This document shows positions 1 through 64,000 of a DNA stretch of 64,000 nucleotides, one piece after another. The translations under genes were made by a program, and so were the position numbers. The stretch lies in assembly GCF_020886775.1 (NCBI RefSeq), contig NZ_AP024525.1:2046001-2110000 (forward strand). Direction: 5' to 3'. The stretch comes from Sinomonas cyclohexanicum. Lineage in GTDB: Bacteria > Actinomycetota > Actinomycetes > Actinomycetales > Micrococcaceae. The notes beneath the pieces were generated by a model, which was given only the letters and a program-made list of their open reading frames with translations, was not told the origin of the DNA and made no database searches. Numbering within the stretch: position 1 is the first letter of the stretch; each line of letters opens with the position of its first letter.

Positions 1-228
1 GATCCGGTCCGTCGAGTCCCGGCCGGAGTCCACCAGGACGATGATCCGGCAGGGGTGCTCGCGGCTGGCCTCGTTCGCGGCCTCGATGGCCTCTTCTTCG
101 AACCCGTGCCGGGTGATGACCACCAGGGTCAGCACCCGGCCCAGGGCCACGACCCCGCCGCGCTGGCGCAGGGCCGTGATCTCCTTGGAGATCTTCGAGG
201 TCGTGGTGTTGGGCAGGTCGATGATCAT
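1..228 (-). CDS. opcA: OpcA, glucose-6-phosphate dehydrogenase assembly protein (3' part outside window)
   Basis: Partial gene: 76 codons from an ATG at 228 down to the window edge. The N-terminus reads MIIDLPNTTTSKISKEI, then a VVALGRVLTLVV strand and a Glu-rich helix ending in the RIIVLVD stretch, which is the known start of actinobacterial OpcA. OpcA is a cytoplasmic partner needed for full activity of the Zwf enzyme. Its start codon overlaps the zwf stop by four bases (ATGA), so the two are translationally coupled in the tkt-tal-pgi-zwf-opcA operon. Only about a quarter of the usual length is visible, so integrity cannot be judged. Confidence 0.9.
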   Translation of the reverse strand, partial: MIIDLPNTTTSKISKEITALRQRGGVVALGRVLTLVVITRHGFEEEAIEAANEASREHPCRIIVLVDSGRDSTDRI

Positions 229-1793
229 GGTCGCCTCCAGGAGCGTCCGTCGCGGGCAAGGAGCTCATCGGCCGAGGACGGCCCCCAGGACCCCGGGGCG
301 TACGGCTCGGGCTGGGTCCCGGTGCTGGCCCAGTAGTCCTCGAACGGGTCCAGGATCTTCCAGGACAGCTCGACCTCCTCGTGCCGGGGGAACAGCGGCG
401 GCTCGCCCAGGAGGACGTCCAGGATGAGCCGCTCGTACGCCTCCGGGGAGGACTCGGTGAAGGAGTGCCCGTAGCCGAAGTCCATCGACACGTCCCTGAC
501 CTCCATCTGGGTCCCCGGGACCTTGGAGCCGAACCGGATCGTGGCGCCCTCGTCCGGCTGGACCCGGATCACCACCGCGTTCTGGCCGAACTCGTCCTCG
601 CCCTGGTCCTGGAACAGCAGGTTCGGGGCCCGCTTGAACACCACCGCGATCTCGGTCACCCGGCGCCCCAGCCGCTTCCCGGCCCGCAGGTAGAACGGCA
701 CCCCGGCCCAGCGGCGGGTGTTGATGTCCAGCCGGAGCGCCGCGTACGTCTCGGTGGTGGAGTCCGCCGGGATGCCCTCCTCCTGGAGGTAGCCCTGCAC
801 CAGCTCCCCGCCCTGCCACCCGCCGGTGAACTGCCCCCGGGCCGAATGCGTGGACAGGTCCGCCGGCAGCTTCACCGCGGCCAGGACCTTCTCCTTCTCC
901 GCCCGCAGGTCATCGGCATTGAAGGAGATCGGCTCCTCCATCGCCGTCAGCGCCAGCAGCTGCAGCAGGTGGTTCTGGATCACGTCCCGCGCCGCCCCCA
1001 CACCGTCGTAGTAGCCCGCCCGGCCCCCCGTGCCGATGTCCTCGGCCATCGTGATCTGCACATGGTCCACATAGTTCGCGTTCCACAGCGGCTCGAACAA
1101 AGTGTTCGCGAACCGCAGCGCCAGGATGTTCTGCACCGTCTCCTTGCCCAGATAGTGGTCGATCCGGAACACCGCATCCGCCGGGAACACCGACTCCACA
1201 ATGTCGTTCAGCGCCCGCGCCGAGGCCAGATCATGCCCGAACGGCTTCTCGATCACCACCCGGCGCCACTTCCCCGGCTCCGGCTGGGCCAGCCCATGGG
1301 CCGAGAGCTGCCGGCACACCTGCTCGAACGCCTTGGGCGGGATCGAGAGGTAGAACGCATGGTTCCCCCGCGTCCCCCGCTTCTCATCCAACTCCTCCAG
1401 CGTGGCCTTGAGCGCCTCGAACGCCGCATCATCATCGAACGTGCCCTGCACGAACCGCACACCCTCATTCAGCTGCGCCCACACCGCCTCATCGAAAGGC
1501 GTCCGCGCATACTGCTTGACCGAGGCCTTGACCTCCTCGGCGAAGTCCTCCTTCTCCCACTCGCGGCGGGCGAAGCCCACCAGCGCGAAGCTCGGCGGCA
1601 GCAGGCCCCGGTTCGCAAGGTCATACACAGCCGGCATGAGCTTCTTCCGGGCCAAGTCCCCGGTCACCCCGAAGAGCACAAGCGAGGAGGGCCCCGCGAT
1701 GCGATTGAGGCGCCGGTCGCGCGGGTCGCGCAGCGGATTGCGCCGCGCTCCGCGCGAGGACGTTCCGTTCGCGGTGATGTCGTTCTCTGGCAT
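225..1793 (-). CDS. zwf: Glucose-6-phosphate 1-dehydrogenase
   Basis: Oxidises glucose-6-phosphate to 6-phosphogluconolactone with NADP, the entry step of the oxidative pentose phosphate pathway. Seen: the N-terminal nucleotide-binding loop GVTGDLARKK, the EKPFG strand and the catalytic RIDHYLGKE motif (substrate Lys and general-base His), followed by the C-terminal alpha+beta domain. About 522 aa, normal for the family. I chose the ATG at 1793 because it is preceded by AGAAAGG at good spacing; an in-frame ATG at 1811 would add six residues and lacks such a site. It follows pgi after a gap of about 77 bp and overlaps opcA by four bases. Confidence 0.96.
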   Translation of the reverse strand: MPENDITANGTSSRGARRNPLRDPRDRRLNRIAGPSSLVLFGVTGDLARKKLMPAVYDLANRGLLPPSFALVGFARREWEKEDFAEEVKASVKQYARTPFDEAVWAQLNEGVRFVQGTFDDDAAFEALKATLEELDEKRGTRGNHAFYLSIPPKAFEQVCRQLSAHGLAQPEPGKWRRVVIEKPFGHDLASARALNDIVESVFPADAVFRIDHYLGKETVQNILALRFANTLFEPLWNANYVDHVQITMAEDIGTGGRAGYYDGVGAARDVIQNHLLQLLALTAMEEPISFNADDLRAEKEKVLAAVKLPADLSTHSARGQFTGGWQGGELVQGYLQEEGIPADSTTETYAALRLDINTRRWAGVPFYLRAGKRLGRRVTEIAVVFKRAPNLLFQDQGEDEFGQNAVVIRVQPDEGATIRFGSKVPGTQMEVRDVSMDFGYGHSFTESSPEAYERLILDVLLGEPPLFPRHEEVELSWKILDPFEDYWASTGTQPEPYAPGSWGPSSADELLARDGRSWRRP

Positions 1794-1870
1794 GGTGCCT
1801 TTCTGGTCCATCGGTGCGTGCAGACGCAGGCCCTCCGGCCCGGCGGAGTGCCGGGCCGGAGGCCGCGGCC

Positions 1871-3508
1871 TCAGCGGGCCGGTGCTTCCTCGGCCGGGAG
1901 TGCGGACACGAGGGCGGACAACTGCGCGACCCCCGCAGCGCGGTCGGTGAGGTTCAGGCGGAGTACAGGGCGCCCGTGCTCGGCGAGGACCTGCGCGTCC
2001 CCCGTGGCCTGGGCGGCAATGAGCTGGCCGAACGTGAACGGCCGCTCGGGGATCGTCACGTCCTGGTCCGTGCCAGCAGTGATCTGCAGGAACACGCCGA
2101 CGGCGGGACCGCCCTTGTGGTACTGGCCGGTCGAGTGCAGGAACCGCGGGCCCCAGCCGAACGTCGTCGGCCGGCCCGTCGCGGCGGCCAGCTGGTCACG
2201 CACGTCGGCGAGCTGCGGGTACGCGAGGCGGTCCAGATAGGCCTGCACGCTCAGGTATCCGTCTGGGCCGAGCTGGCCCAGGAGCGCCTTGACGGCGTCC
2301 TCGACCGTAGAGGCCCCGGAGAGCCATTCGCCGGTGTCTCCCGTGCGGACCTCGATCGCACCGTCCGTGAACCGTGCGGGGGTCGGCTCCGGCTGGGCGT
2401 CCAGGAGGCCTCGGGCGGCAGCCTTGGCGGCCTCGACATCGGGCTGGTCGAACGGGTTGATGCCGAGGAGCCGGCCCGCGACGGCAGTCGCGAACTCCCA
2501 CGTGAGCATCTGGGTCGCGAGGGTACCGCCGACGGCGGCCTCGTTGGCTCCCAGAGCCGGCTCGCCGTCGGTGGAGACGAGCCGCACGACCAGGACGTCC
2601 GCCGCGCCCCCGGAGACCTCGGGAGCGTCCTTGTCCGCGACGACGGGCAGCACGCCCTTGCCGATCTTGCCGGTCGACTCGGCGATGAGCTGCTCGGCCC
2701 AGTCCGCGAACCCAGCGATGCCCGAGCCGTCCTCGACGATCACGATCTTGTCCCTCAGCGGCGACGTGCCGCCGAGGGCGGCTCCGAGCTGCAGCCCGAT
2801 GTTCTCCGCCGAGTCGTCTCGGAGGATCTCCGCAGCCTCCTCGGCCTCGTCGAGGAGGGCCTGGATGTCGACCCCGGCGAGGCCGGACGGGACGAGGCCG
2901 AAGGCCGTGAGCGCCGAGTAGCGGCCACCGACCGTGGGGTCCGCGTTGAATACCGCGCGGTAGCCGGCCTCGCGGCTCGCGCCGTCCAGCGGCGAGCCCG
3001 GGTCGGTCACGACGACGACGCGGCGCTTCGCGTCGATCCCCGCAGCCGTGAATGCCGCCTCGAAGGCGCGCCGCTGGGAGTCCGTCTCGACCGTGGAGCC
3101 GGACTTCGAGGACACGACGATCGCGGTGTTCTCAAGGCGCTCGGCAAGCGCAGCCTCGACCTGCTCTGGGTCGGTCGAGTCGAGGACCACCAGGGGGACC
3201 CCCGCCGTCGTGGTGATCACCTCGGGCGCGAGCGACGAACCGCCCATGCCGCAGAGGACGATGCGGTCCACGCCCTCGGCACGGAACTCGTCGCGGAGCG
3301 CCACGATGTCGGCCACGAGCGGCTGTGAGACGGAGGCCGCCTCGACCCAGCCGAGGCGCTTGGAGGACTCATCCTCCGCGTCCTTGCCCCACAGCGTGTG
3401 GTCCTTGGCGAAGATGCGGCTCGCCACGGCGTCGGCCACCAGCTGGTCCACGTGTGCCTCGACGGCTTCGCGGGCCGCGCCGGTGGCGGCGAACGTCAGG
3501 GCGCTCAC
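1871..3508 (-). CDS. pgi: Glucose-6-phosphate isomerase
   Basis: Interconverts glucose-6-phosphate and fructose-6-phosphate in the cytoplasm. The 545-aa product shows the sugar-phosphate-binding SIS-fold signature [14 protein letters not shown], the [10 protein letters not shown] phosphate loop and a [10 protein letters not shown] strand. It belongs to the actinobacterial subgroup often found next to, or annotated as fused to, transaldolase. The GTG start at 3508 overlaps the tal stop (GTGA); a longer reading frame upstream is only a shadow of tal. The position inside a pentose-phosphate operon lets fructose-6-phosphate from tkt/tal be recycled to the Zwf substrate. Confidence 0.93.
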
Positions 3509-4626
3509 GCGCGCGCTCCGTGGGCGGTTTCGGCGAGGGTTGCCTCGACGTCCTTGAGGAGGTCGTTCCAGGAGGCGACGAACTTGTCCAGGCCTTCGGA
3601 TTCGAGGACGGCGACGACGTCGTTGTAGTCGATGCCGTGCTGGGCGAGGGCGTCGAGGTGGGAGTTGGAGGCGGTGTAGGTGCCGGTGACGGTGTCGCCG
3701 GTGACCTCGGCGTGGTCGAACGTGGCCTCGAGGGTCTTCTCGGGCATCGTGTTCACCACGCCCGGGGCGACGAGCCCGGTGACGTAGAGGGTGTCCGGCA
3801 GGGAGGGGTCCTTCACGCCGGTGGAGGCCCACAGCGGGCGCTGCGGGAGGGCGCCGGCGTCGGCGAGGAGCTTGAACCGTTCGGTGGTGAACTCCTCCTG
3901 GTAGATCTGGTAGGCGAGGCGGGCGTTGGCCAGGCCGGCCTTGCCCTTGAGGGCCCTGGCCTCCTCGGTGCCGATGGCCTCGAGGCGCTTGTCGACCTCG
4001 GTGTCCACGCGGGAGACGAAGAACGAGGCGACCGAGTGGATCTGGGACAGGTCGTGGCCTGCGGCCTTGGCCTTCTCCAGGCCGGTCATGAACGCGTTGA
4101 TGACCGCGCGGTACCGCTCGAGGGAGAAGATCAGGGTCACGTTGACGCTGATCCCGGCCCCGAGCGTCTCCGCGATCGCCTCGAGGCCCTCGAGGGTGGC
4201 GGGGATCTTGATGTGCACGTTGGGCTCGGCGACCTTGGCGTGCAGGTGCCTGGCCTCGGCGATCGTGCCGGCGGTGTCCCAGGCCAGGCGCGGGTCGACC
4301 TCGATCGAGACGCGGCCGTCGACCCCGTGCGTGGCCGCCGCGACCGGGGCGAAGAGCCGGCACGCGTCGGCGACGTCGGAGGTGGTCAGCTCGAACACGG
4401 CCTGCTGCGCGTCCGCGCCGGAGGCGACCAGCTCACGGAGCTTGGCGTCGTAGCCGTGGCCCTTGGTGATCGCGGCCTGGAAGATCGTGGGGTTCGTGGT
4501 CACGCCGACCACGTTCTTCTCCTCGATGAGCGCAGCGAGCGAGCCGTCGGCGAGGCGGGCGCGGGAGAGGTCGTCGAGCCAGATGGACACGCCCGCGTCG
4601 GAGAGTGCCTGGGTGGGGGTAGTCAT
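3505..4626 (-). CDS. tal: Transaldolase
   Basis: Transfers a dihydroxyacetone unit between sedoheptulose-7-phosphate and glyceraldehyde-3-phosphate. 373 aa, the size of the long actinobacterial Tal. Seen: SIWLDDLSR at the N-terminus, GVTTNPTIF, the EVDPRLA strand, and NVHIKIPAT with the Schiff-base Lys. The ATG at 4626 has an AGGAG ribosome-binding site upstream. It lies 21 bp after tkt and overlaps pgi by four bases, so it is clearly in one operon with both. Confidence 0.96.
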
Positions 4627-4647
4627 GATCGATGCTCCTGGTGAGAG

Positions 4648-6765
4648 TCAGGCCGCGGCGGCGGCGATGGAGTCCTTGGCGGCGGCGGTGACCGCCTCGG
4701 CCGTGATGCCGAACTCGGTGAAGAGGGTCTTGTAGTCCGCGGAGGCCCCGTAGTGCTCGAGGCTGACGGTGCGGCCGGCGTCGCCGACGAACCGGTGCCA
4801 GGTCAGCGCCAGACCGGCCTCGACCGAGACGCGGGCCCTCACGGCCGCGGGCAGGACGGACTCGCGGTAGCCGGCGTCCTGGGCGTCGAACCACTCCACG
4901 CAGGGCATGGAGACCACGCGCGCGGCGATGCCCTCGGCCGCGAGGGCCTCCCGGGCGGCCACGGCGAGCTGGACCTCCGAGCCGGTGCCGATGAGGATCA
5001 CGTCCGGGGCCACGTCGTTCCCCTCGCGCTGGGCCTCGGCCAGGACATAGCCGCCCCGGGCGACCCCGGAGGCGTCGGCGAAGGCACCCTCGCCGCGCTC
5101 CCAGACAGGCAGGTTCTGGCGGGTCAGGACGATCCCGGCCGGGTTCTCCGTGTTCTCCAGGATCGCCTTCCACGCCTGGGCGGTCTCGTTCGCGTCACAG
5201 GGGCGCACCACGTCCAGGTGGGGGATCGCGCGCAGGGAGGCGAGCTGCTCGACCGGCTGGTGGGTCGGGCCGTCCTCGCCCAGGCCGATCGAGTCGTGCG
5301 TCCACACGTACGTGGACGGGATGCCCATCAGCGCCGAGAGGCGGATGGCGGGGCGCTGGTAGTCACTGAAGATCAGGAACGTGCCGGAGAACGCCCGGGT
5401 CTTCCCGCCCAGGGTGATGCCGTTCACGATCGCGGCCGCGGCGTGCTCGCGGATGCCGAAGTGCAGCACCCGTCCGTACGGATTTCCCTTCCACGCCGCG
5501 GTCGAGCGGGAGGCCGGGATGAACGAGGGCGAGCCCTCGATGGTGGTGTTGTTCGACTCGGCCAGGTCCGCGGACCCGCCCCACAGCTCCGGCAGGACCG
5601 GGCCGATCGCGTTCAGGACCTTGCCCGAGGCGGCCCGGGTCGAGACGTCCTTCCCGGCGGGGAACTCCGGCAGGGACTCCTCCCAGCCCGCCGGCAGGCG
5701 GCGGGCCTCGATGCGCTCGTGCAGGGCCGCGGCCTCCGGGTTGGCCGCCTTCCACGCGTCGAAGGACTCCTGCCAGGCGGCCTTGGCCTCCTCGCCGCGC
5801 CCGATGGCCCCGCGGGTGTGCGCCAGGACCTCCGGGTCCACGACGAAGGACTTCTCCGGGTCGAAGCCCAGGACCTCCTTCAGGGCCGCGACCTCCTCCG
5901 CGCCCAGGGCCGAGCCGTGGATCTTGCCCGTGTTCTGCTTGGTCGGGGACGGCCAGCCGATGACCGTGCGCAGCGAGATGATCGAGGGCCGGCTAGTCTC
6001 GGCCTTCGCCGCCACCAGTGCGTCCCAGAGCTCGGGCACGTCCTCGGCGTACTCACCGGTCTTGGTCCAGTCCACCCGCTGGGTGTGCCAGCCGTACGCC
6101 TCGTAGCGCTTGAGGACGTCCTCGGTGAAGGCCACGTCCGTGTCGTCCTCGATCGAGATGTGGTTCTCGTCGTAGATCACCACGAGGTTGCCCAGCTCCT
6201 GGTGCCCGGCCAGCGAGGACGCCTCCGAGGTCACGCCCTCCTGCAGGTCCCCGTCCGAGGCGATCACCCACACCGTGTGGTCGAACGGGGACGTGCCCGG
6301 CTCGGCCTGCGGGTCGTACAGGCCCCGCTCGCGCCGCTGGGAGTACGCGAATCCGACCGAGGAGGCCAGGCCCTGCCCCAGCGGGCCCGTGGTGATCTCC
6401 ACGCCCTTGGTGTGCCTGTACTCCGGATGCCCCGGAGTCAGCGAGCCCCACGTCCGCAGCGCCTCAAGATCCGAAAGCTCCAGCCCGTACCCGGCCAGGA
6501 ACAGCTGGATGTACAGCGTCAGGGACGAATGCCCCGGGGAGAGGATGAACCGGTCCCGCCCGATCCACGCCGGATCCGCCGGATCATGGCGCATCAGCTT
6601 CTGGAACAGCAGGTACGCCGCCGGCGCCAGGCTCATCGCCGTACCGGGGTGGCCATTGCCCACCTTCTGCACTGCATCGGCCGCGAGCACCCGGACCGTG
6701 TCCACAGCCTTGCGGTCCACATCAGTCCAGGTCAGTTCTTGCACATCCACAGCAGGCACGTACAC
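4648..6765 (-). CDS. tkt: Transketolase
   Basis: Thiamine-diphosphate enzyme moving two-carbon ketol units in the non-oxidative pentose phosphate pathway. About 705 aa with all three domains: the N-terminal PP domain with [28 protein letters not shown] and the GDGDLQEG-like ThDP/Mg motif (here ASDGDLQEG); the Pyr domain with [18 protein letters not shown] and [14 protein letters not shown]; and a C-terminal domain with [13 protein letters not shown] place the start at a GTG at 6765, preceded by GAGAGGGG five bases upstream; an open frame continues to 6906 but is not conserved-looking. First gene of the minus-strand operon. Confidence 0.94.
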
Positions 6766-7175
6766 CGGCCCCTCTCCATTGCTGACGGTCAGCAGCGTCC
6801 TACGGGGCACGGGAATGGTGGGCCCTGCATCGCATCCTGCCAGCCGTTCACCATCGAAACGATTTGTCTGGGTTTCTCTACCCGCTCTCGCGCACTGCAA
6901 GCACAACGACGCAGGCTGGCACCCAGCTCACATACTAGCCACGGCGCCGCGGCGGGGTGGAGGGCTTTGCCAAAAATTCCGCAGTGTGAATGCCCAGTCT
7001 TAATATCGAGTGCTTGTGCGGGCATCCGCATACCGTCAATGCGCCACGCGAAGAGCCGTGGTGCCACGGGACACTCCCCGTCCGGCATCCGGTACCCGAT
7101 GCGCGGCGCGGGTATCATGGAGGCGGCTCCCGTGCACCCGGAGCCGGACACACCGAGTAGAAGAGTCGCGCATCC
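6766..7175. other. Divergent tkt/ctaB intergenic region (410 bp)
   Basis: Non-coding stretch between the divergent tkt operon and ctaB, so promoters for both must lie here. A TATCAT hexamer at 7113-7118 could be a -10 for ctaB, but no convincing -35 accompanies it. I see no strong hairpin, riboswitch fold or tRNA. The part around 6900-7010 is less GC-rich than the flanking genes, as promoter regions often are here. Confidence 0.5.
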
Positions 7176-8123
7176 GTGAGCACAGCAGACGCACCCGCCG
7201 CAGTCCCGTCCAGGCCAGCCAAGCTCGGCCTGCGCCGCAAGATCAAGGCGTACGTCGCCCTCACGAAGCCGCGCATCATCGAGCTCCTCCTCGTGAGCAC
7301 GCTGCCGACCATGATCTACGCAGAGCGCGGCTTCCCGTCCATCGGGCTCATGATCGCCACGCTTGTGGGCGGGGCGTTCGCGGCCGGGAGCGCCGGCGCT
7401 TTCAACTGCTACATCGATCGGGACATCGACAGGCTCATGCGGCGCACGGAGAACCGTCCGCTCGTGACCGGCGAGGTGACTCCGCGTGAGGCACTCGTGT
7501 TCTCGTGGGTCCTCGGCATCGCCTCGCTGGCGATCCTCTGGTTCGGCGCGAACCCGCTCTCGGCCGTCCTCGGTGCCGCGGCGATCTTCTTCTACGTCGT
7601 GATCTACACGCTGATCCTCAAGCGCCGCACGGCCCAGAACATCGTGTGGGGCGGCGCCGCCGGCTGCTTCCCAGTGCTCATCGCGTGGTCCGCCGTCACG
7701 AACACTATCGAATGGCCGGCGGTCATCCTGTTCCTCGTCATCTTCCTGTGGACGCCGCCGCACTACTGGCCGCTGTCCATGCGCTACGGCGAGGACTACC
7801 GCAACGCCCACGTGCCGATGCTCGGCGCCATGGCCGGCGCGAAGATCGTGGCCGTCCAGGTGGTCCTCTACGCCTGGGCGATGGTCATCGCCTCCCTCCT
7901 GATGGTTCCCCTCGGCCACGCGGGGTGGGTCTACACCGTCGCTGCTGTGGGAGTCGGCGGCTGGTTCCTCTACGAGTCCCACGCACTGTACGGCCGCGCG
8001 CAGCGCGAGGAGATCGAGGACAAGAAGGCGATGAAGGTCTTCCACGGTTCGATCAGCTACCTCACGGTCCTCTTCCTGGCCCTCGCTGTCGATCCGTTCG
8101 TGGGGTCGCCGCTCTTCGGCTGA
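7176..8123 (+). CDS. ctaB: Protohaem IX farnesyltransferase (haem O synthase)
   Basis: UbiA-superfamily membrane prenyltransferase that adds a farnesyl tail to haem B, giving haem O for cytochrome oxidase. 315 aa, multiple membrane helices, with the first Asp-rich motif [15 protein letters not shown] and the ENRPLVTGE stretch. The second polar loop contains [21 protein letters not shown], typical of CtaB. Starts with GTG at 7176 and has a weak ribosome-binding site. The haem A synthase gene ctaA is convergent immediately downstream, and tkt lies divergently upstream, a common arrangement in Actinobacteria. Confidence 0.95.
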
Positions 8124-8154
8124 GAACGCACGGCATCGGCCGAGAAGGCAGAAC

Positions 8155-8201
8155 ACAGAGGGAGGGCCCTGCGGCATCACGCCGCAGGGCCCTCCCTCTG
8201 T
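8155..8201. terminator. Strong bidirectional hairpin between ctaB and ctaA
   Basis: Perfect 21-bp inverted repeat (8155-8175 and 8181-8201) with a five-base ATCAC loop, sitting between convergent ctaB and ctaA. Arms contain GAGGGAGGGCCCTGC. No long T tract, as usual for high-GC terminators. Confidence 0.85.
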
Positions 8202-8297
8202 CTGTCCCGTTCTGTGTGTCCGTTGTTCTCTGCTGTGCCTCACCGGTTCCCGCCTGCGCGGGCCCGTCGCCTGCGCGGGGCCGGTCGCCTGCGGCGA

Positions 8298-9236
8298 CTA
8301 CGCCGTGGGGCTGTACCGCGCGACGTCGGCCGCGTTCACCGCAGCAGCCACGAGCAGCGCCGAGACGAGCATGTGAGCGGCGACCAGCAGCGCCGGGATG
8401 CCCGTGTAGTACTGCGTGATGCCGATCGCGGCCTGCAGAACGGTCAGGACCAGGAGGAGGACCACGCCGCTGCGGAAGGTCCCCGGGATGCGGCGGGTGA
8501 GGGTCACGACGACGGCGAAGAGTGCGCCGAAGGCGACCAGATATGCCGGGACGGCGTGGATGTGCGAGAAGAGGTCCCAGTCGAGGCCGTTGCGGGGCGC
8601 GTTGGCGTCGCCCGCATGTGGCCCCGCTCCGGTCACGACGACGCCGAGCACCACTGCGGCGATGGCCGCCGCTGTGGTGACGAGCATCGTGGGCGCCATC
8701 GAGCTCGGCAGCGCGGGGTAGGTCCGGTCCATGAATCGGCCGGCACGACCGTAAGCGCGGTTGACCAGGAGCATCGAGAGGACCACGAGGGCCATCGAGA
8801 CGAGGAAGTGCAGTCCCACGACCCACGGATTCAGCTGGGTGAGCACCGTGATCCCGCCGATGACTGCCTGCGCCGGCACGCTCGCGAGGAGGCCGACCGC
8901 GAGCCAGAACAGGTCCTTGCGCTCCTTGCGGAGGTTCCAGAGCATGACGAGCATGATCAGGGCCACGGCGGTGAGCGCGAACGTGAGGAGCCGGTTGCCG
9001 AACTCGATGATCCCGTGGACGCCCATCTCGGGCGTGGTGGTGAGGGAGCCGGCCGTGCAGCGCGGCCATGTGGGGCAGCCGAGCCCCGAGGAGGTCAGGC
9101 GCACCGCGCCGCCCGTGAGGATGAGCACGATCTGGCCGATGAGCGAGGCGATCGCCATGGCACGGATGCGCCCGTCTACCACCTTGGGCAGCCGAGTGGT
9201 GAGGCGGGAGAAGCGCGTGAGCGAAGTGTCTGTCAT
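8298..9236 (-). CDS. ctaA: Haem A synthase (COX15/CtaA family)
   Basis: Membrane enzyme that oxidises the C8 methyl of haem O to the formyl of haem A. 312 aa with about eight membrane helices in two repeats. Seen: LTGGAVRLTSSGLGCPTWPRC with the conserved Cys pair region, an EFGNRLLTF helix (His replaced near the Glu, as in several actinobacterial forms), VVGLHFLVSM and a second-half LFSHIHAVPAYL plus VAAHML histidines. ATG at 9236 follows the ABC permease stop by four bases, so it is probably cotranscribed with the exporter upstream. Acts together with ctaB in cytochrome aa3 biogenesis. Confidence 0.93.
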   Translation of the reverse strand: MTDTSLTRFSRLTTRLPKVVDGRIRAMAIASLIGQIVLILTGGAVRLTSSGLGCPTWPRCTAGSLTTTPEMGVHGIIEFGNRLLTFALTAVALIMLVMLWNLRKERKDLFWLAVGLLASVPAQAVIGGITVLTQLNPWVVGLHFLVSMALVVLSMLLVNRAYGRAGRFMDRTYPALPSSMAPTMLVTTAAAIAAVVLGVVVTGAGPHAGDANAPRNGLDWDLFSHIHAVPAYLVAFGALFAVVVTLTRRIPGTFRSGVVLLLVLTVLQAAIGITQYYTGIPALLVAAHMLVSALLVAAAVNAADVARYSPTA

Positions 9237-9240
9237 GGGA

Positions 9241-9978
9241 TCAGCTCCATCGGAACCAGCGAATAGCGGCGACGCCGGCGAGCACGGTCCACAGGACGAG
9301 CACGACGGCGGCAGGGACGTTGAGGGTGCCTTCGAGGAAGGCCGAGCGCACCGCATCGCCGAGCGCCCCCGAGGGGAGGAACCCGACCACGGGGGCCAGC
9401 GCGGGAATGCGCTGGGTGGGCATCACGATGCCACCGAGCACCCCGAGGAGGATCCAGGCGAGGTTCGTGACCGCGAGCGTCGCCTCGGGGCGTGCGGTGC
9501 CGGCGATGAGCAGCCCCAGGGCCGTGAACGCGGCGGCGCCGAGCGCGAGGAGCGGCACGCCGAGGAGGATTCCGGCGAGGCCGGGCCGCCAGCCGAGCGT
9601 CAGGGCGACGCCGCCGATCACGACGATCTGGACGGCGAGCACCACGAGGACCGCGACCACCTTCCCCGCGATGAGGCCGCCGCGTCCGAGCGGGGTGGTC
9701 GAGAGGAAGCGCAGCACGCCGTAGCGGCGGTCGAAGCCGGTGGCGATGCCCTGGCCGGTGAACCCGACGCTCATGGTGCACAGCGCGAGCACACCCGGGG
9801 CCGCGACGTCGATCCGGCTCGGTCCCAGGCCGTCCAGCACGGGGGTCAGCGTGAGCCCGACGAGGGCGAACAGGGGAAGGACGATCATCAGCGTGAGCTG
9901 CTCGCCGTTGCGGAGCATCGTGAGGGTCTCGTACTTGCCCTGCTGCCAGACCCGCCGGGGGAGTGTCGCCGCGCTCAT
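9241..9978 (-). CDS. ABC-2 type exporter, membrane subunit
   Basis: 245-aa permease with about six hydrophobic helices and no signal peptide, of the ABC-2 (DrrB/NodJ-like) kind. Helices are separated by short polar loops, and it ends in WTVLAGVAAIRWFRW. The ATG at 9978 overlaps the stop of the ATPase gene (ATGA), so the two form a transporter. It is followed four bases later by ctaA, a linkage seen in many Actinobacteria that suggests a role connected with haem or cytochrome oxidase assembly. The substrate is unknown. Confidence 0.85.
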   Translation of the reverse strand: MSAATLPRRVWQQGKYETLTMLRNGEQLTLMIVLPLFALVGLTLTPVLDGLGPSRIDVAAPGVLALCTMSVGFTGQGIATGFDRRYGVLRFLSTTPLGRGGLIAGKVVAVLVVLAVQIVVIGGVALTLGWRPGLAGILLGVPLLALGAAAFTALGLLIAGTARPEATLAVTNLAWILLGVLGGIVMPTQRIPALAPVVGFLPSGALGDAVRSAFLEGTLNVPAAVVLVLWTVLAGVAAIRWFRWS

Positions 9979-10979
9979 GCCGCCCTCCCGGGCCGGGCGG
10001 TCCTGGCGTCCGTGGCCTCGGCAGATTCCGCGGCGATGGCCAGGAACACGTCCTGGAGGTTCGCGCGTCCGAGTTCGAGGGTGTCCGGCATGATGCCGCG
10101 CGTGGCGAGCCATGAGGTGACGGAGACAAGGTCTGCTGGCGTCAGCTCGCCGTCGACCGTGTAGAGTCCGGCGCTCGTCTCGGTGACGGCGAGCGCGCCG
10201 CCGGCGGCCCGGGCACCGAATGCCTCGGCCAGTTGGAGCCCCGGGGTGCACCGTAGCGTCAGCCGGGTCTGGACGTCCTGCCGCTCGGCGAGGATCTCCG
10301 CAACAGTGCCGCTCGTGACGACGCGGCCCTGATCGAGGATGTGGACGACGTCGGCGAGCCGCTCGGCGTCGTCGAGGAGGTGCGTTGTGAGGATGACGCC
10401 GAGCCCGTCCTTGCGGAGGCCGTCGATGAGGTCGACGACGAGCTGCCGAGACTGGGGGTCGAGGCCGGCGCTGGGCTCGTCGAGGAAGACGACCTCGGGC
10501 CGGCCCACCAGGGCCGCCGCGAGCGCCACGCGCTGCTTCTGGCCGCCCGAGAGCCTCCGGATCGTCGTCGAGGCGAAATCATGGATGCCGAGGCGGTCTG
10601 CGAGGTCGTCCACCGGCTGCGGGTCCGTGTACATTCCTGCCACGTGCCTCAAGAGCGCGAGCGGGCGGGCCGAGGGGGGCAGGCCGCCCTCCTGGAGCAT
10701 GATGCCCACGCGGGAGCGCAGTTCGGCGTCGGCCGTCTCGGGGTCGCGTCCGAGGAGGCGCACGACGCCGTCCGTGCGCCTCTGCAGGCCCTGCGCGCAC
10801 TCGAGAGTGGTGGTCTTGCCGGCGCCGTTGACGCCGAGGATGACCGTGATCTCGCCCAGATTGGCGGTGAGGTCGACACCGGCGAGGACCCGCTTCATGC
10901 GGCCGTCAAGCGAGGGGACTGGCCCCACATCCTTCACAAGGCCCTCGATCTCGAGGCAGGGGGCACCGGTCTGTAGCAC
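9975..10979 (-). CDS. ABC exporter ATP-binding protein
   Basis: 334-aa ATPase pairing with the adjacent ABC-2 permease. Seen: Walker A GVNGAGKTTT, Q-loop GIMLQEGGLPPSA, signature LSGGQKQRV, Walker B EVVFLDEPSAGLDP and the switch His in LTTHLLDDAE. A C-terminal extension of about 110 residues, typical of DrrA-like exporters, precedes the stop. GTG start at 10979. It is divergent from sufR with about 146 bp between, so the promoters face each other there. Confidence 0.9.
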   Translation of the reverse strand: MLQTGAPCLEIEGLVKDVGPVPSLDGRMKRVLAGVDLTANLGEITVILGVNGAGKTTTLECAQGLQRRTDGVVRLLGRDPETADAELRSRVGIMLQEGGLPPSARPLALLRHVAGMYTDPQPVDDLADRLGIHDFASTTIRRLSGGQKQRVALAAALVGRPEVVFLDEPSAGLDPQSRQLVVDLIDGLRKDGLGVILTTHLLDDAERLADVVHILDQGRVVTSGTVAEILAERQDVQTRLTLRCTPGLQLAEAFGARAAGGALAVTETSAGLYTVDGELTPADLVSVTSWLATRGIMPDTLELGRANLQDVFLAIAAESAEATDARTARPGRAA

Positions 10980-11081
10980 CCGTCCATTCTACGCAGGGTA
11001 GTAGTGTGCGTTTCCGAGCGTGGGGGCGGCCGCGGGAGGGGCGGAGGGCCCTTCCCCGCTTCGCGGAGAGCGTGATAAGCA

Positions 11082-11118
11082 TCTCCTTACTGGAGACGGG
11101 CCCATTATTAGGCCATGA
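11082..11118 (+). promoter_or_regulatory. Candidate sufR promoter/operator
   Basis: Just before the GTG of sufR: a short inverted repeat TCTCC-TTACT-GGAGA (11082-11096), whose right arm overlaps a -35-like TGGAGA (11091-11096). Sixteen bases on is a -10-like CATGAT (11113-11118), seven bases before GTG 11126. No Shine-Dalgarno is visible, so a leaderless mRNA is possible. Assignment as the autoregulatory SufR site is a guess from position. Confidence 0.3.
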
Positions 11119-11125
11119 TTGTCTT

Positions 11126-11896
11126 GTGTATTCCGTGAAGGCGACCCCGGTGAGGTCGATACAGGCTGAACCGCGGCCCGACGCCGAGGACCGCACGCGC
11201 GACCGCGTCCTCAGCGCGGTCCTTGAGCACGGTCCCGTGAGCGCGGCCGAGCTCGGCGACATGCTCAACGTCACCCCGGCCGCCGTGCGGCGCCACCTCG
11301 ACGCCCTGACCGAGGCCGGCGTCGTGGAGGTCAAGCGGGTCGCGACGTCGGGCACGGGCGCCGGGCGCCCCGCCCGCCGCTACGTTCTCACCTCGCGCGG
11401 CCAGTCGACCATCGGGGACGACTACCTCGACATCGCCCGCAAGGCGCTCGAGCGGCTCTCCGAGCTGGGCGGCGCCGGCGCGGTCGAGGACTTCGCCCAT
11501 GAGCGCTTCGCGGCCATGGAGCGGCGCTATCGTCCGCTCGTGGACGCTGCGGGCAGCGACGTCGCTGCACGTTCCCGGGCCCTTGCAGAGGCCCTCACCG
11601 CGGACGGCTTTGTCGCCTCCGCTGCGACGGTGCAGGGCAAGGCGCCGCTCCCCGCGCACCTCGCGAGCGTCCAGCTGTGCCAGGGGCATTGCCCCGTGCA
11701 GCAGCTCGCTGCCGAGTTCCCGGTGTTCTGCGACAGCGAGACGGCGGCATTCTCGCGCCTCCTGGGCGTGGACGTCCGCAGGCTCTCGACGCTCGCGCAG
11801 GGCGGCCACGTGTGCACAACCCACATTCCTACCGGGCGGGCCCAGCTCACGGGCCACGCCTCCGAGACCACAACCGAGCAGCAAGAGAGGCCGTGA
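11126..11896 (+). CDS. sufR: SufR, Fe-S cluster-sensing repressor of the suf operon
   Basis: ArsR/DeoR-type winged-helix regulator, about 256 aa. N-terminal [27 protein letters not shown], then a wing with [10 protein letters not shown]. The C-terminal half carries cysteines spaced Cx3Cx12Cx27C (about residues 185, 189, 202, 230), the same spacing as the cluster-binding cysteines of Mycobacterium SufR. In that family the [4Fe-4S] form represses suf and loss of the cluster derepresses it. Start uncertain: GTG 11126 or GTG 11135; an open frame reaches 11006. Its stop overlaps the sufB start by one base, so it is cotranscribed with and presumably represses this operon. Confidence 0.92.
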
Positions 11897-13383
11897 TGAC
11901 GGATCAGATAGCTGAGAACCGCACCTCGACGGGCGGTGACCAGGCGGGTGCCGGGTCCACGGTGATCGCCGAGATCCTGGAGAAGAACCCGGAGCTCCAT
12001 GGGATCGGCACCTACGAGTACGGATGGGCCGACAAGGACGATGCCGGCGCGCACGCGCGCCGCGGCCTCAGCGAGGACGTGGTCCGGGACATCTCGTCCA
12101 AGAAGGGCGAGCCCGAGTGGATGCTCGATCTCCGCCTCAAGGGCCTGAAGTACTTCGACCGCAAGCCCATGCCGCTGTGGGGTGCCGACCTCTCCGGCAT
12201 CGACTTCGACAACATCAAGTACTTCGTCCGCTCCACCGAGAAGCAGGCGCAGTCGTGGGAGGACCTCCCCGAGGACATCCGCACCACCTACGAGCGCCTC
12301 GGCATTCCCGAGGCCGAGCGGTCCCGGCTCGTGGCCGGCGTCGCGGCCCAGTACGAGTCCGAGGTCGTGTACCACCAGATCCGCGAGGACCTTGAGGCCC
12401 AGGGCGTGATCTTCCTCGACACGGACACCGCGCTCAAGGAGCACCCGGAGTTCTTCACCGAGTACTTCGGCACCGTGATCCCGGCCGGCGACAACAAGTT
12501 CGCCTCGCTCAACACGGCCGTGTGGTCCGGCGGCTCGTTCGTGTACGTGCCCAAGGGCGTCCACGTCGAGATCCCGCTTCAGGCCTACTTCCGCATCAAC
12601 ACGGAGAACATGGGCCAGTTCGAGCGGACGCTGATCATCGCGGACGAGGACTCCTACGTCCACTACATCGAGGGCTGCACCGCCCCGATCTACACGTCCG
12701 ACTCGCTGCACTCGGCCGTCGTCGAGATCATCGTGAAGAAGGGCGCCCGCGTCCGGTACACGACGATCCAGAACTGGTCGACCAACGTGTACAACCTCGT
12801 GACCAAGCGCGCCATCTGCCACGAGGGCGCCACCATGGAGTGGATCGACGGCAACATCGGCTCGAAGGTCACCATGAAGTACCCGGCCGTGTACCTGGTC
12901 GGGGAGCACGCCAAGGGCGAGACCCTCTCGATCGCGTTCGCCGGCGAGGGCCAGCACCAGGACACCGGGTCGAAGATGGTCCACATCGCGCCGAACACGA
13001 AGTCCTCCATCGTCTCCAAGTCGGTGGCCCGCGGCGGCGGCCGCTCGGCGTACCGCGGCCTCGTGCAGGTCCGCGAGGGCGCAAAGCACTCCGCCAACAC
13101 GGTGCGCTGCGACGCGCTGCTCGTGGACACCATCTCGCGCTCCGACACGTACCCGTACATCGACATCCGTGAGGACGACGTGGTGCTCGGCCACGAGGCG
13201 ACCGTCTCCCGCGTGTCCGAGGAGCAGCTCTTCTACCTCATGTCCCGTGGCATGCCCGAGGACGAGGCCATGGCGATGATCGTGCGCGGCTTCATCGAGC
13301 CGATCGCGCGCGAGCTCCCCATGGAGTACGCCCTCGAACTGAACCGCCTGATCGAACTGCAGATGGAAGGGTCCGTCGGCTGA
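11896..13383 (+). CDS. sufB: SufB, Fe-S cluster scaffold subunit
   Basis: 495-aa core of the SufBC2D complex that builds Fe-S clusters. Seen: the N-terminal [11 protein letters not shown] region, [22 protein letters not shown]-like [19 protein letters not shown], the EGCTAP strand carrying the conserved Cys, and the C-terminal [23 protein letters not shown] at 11896 (TGATG overlap with sufR) has GAGAGG upstream. It overlaps sufD by one base. Cytoplasmic. Confidence 0.97.
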
Positions 13384-14672
13384 TGACCGAGATGACTGAA
13401 CAGAAGACCGCGCAGAACACCGGCATCGGCGCCCCGGCGATCCCCGGCCTCACGGAGGAGGGGGAGAGCCTGACCCCCCTCGAGCCGGCCGAGCAGACAC
13501 TCAGCCCGCTCGGGGGCGCGGCCGCCAAGTCCCACTCCCACGGCGGCGGCTACGGCATCCCCGACAGCTCCCGCGCGGGGCGCCTGACCTCGTACCGGCT
13601 CGAGGACTTCCCGGCCGTCAAGGGCACTGAAGAAGAGTGGCGCTTCACGCCGCTCAAGCGGCTCGGCGGCCTGCACACCGCAGCGCTCGACGGCGCCGCG
13701 CCGGCCGTCGCTGTCGAGGCGCCGGAGCAGGTGCGCGTCGAGACCGTGGGCCGCGACGACGCCCGCATCGGCACCGCCGGCATCCCGGAGGACCGCGTGT
13801 CCGCCAACGCGTGGGCTCACTTCGCCGAGGCCACCGTCGTGACAGTCCCGGCCGGGGCAGAGCTCGACGAGCGCGTCCTCGTCACCCTCACGGGCGCCGG
13901 CCTCGCCGCAGCAGCCCAGCACCTCGTGGTCGTGGCCGAGAAGGGGGCGCGCGCCGTCGTCGTGCTCAACCACGTCGGCCAGGCGGTCGTGTCCGAGAAC
14001 GTCGAGATCGTGCTCGAGGACGGCGCCGACCTGACGGTCGTGACCCTCCAGGAGTGGAGCGACGACTCGGTGCATGCGTCGAGCCAGCAGGTCAAGATCG
14101 GCCGCGATGCCCACCTCAAGCACCTCGTGGTCAGCCTCGGCGGATCGCTCGTGCGCATGACGCCGACCGCGCGCTTCGGCGCGCCCGGCGGCGAGGCCGA
14201 GCTGTACGGCCTGTACTTCGCCGACGCCGGCCAGCACCTCGAGCACCGCACGTTCGTGGACCACGGCCAGCCCAACTGTGTCTCGAACGTCCTGTACAAG
14301 GGCGCGCTGCAGGGCAAGGACGCGCGCACGGTGTGGATCGGGGACGTGCTGATCCAGAAGCAGGCCGAGGGCACCGACAGCTACGAGAAGAACCAGAACC
14401 TGGTCCTCACCGACGGCTGCCGCGCGGACTCCGTGCCGAACCTTGAGATCGAGACGGGCCTCATCGAGGGCGCCGGCCACGCGAGCGCGACCGGCCGCTT
14501 CGACGACGAGCACCTGTTCTACCTCATGGCCCGTGGCATCCCCGAAGCTGTGGCGCGGCGCCTCGTGGTGCGCGGCTTCCTGAACGAGATCATCCAGAAG
14601 ATCGGCGTTCCGGCCATCGAGGAACACCTGACGGAGGCCGTCGAGCGCGAGCTCGACGCCAGCGACAACTGA
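13383..14672 (+). CDS. sufD: SufD, Fe-S cluster assembly subunit
   Basis: 429-aa SufB paralogue that partners SufB and SufC. Seen: an N-terminal SRAGRLTSYRLEDFPAVKGTEEEWRF region, the beta-helix core, EHRTFVDHGQPNCVSNVLYKG with the conserved His/Cys, and the C-terminal LMARGIPEAVARRLVVRGFLNEI matching the SufB ending. A Gly/His stretch (KSHSHGGGYGIPDSS) near residue 45 is typical of actinobacterial SufD. Start at ATG 13383, one base overlapping the sufB stop; a second in-frame ATG lies nine bases on. Confidence 0.96.
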   Translation: MTEMTEQKTAQNTGIGAPAIPGLTEEGESLTPLEPAEQTLSPLGGAAAKSHSHGGGYGIPDSSRAGRLTSYRLEDFPAVKGTEEEWRFTPLKRLGGLHTAALDGAAPAVAVEAPEQVRVETVGRDDARIGTAGIPEDRVSANAWAHFAEATVVTVPAGAELDERVLVTLTGAGLAAAAQHLVVVAEKGARAVVVLNHVGQAVVSENVEIVLEDGADLTVVTLQEWSDDSVHASSQQVKIGRDAHLKHLVVSLGGSLVRMTPTARFGAPGGEAELYGLYFADAGQHLEHRTFVDHGQPNCVSNVLYKGALQGKDARTVWIGDVLIQKQAEGTDSYEKNQNLVLTDGCRADSVPNLEIETGLIEGAGHASATGRFDDEHLFYLMARGIPEAVARRLVVRGFLNEIIQKIGVPAIEEHLTEAVERELDASDN

Positions 14673-14698
14673 GAACCCTTCCACCATTTTCTGACTTC

Positions 14699-14715
14699 GC
14701 CCGGGGGACCCGGGC
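14699..14715 (+). other. Small hairpin in the sufD-sufC gap
   Basis: GCCCGGG-GGA-CCCGGGC, a 7-bp stem with a three-base loop in the 59-bp gap between sufD and sufC, ending just before the GGAG ribosome-binding site of sufC. It could tune the sufC level or mRNA stability; it is too weak to call a terminator. Confidence 0.4.
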
Positions 14716-14731
14716 ACTAGGAGAGCACCAC

Positions 14732-15496
14732 ATGTCGACTCTGGAGATCAAGGACCTGCACGTTTCGATCGAGACCGAGCAGGGCGTCAAGGAGATCCTC
14801 AAGGGCGTGACCCTCACCGTGAAGACCGGCGAGACGCACGCGATCATGGGCCCCAACGGGTCCGGCAAGTCCACGCTGGCCTCGACGATCGCGGGCCACC
14901 CGCGCTACACGGTCACCTCGGGCACCATCACGCTCGACGGCGAGGACGTCCTCGCGATGAGCGTGGACGAGCGCGCCCGCGCCGGCCTGTTCCTGGCCAT
15001 GCAGTACCCCGTGGAGATCCCGGGCGTGACCATGACCAACTTCCTGCGCACCGCCAAGACGGCGATCGACGGCAAGGCCCCGGCCATCCGCACCTGGACC
15101 AAGGACGTCAAGGCCGCCATGGAGCAGCTGCGCATCGACGCCGACTTCGCCCAGCGCAACGTCAACGAGGGCTTCTCGGGCGGCGAGAAGAAGCGCGTCG
15201 AGATCCTCCAGCTCGAGCTCTTCAAGCCGAAGTTCGCCGTCCTCGACGAGACCGACTCGGGCCTCGACGTCGACGCGCTCAAGGTGGTCTCCGAGGGCGT
15301 CAACCGCGCCCAGGAGGAGGGCAACATGGGCACGCTCCTCATCACCCACTACACGCGGATCCTGCGCTACATCAAGCCGCAGTTCGTCCACGTCTTCGTG
15401 GACGGCAAGATCGCCGAGCAGGGCGGCCCCGAGCTCGCCGACCGGCTCGAGGACGAGGGCTACGACCGCTACGTGGCCGCCGCGGCGCAGGCCTGA
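14732..15496 (+). CDS. sufC: SufC, ATPase of the Fe-S assembly complex
   Basis: 254-aa ABC-type ATPase that drives the SufBD scaffold. Seen: Walker A GPNGSGKST, Q-loop LAMQYPVEIPG, SufC-specific signature FSGGEKKRVEILQ, and Walker B KFAVLDETDSGLDVDAL (ETDSGLD is diagnostic for SufC). H-loop in LITHYTRIL, and the C-terminal PQFVHVFVDGKI strand. GGAG ribosome-binding site and ATG at 14732. It is followed directly by a SufT-like gene rather than by sufS/sufU. Confidence 0.97.
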   Translation: MSTLEIKDLHVSIETEQGVKEILKGVTLTVKTGETHAIMGPNGSGKSTLASTIAGHPRYTVTSGTITLDGEDVLAMSVDERARAGLFLAMQYPVEIPGVTMTNFLRTAKTAIDGKAPAIRTWTKDVKAAMEQLRIDADFAQRNVNEGFSGGEKKRVEILQLELFKPKFAVLDETDSGLDVDALKVVSEGVNRAQEEGNMGTLLITHYTRILRYIKPQFVHVFVDGKIAEQGGPELADRLEDEGYDRYVAAAAQA

Positions 15497-15538
15497 TCCA
15501 CGGCCACGGCCAACCATTTCGCTAAAGGGAAGGCACTG

Positions 15539-15868
15539 ATGACAGAGATCCAGCCCGCACCGACCGCGCTCGAGGATGTCGAGGAGCGTCTCAAGGACGT
15601 GATCGACCCCGAACTCGGCGTCAACGTCGTGGACCTGGGGCTCGTCTATGGGCTCGAGTACGGCGAGGACGGAGCGCTGCTGATCAGCATGACGCTCACG
15701 ACCGCCGCATGCCCGCTCACGGACATCCTCGAAGAGCAGGTCGGCCAGGTCCTCGACGGCGTCGTGGACGAGTGGCGCCTCAACTGGGTGTGGATGCCGC
15801 CGTGGGGTCCCGAGCGGATCACCGAGGACGGCCGCGACCAGATGCGCGCGCTCGGCTTCAACATCTAG
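15539..15868 (+). CDS. SufT-like MIP18/DUF59 Fe-S maturation protein
   Basis: 109-aa small cytoplasmic protein of the MIP18 (DUF59) family. Seen: VEERLKDVIDPELGVNVVDLGLVYGL and MTLTTAACPLTDILEEQV, containing the conserved Asp-Pro-Glu and the single reactive Cys, and the family ending WMPPWGPERITEDGRDQMRALGF-like. Related SufT proteins help maturation or transfer of Fe-S clusters. AAGGGAAGG ribosome-binding site before the ATG at 15539, 42 bp after sufC, so it is the last gene of the operon, followed by a strong hairpin. Confidence 0.9.
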   Translation: MTEIQPAPTALEDVEERLKDVIDPELGVNVVDLGLVYGLEYGEDGALLISMTLTTAACPLTDILEEQVGQVLDGVVDEWRLNWVWMPPWGPERITEDGRDQMRALGFNI

Positions 15869-15887
15869 CTCCGGCTCCCTCCCGGCA

Positions 15888-15943
15888 AGCACGACGGCGG
15901 CCGGTCGCCTTCCGCGCGGAAGGCGACCGGCCGCCGTCGTGCT
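15888..15943. terminator. 56-base perfect palindrome, GCACGACGGCG family
   Basis: Perfect 28+28 base inverted repeat between the convergent SufT-like gene and the metallopeptidase gene. The outer arms are AGCACGACGGCGG and its complement. It should act as a terminator in both directions, and is the largest member of a hairpin family sharing these outer arms across the window. Confidence 0.85.
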
Positions 15944-15956
15944 CCGGACTCAGGTC

Positions 15957-16868
15957 TCACACGCTCCCGGTGAGGGTGTTGCACTGGTTCAGGTCCCCGC
16001 CCTGGAAGCCCCGCATGAACCATGTCTGGCGCTGTTGGCTCGTGCCATGGGTGTAGCTCTCGGGGTTGGTGCGGCCGGTCGCGGCCTTCTGGATGCGGTC
16101 GTCACCGACGGATGCCGCAGCGGAGAGTGCGTCCTGGACATCCTTCTGGGTGATGGGCTGAAGGAACGGCTTGCCCGTGGCGGGATCGTTCGTGGTGCTC
16201 GCGGCGTGCGCCCACATTCCGGCGAGGCAGTCCGCCTGGAGCTCGACGCGGACGCTGCCCGACTGCGCGCCCTGCGGGTCCTTCTGCGCGTAGCCGAGTG
16301 TGCCGACGAGGTCCTGCACGTGGTGACCGAACTCGTGGGCCACGACGTACTCCTGGGCGAGGGGCCCGCCGGAGGACCCGAAGCGGGTCACGAGCTCGTC
16401 GAAGAAGCCCGGGTCGAAGTACGCGGTCGTGTCGGTCGGGCAGTAGAACGGGCCCACGTCTGTGGTCGCGGGGCCGCACCCCGTCGAGGTCTGGCCAGAG
16501 AAGATCACTGCCTGCGGCTTGGTGTACTTGCTGCCGTTCTTGCTGAAGTAGTCGGTCCAGAACGCATTGACACTGTTGACCGTGCCGACGATCCGGCAGT
16601 CGAGGCGCGCCGCGGCGTCCGCGCCGGTCTTGCACTCGCTCGTGCCGCCGGCCGCGCCCACAGGCTGCTGCTGGCCCGCATCCTGTCCGCCGCCCGTGAG
16701 GTCGCTGAGGATGCTGGGGTTCACGCCGAGGAGGGTGAGGACGAGGACCAGGATCGCTCCGCCTACGCCGCCGCCGATCATCGTGCCGCGCCCGAAGCGC
16801 CCGCCACCGCCGCCGCGCCGGTCCTCGACCTGGGACGGGTCGAGCTGGGCGCCGTCATTGAAACTCAT
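15957..16868 (-). CDS. Neutral zinc metallopeptidase (YpfJ family)
   Basis: 303-aa predicted membrane-anchored protease. Cytoplasmic Gly/Arg-rich N-terminus, one membrane helix (about residues 30-48, MIGGGVGGAILVLVLTLLGV), then an outer domain. The zinc site is VAHEFGHHVQ (HExxH), with a downstream ELQADCLAGMWA that supplies the third ligand in this family. Two conserved motifs, DYFSKNG and AYFDPGFFDEL, also fit. Substrates of the family are unknown. ATG start at 16868; divergent from the acyl-CoA ligase gene and convergent with the suf operon. Confidence 0.9.
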   Translation of the reverse strand: MSFNDGAQLDPSQVEDRRGGGGGRFGRGTMIGGGVGGAILVLVLTLLGVNPSILSDLTGGGQDAGQQQPVGAAGGTSECKTGADAAARLDCRIVGTVNSVNAFWTDYFSKNGSKYTKPQAVIFSGQTSTGCGPATTDVGPFYCPTDTTAYFDPGFFDELVTRFGSSGGPLAQEYVVAHEFGHHVQDLVGTLGYAQKDPQGAQSGSVRVELQADCLAGMWAHAASTTNDPATGKPFLQPITQKDVQDALSAAASVGDDRIQKAATGRTNPESYTHGTSQQRQTWFMRGFQGGDLNQCNTLTGSV

Positions 16869-16940
16869 GACCACAGGGTAACTTGCGCCGTGTGACGCCG
16901 CCGCCCGTGGGGTTGGGCGCGGCGCCGATAGACTGGGGGG

Positions 16941-18350
16941 ATGCCCTTTCTGGACCGGCTCTCGCGCTGGGCGGCCGAGAAACCGCACGAGCCCGCCGTC
17001 GTGTGCGGGCGCGAGCGCCTCTCGTGGCGACAGCTGCACGACAAGGCCGCGGACCTCGCGAGCTCCGGTGAGCCGACCGCCGTCCTGCGCCAGCGCAACG
17101 GCGTCGACTTCGCCGTGCGGTGGGCCGCCGGGGTGGCAGGGGAGCGCGAGTGCGCGGTGCTCGACCCGACGTGGCCCGACGAGCTCGTGGCGGAGGTGGA
17201 GGGCCGCCTCGAGGAACGGTGGGGCGCCGCGCCAGGTCGGCGGCTCGACCCGGCGTCTCTCGCCGACGGAAGCGCCGAATCCAGCTTCCTCGTGGGCCTC
17301 ACCTCCGGCACAACCAGCGTGCCCAAGGCGTTCAGCCGGTCGAGGCGCTCGTGGCTGCGTTCCTTCGAGGTGTCCACGGCAGCCTTCCGCCTCTCGCAGG
17401 ACGATCAGGTCCTCGCGCCCGGTCCGCTCTCGGCCAGCCTCAACCTGTACACCCTCTCCGAGTGCCTCTGGGCCGGGGCCACCTTCCACACGCTCCCGGC
17501 GTTCGACGTCGGCGACGCCCACGCCGAGATCACCGGCCGGGGCATCACGCGGCTCGTCCTCGTCCCCACCATGCTGCGCGTGCTCGCCGAGCGGGGGCTC
17601 ACGGGGGACGTCGACGCGAGCGGCGTGACCGCCGTCGTGTGCTCCGGGCAGAAGCTGGACCGACGCACGCTTGAGGCCGTGCGGCGGTGGGCGCCCCGCG
17701 CGGTCGTGTGGGAGTACTACGGTGCGTCGGAGCTCTCGTTCGTCGCGGCGAGCAGCCACGAGCCCGGCGCGCAGCCCGCACAGGTGGGGACCGGCGTCGG
17801 GCGCGCGTTCGAGGGGGTGGAGCTCGCGATCCTCGATGACGACGGCGCACCGGTCGCCGGGGGCGAGACGGGCAACATCTGCGTGCGCAGTGACCTCGTC
17901 TCGGACGGCTACGTGTGGGGCGACGACGGGCAGGCGTTCACACGCCTCGGCGGCATGTGCACGGTGCGCGACCAAGGGTTCCTCGACGGCGAGGAGCTCC
18001 ACGTTCTCGGCCGCACACAGGACATGATCAATACGGGCGGACACAACGTGTACCCGCACGAGGTCGAGGCGGCCCTCGCGATGCTGCCCGGCGTGGCGGA
18101 AGTGGTCGTGGCCGGGGTGCCGGACGACGTCCGCGGGCAGCGCGTCGTCGCAGGGATCGTGCCCTCGCACGCCGGGCTGTGCCAGGCGCAGGTCCGTGCT
18201 GCGCTCGAGGGGCATCTCACCCCCGCGAAGCGGCCCCTCCAGTACCTCCGCCTGGATACGCTCCCCGTGACCGAGCGTGGCAAGCTCTCGCGGACTGAGT
18301 TCCAGCGGTGGGTGCTGGAGGGGGACCGGCGTGCCGCTCCGCTCGCCTAG
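16941..18350 (+). CDS. AMP-dependent acyl-CoA ligase (YhfT-like)
   Basis: 469-aa ANL-superfamily ligase that would activate a carboxylic acid via an acyl-AMP. Seen: P-loop-like LTSGTTSVPKAFSRS, the YYGASEL motif, the hinge GRTQDMINTGGHNVYPHEVE and the C-terminal catalytic Lys in PVTERGKLSRTEF. It is somewhat shorter than typical acyl-CoA ligases. The next gene, a thiolase homologue, overlaps by 20 bases, and the BioMNY genes converge on the pair. In Bacillus subtilis the similar yhfT/yhfS pair is cotranscribed with a BioY and is BirA-regulated, so a link to biotin or pimelate metabolism is plausible. The substrate cannot be read from sequence. Confidence 0.8.
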   Translation: MPFLDRLSRWAAEKPHEPAVVCGRERLSWRQLHDKAADLASSGEPTAVLRQRNGVDFAVRWAAGVAGERECAVLDPTWPDELVAEVEGRLEERWGAAPGRRLDPASLADGSAESSFLVGLTSGTTSVPKAFSRSRRSWLRSFEVSTAAFRLSQDDQVLAPGPLSASLNLYTLSECLWAGATFHTLPAFDVGDAHAEITGRGITRLVLVPTMLRVLAERGLTGDVDASGVTAVVCSGQKLDRRTLEAVRRWAPRAVVWEYYGASELSFVAASSHEPGAQPAQVGTGVGRAFEGVELAILDDDGAPVAGGETGNICVRSDLVSDGYVWGDDGQAFTRLGGMCTVRDQGFLDGEELHVLGRTQDMINTGGHNVYPHEVEAALAMLPGVAEVVVAGVPDDVRGQRVVAGIVPSHAGLCQAQVRAALEGHLTPAKRPLQYLRLDTLPVTERGKLSRTEFQRWVLEGDRRAAPLA

Positions 18351-19566
18351 CCCGTCGGGTGACGGCGGCCGCGGCGGGCCGTTGATCGTCGCCGGGCTGC
18401 GCACGCCGCTCGCCCGATCGGGGACTGCACTGCGGGACGTCCCGGTGCAGGATCTGCTCGCCCCCGTTCTTGGGGCCCTCGTCGAGCGCTCGGGGGTCTC
18501 CGGGTCGCTCCTCGCGGACGTCGTGGCGGGCAACGCCGCCGGCGGGGGCGGGAACCTTGCCCGGCTCGCCGCGCTCACGGCGGCCCTGCCCGCGTCGCTG
18601 CCCGGGATCACGGTGGACCGGCAGTGCGGATCGGGGCTCGACGCGATCGTGCTCGCGTGCCGCCTCGTGCAGGCCGGAGCGGGGGAGGCGTTCCTCGCCG
18701 GGGGAGCCGAGTCGATCAGCACCGCGCCGGCACGCGCGCGACGGCTCGGCGACGGCTCCCTCGTGTTCTACCGCCGCGCGCAGCACGCGCCCGCTCTCGA
18801 AGGCGAGGCCGAGCCCGGGGACCCCGACATGGGGTTCGCCGCAGAGACCGTGGCCCGCGAGGCCGGGATCACGCGCGAGCGGCAGGACGCCCTCGCGCTG
18901 CGGAGCCATGCGCGCGCGCTCGCCGCGGCGTCGTCGGGCGCGTACGACGGCGAGCTGGTCGCCGTTCGCTCTCCTCACGCCGAGGCTGGGCTGCTCACGG
19001 CGGACAACGGGCCACGGGCGCGCCTCGACTCCCGGCTCCTGGCCCGGTTCCCCGCAGCCTTCGTTGAGGGCGGGACGGTGACGGCGGGAAACTCATGCTT
19101 CGACGCCGACGGCGCGGCGGCGGTGCTCGTGGTCTCCCGTGGGGCCGTCGGACAGCTCGCGGTGCCCGCCGGGTCCGCGGCGCTCGAGTTCGTGGGGGCC
19201 CAGACGGTTGGGGTGGACCCGCACAGGCTCGGGCTCGGCGCCGCGGCGGCCGCGGAACGGCTCCTCGGTGAGGCGGGGGCCGCCGTGGGCGATCTCGCAG
19301 CTGTCGAGTTCAACGAGGCCTTCGCCGGGCAGGTCCTTGCGTGCACGGACCGCTTGGGCATGTCCGGAGAGGCGCTCGACGCCGTGCTGAATACGGAGGG
19401 CGGAGCGCTGGCCCTTGGCCACGCCTACGGCGCGTCCGGTGCTGTGTCCATTGTGAGGCTTCTTGCCCGTGCCCAGACCCTGCCCGAAGGCTCCCTGTGC
19501 ATGGCGATGATCAGCTCGGCGGGGGGCATCGGCACGGCCGCCCTCTTCAGGACGGTCAGTCTGTAG
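18331..19566 (+). CDS. Thiolase-family protein (YhfS-like), second catalytic Cys replaced
   Basis: 411-aa thiolase fold. The nucleophile motif DRQCGSGLDAI and the catalytic-His motif GGALALGHAYGASGA are intact, as is NEAFAGQ. The C-terminal loop, normally CxGGGxG with the acid-base Cys, reads ISSAGGIGTAAL, so Ser appears to stand where Cys is expected. The fadA-type thiolase at 55362 keeps VCAAGGMG. GTG start at 18331 with GGAGGGGGA upstream, overlapping the ligase gene. Possibly a ketosynthase-like or altered Claisen enzyme acting on the ligase product. Convergent with bioN. Confidence 0.8.
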   Translation: MPLRSPSPSGDGGRGGPLIVAGLRTPLARSGTALRDVPVQDLLAPVLGALVERSGVSGSLLADVVAGNAAGGGGNLARLAALTAALPASLPGITVDRQCGSGLDAIVLACRLVQAGAGEAFLAGGAESISTAPARARRLGDGSLVFYRRAQHAPALEGEAEPGDPDMGFAAETVAREAGITRERQDALALRSHARALAAASSGAYDGELVAVRSPHAEAGLLTADNGPRARLDSRLLARFPAAFVEGGTVTAGNSCFDADGAAAVLVVSRGAVGQLAVPAGSAALEFVGAQTVGVDPHRLGLGAAAAAERLLGEAGAAVGDLAAVEFNEAFAGQVLACTDRLGMSGEALDAVLNTEGGALALGHAYGASGAVSIVRLLARAQTLPEGSLCMAMISSAGGIGTAALFRTVSL

Positions 19567-19666
19567 CGCCGCGCTCCCAGGGGTCCACCCCGCGTCCCCC
19601 GGCGCCGCCCTCCCGCACTCACCACCAGCCGAGGAGGCACGTGGCTTCGGCCGGGGGCGGCGCGCA

Positions 19667-20290
19667 TCAGTCGTCGGCCAGGCCCCTCGCCGCGAGCGCG
19701 TCGCCGGTGCGGCGCGCGTAGGCCACGGCTGAGAGCACCACCGGAATGGTTCGTGCGCGGACGCTGCGCTCGAGCCCGCGGGCCCGGGCGGCGTCGCCCA
19801 CCTCGGCGAAGGAGCCGGCGAGGACCGGGATGCTGCGCATCATGATCGCGATCGCGAGCGCGAACCGCTCGGGGTCCGCGCCGAAGCGGCGGAACGGCCG
19901 CGCGAGCCCCGCCACGCCGTCGAGCAGGTCGCGCAGTGGCACGGTCGCCGTGAGCAGGCCTGCGGCTACGAAGCACAGGAGCAGGTTAGCGACGATCCTC
20001 GTTGCCGTCGCGGGCCCCTGCTGCCACCACTGGAACGCGAAGAGCACGACGGCGAGCGGCACCACGAGCCTCCACGACGCCGCGAGCCGCCGCACGCCGA
20101 GGCCTGCCGACAGCCACGCGGCCACCACTGTGGCCAGCGCGATCACGGACGCCCGCCAGTCCAGCAGCACGAAGCTCGCAGAGCCGGCCGCGACCACTCC
20201 CACGAACTTCGCCCACAGCGGCGCGCGATGCAGCCACGATGCGCCGGGCACATAGCCGGCGAGCAGCCCGGGAGCCGAACGGGAGCGCAT
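19667..20290 (-). CDS. bioN: BioN, energy-coupling factor transmembrane protein
   Basis: 207-aa EcfT-family membrane protein of the biotin ECF transporter. About five hydrophobic helices, and the conserved cytoplasmic coupling helices with Ala-Arg-Gly motifs: DAARARGLERS and GDALAARGLAD. ATG at 20290 overlaps the bioM stop (ATGA). With BioM it forms the energising module for BioY. It is convergent with the thiolase gene; the 100-bp gap holds a possible long-looped stem (19602-19610 with 19655-19663) but no clear terminator. Confidence 0.9.
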   Translation of the reverse strand: MRSRSAPGLLAGYVPGASWLHRAPLWAKFVGVVAAGSASFVLLDWRASVIALATVVAAWLSAGLGVRRLAASWRLVVPLAVVLFAFQWWQQGPATATRIVANLLLCFVAAGLLTATVPLRDLLDGVAGLARPFRRFGADPERFALAIAIMMRSIPVLAGSFAEVGDAARARGLERSVRARTIPVVLSAVAYARRTGDALAARGLADD

Positions 20291-21063
20291 CAGCGGCCGT
20301 CCGCCGTCGTGCGCCCACCTGTGGACCCCGCCCGCGGGGGAGCCGCGCACAGCTCGCGGTAGAGGGCGACTCCCTCGTCGGGCGCGCCGTCGAACGCGAT
20401 CCGGCCGCCCTCGATGACGAGCACCCGGTCGGCGTCGAGGGCGAGCTCGAGGTCGTGGGTCGAGAGGATGACCTGCTCCTCCAGCCCCGCGAGCGTGCGG
20501 CGCAGCAGTTCGCGGTTGCGCAGGTCGAGGAGAGTCGAGGGCTCGTCCAGCACGAGCACGGCGGGGTCGACGGCGAGCACGGCCGCGAGCGCCATGAGCT
20601 GCCGTTCCCCGCCGGAGAGCTCGTACACGCTCTGGTCCGCGAGCCGGTCGAGACCGAACCGGTCGAGCACAGCCTGCGCTGCTGCGGCTCGGTCGGAGCG
20701 CGAGCGGTGGTGGCGCCGCAGCGAGAGCTCGACGTCCTCGCGCCCGGTCGGCATGACCAGCTGGGAGAGCGGGTCGGTGAACACGAACCCGACCCGTTGC
20801 CTCACCGCGCGGCCGTCGCGGACCGTGTCGAGCCCGTCGACGCGCACGGCGCCCGACGTCGGCTCCACGAGCCCGTTGAGGAGGCGCAGCATGGTGGACT
20901 TCCCGGAGCCGTTCGCGCCCACGACGGCGATGCGCGCCTCGGTGAGCGTCGCACCGATGCCGTCGAGCAGCACCTTGCGGCCGGGCGCCTGACCGCGGCC
21001 CCGGTCCTCGGCGTCGTCGAGGGCGACGGACACCGAGACGGCGTCGATCTCGATCCTGGGCAT
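20290..21063 (-). CDS. bioM: BioM, biotin ECF transporter ATPase
   Basis: 257-aa ECF-type ABC ATPase. Seen: Walker A GANGSGKSTML, Q-loop FVFTDPLSQL, signature ELSGGERQLMALAA, Walker B VLVLDEPSTLLDL and switch LSTHDLELAL. It powers import of biotin bound by BioY. Starts one base after the bioY stop and overlaps bioN, so bioYMN is one operon. Confidence 0.93.
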   Translation of the reverse strand: MPRIEIDAVSVSVALDDAEDRGRGQAPGRKVLLDGIGATLTEARIAVVGANGSGKSTMLRLLNGLVEPTSGAVRVDGLDTVRDGRAVRQRVGFVFTDPLSQLVMPTGREDVELSLRRHHRSRSDRAAAAQAVLDRFGLDRLADQSVYELSGGERQLMALAAVLAVDPAVLVLDEPSTLLDLRNRELLRRTLAGLEEQVILSTHDLELALDADRVLVIEGGRIAFDGAPDEGVALYRELCAAPPRAGSTGGRTTADGR

Positions 21064-21064
21064 G

Positions 21065-21685
21065 CTACTTGACGCGGCGCACGAGCACGTCGGGGAAGGC
21101 CCGGTGCACGGCCGCGGCGGCGATTGCGGCGACGATGTTCTTCAGGATGTCGCCGGGGTAGTAGACGAGGTCGGCAGCGAACGCGGCCTGCCAGGACAGC
21201 TTGAGGTTGAGCATCATGCCTAGCACGCCGAGCCCGTGGGTGATGACCACGAGCACCACCATCGAGGCCAGGAAGAACCACAGCACGCGGCGCTTGGCGG
21301 AGAACCGCTTGATGATGAACTGCGCTGCGAGACCCAGGACGAACGCCGCGACCAGGAACGCCACGATGTACCCCGCGGACCCGCCCGCGAGGACCTGCAG
21401 CCCGGCGCGGCCGCCCGAGAAGATCGGCAGGCCCGCGAACGCGAGCACGAGGTAGAGCCCGACGGCGGCCGCCCCCCGCCCCGCGCCGAGGACGAGGCCG
21501 GTGAGCATGATGGTGAGCGTCTGGAGCGTGATGGGTACGCCGAACGAGCCCACGGGAATCCCCGGGACGATCGCCGAGACAGCGATGAGCGCGGCGAACA
21601 CTGCGACGAGGGCGAGGGACTGGGAGTCCCAGAGGCGTCGCCGACGGACGGCCGTCTGGTCGGTGGGTGCGGTCTTCTGGCTCAT
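21065..21685 (-). CDS. bioY: BioY, biotin-binding S component
   Basis: 206-aa integral membrane protein with about six helices that binds external biotin. Seen: the PVGSFGVPITLQTLTIMLTGLVLG stretch and YLVLAFAGLPIFSGG, the BioY signatures, then a GYIVAF helix. Start at ATG 21685 with a near-perfect AGGAGG site; a longer open frame to 21919 has no such site. Operon leader. The 256-bp gap to the divergent formate dehydrogenase shows no BirA- or BioQ-like palindrome that I recognise. Confidence 0.95.
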   Translation of the reverse strand: MSQKTAPTDQTAVRRRRLWDSQSLALVAVFAALIAVSAIVPGIPVGSFGVPITLQTLTIMLTGLVLGAGRGAAAVGLYLVLAFAGLPIFSGGRAGLQVLAGGSAGYIVAFLVAAFVLGLAAQFIIKRFSAKRRVLWFFLASMVVLVVITHGLGVLGMMLNLKLSWQAAFAADLVYYPGDILKNIVAAIAAAAVHRAFPDVLVRRVK

Positions 21686-21941
21686 GGTTCCTCCTGAGGG
21701 CCGGGCGGTCGCCGGTGGTCTGGCTTCTGACGGTACGCGCGGCGGCCGCACGCCATTCTGTAGGTATCCGACGAGCAGGCCGGGGCGCCCATTGGAAACA
21801 GTCGACAAACGCGGCGAGCGCGGCGCACCGCCGGTGTGGTTGGACTCAGGTCTGGCGGGGCATGGTGAGGGCAGGGCTACTATGGCTCCCGTCGGCACGT
21901 GACCCTCATCACGCGTCAACGGCTTCCGACGAGGAGGATCG

Positions 21942-24900
21942 ATGCCAAGTCCGCTGCAGTGGCCCGTTGTGCGCCAATTCCTCGACCACGACCCGACGGG
22001 CCGCCATCAGGCGGCCAAGTCCCCAGCCTCCGCGCGGCTCACGGCCCGCACCTCGACGGCGGACCGTGTGGTCGACTCGGTGTGTCCCTTCTGCGCGGTG
22101 GGGTGCGGGCAGAAGGTCTACGTCAAGGACGAGAAGGTCATCCAGATCGAGGGAAACCCCGATTCGCCCATCAGCCGCGGACGGCTGTGCCCGAAGGGAT
22201 CCGCCTCGCTCCAGCTGACCACGGGGGACGCACGCGAGAAGCATGTCCTCTACCGCCGGCCGCATGCGACGGACTGGGAACGCCTCGACCTCGAGACGGC
22301 GATGGACATGGTGGCCCAGCGCGTCGTCGACACTCGGCGGGACACGTGGGAGTGGGAGTCCCACGATGTTCGCACGCGGCGCACGATGGGCATCGCGAGC
22401 CTAGGGGGCGCGACGCTGGACAACGAGGAGAACTACCTCATCAAGAAGCTGCTGACAGCGCTCGGCGTCGTCCAGGTCGAGAACCAGGCCCGCGTCTGCC
22501 ACAGCTCGACCGTCGCGGCCCTCGGCACGAGCTTCGGACGCGGCGGGTCGACGACCTACCTCCAGGACCTGCAGCGCGCGGACTGCATCATCATCCAGGG
22601 GTCCAACTTCGCCGAGGCCCACCCGGTGGGGTTCCAATGGGTCATGGAGGCCAAGGAACGCGGCGCGAAGATCATCCACATCGACCCGCGGTTCTCCCGC
22701 ACGAGCGCCCTCGCCGACACGTTCGTGCCGATTCGGGCGGGGACGGACATCGCCTTCCTCGGTGCCCTCATCAATTGGGTCCTGACCCACGATGCCTACT
22801 TCCACGAGTACGTCGTCAACTACACCAACGCGGCCACCATCCTCCGGGAGGACTTCCGGGACACCGAAGACCTGGACGGACTCTTCTCCGGCTTCGATCC
22901 CGATGGGCCCAACTACGACCAGCAGACCTGGCAGTACGAGGGTGCCGACGTCGCCGCTTCCTCCGGCGAGCGCGAGTCCCAGGCGCACGAGAGCGGCACG
23001 ACGCTCGGCGAGGCGGGCCATGCGCACTCGCACGGCTCCGGAGGCCCCTCGCTCCGTGGCGAGTGGCGACGGGACGAGACGCTCCAGAACCCGCGTTGCG
23101 TCTTCCAGACGCTCAAGCGCCACTATGCGCGCTACACGCCGGAGATGGTCGAAGAGGTCTGTGGCGTGCCGCGCGAGCTCTTCGCCGAGGTGGCGCAGGC
23201 GATCAGCGCCAATTCCGGGCGTGAGCGGACCACGGCGTTCGCGTACGCGGTGGGCTGGACGCAGCACACCACCGGCGTCCAGTACATCCGGTCGGCTTCT
23301 GTCCTGCAGCTGCTGCTGGGGAACATCGGCCGCCCGGGCGGGGGCATTATGGCATTGCGCGGGCACGCGAGCATCCAGGGGTCGAGCGACATTCCGACCC
23401 TCTTCGACCTTCTCCCCGGCTACCTGCCCATGCCCCACGCGGAGCAGCATCTGGACCTCGACGGCTATGTCGAGGCGGACTCCGCCGAGCGCGGCTTCTG
23501 GGCCAACATGCGCTCGTACACTGTCAGCCTGCTCAAGGCGTACTGGGGGGACGCCGCAACAGCGGAGAACGACTACTGCTTCGATTACCTGCCCCGCATC
23601 ACCGGAAGCCACGGGACCTACGAGACGGTCGCCGCGCAGCTGGAGGGCGTGTGCAAGGGCTACTTCCTCCTGGGGGAGAACCCAGCCGTCGGCTCGGCCA
23701 ACACCCACCTGCAGCGTGCGGGGATGGCCAAGCTGGACTGGCTCGTGGTGCGGGACTTCTCCCTCATCGAGAGCGCTACGTGGTGGAAGGACGGCCCTGA
23801 GATCGCGACGGGCGAGATGAGGACCGAGGACATCGGGACGGAGGTGTTCTTCTTCCCCGCCGCCTCGCACACGGAGAAGAGCGGCAGCTTCACCAACACC
23901 AACCGGCTGCTCCAGTGGCACGATCAGGCGGTCGAGCCCGAGGGCGACCGGCGCAGCGACCTGTGGTTCATGTGGCATCTGGGCAACCGGATCCGCGGCC
24001 TTCTCGCCGACTCGACGGATCCGGCAGACCGTCCGGTGCTGGACCTCACGTGGGACTACCCGACGGTCGGCAGCCAGGCCGATCCGGATGCCGACGCCGT
24101 CTTCGCCGAGATCAATGGAAGGAAGGCAGACGGGACGCCGCTGTCCGCCTACACCGAGCTCAAGGACGACGGGTCGACGTCGTGCGGGTGCTGGATCTAC
24201 TGCGGGTGCCGGGCCGACGGCGTCAACCAGGCCGCGCGGCGTAAGCCGCACACGGAGCAGACGGTCTCGAGCCTGGAGTGGGGCTGGGCGTGGCCGGCCA
24301 ACCGCCGGGAGCTGTACAACCGTGCCTCGGCGGATCCAGAGGGTCGTCCTTGGAGCGAACGGAAGAAGCTCATCTGGTGGGACGAGGACGCCGGGAACTG
24401 GACGGGTGACGACGTGCCTGACTTCGAGCCGACGAAGCCCCCGTCGTATCGTCCGGCCGAGGGCGCGCTCGGCGTCGAGGCGATATCCGGTATCGATCCG
24501 TTCATCATGCAGGCCGATGGCAAGGGGTGGTTGTACACCCCGGCTGGATTGGTGGACGGGCCGATGCCGACCCACTACGAGCCGCAGGAGTCGCCGTTCC
24601 CCAACGCGCTGTACACACAGGGGCGGAACCCGGTGCGGAAGCTGATGCCGCGCGAAGGCAACCGCTACCATCCCAGTGGCGGCGAGCGCGGCGCGGATGT
24701 CTACCCATATGTGCTGACGACGTACCGGCTCACCGAACACTTCACCGCTGGTGCCATGACCCGGTGGCTGCCCTATCTCGCGGAACTGCAGCCGGAGGCC
24801 TTCTGCGAGGTCTCGGCCGAGCTCGCCGCCGAGCGGGGACTCACGAACAAGGGATGGGCCACGCTCATCTCCGCCCGGGGGGCCATCGAGGCCCGGGTGC

Positions 24901-25205
24901 TCGTGACCGAGCGGATGAAGCCGCTCAAGGTGCACGGCCGTACCCTCCATCAGATCGGCATGCCGTACCACTGGGGGCCGAACGGCCTCGCGCGCGGCGA
25001 CGCGATGAACGAGCTCTCCTCCATCGCGATGGACCCCAATGCCCACATTCAGGAGGTCAAAGCGCTCACGGTGGACATCCGGCCCGGGCGCCGGCCGCGC
25101 GGGCCTTCCCTGCCCGCACTGGTCGAGGAGTACCGCCGGCGAGCCGGCATCGACGAGCACACAGGCACCGACACACACGCAGGCGGCGAGGGAGTCAAGG
25201 CATGA
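21942..25205 (+). CDS. Formate dehydrogenase, molybdopterin catalytic subunit (Cys type)
   Basis: 1087-aa molybdopterin oxidoreductase of the FdnG/FdhA type that oxidises formate to CO2. An N-terminal [4Fe-4S] site (CPFCAVGC...LCPKG, residues 48-83) is followed by the metal-ligand motif NQARVCHSSTVAALG. The residue aligned with selenocysteine of E. coli FDH-N is Cys186 (TGC codon), next to the catalytic His. A His/Ser/Gly-rich insertion lies near residues 345-370, and a second cysteine cluster (CGCWIYCGC) near residue 750. There is no twin-arginine signal, so a cytoplasmic location is likely. GAGGAG precedes ATG 21942. Overlaps the beta gene by four bases. Confidence 0.92.
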   Translation: MPSPLQWPVVRQFLDHDPTGRHQAAKSPASARLTARTSTADRVVDSVCPFCAVGCGQKVYVKDEKVIQIEGNPDSPISRGRLCPKGSASLQLTTGDAREKHVLYRRPHATDWERLDLETAMDMVAQRVVDTRRDTWEWESHDVRTRRTMGIASLGGATLDNEENYLIKKLLTALGVVQVENQARVCHSSTVAALGTSFGRGGSTTYLQDLQRADCIIIQGSNFAEAHPVGFQWVMEAKERGAKIIHIDPRFSRTSALADTFVPIRAGTDIAFLGALINWVLTHDAYFHEYVVNYTNAATILREDFRDTEDLDGLFSGFDPDGPNYDQQTWQYEGADVAASSGERESQAHESGTTLGEAGHAHSHGSGGPSLRGEWRRDETLQNPRCVFQTLKRHYARYTPEMVEEVCGVPRELFAEVAQAISANSGRERTTAFAYAVGWTQHTTGVQYIRSASVLQLLLGNIGRPGGGIMALRGHASIQGSSDIPTLFDLLPGYLPMPHAEQHLDLDGYVEADSAERGFWANMRSYTVSLLKAYWGDAATAENDYCFDYLPRITGSHGTYETVAAQLEGVCKGYFLLGENPAVGSANTHLQRAGMAKLDWLVVRDFSLIESATWWKDGPEIATGEMRTEDIGTEVFFFPAASHTEKSGSFTNTNRLLQWHDQAVEPEGDRRSDLWFMWHLGNRIRGLLADSTDPADRPVLDLTWDYPTVGSQADPDADAVFAEINGRKADGTPLSAYTELKDDGSTSCGCWIYCGCRADGVNQAARRKPHTEQTVSSLEWGWAWPANRRELYNRASADPEGRPWSERKKLIWWDEDAGNWTGDDVPDFEPTKPPSYRPAEGALGVEAISGIDPFIMQADGKGWLYTPAGLVDGPMPTHYEPQESPFPNALYTQGRNPVRKLMPREGNRYHPSGGERGADVYPYVLTTYRLTEHFTAGAMTRWLPYLAELQPEAFCEVSAELAAERGLTNKGWATLISARGAIEARVLVTERMKPLKVHGRTLHQIGMPYHWGPNGLARGDAMNELSSIAMDPNAHIQEVKALTVDIRPGRRPRGPSLPALVEEYRRRAGIDEHTGTDTHAGGEGVKA

Positions 25206-26020
25206 GCACCACGCAACTGGGGATGCCCACGATCGGGGTCCCGCGGAAGGGATTCTTCACCGACACGAGCCTCTGCATCGGGTGCAAGGCGTGCGAGGTG
25301 GCGTGCAAGGAGTGGAATCAGATCCCTGCCGACACGTCCCTGAAGCTGACAGGGGAGTCCTTCGACAACACCTCGGCGCTCGGTGCAGACACGTGGCGGC
25401 ATGTGGCCTTCATCGAGAAGAAGGTGCCGGCTGCGGATCCGTCGGCGCACGACGGCGTCAAGTGGCTCATGTCCTCCGACGTGTGCAAGCACTGCACCCA
25501 CGCGGCATGCCTCGACGTGTGCCCCACGGGTGCGCTGTTCCGCACCGAGCATGGGACGGTCGTGGTCCAGCAGGACGTGTGCAACGGCTGCGGCTACTGT
25601 GTCTCGGCATGTCCGTACGGCGTCATCGACCAGCGCAAGGATGACGGGCGCGTGTTCAAGTGCACCATGTGCTACGACCGGCTCGGTGCGGGCGAGGAAC
25701 CGGCGTGCGCGAAGGCGTGCCCGACCAACTCGATTCAGTACGGCGAGCTCGACGAGCTGCGCGAGCGTGCTGATGCGCGGCTCGAGGAGCTGCACGAGCG
25801 CGGCGAGGAAGGGGCCCAGCTCTACGGCCGGGACCCGGAGGGCGGTGTGGGCGGCGACGGCGCGTTCTTCCTCCTCCTCGACGAGCCCGAGACGTACGGA
25901 CTTCCCCCGGATCCCGTCGTCACGACCCGGGACGTGCCGGCCATGTGGAAGCGCGCCGCGGGCGCCGCCGCAGGCTTGCTCGCTGGGACCGCCCTCATCT
26001 TCTGGGGGGCGAGGAAGTGA
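25202..26020 (+). CDS. Formate dehydrogenase, four-cluster Fe-S subunit
   Basis: 272-aa ferredoxin-like electron-transfer subunit. Four cysteine groups for [4Fe-4S] clusters: CIGCKACEVACKEW, CKHCTHAACLDVCPTG, CNGCGYCVSACPYG, and the CTMCYDRL...CAKACPT group. A hydrophobic C-terminal helix (AGAAAGLLAGTALIFWG) would anchor it in the membrane, as in FdnH. It links the catalytic subunit to the NrfD-like membrane protein. ATG at 25202 overlaps the upstream stop, and its own stop overlaps the next GTG. Confidence 0.93.
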   Translation: MSTTQLGMPTIGVPRKGFFTDTSLCIGCKACEVACKEWNQIPADTSLKLTGESFDNTSALGADTWRHVAFIEKKVPAADPSAHDGVKWLMSSDVCKHCTHAACLDVCPTGALFRTEHGTVVVQQDVCNGCGYCVSACPYGVIDQRKDDGRVFKCTMCYDRLGAGEEPACAKACPTNSIQYGELDELRERADARLEELHERGEEGAQLYGRDPEGGVGGDGAFFLLLDEPETYGLPPDPVVTTRDVPAMWKRAAGAAAGLLAGTALIFWGARK

Positions 26021-26955
26021 GCCCACGCCGCCAGCCGACTGACCAGTTCACCTCGTACTACGGGCGCCCTATCCTCAAGGAGCCCACGTGGCACGCGCTC
26101 GACATCGCCGGCTACATCTTCGCCGGCGGCCTCGCCGGAGCGTCATCGGTCCTCGCGGCGGGGGCCCAGCACACGGCCCGGCCCCGGCTCGAGCGCGCGG
26201 CGAAGCTCACGGCCCTGGGCGCCATCTCCGCGTCCGTCGTAGCCCTCGTGCATGACCTCGGGCGCCCGGATCGCTTCGTCAACATGCTGCGCGTGGCCAA
26301 GCCGACCTCTCCCATGAGCGTCGGCTCATGGATTCTTTCCGTCTACGGGCCCCTGGCCGGCGCGAGCGCCGCGGCCAATCTGCTCGGGATCATGCCCCGC
26401 GCCGGGAGGGCAGCGGGCGTGGGAGCAGGCATCACGGGGTCCGCTGTCGCCACCTACACGGCTGTCCTGATCGCCGACACGGCGGTGCCCACGTGGCACG
26501 ACGCGCACGCTGCGCTGCCGTTCGTCTTCGCGGGTTCCGCGGCGGCCTCGGCCGGAGGGATTGCTGCGGCCCTCGCGCCCGTGGGCGAGAGCGGCCCGGC
26601 GCGCCGCATGGCCGTGGCCGGCGCGGCCCTCGAGACTGCCATGAGCCTGGCCATGGAGCGCAGCGGCAAGCTCTCCGCGGAGACCCTCCACCAGGGAAAG
26701 GCAGGCAGGCTCCTGAGGTTGTCCAAGGCGTGCACGGCCGCGGGGGCCGTGGGCCTCGCCCTCGGAGGGCGGTCCTCGCGGGCCGTGAGCGCGGTGTCAG
26801 GACTCGCCGTCGCGGCGGGGTCGGCGCTCCTGCGCTTCGGCATCTTCGAGGCGGGGCGTGCGTCGACCCGGGACCCGAAGTACGTCGTCGTGCCCCAGCG
26901 CGAGCGCCTCGCAGCGCGTCAGGAGGCCGCCTCCCGGGCCGATACCATGGGATGA
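26017..26955 (+). CDS. NrfD-like membrane subunit of formate dehydrogenase
   Basis: 312-aa integral membrane protein of the NrfD/PsrC (polysulfide reductase membrane subunit) type. It has the LVHDLGRPDRFVNMLR motif that follows the second helix in this family, and about eight Ala/Gly-rich helices. It presumably passes electrons to the quinone pool; no haem-ligand pattern like FdnI is evident. GTG start at 26017 overlaps the beta stop (GTGA). Last gene of the three-gene operon. Confidence 0.85.
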   Translation: MSPRRQPTDQFTSYYGRPILKEPTWHALDIAGYIFAGGLAGASSVLAAGAQHTARPRLERAAKLTALGAISASVVALVHDLGRPDRFVNMLRVAKPTSPMSVGSWILSVYGPLAGASAAANLLGIMPRAGRAAGVGAGITGSAVATYTAVLIADTAVPTWHDAHAALPFVFAGSAAASAGGIAAALAPVGESGPARRMAVAGAALETAMSLAMERSGKLSAETLHQGKAGRLLRLSKACTAAGAVGLALGGRSSRAVSAVSGLAVAAGSALLRFGIFEAGRASTRDPKYVVVPQRERLAARQEAASRADTMG

Positions 26956-26997
26956 GGCCCAGCTCCGGGTCGCATCCCCCGAAAGGCCCTCCCCGAA

Positions 26998-28599
26998 GTG
27001 ATCACTGTCTCCAACCTCGAACTCCGCGCCGGCGCCCGGCTGCTCATGGATGAGGTGAGCTTCCGGATCGACAAGGGCGACAAGATCGGGCTCGTGGGCC
27101 GCAACGGTGCCGGCAAGACGACGCTCACGCGCGTCCTGGCGGGGGAGGGGCTACCGGCCGCCGGCACGGTCACGCGCTCTGGCGAGATCGGGTACCTGCC
27201 CCAGGACCCGCGCACGCCGGACATGGAGCAGCTCGCGCGGGACCGCATCCTGTCCGCGCGCGGGCTCGACGTCGTCGTGCGCAAGCTCCGCACGACCCAG
27301 GCCGAGATGGCCAGTGACGACGCCGAGACCCAGCGCAAGGCGATGGCGCGCTACGATCGGCTCGAGGCCGAATTCCTCGCGGGCGGCGGGTACGCCGCCG
27401 AGGCCGAGGCGGCCGCGATCTCCGCGAACCTCGCGCTCCCGGACCGCATCCTCAACCAGCCGCTCCGTACGCTCTCGGGCGGTCAGCGGCGCCGCGTCGA
27501 GCTCGCGCGCATCCTCTACTCGGCCGCAGACACGCTCCTGCTCGACGAGCCCACGAACCACTTGGACGCCGACTCGATCGCGTGGCTGCGCGACTTCCTC
27601 AAGGCCCACCAGGGAGGCCTGATCGTCATCTCGCACGACGTGGACCTGCTCGAGGCCACGGTGAACAAGGTGTTCCACCTCGACGCGAACCGCGCGGTGA
27701 TCGACATCTACAACATGGGCTGGAAGCGCTACCTCGCGCAGCGCGAAACGGACGAGCGCGCACGACGCCGCGAGCGTGCCAACGCGGAGAAGAAGGCCCA
27801 GGTGCTCCTGGACCAGGCGAACAAGATGCGCGCGAAGGCCACGAAGGCCGTCGCCGCGCAGAACATGGCCAAGCGCGCCGAGCGGCTCCTCGCCGGAGTC
27901 GCGGAAGAGCGGGTCGCGGACCGCGTGGCCGCCCTGCGGTTCCCCGAGCCGGCTCCGTGCGGCAAGACCCCGCTGACCGCCGAGGGCCTGTCCAAGTCCT
28001 ACGGATCGCTCGAGATCTTCACAGACGTGGACCTCGCCGTGGACCGCGGCTCGCGCGTGGTGATCCTGGGCCTCAACGGCGCCGGCAAGACGACGCTCCT
28101 GCGCATGCTCGCGGGCGTGGACCAGCCGGACACGGGAGAGGTCCGCGCCGGCCATGGCCTGAAGATCGGCTACTACGCGCAGGAGCACGAGACCCTGGAC
28201 ACGGACCGGACGGTCCTCGAGAACATGCGCAGCGCCGCCCCCGACCACCTCGGCGACGCGGACGTGCGCGGCATCCTCGGCTCGTTCCTGTTCCAGGGCG
28301 ACGACGTCGACAAGCCCGCCGGCGTCCTGTCCGGCGGGGAGAAGACCCGCCTCGCCCTGGCCACGATCGTGGCGTCCAGTGCGAACGTGCTGCTCCTGGA
28401 CGAGCCCACGAACAACCTCGACCCGGCGAGCCGCCGCGAGATCCTCGGCGCCCTGAAGACGTACAAGGGCGCCGTCGTCATGGTCAGCCACGACGAGGGC
28501 GCCGTCGAGGCGCTCAACCCCGAGCGCGTCGTGCTGCTCCCGGACGGCGTCGAGGATCTCTGGAGCGCGGACTACCTGGACCTCATCACGCTCGCCTAG
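26998..28599 (+). CDS. ABC-F family ATPase
   Basis: 533-aa soluble protein with two ABC ATPase domains and no membrane domain. First: Walker A GRNGAGKTT, signature LSGGQRRRVELA, Walker B LLLDEPTNHLD. Second: LNGAGKTT, LSGGEKTRLALA, LLLDEPTNNLD. The linker (about residues 245-300) is a charged helix with ERANAEKKAQVLLDQANKMR, the ribosome-contacting P-site-tRNA-interaction motif of ABC-F factors. Such proteins act on stalled ribosomes or give antibiotic protection; which applies here is not readable. GTG start. Its stop lies three bases from the convergent ybaK-like stop, with no terminator between. Confidence 0.9.
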   Translation: MITVSNLELRAGARLLMDEVSFRIDKGDKIGLVGRNGAGKTTLTRVLAGEGLPAAGTVTRSGEIGYLPQDPRTPDMEQLARDRILSARGLDVVVRKLRTTQAEMASDDAETQRKAMARYDRLEAEFLAGGGYAAEAEAAAISANLALPDRILNQPLRTLSGGQRRRVELARILYSAADTLLLDEPTNHLDADSIAWLRDFLKAHQGGLIVISHDVDLLEATVNKVFHLDANRAVIDIYNMGWKRYLAQRETDERARRRERANAEKKAQVLLDQANKMRAKATKAVAAQNMAKRAERLLAGVAEERVADRVAALRFPEPAPCGKTPLTAEGLSKSYGSLEIFTDVDLAVDRGSRVVILGLNGAGKTTLLRMLAGVDQPDTGEVRAGHGLKIGYYAQEHETLDTDRTVLENMRSAAPDHLGDADVRGILGSFLFQGDDVDKPAGVLSGGEKTRLALATIVASSANVLLLDEPTNNLDPASRREILGALKTYKGAVVMVSHDEGAVEALNPERVVLLPDGVEDLWSADYLDLITLA

Positions 28600-28602
28600 C
28601 GC

Positions 28603-29106
28603 CTACCGGACGTCGAGCTCCTGAGCTCCGGTCACGCGGGCGAGGTCCGCGTAGCTGATCGAGAGCATGGACTGGTGGTCGCCGGCCCCGGCCCACAGGA
28701 GAGGGTAGCCGGCCAGATGCACGTCGATGAGCGTGCGCAGCGGCTCGGGGTGCCCCACGGGCGCCACCCCGCCGACGCGCTGGCCGGTGTGCTCGAGCAC
28801 GAATTCCGGGCTGGCGCGCCGGACCTTCCCGCCGATCGTCCGCGAGACGAGCCGGGTGTCCACCCGGGCGGCGCCGCTCGCCAGGATGAGGAGTGGCGCG
28901 CCGTCGTGCTCGAAGACGAGGCTGTTCGCGATCGCGCCGACCTCGCAGCCCAGCACGGCCGCGGCCGCGATGGCGGTCGGGACATCGTCCTCGAACGTCT
29001 TCACCGTATCCGGCAGGCCCGCCGCCGCGAGGGCGGTCCTCACGCGTTCGACGGCGACCCGGTCGCCCGACTCCGGGGCGCCCGCTGGCGTGGTGCCCGC
29101 CTCCAT
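28603..29106 (-). CDS. YbaK/aminoacyl-tRNA deacylase-like protein
   Basis: 167-aa YbaK/ProXp-fold protein that would hydrolyse mischarged tRNA. Seen: GCEVGAIANSLVFEHDG, LLILASGAARVD, and the GGVAPVGHPEPL loop. The Lys that is catalytic in E. coli YbaK (KTLV) seems to be Asn here (NSLV), so this is the non-canonical subgroup and the substrate is open. The ATG at 29106 overlaps the surf1 stop (ATGA); a longer frame upstream is a surf1 shadow. Confidence 0.85.
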   Translation of the reverse strand: MEAGTTPAGAPESGDRVAVERVRTALAAAGLPDTVKTFEDDVPTAIAAAAVLGCEVGAIANSLVFEHDGAPLLILASGAARVDTRLVSRTIGGKVRRASPEFVLEHTGQRVGGVAPVGHPEPLRTLIDVHLAGYPLLWAGAGDHQSMLSISYADLARVTGAQELDVR

Positions 29107-30044
29107 CAGTGGAAACCCTGGGCGTCGAGGATCGCGTCCTCTTCCTCCTCGGCGGTCGGCCGGCGCTTCTTCCGCGGGGCGAACCGGGCGGCCCTTTCGG
29201 CGGCCTCGCGGGCGGCGCGGTGGGCGTCCTCGCGCGCGAGCCGCGCGGCGTCGTCGTGCGCCGTCCCCGCCTCGGCCTCCACCGCGGCCTCGGCGGCCTC
29301 CGCCGCCGCGTCGATGGCGGCGTTCCTGGCCTGCTGGCGTGCCGCGTACCCGAAGCCGACGAACATGAGCACCGCGAACGCGAGCCATTGCAGCGCGTAG
29401 GAGAGATGCATGCCCTCGTCCGGCTGCGGCTTCGGCAGCGCGGCGGGCGCGGTCTGGGCCGGTGCCGGGTTCTCGCTCGCCATCATCCCGTATGCCCCGG
29501 TGAGGATCGGGTAGCCCAGCTGCTGCGCGTACGTCGGCAGGTCGATCGAGGCGAGCTGCCCCTCGGGCGCGCCACGGTCAAGAGTCGGCTCGCTCGGTCG
29601 CAGGCGCACGACGACGGTCGCCTCCCCGGCGGGTGGGTTCGGCACTGCGTCGGGCCGGCCCTGCTCCTTGTTGCCGATGGGCAGCCAGCCGCGGTCCACG
29701 ATCACGGTCTGCCCCGCGTCGGTGCGGAATGGCACCACGACCTCGTAGCCCGGCTGGCCGTTGTTGGGGCGGTTGCGCACCACCCGCGTGTCGGCGACGT
29801 TGTACGAGCCGTGGAGCTCGACCTGCTTCCACTCGTCGCCCGCGGGCAGCGATGCGAAGTCCCCTGCCGTCTGGGCGAACGGGACCGGTGTCGCGTCATA
29901 GTTCCTCGTGACGAGGTCGATGTTCGCCTTCGCTTCGTCGAGGCGGGACATCTGCCACCGGCTCAGCAGCACGCACGCGATGGCGAAGATGATGGCGAGG
30001 ACAAAGTAGGTGAGCCAGCGGCGGGAGACGAGGAAGCGGTACAT
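29106..30044 (-). CDS. SURF1 family cytochrome oxidase assembly protein
   Basis: 312-aa protein with the SURF1 layout: an N-terminal membrane helix (YFVLAIIFAIACVLLSRWQMSRL), a long outer domain with VVRNRPNNGQPGYEVVVPFR and VDRGWLP, and a second helix (LQWLAFAVLMFVGFGYAA) near residue 235. A charged Ala/Glu/Arg-rich tail of about 70 residues follows. It assists haem A insertion into cytochrome aa3, fitting with ctaA/ctaB in this window. Start ATG at 30044, where the upstream small gene ends. As sequenced, the upstream frame runs straight into surf1 without a stop. Confidence 0.9.
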   Translation of the reverse strand: MYRFLVSRRWLTYFVLAIIFAIACVLLSRWQMSRLDEAKANIDLVTRNYDATPVPFAQTAGDFASLPAGDEWKQVELHGSYNVADTRVVRNRPNNGQPGYEVVVPFRTDAGQTVIVDRGWLPIGNKEQGRPDAVPNPPAGEATVVVRLRPSEPTLDRGAPEGQLASIDLPTYAQQLGYPILTGAYGMMASENPAPAQTAPAALPKPQPDEGMHLSYALQWLAFAVLMFVGFGYAARQQARNAAIDAAAEAAEAAVEAEAGTAHDDAARLAREDAHRAAREAAERAARFAPRKKRRPTAEEEEDAILDAQGFH

Positions 30045-30298
30045 CAGTCGATCGCCTCCTCGACGGGACCGGTCTCGTTGAAGGGGCAGGGTCTCGCGCC
30101 ACAGCAGGCGGGTCCGGAGGTAGTCTTCGAGCCATTCCCGGTGCTCGCCGCACGCGAGCCAGACCTTGCGGCGCTCGGGGGTGTGGATCTTGGGGTTGTT
30201 CCAGAGCAGACGCCACTGTGCCGCACCGTGGCAGCCCTTGCGCGAGCAGATCGGAGTCTCGGGTGCCGCCGAGTCGCCGGGCAGCAGGGAGAACAGGC

Positions 30299-30302
<4 letters not shown>
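30044..30302 (-). CDS. Small zinc-finger-like protein, probable 3' frameshift
   Basis: About 85 aa. The GTG at 30302 overlaps the DUF3099 stop. Seen: a putative zinc site ICSRKGC...WLACGEHREWL and the conserved-looking WNNPKIHTPERR. Such small proteins are common next to SURF1 in Actinobacteria; function unknown. Near the 3' end a CCCC tract puts the frame out of register: the first frame reads on into surf1 without a stop. Dropping one C gives LPFNETGPVEEAID and a TGA that overlaps the surf1 ATG (TGATG). Either a sequencing error or a real indel. Confidence 0.65.
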
Positions 30303-31692
<1,390 letters not shown>

Positions 31693-31704
31693 CCGGGCGT
31701 CGAG

Positions 31705-31740
31705 CCGGGTGGTTGTTGGAGGAATCCGACAACCGCCCGG
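31705..31740 (+). terminator. Hairpin after fabG
   Basis: 12-bp stem (CCGGGTGGTTGT with ACAACCGCCCGG, one G-U pair) and a 12-base loop, 12 bases after the fabG stop. A probable terminator, or an attenuator before the second SDR gene. Confidence 0.6.
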
Positions 31741-31807
31741 GCCGTGCACGGCTGGCATGATGGGATCCGGCCACAGGTTTTTGGACAGATCAGACAAAGG
31801 AACGCGC

Positions 31808-32551
31808 ATGGGACTTCTGGACAGCAAGACGGCGATCGTCACCGGGTCGTCGCGGGGGATCGGCGCCGCGACGGCGAAGATCCTCGCGGGGGAGGGCGCC
31901 GCCGTCGTCGTGAACTACCGCCAGAAGGCGCCGCGGGCCAACAAGGTCGTGGCGGAGATCGAGGCCGCGGGCGGCCGCGCGATCGCGGTGGGCGGCGACC
32001 TCACCAACGAGGCCGACGTCGATGCCCTCGCCCAAGCGGCCGTCGACGCGTTCGGGTCCCTCGACGTGCTCGTCCTCAACGCCTCGGGCGGGATGGAGAC
32101 GGGCCTCGGCGAGGACTACGCGCTGCGCCTCAACCGCGACGCCCAGGTGGCCATGCTCAAGGCCGCAGCCGAGCGCATGAAGCCCGGCTCGCGCGTCGTG
32201 TTCGTCACGAGCCACCAGGCCCACTTCATCGACTCCGTCCAGACGATGGATGCCTACGAGCCCGTTGCACGGTCCAAGCGTGCGGGCGAGACCGCGCTGC
32301 GCGAGCTTGTCCCGTGGCTCACGGAGAAGGGCATCACGTTCGTGGTCGTCTCGGGTGACATGATCGAGGGGACCATCACCGCCACGCTGCTCGAGCGGGC
32401 TGCTCCCGGCGCGATCGCGTCGCGCCGCGAGGCCGCGGGCAAGCTGTACTCGGTCGACGAGTTCGCCGCGGAGGTGGCCAAGATGGTCACCGCGGACGTC
32501 GAGACCGGCCACACGGAGCTCGTGGGCGGAGCGGGCGGCTTCCAGGCCTGA
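31808..32551 (+). CDS. SDR family oxidoreductase, unusual active site
   Basis: 247-aa short-chain dehydrogenase. The cofactor loop is classical (VTGSSRGIGAATA). The usual NNAG is LNASGG, and the catalytic YxxxK is replaced by YEPVARSK, a Tyr-x6-Lys spacing as in enoyl-ACP reductases. The Ser position is FVTSHQAH. Reaction unknown. Position after fabG invites comparison with the mabA-inhA pair, but the glycine motif is not FabI-like. ATG at 31808 with AAAGGAA upstream. Convergent with serB across a repeat-rich hairpin. Confidence 0.8.
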   Translation: MGLLDSKTAIVTGSSRGIGAATAKILAGEGAAVVVNYRQKAPRANKVVAEIEAAGGRAIAVGGDLTNEADVDALAQAAVDAFGSLDVLVLNASGGMETGLGEDYALRLNRDAQVAMLKAAAERMKPGSRVVFVTSHQAHFIDSVQTMDAYEPVARSKRAGETALRELVPWLTEKGITFVVVSGDMIEGTITATLLERAAPGAIASRREAAGKLYSVDEFAAEVAKMVTADVETGHTELVGGAGGFQA

Positions 32552-32567
32552 CCGACTCTTCAAGAGC

Positions 32568-32649
32568 GCGTAGGTGACTCCTCGGGCAAGCGCACCTGAC
32601 TCCTCGACGCCGGCGAGTCACCTACGTGACGCCGAGGAGTCACCTGCGT
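32568..32649. terminator. Compound hairpin of GAGTCACCT repeats between SDR and serB
   Basis: Between convergent genes. AGGTGACTC (32572) is complementary to GAGTCACCT at 32615 and again at 32637; a fourth, imperfect copy lies at 32594-32606. The 32568-32585 arm pairs with 32632-32649 with one mismatch, or alternatively with 32614-32626. Mutually exclusive stems; probably a two-way terminator built by local duplication. Confidence 0.6.
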
Positions 32650-32661
32650 CGCACTGAGGTG

Positions 32662-33549
32662 TCACACCCCGGCAAGGAACCTCACCACGTCCAGGTACGG
32701 GAGGTCGACGGCTGCGTCGGCCGCCGCACGGACCTTCGGCTTGGCGTTGAACGCGACCCCGAGCCCAGCGGCGCCGAGCATGTCGAGGTCGTTCGCCCCG
32801 TCGCCCACGGCGATGCAGTGTTCGAGCGGAATGCCGTGCTGCCCCGCCCACTCGCGCAGCATGCGCTCCTTCACCGCGCGGTCCACCACCTCGCCCAGCA
32901 CCCTGCCGGTCAGCTCGCCGTCGACCACGTCGAGGTCGTTGGCGCGCCAGTGGTCGAGACCGAGGCCCTCCGCGAGCGGGTCGAGGATCTGGTTGAACCC
33001 GCCCGAGACCACGCACACCACGTGCCCGGCCGCGTGGAACGCCTCGATGAGCTCCTGCGCGCCGAGGGAGAGCACGACGGCGTCCCGCACCTTCGCGATG
33101 ACGCTCTCCGGCAGCCCCGCGAGGGTCGCGACGCGGGCGTGCAGGCTCTGGGCGAAGTCGAGCTCGCCCCGCATGGCGGCCTCGGTCACGGCGGTGACCT
33201 CGGCCCGCTTCCCGGCGTAGTCGGCGAGCAGCTCGATCACCTCCTGCTGGATGAGCGTGGAGTCCACGTCCATGATGAGGAGCTTGCGCTCCGCCTCCCG
33301 GACCTCCGCGGGCACGAGTGCCGCGGTGACCCCGAGCGCACTCAGGGCGCTGCGGGCGGAGGCGAGCCGGCCGGCGTCGAGCTTCACGTCCGCCGTGAGC
33401 GCCGCGTACGGGGAATCGGTGCGCAGCCCCGCAGGCGCCTCGAACGGGCCGACCGACGCGCCTGCGCCCTCGAGGGCGCGGGTGGCGGCCGCGGCGTCGT
33501 CGTCCGTGAGCGTCGGGGCATACAGGACTGCGGCGAAGTGAGCTGGCAT
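32662..33549 (-). CDS. serB: Phosphoserine phosphatase
   Basis: 295-aa HAD-family enzyme for the last step of serine synthesis. Seen: catalytic DVDSTLIQQE, the SGGF loop (VVSGGFNQI), the Lys-bearing loop and Mg-binding AVGDGANDLDMLG. An N-terminal regulatory region of about 90 residues precedes the catalytic domain and resembles a degenerate ACT domain. ATG at 33549. Divergent from an ABC ATPase gene; in M. tuberculosis a similar ATPase (Rv3041c) also sits beside serB2. Confidence 0.93.
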   Translation of the reverse strand: MPAHFAAVLYAPTLTDDDAAAATRALEGAGASVGPFEAPAGLRTDSPYAALTADVKLDAGRLASARSALSALGVTAALVPAEVREAERKLLIMDVDSTLIQQEVIELLADYAGKRAEVTAVTEAAMRGELDFAQSLHARVATLAGLPESVIAKVRDAVVLSLGAQELIEAFHAAGHVVCVVSGGFNQILDPLAEGLGLDHWRANDLDVVDGELTGRVLGEVVDRAVKERMLREWAGQHGIPLEHCIAVGDGANDLDMLGAAGLGVAFNAKPKVRAAADAAVDLPYLDVVRFLAGV

Positions 33550-33626
33550 ACCCCAGATTCTACTTTCCCGGCGGAAACCGCCTGCAGTTCGCGACGGGCG
33601 AACCACCTGCACTAATGTCAGAGGCC

Positions 33627-34436
33627 ATGAGCAATGTTCTCCAGCTGTCCGGCGTGAGCGTAGTCCGCGGGGCGAAGAAGCTGCTGGATGGGATCGACTG
33701 GCAGGTGAACGAGGGGGAGCGCTGGGTCATCCTCGGGCCGAACGGGGCCGGGAAGACGACGCTGCTCTCGCTCGCCGCTGCCCGCCTGCACCCCACGAGC
33801 GGCCGGGTCGAGATCCTCGACGAGACGATGGGCAAGGTCGACGTCTTCGAGCTGCGCCCCCGCATCGGCCTGTCCTCGGCCGTCCTCGCGAATCAGATCC
33901 CCGAGAATGAGAAGGTCCTCAACGTCGTCGTGACCGCGGCGTACGGTGTGACCGGGCGATGGCTCGAGGAGTACGAGAAGGACGACGAGCGCCGCGCGTT
34001 CCGTCTCCTGAACGAGTGGGGCATGGGCCCGCTGCTGGGCCGCGTGTTCGCGTCTCTGTCCGAGGGCGAGCGCAAGCGCGTCCAGATCGCCCGGGCGCTC
34101 ATGACTGACCCCGAGCTGCTGCTCCTCGATGAGCCCGGCGCCGGACTGGACCTGGCCGGCCGCGAGGAGCTCGTGTACAAGCTCTCCGAGCTCGCGATGG
34201 ACGACGCCGCCCCCGCACTCGTGCTCGTCACGCACCACCTCGAGGAGGTGCCGCCGGGCTTCACCCATGCGCTGCTGCTCCGCGACGGCGGGATCGTGGC
34301 CGCTGGGCCCATCGAGTCCACGCTCACCGAGTCGAACCTGAGCACCACGTTCGGCCTGCCGCTGGACGTGCGTGCCCAGGACGGACGGTATACCGCGGTG
34401 GCGAAGGACGGGGCCGCGGCTCCCGCAGCCAAGTGA
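33627..34436 (+). CDS. Stand-alone ABC ATPase
   Basis: 269-aa ATP-binding protein without a permease next to it. Walker A GPNGAGKTTL, signature LSEGERKRVQIARAL, Walker B LLLLDEPGAGLDL, switch LVTHHLEEV. It resembles Mtb Rv3041c and ModF-like ATPases. Start at ATG 33627, which has AGAGG; an ATG 12 bases earlier lacks one. It overlaps the TSUP gene by four bases, which need not imply a shared function. Confidence 0.82.
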   Translation: MSNVLQLSGVSVVRGAKKLLDGIDWQVNEGERWVILGPNGAGKTTLLSLAAARLHPTSGRVEILDETMGKVDVFELRPRIGLSSAVLANQIPENEKVLNVVVTAAYGVTGRWLEEYEKDDERRAFRLLNEWGMGPLLGRVFASLSEGERKRVQIARALMTDPELLLLDEPGAGLDLAGREELVYKLSELAMDDAAPALVLVTHHLEEVPPGFTHALLLRDGGIVAAGPIESTLTESNLSTTFGLPLDVRAQDGRYTAVAKDGAAAPAAK

Positions 34437-35233
34437 ACACCTTCTGGGGCGACGTCCTCATCTTCCTCGCCGGCCTGTGGGCGGGGACGATCAACACGAT
34501 CGTGGGCTCCGGCTCGCTCGTGACGTTCCCGGTCCTCGTGGCGCTCGGGTACAGCCCGGTCAACTCGATCATCTCCAACGCGATGGGCCTCGTGGCGGGC
34601 GGCTTCTCGGGCGCATACGGGTACAGGCGCGAGGCTGTCAGCGCGAAGCGGACGCTCTTGAAGCTCCTTCCCGTCTCGCTCGTGGGCGGCCTGCTCGGCG
34701 CATTCCTGCTGCTGCACCTGCCCGAGTCCGTGTTCGGGTACGTCGCCCCGGTGCTCATCGTCGTCGCGATCCTGCTGGTGATCTTCCAGCCGAAGCTCTC
34801 GGCCTGGGCCAAGGCGCGTCAGTCCCTCGAGCACATCACGCCCGAGCAGGCGGATCTGCAGAAGGTCCCGCTCATCCTGTACGTGCTGGTGTTCCTCATC
34901 GGTGTGTACGGCGGCTACTTCACCGCAGCCCAGGGCGTGCTGCTGATGGGCGTGCTGGGCGTGTTCTTCCATGGGACGCTGCAGCAGTCCAACGCGATCA
35001 AGGTCGTCCTGAGCCTTGTGGTGAACCTCATCGCCGCGGCAATGTACCTGATCTTCGCGTTCGAGCGGATCAACTGGCTCGTGGTGCTGCTCATCGCGGT
35101 CGGCTCGACGCTGGGCGGCTTCCTCGGCGCGGGCATCGGGCGGCGCATGAAGCCCGTGGTGCTGCGCATCGTCATCGTCATCCTCGGCGTCGTGGCGCTC
35201 GTCAATCTGGTGGGCAAGCTCTTCCATGGGTGA
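34433..35233 (+). CDS. TSUP (TauE/SafE/YfcA) family permease
   Basis: 266-aa membrane protein with about eight helices in two halves, each with the family's Gly-rich motif: LAGLWAGTINTIVGSGSLVTFP and VFLIGVYGGYFTAAQGVLLM. The family exports sulfite, sulfoacetate or related anions; the substrate here is unknown. GTG at 34433 overlaps the upstream stop (GTGA), and its end overlaps the methyltransferase start by eight bases. Confidence 0.88.
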   Translation: MNTFWGDVLIFLAGLWAGTINTIVGSGSLVTFPVLVALGYSPVNSIISNAMGLVAGGFSGAYGYRREAVSAKRTLLKLLPVSLVGGLLGAFLLLHLPESVFGYVAPVLIVVAILLVIFQPKLSAWAKARQSLEHITPEQADLQKVPLILYVLVFLIGVYGGYFTAAQGVLLMGVLGVFFHGTLQQSNAIKVVLSLVVNLIAAAMYLIFAFERINWLVVLLIAVGSTLGGFLGAGIGRRMKPVVLRIVIVILGVVALVNLVGKLFHG

Positions 35234-36044
35234 TGTCCCCCGGATCGTCCGGCTCACCTCGGCCGACGACCCCCGCGTGGCCGACTACACCCGGCTCACC
35301 GACGTGCACCTGCGCAAGGTCCGCGAACCCGCGGAGGGCCTCTACATCGCGGAGTCCTCGCGCGTCCTGCGGCGGGCGCTCGACGCCGGCCACACGCCCC
35401 GCTCCTTCTTCCTCGCCGACAAGTGGCTCGACGGGCTCGCCGACGTCCTCGCCGCTCACCCGGAGGTGCCGGCCTACGTGGGACCGCCGGAGCTCCTCGA
35501 GGAGATCACGGGCTTCCACCTCCACCGTGGCGCGATGGCCGCGATGCACCGTCCCGAGCCGGTGCCCGTCGCCGAGCTGCTTGCGGGCGCCCGCCGTGTC
35601 GCGGTGCTCGAGGACATCGTGGACCATACGAACGTCGGCGCGATCTTCCGCTCCGCGGCCGCCCTCGGGGTCGACGCCGTCCTGGTGACCCCTCGCTGCG
35701 GTGACCCCCTGTACCGGCGCAGCATCCGCGTCAGCATGGGCACGGTCTTCCAGGTCCCGTGGGCGAGGCTCGATTCGTGGCCGGAGGGCATCGCCGAGCT
35801 CCAGCGCCTCGGCTTCACGGTCGCTGCGATGGAGCTGACCGACGATGCCGTGGACGTGGACGCGCTGGCGGAGCGCGCCGTCGACCGTCTGGCCCTCGTC
35901 CTGGGCACCGAGGGTGCCGGGATCGCAGCCGCGACGCTCGCCGCCGCGGATCTGGCCGTGAAGATCCCGATGCGCGGCGGCGTCGACTCGCTCAACGTCG
36001 CCGCCGCGAGCGCCGTCGCGTTCTGGGAGCTGCGGCGACGCTGA
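35226..36044 (+). CDS. SpoU/TrmH-family RNA 2'-O-methyltransferase
   Basis: 272-aa RNA methyltransferase. An N-terminal substrate-binding region ([19 protein letters not shown]) precedes the SpoU knot domain. Motifs: [23 protein letters not shown] (motif 1 with catalytic Arg), [10 protein letters not shown] (motif 2) and [23 protein letters not shown] (motif 3). Target rRNA or tRNA position is not predictable. Last gene of the ATPase-TSUP-methyltransferase overlap chain. Confidence 0.92.
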
Positions 36045-36086
36045 GAGGCGCTGCGCCCCGCCCCGAGCTGGTAGCATTGACTGCTG

Positions 36087-36137
36087 GCCCTCCAACCGGG
36101 AGGGCGTTCACACCTGGCCTCTGGCAAAATCCAGGGG
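36087..36137 (+). promoter_or_regulatory. Two-hairpin leader upstream of rpmE2
   Basis: GCCCTCC-AACCG-GGAGGGC (36087-36105), then CCTCTGG-CAAAAT-CCAGGGG (36118-36137), 19 bases before the L31 start. The first could be the methyltransferase terminator. Together they resemble an autoregulatory ribosomal-protein leader; an L31 leader class is known from Actinobacteria, but I cannot match its consensus by eye. Confidence 0.35.
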
Positions 36138-36156
36138 CACAAGCAAAGGGCCCATT

Positions 36157-36414
36157 GTGAAGTCTGATATTCACCCCAAGTACGGCTACGTCGTCTTCAA
36201 CGACCTCGCCTCCGGCGAGAAGTTCCTCACGCGCTCCACGGTCTCCTCGGACAAGACCACCGAGTGGGAGGACGGCAACACCTACCCGGTCATCGACGTC
36301 GAAATCTCCTCCGCCTCGCACCCGTTCTACACGGGCAAGCAGCGCATCATGGACTCGGCCGGCCGCGTCGAGCGCTTCAACGCTCGCTTCAAGAACTTCG
36401 GCAAGAAGGCCTGA
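36157..36414 (+). CDS. rpmE2: 50S ribosomal protein L31 type B (zinc-free)
   Basis: 85 aa. N-terminus [16 protein letters not shown] and ending [15 protein letters not shown] are standard for type B L31. No cysteines at all, so this is the C-minus form that replaces zinc-binding L31 under zinc limitation in many bacteria, usually under Zur. I saw no recognisable Zur box. GTG at 36157 with AAAGGG upstream. A strong hairpin follows. Confidence 0.95.
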
Positions 36415-36429
36415 TTCAGGCTCTGCCGC

Positions 36430-36465
36430 GCGAAGGCGCCGTCCCGCTGGGGACGGCGCCTTCGC
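36430..36465 (+). terminator. Terminator of rpmE2
   Basis: 16-bp perfect stem (GCGAAGGCGCCGTCCC and its complement) with a four-base loop, 16 bases after the rpmE2 stop. Confidence 0.85.
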
Positions 36466-36507
36466 CGTCTCCGGGCCAAGACTTCAGACGGGTCTAGGCT
36501 TGGTCCC

Positions 36508-37566
36508 GTGGCTGACTATCACGGTGAATTCAAGGTCCCCGGCGGCAAGCTCGTCATCGCAGACCTGATGGCAGAGGGCGGGGAGATCACCGCCGCGAGC
36601 ATCAACGGCGACTTCTTCCTCGAGCCGGATGAGGCTCTCGCGGACATCAACGGGGCCCTCGTCGGCCTGTCCACACAGGCGCCCAACGCGACGATCGCCC
36701 AGGCGGTGAGCGACGCCGTCGGCCCCACCACGGTCATGTTCGGCTTCGACCCGGACGCCGTGGCCGTCGCCGTCCGCCGCGCGCTCGGCCACGCGACCAC
36801 GTGGACGGACCACGACTGGGAGATCCTCCCGCCCACCACCCTGACCATCACCGAGAACGTCGCCCTCGATGAGGTGCTCACCCGAGAAGTCGCCGATGGC
36901 CGCCGCAACCCGACCCTGCGGCTGTGGGAGTGGGACGAGCGGTCCGTGGTGATCGGAAGCTTCCAGTCCTACCGCAACGAGGTGGACCCCGAGGGCGTCG
37001 AGAAGTACGGCGTCACCGTGGTCCGCCGGATCTCGGGCGGCGGCGCGATGTTCATGGAGGCCGGCAACTGCGTCACGTACTCCCTGTACCTGCCCACCTC
37101 GCTGGTTGACGGCCTCTCGTTCGCGGACTCGTACCCGTTCCTCGACGCGTGGGTGATGGAGGCTCTCGCGAAGACGGGTGTGAAGGCCTTCTACAAACCG
37201 CTCAACGACATCGCCACGGAGGCCGGGAAGATCGGCGGCGCGGCGCAGAAGCGCCTCGCCAACGGAGGCACGCTGCACCACGTGACCATGAGCTACGACA
37301 TCGACGCGGCCAAGATGACCGAGGTCCTGCGGATCGGCCGCGAGAAGATCTCGGACAAGGGGATCGCGAGCGCGCAGAAGCGCGTCGACCCGCTCAAGCG
37401 GCAGACCGGCATGTCCCGCGAGGACATCTTTGAGACGATGATGGCCACGTTCGAGGGCCGCTACGGCGCGCGCCGCGTCGCGCTCTCCGGGCCGTCGCTC
37501 GCGGACGCTCGCGCCCTCGCGGAGCGCAAGTTCGCCACCCGAGAGTGGCTGCACCGGGTTCCGTAG
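36508..37566 (+). CDS. Lipoate-protein ligase family, accessory domain at N-terminus
   Basis: 352 aa. Residues about 1-85 form the small accessory (LplA C-terminal-like) domain, here placed first, starting MADYHGEFKVPGGKLVIAD. Residues about 115-345 are the BPL/LPL catalytic domain: SVVIGSFQSYRNEVD, the nucleotide loop VRRISGGGAMFMEAGN, and NDIATEAGKIGGAAQ with the conserved Lys. It would attach lipoate or octanoate to E2/GcvH proteins. GTG at 36508. Stand-alone gene, convergent with merA. Confidence 0.85.
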   Translation: MADYHGEFKVPGGKLVIADLMAEGGEITAASINGDFFLEPDEALADINGALVGLSTQAPNATIAQAVSDAVGPTTVMFGFDPDAVAVAVRRALGHATTWTDHDWEILPPTTLTITENVALDEVLTREVADGRRNPTLRLWEWDERSVVIGSFQSYRNEVDPEGVEKYGVTVVRRISGGGAMFMEAGNCVTYSLYLPTSLVDGLSFADSYPFLDAWVMEALAKTGVKAFYKPLNDIATEAGKIGGAAQKRLANGGTLHHVTMSYDIDAAKMTEVLRIGREKISDKGIASAQKRVDPLKRQTGMSREDIFETMMATFEGRYGARRVALSGPSLADARALAERKFATREWLHRVP

Positions 37567-37592
37567 GCCCCGCGCGCCTGGGGCGAGGCAAG

Positions 37593-37620
37593 GCACGACG
37601 GCGAGTGGTCGCCGTCGTGC
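37593..37620. terminator. Hairpin of the GCACGACGGCG family
   Basis: Perfect 12-bp stem GCACGACGGCGA / TCGCCGTCGTGC with a GTGG loop, between the convergent lipoate ligase and merA-like genes. Confidence 0.85.
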
Positions 37621-37630
37621 GCGGGTCGCC

Positions 37631-39061
37631 TCACGCGGCGCAGCAGGACAGCATCGCGACGTCCTCGGTGAACGACTGCGCCGCGATCCGCAGCCCTTCC
37701 GCCATCGTGAGGTAGGGCGCCCAACGGCGTCCCAGCTCGGCGACGGTGGTGCCAGTCTCGATGAGGTGGACAGCGCTCGCGGCGATCTCCCCGGCGTCGC
37801 GGGCCACGGCGGTGACGCCGAGGATGCGGCCCGTCCCGCGTTTCGCGACGACCTTGATGAAGCCCCGCGTGTCCCGGTCCACGATTGCGCGGGGCACTAG
37901 GGCGAGCGGCAGCACGCGGCATTCGCACGCGAGGCCCTCGGCGTGCGCCTGCGCCTCTGTCAGCCCGGCGACGCCGAGCGCGGGACTCGTGAACACGACC
38001 CGGGGGAGCGAATGGCTGCCGAGCGCCCTGTCGGCGCCGGAGAGCGCGTTCTCGGCGGCGAGCGCGCCCTGGGCAGCGGCGACGTAGACGAACTCTGGTC
38101 CCCCCGTGACGTCGCCCGCGGCCCAGATGCGTGGATTGGACGTCGCCTGCCGGCGGTCCGCGACGATCCCGCCGCCGCGACCGAGGGCGACCCCCACGCG
38201 TTCGAGGCCGAGGCCGTCCGTGGCGGGCCGTCGGCCGGTGGCGATGAGCAGCTCGGCGGCGCGGAATTCGCGGCGCCGCCCGGCGACGTCGGCCGTCACG
38301 ATCACTTTCCCGTCGGCCGCGCGCGCAACATTGCGGGGGAGTGCCCGCCGCGCGGTGACGATACCCTCCTCGGCGAGCGCGTCCTCGAGCGCCCGGGAGG
38401 CCTCCGGCTCCTCGTGGGAGACGAGCCGCGAGCGCGCCAGGATGGTCACGGCCGTGCCGAGGCGGGCGAACAGCTGGGCCATCTCGAGCGCCACGTAGCC
38501 TCCGCCGATCACGGTCATCGAAGCGGGGACAGCGTCGAGCTCCATCGCCGTCGTCGACGTCAGGAAGCCGGTCTCGGCAATCCCGGGAACGTCGGGGAGC
38601 GCGGGGGCGGAGCCCGTCGCGACGAGGTAGTGCCTGGCCCGGAGGACCTCCGTGCCTCCCTCCGCGGCCGCGATCTCGAGGACCGGCTCCTCGGCCGCCC
38701 CGCCGAACGCGGCCAGCCCGCGGTACAAGTCCCAGCCGTAGGCATCGATGAGGTCCTCGTACTTCGTGGCGCGCATCTGGTCCACGAGCGCCTGCTTGCC
38801 CGAGATGAGCTGGGCCATGTCCACGGGGCCGGCGGCGGCAGCGATCCCGGGGTAGCGCCCCACGTCCAGCGCCGCGTGGCGGGCCGCGGCCGCCGCCAGG
38901 AGCGCCTTCGACGGGATGCAGCCCGTGTTGGTGCAGGTGCCCCCCAGAGTGCCGCCTTCCACGATCGCGACGCGCCCACCGAGGCGGGACGCCTCGATCG
39001 CCGCCGCGAAGCCGCCGCCGCCCGCACCGATCACCACGAGGTCGTAGTCTGTGTCCTCCAT
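37631..39061 (-). CDS. merA: Mercuric reductase-like flavoprotein disulfide reductase
   Basis: 476-aa FAD/NAD(P) disulfide oxidoreductase. Seen: FAD loop VVIGAGGGGFAAAIEA, redox pair GTCTNTGCIPSKAL, NAD(P) loop VIGGGYVALEMAQLFARLG, WAAGDVTGG, and a C-terminal LSCCAA. The last is the vicinal Cys pair that receives Hg(II) in MerA. The N-terminal heavy-metal-binding domain of many MerA proteins is absent. Start ATG 39061, which follows a MerR-type promoter so closely that the mRNA is probably leaderless; the GTG at 39076 lies inside the promoter. Divergent from a MerR gene. No merT/P is present, so real mercury resistance is unproven. Confidence 0.85.
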   Translation of the reverse strand: MEDTDYDLVVIGAGGGGFAAAIEASRLGGRVAIVEGGTLGGTCTNTGCIPSKALLAAAAARHAALDVGRYPGIAAAAGPVDMAQLISGKQALVDQMRATKYEDLIDAYGWDLYRGLAAFGGAAEEPVLEIAAAEGGTEVLRARHYLVATGSAPALPDVPGIAETGFLTSTTAMELDAVPASMTVIGGGYVALEMAQLFARLGTAVTILARSRLVSHEEPEASRALEDALAEEGIVTARRALPRNVARAADGKVIVTADVAGRRREFRAAELLIATGRRPATDGLGLERVGVALGRGGGIVADRRQATSNPRIWAAGDVTGGPEFVYVAAAQGALAAENALSGADRALGSHSLPRVVFTSPALGVAGLTEAQAHAEGLACECRVLPLALVPRAIVDRDTRGFIKVVAKRGTGRILGVTAVARDAGEIAASAVHLIETGTTVAELGRRWAPYLTMAEGLRIAAQSFTEDVAMLSCCAA

Positions 39062-39067
39062 AGAGGG

Positions 39068-39099
39068 AGCATGCACCTTCCCCTGGGCGGGAAGGTCAA
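39068..39099 (-). promoter_or_regulatory. MerR-type operator-promoter of merA-like gene
   Basis: On the minus strand: -35 TTGACC (39099-39094), a 20-bp spacer and -10 CATGCT (39073-39068). The spacer carries a perfect dyad, ACCTTCCC and GGGAAGGT with six bases between (39075-39096), the classic MerR/CueR operator form. Overlong spacing with a centred dyad is the hallmark of MerR-activated promoters. Confidence 0.75.
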
Positions 39100-39124
39100 G
39101 CGGGCCGCGTCAGTTGACCTATGT

Positions 39125-39514
39125 ATGCGCATCGCAGAAGCCGCGTCCGCGGCGGGGACAACAGAGAAGGCCCTGCGGTACTACGAGTCGATCGGCCTGC
39201 TGCCGGCCGTGGACCGGACCGCCTCGGGTTACCGGGACTTCGGGGCGGAGGACGTGAACCGGGCGGCCTTCATCCGCCGCAGCAGGGCGGCGGGGATGAG
39301 CCTGGAGCGCACCGGGCAGATCCTCGCGGCGTTCGACGCCGGCGGGAGCGCCTGTGCGTCCGTCGCCGCGCAGCTGGAGCGCCAGCTGGCCGAGCTCGAC
39401 CGCCACATCGCCGAACTCGAGGCCCTGCGCAGCATGGTGGCCGAGCGCTACGGTGCCATCCGCGCGGCCGACCCAGCGGAATGCGACCCCGGGCAGGTCT
39501 GCAGCTACCTGTGA
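39125..39514 (+). CDS. MerR family transcriptional regulator
   Basis: 129 aa. The N-terminal HTH starts MRIAEAASAAGTTEKALRYYE, with GLLPAVDRTASGYRDFG as wing and a long dimer helix (AAQLERQLAELDRHIAELEALRSM). Possible metal ligands: Cys in GGSACAS at the start of the dimer helix, and ECDPGQVCSYL at the extreme C-terminus. The Cys spacing (x5) is shorter than in MerR or CueR, so the inducing metal is open. It is divergent from merA and almost certainly acts on the dyad at 39075-39096. Confidence 0.88.
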   Translation: MRIAEAASAAGTTEKALRYYESIGLLPAVDRTASGYRDFGAEDVNRAAFIRRSRAAGMSLERTGQILAAFDAGGSACASVAAQLERQLAELDRHIAELEALRSMVAERYGAIRAADPAECDPGQVCSYL

Positions 39515-39536
39515 CGGCTCGGCCCCGCCGAGCAGC

Positions 39537-40178
39537 TCACGCCCGCCGGATCACCGCGTGGGCAATGCCGTCGCCGACCACGAGCGGGTCGCTAGCGTAG
39601 CCCTCGGGCGGGACACCGTCGCCGAACAGCCGCTCGCCGTCGCCGAGGAACACGGGGGCGATCGCGAGGTGCATCTCGTCGACGAGGCCCTCGGCGAGGA
39701 ACGCCCGCACCGTTGAGACGCCCCCGCCGAGCCGGACATCGAGCCCGCCGGCGGCGTCGACCGCCATCGCCAGAACCTCTCGCGGCGCCGCGTCGATGAA
39801 CCTGAAGACGGTCCCGCCCGCCATCTGCACGTCCGGCCGGGCATGGTGCGTCATGACGTAGACCGGGTGGTGGAACGGCGGATTCTCGCCCCACCAGCCG
39901 CGCCAGGAGATGTCCGGCCACGGGCCGCGGACCGGACCGAACATGTTCCGGCCCATGATCGTCGCGCCGATGCCGTCCTCGCCGGCGCGCACAAAGTCAT
40001 CGTTGACGCCCTCGCTGCCGCCTTCCTCGCCGAGCATCGCCCGCCCGGTGCGGGTCGCGAAGATCCACGGATGGAGCGACTCGCCGCCGAGGCCGAGTGG
40101 ACTCTCCTGGCTCTGGTCGGTCCCGGCCGCGAAGCCGTCGAGCGACATCGCGAAATTGTGCACCCTGAGTCTGGCCAT
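39537..40178 (-). CDS. RibD C-terminal/dihydrofolate reductase-like protein
   Basis: 213-aa protein of the RibD_C/DHFR-like family: VHNFAMSLDGFAAG start, TIMGRNMFGP, HHPVYVMTHH and LGGGVSTVRAFLAEGLVDEMHLAIAPVFLGDGERLF. It probably uses NADPH; many Actinobacteria carry several such orphan reductases and their substrates are unknown. ATG at 40178. Convergent with merR, and follows pepN on the same strand after about 60 bp. Confidence 0.85.
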   Translation of the reverse strand: MARLRVHNFAMSLDGFAAGTDQSQESPLGLGGESLHPWIFATRTGRAMLGEEGGSEGVNDDFVRAGEDGIGATIMGRNMFGPVRGPWPDISWRGWWGENPPFHHPVYVMTHHARPDVQMAGGTVFRFIDAAPREVLAMAVDAAGGLDVRLGGGVSTVRAFLAEGLVDEMHLAIAPVFLGDGERLFGDGVPPEGYASDPLVVGDGIAHAVIRRA

Positions 40179-40238
40179 GGTCGGATTCTCCCGGCGGGCG
40201 CCGGGCGGCGGCAAGGGCCGGCTGACCCGAAGTGGGGC

Positions 40239-42902
40239 CTATCCCTGCCGTGACCGCTGCTGCGCCGTGAGCGCGCGGTGCAGGTGGTCCCGCTGCTCGA
40301 CGATGATCCGCCGCAGCGCCGCGGGCGCCGACGCGTTCTCGTGCAGCCACTGGTCAGTGCGCGCGAGCACGGGGTTCTCCTCCGGCGTCTGGTCCCACGC
40401 GAGCGTCGAGTCGCCCGGGAACAGGCCCGTCACGAGCCGGGTCGCGATCTCTTGGGAGCGGTCTGCCCATACCCGCGTGAGCATCGCGAAGTAGCGCTCG
40501 ATGAACGGGTGGCGCAGCGCCTCCATGCCGAGCATGAAGCCCTCGACGGTGGCCCCGAGCAGGTCGTTCGAGAGCGTGTCCCGCTCGACGGCGGCGTCCC
40601 ACGCGGCCTGCTTGGCCCCCGGATCCGGCCGTGCCGCCACCGCGACCGCGTGTCCCACGGCGCCCTTGGCTGTCCGGTCCCGTGCCAGCTCCGCGTCCAG
40701 CTCGGCAACCGTGGCCCGGCTCTGGGCAGCGAGCGCCTGCCACAGCGACCAGCGCAGCTCCTGGTCCACCGCGAGCCCGGGAACCGTCACCGTGCCGTCC
40801 GCGAGACCGCGCACGAGGTCCAGCTGCCCGCCCCCGTACCGGCTGCCCTTTGCTAGGGCCCGCGCCCAGGCGAGCTGCTGGTCCGAGCCCGGCTGTGCGG
40901 CCGTGAGCTCGCGCGCCACCGCGGCGAGGTACGGGTCGCGCACGTCGTGTCGGCCCTCGCCGTGGGTGTACCGCTCGATCGCCGTGCGGGCGTTGTCGAG
41001 CACGGCGAGCTGGACGCCTACCGTGCCCTCGAGAGCCCCGAAGCGTTCGACGGCGCGCACGTACCGGGAGGCGGCCACCTCGCCGTCGCGCGTCGCGTGC
41101 CACAGGGCGGTCCATGCGAGGGCTCGGGCCAGCGGGTCCGCGATCTCGCCGAGGTGCTCGCGTACCGTCTCCTCGGAGCGGTGGTCGAGGCGGACCTTGG
41201 CGTACGTGAGGTCCTCGTCGTTGACGAGCACGAGGTCTGGCACGGGAAGGCCTGCGAGCTCCGGCACCTCGGTCACGCCGCCGGGCGTGTCGGCCAGCAG
41301 CTCCACGTCGACGCTGTGCGTCCGCTCGATCGTTCCGGACGACCCGCGCGAGTACAGGCCGATGCGGAGGACATGCGGCCGGGGCGCTTCTTTCCCCGTC
41401 ACGGGGTCCACAGCGGTCTGCCGCACCGCCACCCGGGTGAGCCGCTCGCCGTCGTGCACTCCCTCGGCTTCCGTGGGCCGCCCCGGGCCTGTCTCGACGA
41501 TCGTCTCCAGCACCGGCAGCCCGGCGGTCTGCAGCCAGGCCGCGGCCCACTCGCGCATGGGCCTCCCCGATGAGCGCTCGAGCGCGTCGAGGAGGTCTCC
41601 GAGCGTCGTGTTCCCGTACGCGTGCTTCCCGAAGTACTCGCGCGCGGCCGCGAGGAACGCGTCCTCGCCCACGTACGCGACGAGCTGCTTGAGCACGGAC
41701 GCGCCCTTGGCGTACGTGATCCCGTCGAAGTTCTGCTCGGCGGCCTCGAGGTTCGGGATGTCCGCCACGATCGGGTGCGTGGTGGGCAGCTGGTCCTGCA
41801 GGTACGCCCAGGCCTTGCGGCGGTTGGCGAAGTTCACCCAGGACGCGGAGAAGTCCGTCGCGCGGTCCACCGCGAGCGTCCCCATGTACTCCGCGAACGA
41901 CTCCTTGAGCCACAGGTCGTCCCACCAGCGCATCGTCACGAGGTCGCCGAACCACATGTGCGCCATCTCGTGCATGAGGGTGTTCGCGCGGCCCTCGTAC
42001 TGCGACTCCGCGGCGCGGGAGGCGAACACGTACTCCTCCGTGAACGTCACGAGGCCCGGGTTCTCCATCGCGCCGAGGTTGTACTCGGGCACGAACGCCT
42101 GCTCGTACTTGCCCCACGGGAACGCGGGGGAGAACACCGAGTGGTAGAAGTCCAGGCCGCGACGGGTCAGGTCGAAGATACGGTCCGCGTCGAAGTGCTC
42201 GGCGAGCGAGGCGCGGCAGTAGGCCACGAGCGGGAGGGTGAGCGGCTCGCCGTCGCGCGTCGCCCCCGTCCACGACGCCTCGGCGCGGTGGTACGGCCCG
42301 GCGAGCACCGCCGCGAGGTACGTGGGCATCCTCGGCGTCGGCGCGAAGTCCCAGCGACCCGCGGCGGCGTCGCCCTCGATCGGTTCCGCGCTGGCGGTCG
42401 CGTTGCCATTCGCGCTCACCGACCACGACGACGGCGCGAGCACCGTGAATGCGAACGTCGCCTTCAGATCGGGCTGCTCGAAGTTCGCGAAGTACCGGCG
42501 CGCATCCGCCGGCTCGCACTGCGTGTACAGGTAGGTCGCGCCGTCGGCCGGGTCCACGAAGCGGTGGAGGCCCTCGCCGCTGCGCGAGTACCTCGCCAGG
42601 CCCGTGACCTCGAGCCGGTTCTGGGCCGCGAGGCCCGCGAGGCGGATTCGCGCGCCGTCGTACACCACCGCCCCGTCGAGGAGGCGGCCGTTGAGCTCGA
42701 CCCGCGTGACGGACTCGCCGAGGAAATCGGCGAAGGTCTCTGCGCCTGGCTCGGCGCGGAACTCGATGACACTCGTGGTCGGGAAGGACGTCGCGGCGGG
42801 ATCTTCCGCCCCGCGGAGGTCGAGGGTCACGTGGTACGAGCCGACGGACAGGAGGCGGGCGCGGTCGGCGGCCTCCTCGCGGGTGAGGTTGTGAGTTGGC
42901 AC
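40239..42902 (-). CDS. pepN: Aminopeptidase N (M1 family)
   Basis: 887-aa zinc exopeptidase removing N-terminal residues from peptides in the cytoplasm. Seen: exopeptidase motif GAMENPGLVTF, zinc site HEMAHMWFGDLVTMRWWDDLWLKESFAEY (HExxH-x18-E), a catalytic Tyr region, and the long C-terminal helical ERAP1-like domain. GTG at 42902. Divergent from the ATP-grasp operon, 85 bp away. Confidence 0.95.
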   Translation of the reverse strand: MPTHNLTREEAADRARLLSVGSYHVTLDLRGAEDPAATSFPTTSVIEFRAEPGAETFADFLGESVTRVELNGRLLDGAVVYDGARIRLAGLAAQNRLEVTGLARYSRSGEGLHRFVDPADGATYLYTQCEPADARRYFANFEQPDLKATFAFTVLAPSSWSVSANGNATASAEPIEGDAAAGRWDFAPTPRMPTYLAAVLAGPYHRAEASWTGATRDGEPLTLPLVAYCRASLAEHFDADRIFDLTRRGLDFYHSVFSPAFPWGKYEQAFVPEYNLGAMENPGLVTFTEEYVFASRAAESQYEGRANTLMHEMAHMWFGDLVTMRWWDDLWLKESFAEYMGTLAVDRATDFSASWVNFANRRKAWAYLQDQLPTTHPIVADIPNLEAAEQNFDGITYAKGASVLKQLVAYVGEDAFLAAAREYFGKHAYGNTTLGDLLDALERSSGRPMREWAAAWLQTAGLPVLETIVETGPGRPTEAEGVHDGERLTRVAVRQTAVDPVTGKEAPRPHVLRIGLYSRGSSGTIERTHSVDVELLADTPGGVTEVPELAGLPVPDLVLVNDEDLTYAKVRLDHRSEETVREHLGEIADPLARALAWTALWHATRDGEVAASRYVRAVERFGALEGTVGVQLAVLDNARTAIERYTHGEGRHDVRDPYLAAVARELTAAQPGSDQQLAWARALAKGSRYGGGQLDLVRGLADGTVTVPGLAVDQELRWSLWQALAAQSRATVAELDAELARDRTAKGAVGHAVAVAARPDPGAKQAAWDAAVERDTLSNDLLGATVEGFMLGMEALRHPFIERYFAMLTRVWADRSQEIATRLVTGLFPGDSTLAWDQTPEENPVLARTDQWLHENASAPAALRRIIVEQRDHLHRALTAQQRSRQG

Positions 42903-42987
42903 ACGTCATTCAACCATGGGGCCCATGAACACGCCGGAATCCGGGCCCGATATGCGGTCGGGCACGATTGGTGAAAAGCTGTCCTCT

Positions 42988-44544
42988 ATGTCGGATCTCT
43001 TCGAGGACTACTCCGTCGCCGCCGAGCGTACCGGCGCGTACGACGAGATGTTCGCGCCGCCCCAGACCGCACGGCCCAGCTACCGCCACCTCGCGGACGC
43101 GCTCGCGGAGCTCGACCTCGCCGACGTCAGCTCACGGGCCGAGTCGATGGCCCGCACCTTCCTCGACCGAGGCGTCACGTTCGACTACGCGGGCGAGGAG
43201 CGGCCCTTCCCGCTGGACATCGTGCCCCGCATCATCTCCGCGACCGAGTGGGACGTCCTCGAGCGCGGCGTCGCCCAGCGCGTGAAGGCCCTCGAGGCGT
43301 TCCTCAATGACGTGTACTCCAAGATGACGATCGTGGCCGACGGCGTGGTGCCGCGCCGCCTCATCACCACGAGCCAGCACTTCCACCGGCAGGTCCACGG
43401 GTTCGAGCCCGCCGGGGGAGTGCGCGTGCACATCTCCGGGATCGATGTGGTCCGGGACGCCGCCGGCACCTTCCGCGTCCTCGAGGACAACGTCCGCGTG
43501 CCCTCGGGAGTGAGCTACGTGCTCGAGAACCGGCGCGCCATGGCCAAGGGCCTGCCCGAGGCCTTCAGCCAGCAGCCCATCCGCCCGGTCGAGGAGTACC
43601 CGCGGCGGCTGCTCTCCGCCCTGCGCAAGACCGCGCCGGCCGGCGTCGACGAGCCGACCGTCGTGGTGCTCACCCCCGGGGTGTTCAACTCCGCCTACTT
43701 CGAGCACACGCTCCTGGCGGGCCTCATGGGCGTCGAGCTCGTGGAGGGCCGGGACCTCATCTGCCGCGGCAACCGGGTCTACATGCGCACCACGGCCGGA
43801 GAGCAGCGCGTCGACGTCATCTACAAGCGCATCGACGACGACTTCCTCGACCCCCTCCAGTTCCGCTCGGACTCGATGCTCGGCTGCCCGGGCCTCGTCA
43901 ATGCCGCCCGCGCCGGAGGTGTGACGATCGCCAACGCGGTGGGCAACGGCGTGGCCGACGACAAGCTCGTGTACTCCTACGTCCCCGACCTCATCCGGTA
44001 CTACCTCGGAGAGGAACCCATCATCGCCAACGTCGACACGTACCGGCTCGAGGAGGATGCCGCCCGCGAGGAGGTCCTCGACCGGCTCGAGGAGCTCGTG
44101 GTCAAGCCCGTGGACGGCTCCGGCGGCAAAGGCCTCGTGATCGGCCCCGACGCGACCCGCGAGGAGCTCGACACCCTCCGCAAGCGCGTCCTCGCAGACC
44201 CCCGCGGCTGGATCGCCCAGCCCGTCCTCCAGCTCTCCACGGTGCCGACCCTCTCCGGCAACCGCTTCGGCCCGCGCCACGTGGACCTGCGTCCCTTCGC
44301 GGTCAACGACGGCGACGACGTGTGGGTCCTTCCCGGCGGCCTCACCCGGGTGGCGCTCAAGGAGGGATCGCTCATCGTCAACTCGAGCCAAGGCGGAGGC
44401 TCCAAGGACACGTGGGTCCTCGCCCAGTCCTCGGACGTGCCCATCGAGGCCGAGCCGCGTCACTCCATCAGCATCCGCGAGCGCACGAGCGTGTGGCCGG
44501 TCGAGAGCAACTGGCGCGACCGCCAGGCCGAGCAGCAGCAGTGA
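42988..44544 (+). CDS. Circularly permuted ATP-grasp protein (Rv2411c-like)
   Basis: 518-aa circularly permuted ATP-grasp (DUF404/407) protein, a predicted amide ligase. Seen: QRVKALEAFLNDVYS, the VLEDNVRVPSGVSYVLENR loop, KRIDDDFLDPL, and VVKPVDGSGGKGLVIGP (ATP-binding loop). The ending is ESNWRDRQAEQQQ. With the two following genes it forms the conserved triad seen as Rv2411c-Rv2410c-Rv2409c in M. tuberculosis, proposed from genomics to make or tag peptides; the product is unknown. ATG at 42988 is chosen because the sequence is family-like from there; an open frame reaches 42916. Confidence 0.88.
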   Translation: MSDLFEDYSVAAERTGAYDEMFAPPQTARPSYRHLADALAELDLADVSSRAESMARTFLDRGVTFDYAGEERPFPLDIVPRIISATEWDVLERGVAQRVKALEAFLNDVYSKMTIVADGVVPRRLITTSQHFHRQVHGFEPAGGVRVHISGIDVVRDAAGTFRVLEDNVRVPSGVSYVLENRRAMAKGLPEAFSQQPIRPVEEYPRRLLSALRKTAPAGVDEPTVVVLTPGVFNSAYFEHTLLAGLMGVELVEGRDLICRGNRVYMRTTAGEQRVDVIYKRIDDDFLDPLQFRSDSMLGCPGLVNAARAGGVTIANAVGNGVADDKLVYSYVPDLIRYYLGEEPIIANVDTYRLEEDAAREEVLDRLEELVVKPVDGSGGKGLVIGPDATREELDTLRKRVLADPRGWIAQPVLQLSTVPTLSGNRFGPRHVDLRPFAVNDGDDVWVLPGGLTRVALKEGSLIVNSSQGGGSKDTWVLAQSSDVPIEAEPRHSISIRERTSVWPVESNWRDRQAEQQQ

Positions 44545-44607
44545 GCGCCGCCGCCGAGGCGGCCACCCGCCGTCGTCCGTGTTACCCCCGAGCTTCAGGA
44601 GGCCGAC

Positions 44608-45534
44608 TTGCTCAGCCGCATCGCTGAATCCCTCTTCTGGATCGGCCGCTACGTGGAGCGGGCCGATGGGACCGCGCGCATCCTCGATGTCCACCTCGAG
44701 AGGCTCAATCACCTGCCGACCGCCGAGCAGCGCAGCGTCGCCCAGGAGCTCCTCGGGGTCATGGGGTCTCGGCCCGAGAAGGAGGACTTCGGGCTCAGCG
44801 ACCTCCTCAACAGCCTCGCGTACGACCGCTCGCACGCGACGAGCATCGCCGGCTCGCTCGGCGCCGCGCGCGAGAACGCGCGGCGCGCGCGAGAGACCGT
44901 CTCATCGAGCCTGTGGGAGTGCCTCAACACGACCTACTACGGCCTCAGCCAGCACCGCAAGGACGTCGTGGGGACCTACCGGTTCTGCAACTGGGTCCTC
45001 GAGCGCACGGCCATGGTCCGCGGCCTCGCGGACACCACCATGAGCCACGACGAGGGCTGGCTGTTCATGGTCCTGGGCCGCTCCCTCGAGCGCGCCGACA
45101 TGACCGCGCGGATGCTCTCGACCCGCGAGGTCCACACCGCGGGGATGTCCTGGGTGAACATGCTCAAGTGTGCGGGCGCCTACGAGTCGTTCCTGCGCAC
45201 CCGGCGCGTGGCGTTCGACGAGCGCCACGCCGCCGAGTTCCTCCTCATGGACCGCCTGTTCCCGCGCTCGATCGTGTATGCGCTCCGGGACGCGGACGAG
45301 GCGTTGGCGAAGCTCGACCCGTCTGACACCCGCGTGGGGTTCATCAACGACGCCCGGCGGATTGTCGGCCAGGCCCGCACGTTCCTCGAGTTCCATCGGA
45401 CCGACGAGCTCATGGCCGAGCTGCCCGAGCACATGGAACGCGTCCAGCGGGCCGTGGCCCAGACGTCCGACGCGGTTTCGCGCAAGTACTTCAACAAGGC
45501 CGACGAGCAGGCCTGGGTGGGAGAGGTTTCATGA
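44608..45534 (+). CDS. Alpha-E domain protein (DUF403, Rv2410c-like)
   Basis: 308-aa all-helical alpha-E protein. It starts LSRIAESLFWIGRYVERADGTARILD, the family signature, and contains SLWECLNTTYYGL and FMVLGRSLERADMTARML. It uses a TTG start at 44608 with a good AGGAGG six bases upstream. Always linked to the permuted ATP-grasp and transglutaminase genes, function unproven. Its stop overlaps the transglutaminase ATG. Confidence 0.88.
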   Translation: MLSRIAESLFWIGRYVERADGTARILDVHLERLNHLPTAEQRSVAQELLGVMGSRPEKEDFGLSDLLNSLAYDRSHATSIAGSLGAARENARRARETVSSSLWECLNTTYYGLSQHRKDVVGTYRFCNWVLERTAMVRGLADTTMSHDEGWLFMVLGRSLERADMTARMLSTREVHTAGMSWVNMLKCAGAYESFLRTRRVAFDERHAAEFLLMDRLFPRSIVYALRDADEALAKLDPSDTRVGFINDARRIVGQARTFLEFHRTDELMAELPEHMERVQRAVAQTSDAVSRKYFNKADEQAWVGEVS

Positions 45535-46382
45535 CCCGGCTGAAGATCCTGCACCGCACCGCGTACCGGTACAACAAGCGGGTCACGCTCTCCTACAACG
45601 AGGCGCGCATGACGCCGCTCACCGAGCCGCAGCAGGTGGTCCTCGAGTCGCAGGTCCGCGTGGCGCCCGCCCAGGCCGCGGTGAGCTCCTACAAGGACTA
45701 CTGGGGCACGCGCGTCACCGCGTTCGACATGCAGGTCCCGCACGAGTACCTCGAGGTGGTCTCCTCGACCACGGTCGAGGTCCACCGTGTGGAGCGCGTC
45801 CCGGTGGAGGGCGAGGTCGTCCCGTGGGAGCGCCTTCGCAGCGACGAGGTCCAGGACCAATTCAGCGACTGGCTGCCGCAGTCCCGCCTTTCCGGCCCGG
45901 GGAGCGAGGTCCTGGGCATCGTGCCCGGGCTCGTGCCCAGCCTGGACCCGAATCAGGCCGCCCACGCCGTGTTCGACTGGCTGGCCGGTGAGATGCGCTA
46001 CATGCCCGGCTCGACCGGGGTCACGACGGACGCCGAGCAGGCGTGGAACCAGCGCCAGGGCGTCTGCCAGGACCTCGCGCACCTCGCGATCGGATCGCTG
46101 CGGAGCCTCGGCATCCCCGCCAGGTACATCTCCGGCTACCTGCACCCGCGCTCGACGGCGGACATCGGCGAGGTCGTCGCGGGCCAGTCCCACGCGTGGC
46201 TCGAGTGGTGGGACGGCGAGTGGCGCTCGTGGGACCCCACCAACCACAAGCCGGCCGGGGATTTCCACGTCACCGTGGCCCGTGGCCGGGACTACCGCGA
46301 CGTCCCCCCGCTCAAGGGCGTCCTGTCCGGCGGCGGAGGCTCCCACCTCGAGGTGTCGGTGGAGATCACCAGGGTCGCCTGA
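45531..46382 (+). CDS. Transglutaminase-like protease (Rv2409c-like)
   Basis: 283 aa. An N-terminal beta domain (LKILHRTAYRYNKRV...) precedes the transglutaminase core with the Cys-His-Asp triad: GVCQDLAHLAIGSLRSLGIPARY, SHAWLEWWDGEW and WDPTNH. The family more often cleaves amide bonds than forms them, so it may release the product of the ATP-grasp ligase. ATGA overlap with the alpha-E gene. The first unit of a 22-bp repeat array begins two bases after its stop. Confidence 0.9.
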   Translation: MTRLKILHRTAYRYNKRVTLSYNEARMTPLTEPQQVVLESQVRVAPAQAAVSSYKDYWGTRVTAFDMQVPHEYLEVVSSTTVEVHRVERVPVEGEVVPWERLRSDEVQDQFSDWLPQSRLSGPGSEVLGIVPGLVPSLDPNQAAHAVFDWLAGEMRYMPGSTGVTTDAEQAWNQRQGVCQDLAHLAIGSLRSLGIPARYISGYLHPRSTADIGEVVAGQSHAWLEWWDGEWRSWDPTNHKPAGDFHVTVARGRDYRDVPPLKGVLSGGGGSHLEVSVEITRVA

Positions 46383-46383
46383 C

Positions 46384-46471
46384 GTTGGGGGGTCCCTGGC
46401 GGTGGGTTGTGGGGTCCCTGGCATCCGGTTGTGGGGTCTTTGGCGGCCCATTGTGGGGTCCCTGTGGATAA
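46384..46471 (+). repeat. Left array: four 22-bp units, GTTGTGGGGTCCCT core
   Basis: Units begin at 46384, 46406, 46428 and 46450, exactly 22 bp apart, with the core TTGTGGGGTCCCTGG and more variable ends. It starts directly after the transglutaminase stop. The same unit recurs in inverted orientation at 47430-47517 on the other side of the DUF559 gene. Confidence 0.9.
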
Positions 46472-46557
46472 CTTCAGACGCCGCTCTCCCAGTTGTGCCA
46501 GCATGAGCCCATGACTGACGACATGCCCGCGGACGGCATCCTCCGACGCCCTTTTCG

Positions 46558-47430
46558 GTGAGCCAGGCAAGGGCGCACGGATTGAGCGCGCGAGATCTCA
46601 GACTCGAGGATGTTCGGCAGATCAGCCGGGGGATTTTCGTGCCCGATCGGAGCAGACCTGAGTTGGACGGCCTGATTCGCGCACATCTCGAGCTCAATCC
46701 CGATGCGTGGGCATCGCATCGGACCGCGGCCGCCCTCCGCAGCTTCTGGATCCCTTCTTGGATTGACGACCATGCGGATGTCCATCTCAGCAAGCCCTCG
46801 CATTTGCCGCGCGTCAGGCGGCCCGGCGTCGTCGGGCATCGCGTGCGAATCCTTGATGGTGAGGTTGAGGTGGTGGACGGCATCCGTGTAACCAGCCCTG
46901 GTCGAACATGGCTGGATCTCGGTCACGAGCTGACACCTGCTGCCCTCGTGGCACTCGGTGATCAGTTGATCCGGCTTCCTCGCCCAGAATTCGAGGGACG
47001 GAGCGAGCCGTATGAGACAAAGTCCTCACTCGCCAGACTTCTGCGCGCGCATCCAAAGGTCAAAGGGGTCGGCAAGTGTAAGGAGGCGCTCGCCGACATG
47101 CGCGTCGGATCGGACTCCGTCCCGGAGAGCATGCTGCGGATGTGCCTCGTTGCGTACGGATTCCCCGAACCAGACCTTCAGATCCGGCTCAACCCAAACG
47201 ACCCAAAGTCACCGAGCATCGACGTCGGGTGGATCCGTAATCGCATCGGAATCCACTATGAGGGTGAACACCATCAGGAACCGAAGCAGCGGCTAAGCGA
47301 CCTCCGTCGTGACGCGGCGTTTCGCCAGGACGGGTGGGACTTGATCCACGCGACGGTCGACGACCTTCGTGAAGACTTCGCGCGTGTACGCCGGGAGCTT
47401 CGAAGGCTTTTCGCGGCCAAAGCCGCATGA
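46558..47430 (+). CDS. AbiEi-like/DUF559 (Vsr-type nuclease fold) protein, 5' end probably frameshifted
   Basis: 290 aa from GTG 46558. The N-terminal part resembles the AbiEi-antitoxin-like HTH region (ARAHGLSARDLRLEDVRQISRGIFV). The C-terminal part is DUF559, an endonuclease-like fold: SIDVGWIRNRIGIHYEGEHHQE, then RRDAAFRQDGWDLIHATVDDL. A short frame from ATG 46511 (MTDDMPADGILRRPFR, then TGA over the GTG) supplies the start expected for the family, RRPF followed by VSQARAHG, so a one-base deletion near 46558 probably split the gene. Slightly lower GC than neighbours. No AbiEii toxin is adjacent. It lies between two inverted 22-bp repeat arrays. Confidence 0.7.
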   Translation: MSQARAHGLSARDLRLEDVRQISRGIFVPDRSRPELDGLIRAHLELNPDAWASHRTAAALRSFWIPSWIDDHADVHLSKPSHLPRVRRPGVVGHRVRILDGEVEVVDGIRVTSPGRTWLDLGHELTPAALVALGDQLIRLPRPEFEGRSEPYETKSSLARLLRAHPKVKGVGKCKEALADMRVGSDSVPESMLRMCLVAYGFPEPDLQIRLNPNDPKSPSIDVGWIRNRIGIHYEGEHHQEPKQRLSDLRRDAAFRQDGWDLIHATVDDLREDFARVRRELRRLFAAKAA

Positions 47431-47517
47431 GGGACCCCGCAACGGCGCGCCAGGGACCCCGCAACGGCGCGCCATGGACCCCGCAACGGCGCGCCAGGGA
47501 CCCCGCAACGGGAAGGG
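47430..47517 (-). repeat. Right array: four 22-bp units, inverted relative to left array
   Basis: Units begin at 47430, 47452, 47474 and 47496 (22-bp period). On the plus strand each reads AGGGACCCCGCAACGGCGCG plus CC; the complement carries GTTGCGGGGTCCCT, matching the left-array core with C for T. The first unit overlaps the last base of the DUF559 stop codon. Confidence 0.9.
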
Positions 47518-47526
47518 GCAGGGGGA

Positions 47527-48990
47527 TCACCAGGGGCTGGGCTTGTAGTCCTTCAGGAAGACGCCGTAGAGGTCGGTCCCGGCCTCGCCCATGACGATCG
47601 GGTCGTAGACGCGCGCCGCGCCGTCCACGAGGTCGAGCGGCGCGTGGAACCCTTCGTCTGCGAGCCGGACCTTCGTGTAGTGCGGACGCTCGTCGGTGAT
47701 CCAGCCGGTGTCCACGGCGGTCATGAGGATCCGGTCCGTCTCGAACATCTCACCCGCCGAGGTCCGGGTCATCATGTTCAGCGACGCCTTCGCCATGTTC
47801 GTGTGCGGATGCCCGGGGCCCTTGTACTTGCGCCCGAACTGCCCCTCCATGGCGGAGACGTTGACCACGTACTTGCGCCGCGCCGTCGAGCGCCGCATCG
47901 CCCCGCGCAGCCGGGAGACGAGCAGGAACGGCGCGGTGACATTGCACAGCTGGACCTCGAGCAGCTCGAGCGGGTCCACCTGGTCGACCACTTGGGTCCA
48001 CGAGTTGATGGTCGCCAGGTCGGGCACGAGGCCGCCGGCGTCGATCGCCGTCCCGGCCTCGATGCGCTCGAGGGACGCGGATCCGGTCGAGAGCGCGAGC
48101 GCCGTGACGGCGTCGCCGGCGAGCGCCGGGTGGGCCGATACAGAGCCGGCGATGGAGAGCGGGTGCCGATCGTGCGCATGCCCGAACGTGAGCAGCTCAG
48201 GCCCGCCGTTGGAGGCCAGCAGCGCGGCGGGAAGCGGCTCCGACTCGGCCTCGACGAGTGGCGCGTAGGCGTTGCCGGAACGGCGCACGGTCTGCGCGGC
48301 GTTGTTGATGATGATGTCCAGCGGCCCCTCGGCGTCAAGCGCCTCGGTGAGGGAGATGACCTGAGACGGGTCGCGCAGGTCGATGCCCACGATCGTGAGC
48401 CGGTCGAGCCACTCCGCCGAGTCCTCCATCGCGGCGAACCGCCGTGCGGCGTCCTTCGGGAAGCGGGTCGTGATCGTGGTGTGCGCGCCGTCGCGCAGGA
48501 GCCGCAGCGCGATGTACATGCCGATCTTGGCGCGGCCACCCGTGAGCAGCGCCCGCCGTCCGGTCAGGTCGGTGCGGGCGTCCCGCTTGGCGTGGCTCAT
48601 GGCGGCGCAGTCCGGGCAGAGCTGGTGGTAGAACGCGTCCACCTGGGTGTAGTGCTGCTTGCAGATGTAGCACGGCCGGGACTTGATGAGGTGGCCGGCC
48701 ACCCGGCCCGTCGCGGACGGCTTGAGCTTGTTGCCCTGGGTCTCGTCGTCGATCCGGTCCGGCGCGGCGGTCGCGGTCTGGGCGATCACGGCTTTGTCCG
48801 ATTCGGCGATCGCGTCGCGCCTCTGCGCACGCGTGAAGCGCCGGTGGGCCTTGAACATCTTCCCGGTGGCACGGCGCACGGCCACGTAGTCGGGGTGCTC
48901 CTCGTCGTACGTGTGGATGGTGCCGAGGACCTTGAGGGCGGCCCGGATCTCCTCAGGGGTCAGTTCGGCGGGCGTGTCAGGGGAACTCAT
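47527..48990 (-). CDS. Zinc-ribbon SDR family oxidoreductase
   Basis: 487 aa. Residues about 1-130 are an extra helical region and a zinc ribbon (CYICKQHYTQVDAFYHQLCPDCAAMSH). Residues about 140-480 are an SDR domain with LLTGGRAKIGMYIALRLLRDG (degenerate GxxxGxG), IINNAAQTVRR, VNVSAMEGQF (Ser region), and the H-x-N-M-A-K segment where YxxxK is expected, so the catalytic Tyr seems replaced. Substrate unknown. ATG at 48990. Downstream of glgC on the same strand, but separated by a hairpin. Confidence 0.82.
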   Translation of the reverse strand: MSSPDTPAELTPEEIRAALKVLGTIHTYDEEHPDYVAVRRATGKMFKAHRRFTRAQRRDAIAESDKAVIAQTATAAPDRIDDETQGNKLKPSATGRVAGHLIKSRPCYICKQHYTQVDAFYHQLCPDCAAMSHAKRDARTDLTGRRALLTGGRAKIGMYIALRLLRDGAHTTITTRFPKDAARRFAAMEDSAEWLDRLTIVGIDLRDPSQVISLTEALDAEGPLDIIINNAAQTVRRSGNAYAPLVEAESEPLPAALLASNGGPELLTFGHAHDRHPLSIAGSVSAHPALAGDAVTALALSTGSASLERIEAGTAIDAGGLVPDLATINSWTQVVDQVDPLELLEVQLCNVTAPFLLVSRLRGAMRRSTARRKYVVNVSAMEGQFGRKYKGPGHPHTNMAKASLNMMTRTSAGEMFETDRILMTAVDTGWITDERPHYTKVRLADEGFHAPLDLVDGAARVYDPIVMGEAGTDLYGVFLKDYKPSPW

Positions 48991-49038
48991 GGCTTCCCAT
49001 TCTACCGGCGCACCCAGGCGCCGCAGGCACTGCACAGA

Positions 49039-49083
49039 GCACGACGGCGCGGGCCCGCCTCATGCCGGGCCGCGCCGTCGTGC
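49039..49083 (-). terminator. Hairpin after glgC, GCACGACGGCG family
   Basis: GCACGACGGCGCGG pairs with its complement ending at 49083, and one bulged G extends the stem by CCCG. It lies between the glgC stop and the next minus-strand gene. A second, imperfect copy (49127-49153) is inside the last codons of glgC. Confidence 0.75.
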
Positions 49084-49101
49084 GCGTGTCGGGTCCGCCG
49101 G

Positions 49102-50544
49102 TCAGCCTCCGGTGCGGCTCGTGGCGGACGACGGCGAGGACGCGCCGTCGTGCGACGGCTCGCCGTGGGCGGCACGCGCCGCCGCCGCGGCGTGCTTCTC
49201 CTGGATCTTCTCGGCGACCTCGGGCATACCCTCGGCGATGTCCTCGAGGGACTGGGGCACCTTGGCGAGCCACGCGGCGGCGAGACGGCGCTCGTCCTCG
49301 TCGGGCTCGGGGACCTCCTGGCCCTTGGACAGGACGGTGATGCCCGAGGCGGTGACCTCGAACCCGCGCCGACGGTCCAGCTTCTCGTCGACGCCGATGG
49401 TCGCGCCGGCCGGGATGATGACGTTCTTGTCGATGATCGCGCGGTTCACCACGGCCCCGGCTCCCACCTGGACGCAGTCCATCAGGACCGAGTCGAGGAC
49501 GCGGGCGGCCGCGTTGACGCGCACGTCGTGGGACAGGACGGAGCCCTCGACGATCCCGCCGGAGATCACGGAGCCGCTCGAGACGATGGAGTCCAGCGCC
49601 GTCCCGACTGTCCCGCCCTCGCCGCGGACGAACTTGGCCGGCGGTGAGACGCTCTGGTGGGTGTAGATGGGCCACTCGAGGTTGTACAGGTTGAAGACCG
49701 GCAGGGGGGAGATGAGGTCGATGTGGGCGTCGTAGAACGAGTCGAGCGTGCCCACGTCCCGCCAGTAGGTGCGGTCGCGTTCGGTCGCGCCCGGGATCTC
49801 GTTCTTCGTGAAGTCGTAGACGCCGGCCTCGCCGCGCTCGACGAAGAACGGGATGATGTCCCCGCCCATGTCGTGTTTCGTGTCGAGCCGCTCCGCATCG
49901 GACTTGAGCGCGGCGACGAGGGCGTCGGCGTCGAAGACGTAGTTGCCCATCGAGGCGAGGAACTGCTCCGGGTCATCGGGCAGGCCGGGCGTGGTCTCGG
50001 GCTTCTCGACGAACGCCTTGATCAGCTCCGGCCTGGCCGGGTCTGTCTCGATGACCCCGAACTGGTTCGCCATGTCCAGCGGCTGGCGGACGGCGGCCAC
50101 AGTCGCCTTCGCGCCGGACGCCACGTGGGAGTCGACCATCTGCTCGAAGTCCATCCGGTAGACGTGGTCGGCACCGACCACCACCACGATCTCCGGCCGG
50201 GCGTCGTAGATCAGGTTGAGGGACTGGTAGATGGCGTTGGCGCTGCCGAGGAACCAGCTCTTGCCGACGCGCTGCTGGGCAGGAACCGACGCGACGTAGT
50301 TCCCCAGCTGCGGGGACAGGCGCCACGTCTCCGAGACGTGGCGGTCCAGCGAATGCGACTTGTACTGCGTCAGCACCACGATCTGGAGGAATCCCGAGTT
50401 CACGAGATTGGACATTGCGAAATCGATGAGCCGGTACCCTCCGGCGAACGGTACCGCGGGTTTGGCCCGGTCCGCCGTCAGGGGCATGAGGCGCTTGCCC
50501 TCGCCTCCCGCGAGGACGATCGCCAAAACCTTCTTCGGTGCCAC
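49102..50544 (-). CDS. glgC: Glucose-1-phosphate adenylyltransferase
   Basis: 480-aa enzyme making ADP-glucose for glycogen. Seen: [35 protein letters not shown] (nucleotide loop), [28 protein letters not shown], and the C-terminal left-handed beta-helix with [30 protein letters not shown] at 50544. The protein is longer than the usual 400-430 aa: about 60 extra residues ([15 protein letters not shown]... to the stop) whose last codons contain a copy of the GCACGACGGCG repeat. Divergent from glgA. Confidence 0.95.
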
Positions 50545-50657
50545 TGCGCAACCCCCGTCATCTCTCGTTAAGGCCTCTGTAACCCGGCCTCCGCAGCTGC
50601 GGAGCGTAGTTGTCTTCACACTAGATCACGATCCAATGACGGACTACGTTGAGTTCC

Positions 50658-51851
50658 GTGCGAATCGACATTGTGACCAAGGAATTCCCCCCGGAGATCT
50701 ATGGCGGCGCGGGGGTGCATGTGGCGGAGCTCAGCAGGGTACTCGCGCGCGAGGTCGATCTGCACGTCCACGCCTTCGGCGCGCCCCGCGAGCCGGAGGT
50801 CGACGGCGCGTCCGTCTCCTCCTACCAGGTTCCGGAGTACCTCGCGGGAGCCAACGCGGCGCTGCAGACATTCGGGATCGACCTGGGCATCGTCCCGGAC
50901 GTCGCCGGTGCGGACCTCGTGCACTCGCACACGTGGTACGCGAACATGGCCGGCCACCTCGCCTCGCTCATGCACGGCATCCCGCACGTGCTCAGCGCGC
51001 ACAGCCTCGAGCCGCTGCGCCCGTGGAAGGCCGAGCAGCTGGGAGGCGGCTACCGCCTCTCCTCGTGGGCGGAGAAGACCGCGTACGAGGCGGCGGACGC
51101 GATCATCGCGGTCTCCCACGGCATGCGTGCGGACATCCTGCGCTGCTACCCGGATGTCGACCCCGAGAAGGTCAAGGTGGTCCACAACGGCATCGACGTC
51201 TCGCGGTGGGGCCGCGACGAGGGGACCGACCACTTGGCCGGCCTGGGGATCGACCCCGCGAAGCCCTCGGTCGTGTTCGTGGGCCGGAACACCCGGCAGA
51301 AGGGTGTGCCGTACCTGCTGCGGGCCGCGGCGAAGCTGCCGGCGGACGTGCAGCTCGTGCTGTGCCTCGGGGCCGCGGACACGCCCGAACTGGCCAAAGA
51401 GACCCAGTCGCTCATCGACGGCCTCAAGGCGGAGCGCGAGGGCGTGGTGCTGATCGAGCGGATGCTCCCGCGCGGCGAGCTCATCCAGGTCCTCTCGCAC
51501 GCCACGGCGTTCGCCTGCCCGAGCATCTACGAGCCGCTCGGGATCGTGAACCTCGAGGCGATGGCGTGCGGCGCCGCCGTCGTCGCGACTGCCACGGGCG
51601 GCATCCCGGAGGTCGTGGACCACGGGAACACCGGGCTCCTCGTGCCGATCGAGCAGGTCACCGACGGCACCGGGACCCCGCTGGACCCGGAGAAGTTCGT
51701 GGCCGACTTCGCCGCCGCGCTCACCGAGGTGGTCTCGGACCCGCAGCGCGCCCGCGCGATGGGGGAGGCTGGCCGGGTCCGGGCCGAGCAGAGCTTCTCG
51801 TGGGAGACCATCGGCCAGACCACGCTGGATGTCTACCGCAGCGTCCTGTAG
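50658..51851 (+). CDS. glgA: Glycogen synthase (GT4-type, ADP-glucose)
   Basis: 397-aa glycosyltransferase family 4 enzyme. Seen: the N-terminal RIDIVTKEFPPEIYGGAGVHVAEL with the KxGG-like glucan/ADP-glucose loop, VSHGMRADILRCYP, FVGRNTRQKGVPYLL, and CPSIYEPLGIVNLEAMACG (E-x7-E). In Actinobacteria this type (GlgA/GlgM) transfers glucose from ADP-glucose to glycogen or to maltose-1-phosphate. GTG 50658 fits the family start; a TTG nine bases earlier is in frame. Divergent from glgC, so both may share a control region (50545-50657). Confidence 0.92.
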   Translation: MRIDIVTKEFPPEIYGGAGVHVAELSRVLAREVDLHVHAFGAPREPEVDGASVSSYQVPEYLAGANAALQTFGIDLGIVPDVAGADLVHSHTWYANMAGHLASLMHGIPHVLSAHSLEPLRPWKAEQLGGGYRLSSWAEKTAYEAADAIIAVSHGMRADILRCYPDVDPEKVKVVHNGIDVSRWGRDEGTDHLAGLGIDPAKPSVVFVGRNTRQKGVPYLLRAAAKLPADVQLVLCLGAADTPELAKETQSLIDGLKAEREGVVLIERMLPRGELIQVLSHATAFACPSIYEPLGIVNLEAMACGAAVVATATGGIPEVVDHGNTGLLVPIEQVTDGTGTPLDPEKFVADFAAALTEVVSDPQRARAMGEAGRVRAEQSFSWETIGQTTLDVYRSVL

Positions 51852-51888
51852 CACGCCTGCGCCAACACGACCGGCTTAGGTCCCGGTG

Positions 51889-51940
51889 GCGCACGACGGC
51901 GGCGACTCACCCCGGGAGGTGGGTCGCCGCCGTCGTGCGC
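51889..51940. terminator. Hairpin between glgA and hsp20, GCACGACGGCG family
   Basis: GCGCACGACGGCGGCGAC and its complement form an 18-bp stem, extended inside by CACC/GGTG pairing, between convergent glgA and hsp20. Confidence 0.85.
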
Positions 51941-51958
51941 GCCACTGTTCGGCGGGCG

Positions 51959-52402
51959 TCACTCCCTGCTGACGTTGACCTTGGTGGGCCCCGGGCCCGA
52001 CTCGGGGGCTACGGGCACCCGGACCTCGAGCACCCCGTCGTGGTAGCTGGCCTTGACGTCGTCTCCGCGCGCGCCGCGGGGGAGGTCGATCGTCCGGGCG
52101 AACGAGCCGTACTTGAACTCGCTGCGGTAGCCGCCCTTGGTCTTGTTCTCGGTATTCTCCTGGCGCTCTGCCTTGATCGACAGGATGCTGTCGTTGACCG
52201 TGACCTCGACGTCCTTCTCGGGGTCGATTCCGGGCAGCTCCACGCGCACCACGAGGGCGTCGCCGTCGCGGTACTGCTCCGTGCGCAGCCACGCGGTCTC
52301 CCACTCGTCGACGAAGCGCTTGAACTGTTCGGGGAACCCGAACCTGCGCATGCCCTCCGGCATCATGTCCCACGGGCCTCTGCGGCCCCATCCCTCGGCC
52401 AT
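51959..52402 (-). CDS. Hsp20 family small heat-shock protein
   Basis: 147-aa chaperone with an alpha-crystallin domain: VVRVELPGIDPEKDVEVTVNDSILSIKAER, YGSFARTIDLP, and the A-x-x-x-DGVLEVRVP motif. It holds unfolding proteins in the cytoplasm. ATG at 52402 with AGGAGG upstream. No HspR (HAIR) or CIRCE box is evident upstream. A hairpin separates it from the acyl-CoA enzyme gene on the same strand. Confidence 0.93.
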   Translation of the reverse strand: MAEGWGRRGPWDMMPEGMRRFGFPEQFKRFVDEWETAWLRTEQYRDGDALVVRVELPGIDPEKDVEVTVNDSILSIKAERQENTENKTKGGYRSEFKYGSFARTIDLPRGARGDDVKASYHDGVLEVRVPVAPESGPGPTKVNVSRE

Positions 52403-52433
52403 GGATTCCTCCTGGTCTGCCCCGGGCGCCGGT

Positions 52434-52469
52434 GCGGCCGGGTCCTGCCTTCAGGCTAGACCCGGCCGC
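52434..52469 (-). terminator. Terminator after the acyl-CoA oxidase-like gene
   Basis: 11-bp perfect stem (GCGGCCGGGTC with GACCCGGCCGC) and a 14-base loop, between the stop of the acyl-CoA enzyme gene and the hsp20 start. Confidence 0.7.
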
Positions 52470-52486
52470 TGGGCGGGGGAAGGGAC

Positions 52487-54559
52487 CTAGGCCTGCTTGA
52501 GGCTCTTCTCCTTCACAGGTGCCTCGCCCGACGCGCGCAGCCGCTCGTAGTAGGCCGCGGCCTCTTCCTGGCGCCGGGCCTCGATGCCGCTGGACACGGT
52601 CGCGCGGATGTGGTCCTGGGTGTAGCCGAAGGCGTCGACGAGGTCCAGAGCGTGCGGGCGGAGCTTCGCGAGCAGGCGGTTGATGTAGTCGCCCACCGTG
52701 CGGCCGCGCTGCATCGAGAGGCGCCCGTTCATGAGATACCAGTCGAGGTGCTTCTCGATGAGGGTCAGGCCGAACAGGTCCCGGAGCCACGTGAGGACCT
52801 GGCGCGTGCCGTCGTCCTCGACCTTTGCCAGGGCCGCGGTGAAGGCCTCCCACTGCAGGAGCTCGCCGTGGGCCCGTGCGGCCTCGATGAGCTCGTTCTG
52901 GTGCGAGTTGAACCGCGCCGCGGCCTCTGCCTGCGGCAGCTTGTTGGCTCCCTGCAGCGACTGTGCAACCTCGGCGACCATGGTCTGGACCCGGTCGGCG
53001 AGAAGGAGCTGCTGCGTGTCCGGGTCGCGCAGGGCGAGTGCGGAGCGCTGCGCGCGGCCGGAGTCCGCGATGAACTGTGCCACCGTGCCGAGCCCGGTCT
53101 TGAGCGCGACGCCGCGGGCCTGCCCGAGGGCGAACTTCGCCAGCGCGCCCACGTTCATGGTGCGGAACTCCTTGGCGTAGTCGTTCAGGAGGCGCTTGGC
53201 CACGAGCTGCAGGAGCACATTGTTGTCGCCTTCGAACGTGACGTACACGTCGAGGTCGGCGTGCAGGGACGCGAAGCGGTTCTCGATCATGAAGCCCGCG
53301 CCTCCGCATGCCTCGCGGCACTCCTGGAGCGTGTCGAGCGCGTGCCACGTGGACAGCGGCTTGAGCGCGGCGGCGAGCGTCTCGAGGTCCTGCCGGTCCT
53401 CGTCCGTGGCCTGCGCGCCGGAGAACACGCCGTCGAACTTCGTCAGGAGCTCCTCGTGCGCGAAGCTCATCGCGTAGGTCGCCGCGAGCAGCGGGAACAG
53501 CCGGCGCTGGTGGCGCTGGTAGTCGAGCAGGACCTCCTCGGCCGTGTCCGAGGACGCGTTGAACTGGCGGCGCTCGGCCGCGTAGCGGATCGCGGCGGCG
53601 AGGCCGACCTTCGACGCCGCGACGGCCGCGCCGTCGAGCGAGACGCGCCCCTGCACGAGCGTGCCGAGCATCGTGAAGAACCGCCGGCCCGGGCTCGCGA
53701 TGGGGGAGGAATAGGTGCCGTCCTCATCCACGCTGCCGTACCGGTTGAGCAGGTTGAACCGGGGGACGCGGACGTTGTCGAAGCACAGGCGGCCGTTGTC
53801 GATGCCGTTGAGGCCGCCCTTGACGCCGTCGTCCTCGGTCTTGATGCCGGGCAGCGGCTCCTTGGTCTGGGGGTCCCGGATCGGCACGTACAGTGCATGG
53901 ACGCCGTGGTTGACGCCCTTGACGACGAGCTGGGCGAACACGGTCGCGGCGATTCCGTCCTTGGCGGCGTTCCCGAGGTATTCCTTCCAGGCCGCGCGGA
54001 ACGGGGTGTTGAGGACGAACTCGTCGGTGGCCTCGTCATACGTCGCGGTCGTGGCGATGCTCGCCACGTCGGAGCCGTGCCCGATCTCCGTCATCGCGAA
54101 GGCACCCGGAACGGACAGGTCCATCACGCCCGGGAGCCATGTCTTGTGGTGCTCGGCGGTGCCGAGGTGCAGGATCGCGGCGCCGAACAGGCCCCACTGC
54201 ACGCCGGACTTGATCTGCAGCGACGGGTCCGCGGTCACGAGCTCCTCGAAGCCGGCGATGTTGCCGCCGTGGTTCTCCTCGCCGCCCAGGTCCTTGGGGA
54301 AGGCCCGCTGGATGGCGCCCTCGTCCACGAGGATCTTCAGCTGACCGAAGACGCGCTCGCGGTGCTCGGTGTGTGTGAGGCCCTCGAGCTTGTGCAGCTC
54401 GGGCTTCGCGGCGAGCTCGCGGGCCTGCCTGCGGACCTCGGCCCACGTGCCGAGCAGCAGCTCGCCGAGCGCGGCGACGTCGACCTTGGGGGACTGCTCG
54501 GCGTCGGGCAGGTCCGCCTCCGCCTCGGCGGCGTTCGGCGTGTCGGTGGGGCTGGTCAT
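52487..54559 (-). CDS. Acyl-CoA dehydrogenase/oxidase family protein (FadE5-like)
   Basis: 690-aa flavoenzyme for the first oxidation of beta-oxidation. FAD/substrate region AFAMTEIGHGSDVASIATTATYD and the following beta domain look like the acyl-CoA oxidase branch. C-terminal half: CREACGGAGFMIENRFASLHADLDVYVTFEGDNNVLLQLVA, with the catalytic Glu and FAD contacts, and a further ACOX-like helical domain. Whether it uses oxygen or ETF cannot be told. ATG at 54559 overlaps the tetR stop (ATGA). With fadA2/fabG4/htdX homologues nearby it mirrors the Mtb Rv0241c-Rv0244c set. Confidence 0.88.
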   Translation of the reverse strand: MTSPTDTPNAAEAEADLPDAEQSPKVDVAALGELLLGTWAEVRRQARELAAKPELHKLEGLTHTEHRERVFGQLKILVDEGAIQRAFPKDLGGEENHGGNIAGFEELVTADPSLQIKSGVQWGLFGAAILHLGTAEHHKTWLPGVMDLSVPGAFAMTEIGHGSDVASIATTATYDEATDEFVLNTPFRAAWKEYLGNAAKDGIAATVFAQLVVKGVNHGVHALYVPIRDPQTKEPLPGIKTEDDGVKGGLNGIDNGRLCFDNVRVPRFNLLNRYGSVDEDGTYSSPIASPGRRFFTMLGTLVQGRVSLDGAAVAASKVGLAAAIRYAAERRQFNASSDTAEEVLLDYQRHQRRLFPLLAATYAMSFAHEELLTKFDGVFSGAQATDEDRQDLETLAAALKPLSTWHALDTLQECREACGGAGFMIENRFASLHADLDVYVTFEGDNNVLLQLVAKRLLNDYAKEFRTMNVGALAKFALGQARGVALKTGLGTVAQFIADSGRAQRSALALRDPDTQQLLLADRVQTMVAEVAQSLQGANKLPQAEAAARFNSHQNELIEAARAHGELLQWEAFTAALAKVEDDGTRQVLTWLRDLFGLTLIEKHLDWYLMNGRLSMQRGRTVGDYINRLLAKLRPHALDLVDAFGYTQDHIRATVSSGIEARRQEEAAAYYERLRASGEAPVKEKSLKQA

Positions 54560-55167
54560 GGGATCTCCTTTGCGGGACGGGGCGCGGGGTGGGTTTCGAG
54601 GGCGACGGCGGGGCTCGCCTGGGCGCTGATGCCGGCGAACAGCCAATCGGTGATGAGGCCCGCCATGTCCTCGAGCGTGGGCTTGGCGGGAGAGGGCGGG
54701 GCCGTGAGCCAGCGCTCGCCGGCGGCGCGGACGAGGCCGATGGCCGCGGTGGGCCAGTAGTCGATGGTGGCCGAGGCTGCGGGGCTCAGGTAGCGGGCCA
54801 TGGGCTCCTGGATCATCGTGCCGACGGCGTCGAAGAACGTCACGAATGCCTCCTCGCCGGCTGCGGGCGAGTCCTGCGGGACGCGGGTGACGAACTCATA
54901 GACGTTGGGCGATCGCACGGCCATGCCGAGGTAGGCGGAGACCATGGCCCGCAGCCCCTCGTAGGGGGTCTGGGCGGCTGCCGCGGCCTCGCCGATCCGC
55001 TCCTGCATCTGGGCGAGGACGAGGGAGCCCATCGCGGCCTGGAGGCCTGCCTTGTCCCGGAAGTAGCGGTAGAACACGGACTTGGACGTGCTCGCGGCCG
55101 CGGCGATCTCCTCCATGGGCACGTCCGGCCCCAGGCGGTGAACCGCTCGGCGGGCCGCGTGGACCAA
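54556..55167 (-). CDS. TetR family regulator, 5' end probably frameshifted
   Basis: 203 aa from the in-frame TTG at 55167. HTH: MEEIAAAASTSKSVFYRYFRDKAGLQAAMG. The reading frame upstream of the TTG (RTARWASHREERRAEL) still looks like a TetR N-terminal arm, yet has no start codon before a TGA. A GTG at 55295 sits in another frame and would join if one base were added in the CCCCCC tract near 55282-55287. So the true start is likely 55295, with a one-base deletion (real or error). It abuts a 31-bp palindrome and overlaps the acyl-CoA oxidase-like gene, so it probably controls both directions of the fatty-acid block. Confidence 0.75.
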   Translation of the reverse strand: MVHAARRAVHRLGPDVPMEEIAAAASTSKSVFYRYFRDKAGLQAAMGSLVLAQMQERIGEAAAAAQTPYEGLRAMVSAYLGMAVRSPNVYEFVTRVPQDSPAAGEEAFVTFFDAVGTMIQEPMARYLSPAASATIDYWPTAAIGLVRAAGERWLTAPPSPAKPTLEDMAGLITDWLFAGISAQASPAVALETHPAPRPAKEIP

Positions 55168-55295
55168 CTCGGCGCGGCGCTCCTCGCGGTGGCTCGCCCA
55201 GCGGGCGGTGCGGCCGTCGACGCTCGGTGCGGGGGCGGCGTCGTGCGTCGCGGCGCCGTCCGCGAGGGGCGCGGAGCGGTAGGGGGGTAGTTCAC

Positions 55296-55326
55296 GGTAC
55301 CCAGCGTATCAGGTACGCTAGGTATC
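55296..55326. promoter_or_regulatory. 31-bp palindromic operator between tetR and fadA-like gene
   Basis: Arms 55296-55308 and 55314-55326 are complementary at 11 of 13 positions around a TCAGG centre; the inner AGCGTA/TACGCT is perfect. It sits between divergent genes, touching the probable tetR start, as expected for an autoregulated TetR operator. Confidence 0.75.
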
Positions 55327-55361
55327 GGTAATTCAGGTCACAGAACTCCGGAGGCATTCCC

Positions 55362-56672
55362 ATGTCGACCCCCATCCGCAAGGCAGTCGTCGTCGGCGGC
55401 AACCGCATCCCGTTCGCCCGCGCCAACGGCGCCTACACCCGCACCTCCAACCAGGACATGCTCACGGCCGCGCTCGACGGGCTCGTGGCGCGGTTCGGCC
55501 TGCAGGACGAGCGCATCGGCGAGGTCGCGGCGGGTGCCGTGCTCAAGCACAGCCGCGACTTCAACCTCACGCGCGAGTCCGTGCTCGGCTCCGCGCTGAG
55601 CCCCGAGACCCCGGCCTATGACGTCCAGCAGGCGTGCGCCACGGGGCTCGAGACGGTCCTGCAGCTGACGGACAAGATCAAGCTCGGCCGCATCGAGTCC
55701 GGCATCGCGGGCGGCGTGGACTCGACCTCGGACGCGCCGATCGCCGTGAGCGAGGGCCTGCGCGACGTCCTCCTCGAGCTCGGCCGCGCCAAGACGCTCC
55801 AGCAGAAGCTGAAGGCCGTCTCACGGCTGCGCCCCAAGGACCTCGCCCCCAACGCCCCCGGCACTGGCGAGCCCCGCACCGGCCTCTCGATGGGCGAGCA
55901 CCAGGCGCTCACCACGAAGCAGTGGGGCATCACCCGTGAGGCCCAGGACGAGCTCGCGCTCGCCTCGCACAAGAACCTCGCCGCCGCGTATGACCGCGGA
56001 TTCTTCGACGACCTGGTCACCCCGTACCGTGGCCTCACCCGTGATTCGAACCTCCGCGCCGATTCCTCGATGGAGAAGCTCGGGAAGCTCTCGCCGGTGT
56101 TCGGCAAGCATCTGGGTTCCGAGGCGACCATGACGGCCGGCAACTCGACGCCGCTCACGGACGGCGCCTCGACCGTGCTCCTCGCCTCCGAGGACTGGGC
56201 GCGCTCGCATGACCTGCCGATCCTCGCCGTGGTGGTGGACGGCGAGGCCGCGGCGGTGGACTTCGTCCACGGCAAGGACGGCCTCCTCATGGCGCCCGTG
56301 TTCGGGGTGCCGCGCCTGCTGGCGCGCCTCGGCCTCACGCTCGAGGACATCGACTACTTCGAGATCCACGAGGCATTCGCCGGGACCGTCCTCGCCGCGC
56401 TCGCGGCGTGGGAGGACGCCGACTTCTGCCGAGAGCGCCTCGGCCTCGACGGCGCGTTCGGCAAGGTGGACCGGGCCAAGCTCAACGTCAACGGCTCCTC
56501 GCTCGCCGCGGGCCACCCGTTCGCCGCGACCGGCGGGCGCATCGTCGCCACGCTCGCGAAGCAGCTGCACGAGCGCACTCAGGCCGGGGATCTCGGACGG
56601 CCGGCACGCGGCCTGATCTCCGTGTGCGCCGCGGGCGGTATGGGCGTCGTGGCCGTGCTCGAGGGCCGCTGA
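55362..56672 (+). CDS. Acetyl-CoA acyltransferase (FadA2-like thiolase)
   Basis: 436-aa thiolase cleaving 3-ketoacyl-CoA. Nucleophile motif VQQACATGLETVL, NSTPLTDGAS, EIHEAFAGTVLA, the His motif NGSSLAAGHPFAATGGR, and the acid-base Cys in SVCAAGGMG are all present. TCCGGAGG precedes the ATG at 55362. It leads a plus-strand operon with fabG4- and htdX-like genes, facing tetR across a palindrome. Length and company match Mtb FadA2 (Rv0243). Confidence 0.92.
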   Translation: MSTPIRKAVVVGGNRIPFARANGAYTRTSNQDMLTAALDGLVARFGLQDERIGEVAAGAVLKHSRDFNLTRESVLGSALSPETPAYDVQQACATGLETVLQLTDKIKLGRIESGIAGGVDSTSDAPIAVSEGLRDVLLELGRAKTLQQKLKAVSRLRPKDLAPNAPGTGEPRTGLSMGEHQALTTKQWGITREAQDELALASHKNLAAAYDRGFFDDLVTPYRGLTRDSNLRADSSMEKLGKLSPVFGKHLGSEATMTAGNSTPLTDGASTVLLASEDWARSHDLPILAVVVDGEAAAVDFVHGKDGLLMAPVFGVPRLLARLGLTLEDIDYFEIHEAFAGTVLAALAAWEDADFCRERLGLDGAFGKVDRAKLNVNGSSLAAGHPFAATGGRIVATLAKQLHERTQAGDLGRPARGLISVCAAGGMGVVAVLEGR

Positions 56673-56701
56673 GCCCGCGAATCTGGGGGAAGGGAAGATG
56701 C

Positions 56702-58063
56702 ATGGCTGACAAGTACACCGACTTCGTTTCTGGCGGCTGGGGCCGCGACCTCGCCAAACGGTTGGGGCTCCCGCAGCCCGTGCGGCTCCGACGGTACGAG
56801 CCCGGCGCGCCCCTCGTGCCGGGGCCCGTGCTGCTCATCGGCTCGGGCGCCGGGGCCGACGCCCTCGAGGCCGCACTCAAGGGCTGGGACGTCGAGGTCC
56901 TCAGGGACCTCGCCCAGCCCGGCCCTGCCAGGCTGGGCGGGATCGTCCTCGCGCTGGACTCGCTCGCACGCCCGGAGGACCTCTCGGCACCGATCCTCGC
57001 CGCGGGCCGGGCGCTGCGCTCGCTGGCCCCGAACGCGCGGGTCGTGACGGTCTCCCGGCGCTCCTCGATGGCCGACGAGCCCGCGCTCGCGGCCGCCCGG
57101 GCCGGCGTCGAGGGAATCCTGCGCTCGCTGGCGAAGGAGCTGCGCTCGGGGGCCACGGGCAACGGGATCCTCCTCGCCGAGGGCGTCGAGGCCGATGCGC
57201 CCAGTGCCCTCGGTGCCCTGCGGTTCTTCCTGTCCGGGCGGTCCGCATTCGTGGACGGGCAGTTCCTCACCGTCGGCACGGCCAAGGGAGGGCTGCCCGT
57301 TGGCGACGCCGGCCCGACCTGGGAGAAGCCGCTGGCCGGCAAGGTCGCCGTGGTGACCGGTGCGGCCCGGGGGATCGGCGCGGCGATCGCCAAGACGCTC
57401 GCTCGCGACGGCGCCGCGCTCGTTGTCGTCGACGTCCCCGCCGCGGGCGACTCGCTCGCGAAGGTGGCCAACGAGGTCCGCGGCACCGCGCTCCAGCTGG
57501 ACATCACGAAGCCGGACGCGGGGGAGCGGATCCTCGAGCATGCCCTGTCCCGGCACGGCGCCCTGGACATCCTCGTCCACAACGCAGGAATCACGCGGGA
57601 CAAGCTGCTGGCCAACATGGACGCCGCGAAGTGGGACTCCGTCATCGCCGTGAACATCGCCGCGCAGCTGCGTATCAACGACGCGCTGCTCGCCTCCGGC
57701 AGGCTGGGGGAGGGATTCCGGATCGTCTCGGTCGCCTCGACGTCCGGCATCGCGGGGAACCGCGGCCAGACCAACTACGCCGCATCCAAGGCCGGGGTCA
57801 TGGGCATGGTCCGCTCTACTGCTGCGCGGCTCGCCGCGACCGGGGGAACCGCCAACGCCGTCGCTCCCGGGTTCATCGAGACGGAGATGACCGCGAGGAT
57901 CCCCTTCGCCACGCGCGAGGTGGCGCGGCGCCTCAACTCACTCCAGCAGGGCGGCCTGCCGCTCGACGTGGCCGAGGCCATTTCCTTCCTCGCCTCCGAC
58001 GCGGCCGGGGGCATCTCCGGTAACGTCCTGCGCGTGTGCGGGCAGAACCTGGTGGGGCAGTGA
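56702..58063 (+). CDS. fabG4: High-molecular-weight 3-oxoacyl reductase (FabG4-like)
   Basis: 453 aa, twice the size of ordinary FabG and equal to Mtb FabG4 (Rv0242c). Residues about 1-215 are a degenerate flavodoxin/Rossmann-like domain (PVLLIGSGAGADALEA; VVTVSRRSSM). Residues about 218-453 are the active SDR: VVTGAARGIGAAIAK, VHNAGITRDKLLANM, SVASTSGIAG (Ser), and YAASKAG (Tyr/Lys). FabG4 uses NADH to reduce 3-ketoacyl-CoA. GGGAAGGGAAG precedes the ATG. Overlaps the MaoC gene by four bases (GTGA). Confidence 0.93.
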   Translation: MADKYTDFVSGGWGRDLAKRLGLPQPVRLRRYEPGAPLVPGPVLLIGSGAGADALEAALKGWDVEVLRDLAQPGPARLGGIVLALDSLARPEDLSAPILAAGRALRSLAPNARVVTVSRRSSMADEPALAAARAGVEGILRSLAKELRSGATGNGILLAEGVEADAPSALGALRFFLSGRSAFVDGQFLTVGTAKGGLPVGDAGPTWEKPLAGKVAVVTGAARGIGAAIAKTLARDGAALVVVDVPAAGDSLAKVANEVRGTALQLDITKPDAGERILEHALSRHGALDILVHNAGITRDKLLANMDAAKWDSVIAVNIAAQLRINDALLASGRLGEGFRIVSVASTSGIAGNRGQTNYAASKAGVMGMVRSTAARLAATGGTANAVAPGFIETEMTARIPFATREVARRLNSLQQGGLPLDVAEAISFLASDAAGGISGNVLRVCGQNLVGQ

Positions 58064-58986
58064 GCGCGCCGGCGCGGGGGGTCGAGACGGTCGAGCTGCC
58101 CGAGTCTCCGAGCCTCACCAAGCTCTACGCCGGCGCCGCGGCCGCCGCGGCGCGGCTCATGGTGTCCAAGCGCAACGGCGCGAGGCGGCTCCCGCGCGCG
58201 AGGCACCACGTCGCCGTCGTGCGCCCGGACATCGAGAAGCTGACCGCCTACCAGCACCTGCTCGGTGAGCCGGCGCGCGACGTCGTGCCCGCCGGGTACG
58301 TCCACACGCTCGCGTTCCCCGTGGCGATGAGCGTCATGGCGCGCGAGGACTTCCCGCTGCCGCTGCTCGGCATGGTGCACGTGAGCAATCGTGTCGAGTG
58401 CAGGGAGCCCATCGCCTACGACGACGAGCTGGACATTACGGCGTGGGCCGAGAACCTCGCCGGGCACCGCGCGGGGACGCTCGTCGATGTGGTCGCGGAG
58501 GTGCGCCGCGCCGGGGGAGGAGAGCCGGTGTGGCGCGGTGTGTCGACCAACATCGCCAAGGGGGTGTTCCTGCCGGGGATCGACAAGCCGTCTGCCGGCG
58601 CGCCGCGAGAGGACTTCCGTGCCCCGCTGCCCACGGCCCTGTGGCAGCTCGGATCCGAGACGGGCCGCGAGTATGCGGCCGTGTCAGGGGACTTCAACCC
58701 GATCCACCTCAGCTCGCTCTCGGCGCGCGCGCTGGGGATGCGCCGCTCGATCGCCCATGGCATGTACTCGGCATCGCGGGCGCTGGCTGAGGTCGGTTCG
58801 GTGAAGGGCGACGCGTTCGCCTGGGACGTGAAGTTCGAGGCGCCGGTGTTCCTGCCCGCGCGGGTGGCGCTGAACATCTCGGACTTTGCGGAGCCGGACG
58901 GGGTGTGGGAGCGCTCGGACTTTGTGGGCTGGAATGCGAAATCCGGCCGCCGGCACTTCGTGGGGTCGGTGTCTCGGCTCGCCTGA
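58060..58986 (+). CDS. MaoC-type (R)-enoyl-CoA hydratase/dehydratase (HtdX-like)
   Basis: 308-aa double hot-dog protein. C-terminal hydratase motif YAAVSGDFNPIHLSSLSARALGM (Asp and His catalytic) and RSIAHGMYSASRAL. The N-terminal hot dog is degenerate (YQHLLGEPARDVVPAGYVHTLAFPVAMSVM). It resembles Mtb HtdX (Rv0241c), which acts with FabG4 on 3-hydroxyacyl chains. GTG at 58060 overlaps the fabG4 stop. End of the operon; a hairpin follows. Confidence 0.92.
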   Translation: MSAPARGVETVELPESPSLTKLYAGAAAAAARLMVSKRNGARRLPRARHHVAVVRPDIEKLTAYQHLLGEPARDVVPAGYVHTLAFPVAMSVMAREDFPLPLLGMVHVSNRVECREPIAYDDELDITAWAENLAGHRAGTLVDVVAEVRRAGGGEPVWRGVSTNIAKGVFLPGIDKPSAGAPREDFRAPLPTALWQLGSETGREYAAVSGDFNPIHLSSLSARALGMRRSIAHGMYSASRALAEVGSVKGDAFAWDVKFEAPVFLPARVALNISDFAEPDGVWERSDFVGWNAKSGRRHFVGSVSRLA

Positions 58987-59017
58987 GTCTCTCGGCTCAC
59001 GCACCGCGGCCTGACGC

Positions 59018-59059
59018 ACGACGGCGCCGCTCACCTGTGGTGGTGAGCGGCGCCGTCGT
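59018..59059. terminator. Hairpin between htdX-like gene and decayed small gene, GCACGACGGCG family
   Basis: 18-bp perfect stem (ACGACGGCGCCGCTCACC and complement) with a six-base loop, 31 bases after the MaoC stop and eight bases before the stop of the facing small gene. Confidence 0.85.
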
Positions 59060-59066
59060 TGTGTGG

Positions 59067-59292
59067 TCAGATCTCGAGCTTCGCCAAGTCCTTCACCCAC
59101 TCTGGCGTCTCAAGGCCCAGGCGCTTGTCAGTGGTCACGCGGAGGCGGGCCGCAAGGATCTGCTCGCGGAGCTCATCCTTCGTCATGTGGACGACACGGG
59201 GCTTCGCCCCGTCCTTCGGTGCCGCCCTCGGGGGAATGATCATCGTCATCCTGGCCCTCGCTCTCTGCATCGCTGCTTCCATTGTTCTCGAT
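59067..59292 (-). pseudogene. Decayed small gene, copy 1
   Basis: C-terminal part reads APKDGAKPRVVHMTKDEL, then LRVTTDKRLGLETPEW and ends KDLAKLEI with TGA at 59067-59069. It aligns with copy 2 at 60290-60508 over the whole length. Relative to copy 2, the start ATG is ATC (59292-59290) and one extra base near 59240 shifts the frame, since the upstream part (IENNGSSDAESEGQDDDD) is in another frame. An in-frame ATG at 59249 could still yield a 60-aa product, so a shortened gene is not excluded. Function unknown; charged, cytoplasmic. Confidence 0.65.
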
Positions 59293-59421
59293 GATGATTT
59301 GGGCGTCCAGATTGTGCTCGGCGGCGCGGAGCCAGGAACGCCACGTTCGGGCCACAATCCGGACCTCCTCCGTGGAGGGAAGAAGTTCTTCGGCGCTCCG
59401 ATCCTCTCGCCCCGCTTCACG

Positions 59422-59730
59422 GTGCCGTCACAGGCGGTCTCGCTGCTCCTCGTAGGGCCAGCCCTGTTCCTGTCATGGATGGCGCGCGCCCCCGAACACC
59501 GCGCGCTGGCAGTCATGCTGCTGCCGCTCAGGCTGATGCTCATCGCGTGCGCCGGGCTACTGCTCACGGCCGGCATCGGCGTTGGAGTCCCGCTCGAGCT
59601 GTGGTGGTGGGACCTTCTCTGGCTCGTGGTCGTGCCCGTCGCAGTGGCGAACCTCCTCGGGCTTGTCCTGTACCTCGTGAACGCGCGGCGGATAGCCAGG
59701 TCCCTGTGGAGATGGGCCCGCTCACAGTAG
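59422..59730 (+). CDS. Small membrane protein or remnant, start uncertain
   Basis: About 102 aa from GTG 59422 with three likely membrane helices (AVSLLLVGPALFLSWMA; LRLMLIACAGLLLTAGIGV; LWLVVVPVAVANLLGLVLYL) and a basic tail RRIARSLWRWARSQ. No Shine-Dalgarno is visible. The frame is open back to 59059, but that part is antisense to the small pseudogene and not convincing. It may be the 3' end of a truncated membrane gene. I do not recognise the family. Confidence 0.4.
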   Translation: MPSQAVSLLLVGPALFLSWMARAPEHRALAVMLLPLRLMLIACAGLLLTAGIGVGVPLELWWWDLLWLVVVPVAVANLLGLVLYLVNARRIARSLWRWARSQ

Positions 59731-59753
59731 ACTCGGGGCTGAAGGAGGTCGCC

Positions 59754-59978
59754 ATGGCACTGAATCGCAAGAAGATCCGCCGTCACGAATCACTGCGCCG
59801 GTCGGTCTTGTCCGATGCCCGAATCGACCTCGGCGCCGGTTCACTCATCGGCAAGAACAGCGGATTGAGCCGAGCCCAAGCTGACAAGGGCATGCAGACG
59901 ATCCTGGCCCGTATCGGCGGCATGGGCGCGCAGCCGGGTGGAGCCAAGGCTCCGAGCCCCCGCGCGGCAGCCTCCTGA
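59754..59978 (+). CDS. Small basic hypothetical protein
   Basis: 74 aa: MALNRKKIRRHESLRRSVLS, then DARIDLGAGSLIGKNSGLSRAQADKGMQ and an Ala/Gly/Pro tail. Very good ribosome-binding site (AAGGAGGTC) before ATG 59754 and a T-tailed hairpin just after, so it looks like a real expressed gene. Basic N-terminus, no membrane segment. Family not recognised. Confidence 0.65.
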   Translation: MALNRKKIRRHESLRRSVLSDARIDLGAGSLIGKNSGLSRAQADKGMQTILARIGGMGAQPGGAKAPSPRAAAS

Positions 59979-60004
59979 GCTGACGCCGACAGCCGGAAAC
60001 GCCA

Positions 60005-60031
60005 AGGGACCAGCCTGAGGCTGGTCCCTTT
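60005..60031 (+). terminator. Rho-independent terminator
   Basis: 12-bp perfect stem (AAGGGACCAGCC with its complement), a TGA loop and a short T-rich tail, 26 bases after the small gene stop. Lower GC than the other hairpins in the window. Confidence 0.85.
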
Positions 60032-60087
60032 CATTTGCGCGAGGGGGGTAAGGGTGGTCAGGCAGGTCCGCAGTGCTGGCAGGTGAC

Positions 60088-60229
60088 GCACGACGGCGTT
60101 TACTCATCATGGTGCCCATCGTGACCTTAGCCGTGGGGGCCAGCGGCGTCCGCCGCGTACGGGACTTCTAGAGGCAAGGAAGTCGATGCCCCGGTCGGGT
60201 GACGCACGACGGCGCATGGTCGCCGTGGC
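60088..60229. repeat. Two eroded GCACGACGGCG units
   Basis: GCACGACGGCG at 60088-60098 has no matching right arm nearby. At 60204-60229 the same arm is followed, after CATGGT, by the damaged right arm CGCCGTGGC. Both are preceded by GTGA, as in the intact copy at 59018 (CTGA). The 311-bp gene-free stretch 59979-60289 holds these, the terminator and nothing else I can identify. Confidence 0.6.
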
Positions 60230-60289
60230 ACCGCTGGCCCGTTGGGAGGGGGCGGCCACCGCCTATCCACCACGAGTGACGTCCCCTGG

Positions 60290-60508
60290 GCAGATTTCGA
60301 GCTCGTCGAGGCCCCTGGCCCGCTGCGGCGTCTCGATCCCGAGGCGTTTGTCCGTGATGATGCGGAGGCGTGCGGCAGCGATTTGCACGCGCAACTATTC
60401 CTTGGACCAGTGCACGACGCGGGGCTTCGAGCCTTCCTTGGGGGCTTCCGGGCCGGAGGGATCATCGCCATCGCGCGCCTCCTCTGTATGGCTCTTGTTG
60501 TTCGACAT
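60290..60508 (-). pseudogene. Decayed small gene, copy 2
   Basis: From ATG 60508: MSNNKSHTEEARDGDDPSG, then PEAPKEGSKPRVVHWSKE, then an in-frame TAG (60397-60395) where copy 1 has GAG (Glu). Past the stop the same frame continues to match copy 1: LRVQIAAARLRIITDKRLG, IETPQ and ending ELEI. The original stop is also changed (TGC for TGA). So one nonsense change cuts a roughly 72-aa protein to 37 aa. A weak GAGGA precedes the ATG. Confidence 0.7.
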
Positions 60509-60718
60509 CACATCCTCGTCCAGACCGCCTTACGCCACTGAGGTGACGAGCGCCGCCCAACAGGGCCACGAGCCCGATTCCCAACGAACCGCGAAGATCC
60601 GGCTCGCGAGGCCGCTCCCCGCCAACAGGTCGAGCTCTGATTCCCGCCGAGGCTTTACTCAGAATGAATGGCGCCGAAGGCCACTGGGCACGATGCCATC
60701 ATTCGGCTCAACAGGTCG

Positions 60719-63295
60719 TCATCTTTCCGCTCGCCGAGGGGAAGCCACGCTGTCAGTACGAGATATTTCCACGATGGGCTCCCACCGATCGGGCCATTTC
60801 ACGGGCTCAAGCGCAACGAGATTAGCCAGCTCAGAACTGAAGAAGGAACCTATTGCCAGCAGATCGTACCCCACTTCAAGAACAGTCTCGGCAGTCCATT
60901 CCCGAACTCGGTCATCTGCGTAAAGCAACGCCGAAAAATCCGCGCTATTAGAGAGATCCCAGTCGATTGTCCAAAAATCGGTATCTCGATAATACATACG
61001 CCGCGCCATTATGCGACGCAGACGCGGAAGCAGCTTGGTGCGGACTCCCCTCTTCACCGCCGAGTCAAGCACTTCTGCTAAGTTCCTAGTTTCGGCTGGG
61101 ATGAGGTCGCGCTTTTCCCAGCCGCTCAGCATATCTAGCTCGCCCGTGGTCTTGGCGGCCCAGATCAAAGCGGCGGCAGCCGGATCTTCCACCCTCGCCA
61201 GTACCGGTGCCAGGAGAAGCCTGGAACTCTCGCGAAGTTCAGCGCTCCGTCTCCAGCTTGCCAAGGCTAGGATGCTCGAAATACGGGAAGCGCCGGAGGA
61301 CTTAAGTCCAAGCCGCAGCTTGTCCTGAATGAGCTCCCGAGACTCTCTATCGGACTCGGCCGCAGCACGGAGGGCCTGATGAAGACCGGAGGAATGGACG
61401 CCCGGTGGAAGGTCAAGGAAGTCAAGCCCTAACTTAATGAGGCGCCGCGAGAACTTTGGGGCCGTATGAGCGAGACCGTCTGCCAAGATATCAACAGACA
61501 GAGACGGGCCTGTTCCCGCGGCTCGAATAATACGTGACTCGCTACTCAAGCCTTCAACTAGACCCACCACTCCTTCGCGCATAGATTGTCTATCGTCAAA
61601 TGCGCGGCCCGCTGCAAGCAACCACGAATTGCGCCAGTGGGCGGACTTTAGGGTGACGGAAAGTGGCAGGAACGCTTCACTCTCACCATCGTAGAAGAAG
61701 AACGCTGCGGCCATAAACTCCTGTAGGCTTCGAATCTCGAATCCAAAATGATCGGCCACCCGCGGTACTAGCAGCACAAGCCTTTCAGTCGCAACCTTCA
61801 TCAGATCGCGTGACATTAGATATGCCCGCTGGTGATCGTATTGCTCGTCAACTTTAAAGCGACGATAAATCATTTCTGCGAGTTCGTCGCGGCTTAGCAG
61901 CGCGTCCGCATACCCTACCTGCTCAGCTCTCTGATGCAGTGTGAACCCAGCTTTCTGGTGAATATACTCGATACTCCTTCTTTGGGAGACGAAGAGATCG
62001 CCGAGATCGCCCAACTCTTTATTTGCTTCGCGGTCATATATTACTTCGAAATATGATGAGAATAGTTGGTGCCGACTCTGAGGAAGCTTCTGGCGCTTTG
62101 CCATCAGGATCGTCATTATCGTAAGCTGCAGCGGTGTCGTCATGAGTTTAGCGGTCGCTGCGCTCATGAACGCGCTGTTGAGGTGGCCTCCAATCCTTCT
62201 TACAGCGTCAGGATCACTGCCATAACGCACGTTCGTAAGTTGATTGACGTATGCCCGAGCTCGTGACTGGTCCAACGGCATGAGTTGGAGGTGTTGGTAT
62301 ACGTCCGGGCTCATTTCGTCCGTGTACCCGTGTGGTCTTGTAGTCGCCACAATGAATACGTCGTACCCTTCTGCACGACAGTCTGTGAGAAAATTCTCCA
62401 GTGTGGTCACGATTCGATCGCGTGCAAACATCGATGGCACTTCGTCAAGCCCGTCCAAGACGAGCAACCATGGCCATGTCCGTAGCCACTCTTTTAGGCC
62501 GGCCGGATCCACCGAGCTGTCCTGGCCGGTTTCGTTTATTTTCTTGGCAATGAATTTTAGAAGGCTATCGGCACCGCCGTGGACGATTTCGTCGCTGAAT
62601 TCAGAGAGCCTAAGGTGAATGGGCCAGCGTTTGTTTCTTGGCTCGGGCACTCTCAGAGTATCGAATATATGGGCGTCAAGCGACTTGATGAGCTCTTTCT
62701 GTCTGAAATCGAGCGCATTCGGGTCCCGGTCGCGCAAGATGGAGATGCGGTACGCCTGACAAATCAGCTGACTTAGCGTTGATTTCCCTTGCCCAGGGCC
62801 CCCCACAATCACCACATGGGACTTGTCCTCCACTGACTGCTGGGCTCGAACGGGGTGATCTGCTTTGGGGATTATCCATGAAATGGCCGAGACCAAAGGT
62901 TGCTGTGCTGGGTCCAGATTGGGGTCTTGGGCGCCCCTAACAGTCGCTGGCAGATCGATTGCTACTTTGGAAAGCTGCAACCGCTCTGAGGTTTCCCCAC
63001 CCGATTGATCGAGCTTTATCCACTGCTCATGGTTGAGGCACTTGAGAGTGTACCCTTCGATGATCGATTTTAGAGCACGTCTGCTCTTGAGAAGATTCTC
63101 TTGTATTTCATGCAGAATGTCGCCCGATGTCAAGAATCCCGCATATGTGGTGCGTACTGCCGCATTCTGGTCAAGTAGGGTGGTCAGATGGTTGGCGTCC
63201 CATATATCCCAGCCCTTGACCCTCAGTGGTCGTAGTGCCTCTGCTATCTCCCGCCGGACAGTATCGTAGCCTCCAGAGGACGCATTGCCGCTTAA
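60719..63295 (-). pseudogene. NACHT-type NTPase, probable antiphage defence gene, 5' end lost to IS insertion
   Basis: 858 codons remain. N-terminal remnant: WDIWDANHLTTLLDQNAAVR then TYAGFLTSGDIL, which resembles the end of a nuclease-like (PD-(D/E)XK) domain found in front of NACHT in defence proteins. NACHT: Walker A VGGPGQGKST (near 62790), Walker B LLVLDGLDEVP (near 62455), VATTRPHGYT, TTPLQLTIMTILM, and IRSLQEFMAAAFFF. A long helical C-terminal region follows with no obvious sensor repeat. There is no usable start codon downstream of 63295; the open frame runs on into the IS by chance. Base composition is visibly lower in GC than the rest of the window, pointing to horizontal origin. 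Confidence 0.8.
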
Positions 63296-64000
63296 CCCGG
63301 ATCGTTCACGGGGCGGCGGCCTGATCGGCGCGTAGAAACACCGAAGTGCCCTCTGACCGGGGGAAACTTGGACTTGTCTAAGGTCCCAGGTTGCCCAGCA
63401 GAAAGCACTCGGTAGGTGAAGCGTACTCTGTGGTCGTCGGGTCTGTCCGTGTCCGCTGACGGTGTCGGCGTGGTGGCCCACTCGGGTGGCGTCGCGTTGC
63501 GTCTGATGGCGGACCGGTCCGGGCTCACGGCTGGACTGTCCAAGGCGTTGGCACGCCGTTCCTTCTCCCCGATCCACGACCGCGGCCGGGTGCTGGCCGA
63601 CGTGGCGGTGATGATCGCCGGTGGCGGGGAGGCGATCGCGGACATCGATGTCCTCAGGCATCAGGCTGACGTGCTCGGCCCGGTCGCGTCGCCCCCGACC
63701 GTCTGGAGGGCGCTGGACGAGGTCACCCCGTCGCGGCTGAAGCGGATCCAGGCCGCCCGGGCACGCGCGCGCCGGCACGTGTGGGCCCAGTTCCCCGCCG
63801 GCGTGCCGGCCAGCCGGGCCGCGGGCGCCGACCTCGGCAAGGACGTGGTGGTCCTGGACGTGGATGCCACGATCGTGGTGGCCCATTCCGAGAAGGAGCA
63901 GGCCTCCCCGACATTCAAGAAGACCTTCGGCTTCCACCCGATCGGGGTCTGGTGCGACAACACCTCCGAGTTCCTCGCGGGCATGCTGCGCACCGGCAAG
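63296..64000 (+). mobile_element. IS1380-family insertion sequence (5' part)
   Basis: The coding content is an IS1380-type transposase. The left edge is placed after TTAA at 63292-63295, where NACHT coding sequence gives way to high-GC sequence starting CCCGGATCGTTCACGG. The edge is an inference: the right end, terminal repeat and target duplication lie outside the window. About 120 bases of leader precede the transposase. Confidence 0.7.
63416..64000 (+). CDS. IS1380-family DDE transposase (N-terminal 195 codons)
   Basis: GTG at 63416 opens a frame to the window end without a stop. Seen: RTLWSSGLSVSADGVGVVAHSGGVALR, ADVAVMIAGGGEAIADIDVLR, and VVVLDVDATIVVAHSEKE, whose first Asp pair is the DDE catalytic start of this family, then TFGFHPIGVWCDNT. 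High GC, unlike the NACHT gene it interrupts. No strong ribosome-binding site. Active copies elsewhere in the genome cannot be judged. Confidence 0.88.
   Translation, partial: MKRTLWSSGLSVSADGVGVVAHSGGVALRLMADRSGLTAGLSKALARRSFSPIHDRGRVLADVAVMIAGGGEAIADIDVLRHQADVLGPVASPPTVWRALDEVTPSRLKRIQAARARARRHVWAQFPAGVPASRAAGADLGKDVVVLDVDATIVVAHSEKEQASPTFKKTFGFHPIGVWCDNTSEFLAGMLRTGK

What the first reader, a model, noticed from the sequence alone, without database searches (positions are those of the whole stretch)
60719..64000. NACHT defence-type NTPase cut by an IS1380 element
The gene keeps NACHT and a long C-terminal region plus the tail of an N-terminal nuclease-like domain. The coding match stops at TTAA (63292-63295), where IS1380 sequence begins, and no start codon remains. 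The missing domain may lie beyond the other end of the IS. The C-terminal region (roughly 400 residues after NACHT) carries no sensor repeat that I recognise, so an intact homologue could be an undescribed bacterial NLR type.
Basis: partly seen in the sequence, partly recalled or inferred. Interest (0 to 1): 0.72.

Follow-up and report, generated by a model that had tools for sequence, protein, structure and literature searches.

The report
Transposon-split nuclease–NACHT phage-defence gene
A bacterial immune-sensor gene that joins a DNA-cutting domain to an NLR-like switch has recently been cut in two by a jumping gene; the missing half lies just beyond the insert, at the end of a restriction-enzyme operon whose last position holds different genes in some related bacteria.

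Summary
Window 60719-63291 (-) is the 3' part of a NACHT gene (31.4 bits, cut-off 26.7). It ends at TTAA 63292-63295, where a 1,669-bp IS1380-family element starts. Past the window the element ends in a second TTAA and the missing 5' part (about 120 codons) follows in phase. Four genomic copies of the element are identical, so the insertion looks recent. Seventeen uninterrupted homologous ORFs span the junction. The N-terminal module looks like an Mrr-type PD-(D/E)xK nuclease, and the insert lies inside it.

Intact members are nuclease–NACHT–helical proteins (909-995 aa in 12 actinobacterial ORFs) with a fast-evolving C-terminus (median 20% identity; nuclease 42, NACHT 37, HD/WHD 39). No PADLOC or NCBIfam model scanned names them. 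They resemble antiphage bNACHT proteins: a new member of a known kind.

New here: the gene starts three nucleotides after the hsdR stop of a type I restriction operon. In a congener and two family members the place after the related hsdR holds other low-GC genes (unknown 637-aa protein, Gabija, SoFic). Antiphage function and sensing are inferred, not shown.

The parts
60719..63291 (-). 3' part of the interrupted nuclease-NACHT gene (residues 1-857 of the remnant as numbered here are read from 63292)
   Evidence: open frame; Pfam NACHT; 32% identity over 770 aa to an intact homologue
63158..63292 (-). tail of the N-terminal nuclease module (remnant residues 1 to about 45)
   Evidence: six genomes share only residues 1 to about 181-187 of the intact homologue with ORFs of other length; alignment across the junction
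62240..62815 (-). NACHT NTPase domain
   Evidence: PF05729, 31.4 bits, residues 160-351
62777..62803 (-). Walker A motif, residues 164-172
   Evidence: position; aligned across homologues; motif name recalled
62438..62467 (-). Walker B segment, residues 276-285
   Evidence: position; aligned; motif name recalled
60722..61582 (-). fast-evolving helical C-terminal region (residues 571-857), putative sensor
   Evidence: all-helical prediction, last about 110 residues under pLDDT 50; median 20% identity to 12 homologues
63292..63295 (.). TTAA target-site duplication, copy at the left end of the IS
   Evidence: second copy at G000 C1 2110965-2110968
63296..64000 (+). IS1380-family insertion element, part inside the window (whole element G000 C1 2109296-2110964, 1,669 bp)
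   Evidence: four identical genomic copies with 4-bp duplications
63416..64000 (+). IS1380 transposase gene, part inside the window (464 aa in full, L008 3416-4810)
   Evidence: PF13701 84.5 bits, NF033539 E 3.9e-31; full ORF

Best explanation
The feature is a single gene for an NLR-like protein: an N-terminal Mrr-type PD-(D/E)xK DNase, a central NACHT switch and an alpha-helical, fast-evolving C-terminal region that is probably the sensor. It was acquired horizontally into the end of a type I restriction-modification operon. Intact members most likely work like antiphage bNACHT proteins: a phage cue or a disturbed host process is sensed through the C-terminal region, the NACHT domain exchanges nucleotide and oligomerises, and the clustered nucleases cut DNA, stopping phage growth often at the cost of the cell. 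In this genome an IS1380-family element has recently jumped into the nuclease module, leaving the D...QxK catalytic part with an hsdR-coupled start on one side and the module's tail, the NACHT and the C-terminal region without a native start on the other. The gene is therefore most likely non-functional here. Shown here: anatomy, insertion, duplication, phase, intact relatives, operon position, foreign base composition. Inferred: antiphage function, sensing, oligomerisation, DNA cutting, loss of function.
For: NACHT over the Pfam cut-off. Second TTAA and the missing 5' coding part past the insert, in the same phase: 361 + 2,573 nt is a multiple of three, which chance gives one time in three. 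Both parts match the same proteins: of 16 plasmid records with the 5' part 13 also appear among the 20 listed records with the 3' part. Seventeen uninterrupted ORFs span the junction. Active-site columns D38, Q68 and K70 of the 5' part are the same in 16 of 16 aligned N-termini; the predicted order of helices and strands at the start of an intact relative fits the nuclease fold (fold order recalled). Weak nuclease matches: Mrr_cat in 2 of 16 (best E 0.016), PADLOC restriction-endonuclease models. Foldseek of both models is headed by NOD2, NLRC4 and NLRP3. C-terminus median 20% identical against 42/37/39% in nuclease, NACHT and HD/WHD. G+C 54.5-56% against 69.4% in hsdR and 69.7% in the window. 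Four identical IS copies. bNACHT25/32, with the same layout, need their nuclease for defence and degrade DNA on infection (passages of PMC12169576).
Against: No experiment on this family is known to me and none was run. Pfam does not call the 5' part (0 families), no solved structure matches the nuclease profile, and the NACHT domain is below the Pfam cut-off in several intact relatives (7 of 8 scanned). Both models are mediocre (mean pLDDT 68.6 and 75.3, alignments of 7 sequences), and the Foldseek overlays are loose (TM-scores mostly 0.2-0.4, rmsd 8-16). The linker (median 25%) is nearly as divergent as the C-terminus, and homologue pairs among themselves also have 20% at the C-terminus, so fast evolution there may be loose constraint rather than sensing. 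Only one genome of the species was available.
Confidence: 0.8

Rival explanations
1. The split gene still works in parts: the 5' piece is translated from its own start after hsdR as a short nuclease, or the 3' piece is expressed from a start or promoter in the IS as a nuclease-tail-NACHT-sensor protein, and the two act together or with other partners.
For: The 5' piece keeps its start three nucleotides after the hsdR stop and its active-site residues, in a 135-aa ORF. The antisense IS frame is open into the 3' piece (1,453-aa ORF). No stop or decay is seen in either piece.
Against: The insertion lies inside the nuclease module, which reaches to about residue 185, so the 5' piece lacks part of its fold. 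The remnant's first in-frame start is a TTG at residue 54. The IS is identical to three other copies, so lack of decay is explained by youth. Of the 17 junction-spanning relatives none is naturally split at this place; the two split relatives I saw (L058, L059) are broken elsewhere.
Confidence: 0.1
2. The gene is not a phage sensor but a partner of the type I restriction enzyme: like PrrC in the EcoprrI operon, it guards the Hsd complex and fires when a phage disables it.
For: Start three nucleotides after the hsdR stop, same strand. Other unrelated genes sit at the same place in relatives. PrrC is embedded in a type I operon and held latent by the enzyme (passage of PMC3874165).
Against: Of 31 other loci with relatives only one shows a match to a protein of this operon, a 31%-identical hsdM stretch (L050), so the partnership is not a property of the family. 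That test used only this operon's own proteins and flanks of 5-9 kb.
Confidence: 0.07
3. Not a defence gene: a NACHT or STAND regulator of some other cell process that merely rode in with a restriction operon.
For: No curated defence model names it; no phage test exists.
Against: Conserved nuclease residues, presence on plasmids and on a phage-like contig (L057), patchy spread (1 of 98 relatives; 14 of 394 genomes of the class at E 1e-30, six of them with the nuclease module only), foreign base composition and a defence neighbourhood.
Confidence: 0.08

Closest known systems
bNACHT25 / bNACHT32 (clade 6 bacterial NACHT proteins)
   Same: N-terminal PD-(D/E)XK nuclease, central NACHT, helical C-terminus, single gene (architecture from passages of PMC12169576).
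   Different: No NCH1-named domain was reported in the Pfam scans of this family, but I did not confirm that an NCH1 model is in that library. No direct sequence comparison was possible: the bNACHT25 sequence was not at hand.
AVAST (Avs) STAND NTPases
   Same: Nuclease-type effector, STAND NTPase and C-terminal sensor in one chain (layout recalled); Avs3 appears in the Foldseek list for the remnant (8dgc_B, rank 41, E 2e-3).
   Different: Half the length (977 codons against a 2,004-residue Avs3 chain); Avs models in PADLOC give at best a weak stretch in one of eight intact relatives (Avs3b, E 0.024).
PADLOC candidate PDC-S73 (752 aa)
   Same: Weak matches at the N-terminus and at the P-loop, E 4.3e-7 for the remnant and 2.6e-10 for the Rhodococcus ruber relative.
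   Different: Only short stretches match (about 40 and 30 residues); different length.
EruA (NF058535)
   Same: NACHT-region similarity (20.2 bits, residues 276-425).
   Different: Far below the curated cut-off of 1000 bits.
PrrC anticodon nuclease in the EcoprrI operon
   Same: An extra, potentially lethal defence gene inside a type I restriction-modification operon (passage of PMC3874165).
   Different: No sequence relation was found or sought beyond family scans; place in the operon differs (after hsdR here).
IS1380 family insertion sequences
   Same: DDE transposase, short inverted ends, 4-bp duplication.
   Different: No difference noted; nearest plasmid copies are about 73% identical.

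Membership tests
Bacterial NACHT (bNACHT, NLR-related) antiphage proteins | central NACHT module | tested here: met
   PF05729 over the gathering score in the window protein and in 1 of 8 intact relatives; the other seven are below it
Bacterial NACHT (bNACHT, NLR-related) antiphage proteins | N-terminal effector and C-terminal sensing region around the NACHT module | tested here: met
   nuclease-like 5' part with invariant D, Q and K; helical, divergent C-terminus; that it senses is inferred
Bacterial NACHT (bNACHT, NLR-related) antiphage proteins | protects against phage | not testable with these tools
   needs a phage challenge of an intact homologue
bNACHT clade 6 | PD-(D/E)XK DNase effector | tested here: inconclusive
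   conserved residues in 16 of 16 and weak Mrr_cat in 2 of 16; no match over a Pfam cut-off, no solved structure matched
bNACHT clade 6 | NCH1 C-terminal domain | tested here: inconclusive
   no NCH1-named family reported, but the presence of that model in the library was not confirmed (one guess, PF22726, proved to be NCAB2)
AVAST (Avs) | match to Avs models and Avs length | tested here: not met
   no Avs model for the remnant; one weak Avs3b stretch in 1 of 8 intact relatives; 977 codons
IS1380 insertion sequence | IS1380 transposase | tested here: met
   NF033539 E 3.9e-31 for the 195 aa inside the window; full 464-aa ORF
IS1380 insertion sequence | inverted ends and a 4-bp target duplication | tested here: met
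   TTAA, TTAA, TTAG, CTAG at the four copies; ends 15 of 21 alike
PrrC-like genes embedded in type I operons | gene inside an hsd operon | tested here: met
   starts three nucleotides after the hsdR stop, same strand; hsdR, hsdS, hsdM by Pfam and NCBIfam
PrrC-like genes embedded in type I operons | physical and functional tie to the Hsd enzyme, conserved with it | tested here: not met
   adjacency not conserved: 1 weak hsdM match among 31 other loci; physical tie not testable

The most novel reading that the evidence does not exclude
The last position of this actinobacterial type I restriction operon is a translationally coupled cargo slot into which unrelated second-line defence genes (nuclease-NACHT, Gabija, SoFic, an unknown 637-aa protein) are swapped, so that whatever sits there is produced with the restriction enzyme and acts, PrrC-like, when phages overcome restriction; the nuclease-NACHT family would then be one of its guards and the IS would have emptied the slot in this strain.
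Probability: 0.12. Interest if true: 0.75.

Novelty: new member of a known kind. Interest (0 to 1): 0.42.

Why it matters
It turns an apparent truncated NACHT gene into a dated loss event in a bacterial immune gene, with the missing half in hand. It also points to a compact, unnamed nuclease-NACHT family with intact members on plasmids, in actinobacterial genomes and on a phage-like contig that can be tested directly, and to a place in a type I restriction operon where different genes are exchanged between relatives, which offers a natural way to ask whether restriction operons carry back-up defences.

Tried and rejected
Rejected: an artefact or a gene that naturally begins at the remnant (17 ORFs span the junction). 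Rejected: an obligatory partnership with type I restriction (1 weak match in 31 other loci). Rejected: membership in AVAST. Led nowhere: single-protein scan of genome contigs (no relative); the 12-row alignment as query (no conserved stretch); PDB sequence search with the family (best E 0.0011, a designed or P-loop protein over 49 positions) and with the nuclease (none); a guess at the Pfam accession of NCH1 (it was NCAB2); paper search with loose terms (mostly unrelated). Kibby et al. 2023 and the Avs pattern-recognition paper are not held; they are known to me only through the citing passages and recall. The Actinoplanes relative L031 was left out of the structure alignments because part of it looks frame-shifted; L058 and L059 were left out because they are split. 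The hsdR-flank survey has no random control: ten ORFs of nine flanks were chosen by me for closeness, length or low G+C, and fifteen of the 24 flanks other than this genome's own were not scanned. The tree puts the window protein with the actinobacterial members (94/94), but on a long branch.
Full report
WHAT IS THERE. Window 60719-63292 (-) is an open frame of 857 residues with a NACHT domain at residues 160-351 (31.4 bits, cut-off 26.7). It meets TTAA at 63292-63295, and from 63296 an IS1380-family element runs off the window; its transposase starts at 63416 (+). The window is G000 C1 2046001-2110000 of a 4,413,566-bp genome in one contig. Reading on (L008 = G000 C1 2106001-2121000), the element is 1,669 bp, has imperfect inverted ends and is followed by a second TTAA. 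Three other copies in the genome have no mismatch to it over 1,669 bp and carry their own 4-bp duplications, TTAA, TTAG and CTAG. Identical copies point to recent transposition (inference).

THE MISSING HALF. Just past the second TTAA, on the same strand, lies the 5' coding part, L008 4965-5325 (-), about 120 codons starting with ATG. It is 49% identical over 117 aa to residues 3-112 of a 977-aa protein of the Streptomyces sp. SAT1 plasmid, and the remnant is 32% identical over 770 aa to the same protein from residue 120 on. The lengths of the two pieces with one TTAA add up to a multiple of three (2,934 nt, 978 codons including the stop); the pieces were not joined. Eleven plasmid ORFs, five genome-contig ORFs and one ORF on a phage-like contig, 17 in all, hold both parts without interruption (L012-L014, L016-L023, L026-L030, L057). 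An additional Rhodococcus erythropolis ORF (L015) spans the junction but ends after 740 aa.

THE NUCLEASE MODULE. In 16 aligned N-termini the columns of D38, R41, Q68 and K70 (numbering of the 5' part) are invariant, as expected of a PD-(D/E)xK nuclease with a QxK site (motif knowledge recalled). Library support is weak: Mrr_cat in 2 of 16 members, best E 0.016; restriction-endonuclease models of PADLOC at E 2.5e-5 for the 5' part; no Pfam family for the 5' part itself and no solved structure. In a class-wide search 14 of 394 genomes match the SAT1 protein at E 1e-30; six of them match only residues 1-3 to 181-187, in ORFs of 668 to 1,648 aa.

NACHT AND C-TERMINUS. AlphaFold2 models of the remnant (mean pLDDT 68.6, pTM 0.59) and of an intact relative, L026 (75.3, 0.66), rest on alignments of seven sequences. 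Foldseek against the PDB puts NOD2, NLRC4 and NLRP3 on top for both (best E 2.5e-9 and 1.8e-8), with loose overlays. After the NACHT region both models are almost wholly helical; the last 110 residues of the remnant are under pLDDT 50. Median identity of the window protein to 12 intact actinobacterial homologues is 42% in the nuclease, 25% in the linker, 37% in NACHT, 39% in the HD/WHD segment and 20% in the C-terminal 287 columns (segment limits set by me on the SAT1 protein). No Pfam family was found in the C-terminal region of the window protein.

SPREAD. Twenty-nine plasmid records match the remnant, none over 80% of its length; 16 match the 5' part. Of 98 genomes of genus, family and order only the own one matches. 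One of these, L057, has an intact 1,326-aa ORF beside phage-like genes, as judged by eye; two hold split copies. A tree of 17 proteins places the window protein among the actinobacterial members (94/94) on a long branch.

THE OPERON. Upstream on the same strand are hsdR, a DUF3800 gene, hsdS, hsdM and a 664-aa ORF without a family. The ATG of the interrupted gene follows the hsdR stop after three nucleotides, so co-translation is likely (inference). G+C is 54.5% (3' part), 56.0% (5' part) and 55.3% (DUF3800), against 69.4% (hsdR), 68.6% (hsdM) and 69.7% for the window. The congener G004 keeps the neighbourhood with a maoC-like gene at 86%, hsdR at 86%, hsdM at 92% and the 664-aa ORF at 75% identity, but has no match to either part of the NACHT gene or to DUF3800. 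In its place, overlapping the hsdR stop, is a 637-aa ORF of 54% G+C with no Pfam, PADLOC or PHROGs family. In the family member G018 a Gabija pair (GajA 738 bits, GajB 488.6 bits) begins 16 nt after hsdR; in G033 a SoFic gene (356.7 bits) begins 478 nt after it.

HOW GENERAL IS THE SLOT? I fetched 20 more hsdR 3' flanks and looked at 25 in all. Ten ORFs of nine flanks, picked by me, were scanned with PADLOC: six of the nine have a match, namely Gabija (L073), SoFic (L074), PDC-S02 (L104), a GajA on the opposite strand (L114), a DrmD-like helicase (L117) and a partial match to an RT-associated model (L112); three have none (L072, L108, L109). Fifteen flanks were not scanned, at least one flank begins with a housekeeping-like ORF (L110, by eye), and there is no control. 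Defence genes cluster in general, so this is a lead. On the other side, the NACHT family is not tied to type I restriction: with this operon's five proteins as queries, only one weak hsdM match turned up among 31 other loci.

HOW IT PROBABLY WORKS. Passages of PMC12169576 describe bNACHT25 and bNACHT32: PD-(D/E)XK nuclease, NACHT and NCH1 domain; the nuclease residue D48 is needed for protection, DNA is degraded on infection, and bNACHT25 senses through the host chaperone DnaJ. By analogy an intact member of the present family would sense infection through its C-terminal region, oligomerise through NACHT and cut DNA. Passages of PMC13092281 and PMC8195603 show that NACHT and nuclease combinations are common in defence. 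With the nuclease module cut and no native start for the rest, the copy in this genome is most likely dead.

NOVELTY. An IS in a defence gene is ordinary. The family is not named by the PADLOC, NCBIfam or Pfam models scanned, but its layout is known, so I file it as a new member of a known kind. In the paper library, searches listed no paper that I recognised as describing this family; Kibby et al. 2023 could not be read, so a place in one of its clades is open. The bold reading, a swap slot for back-up defence behind hsdR, has a precedent in PrrC (passage of PMC3874165) and is not excluded.

Noticed in passing
L072 7617-9530 (-) (unnamed congener G004): 637-aa low-G+C ORF overlapping the hsdR stop where this genome has the NACHT gene; CxxC pairs at the start and an RNAGSHG stretch that recalls the HEPN Rx4-6H motif (by eye); no Pfam, PADLOC or PHROGs family.
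   Followed up: partly
L008 8735-9475 (-) (off the window, G000 C1 2114735-2115475): DUF3800 gene (50.2 bits) of 55% G+C between hsdS and hsdR, without a match in the congener's operon.
   Followed up: partly
L008 12541-14535 (-): 664-aa ORF upstream of hsdM with no family in Pfam, PHROGs or NCBIfam, yet conserved in the related operons of G004 (75%), G033 (42%) and G028 (43% in part); its middle looks by eye like a degenerate HsdM-type methylase.
   Followed up: partly
window 59067-60471: Two ORF fragments on the - strand resemble each other (59% over 54 aa in the frame tested, window 60288-60449), as if a small gene was partly duplicated next to the NACHT gene.
   Followed up: no
G000 C1 2177556, 2377241 and 4269429: Three further copies of the IS1380 element identical to the one in the NACHT gene, with their own TSDs; what they interrupt was not examined.
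   Followed up: no
L057 5962-9942 (+): Intact 1,326-aa nuclease-NACHT gene on a contig of the viral collection beside phage-like structural genes (by eye): a possible prophage-borne defence gene.
   Followed up: partly
L058 and L059, about 6139-8635: Two related viral-collection contigs carry the same family broken into two ORFs.
   Followed up: no
   Followed up: partly
L073 7949-11456 (+): Complete Gabija pair (GajA, GajB) starting 16 nt after the hsdR stop of a related type I operon.
   Followed up: partly
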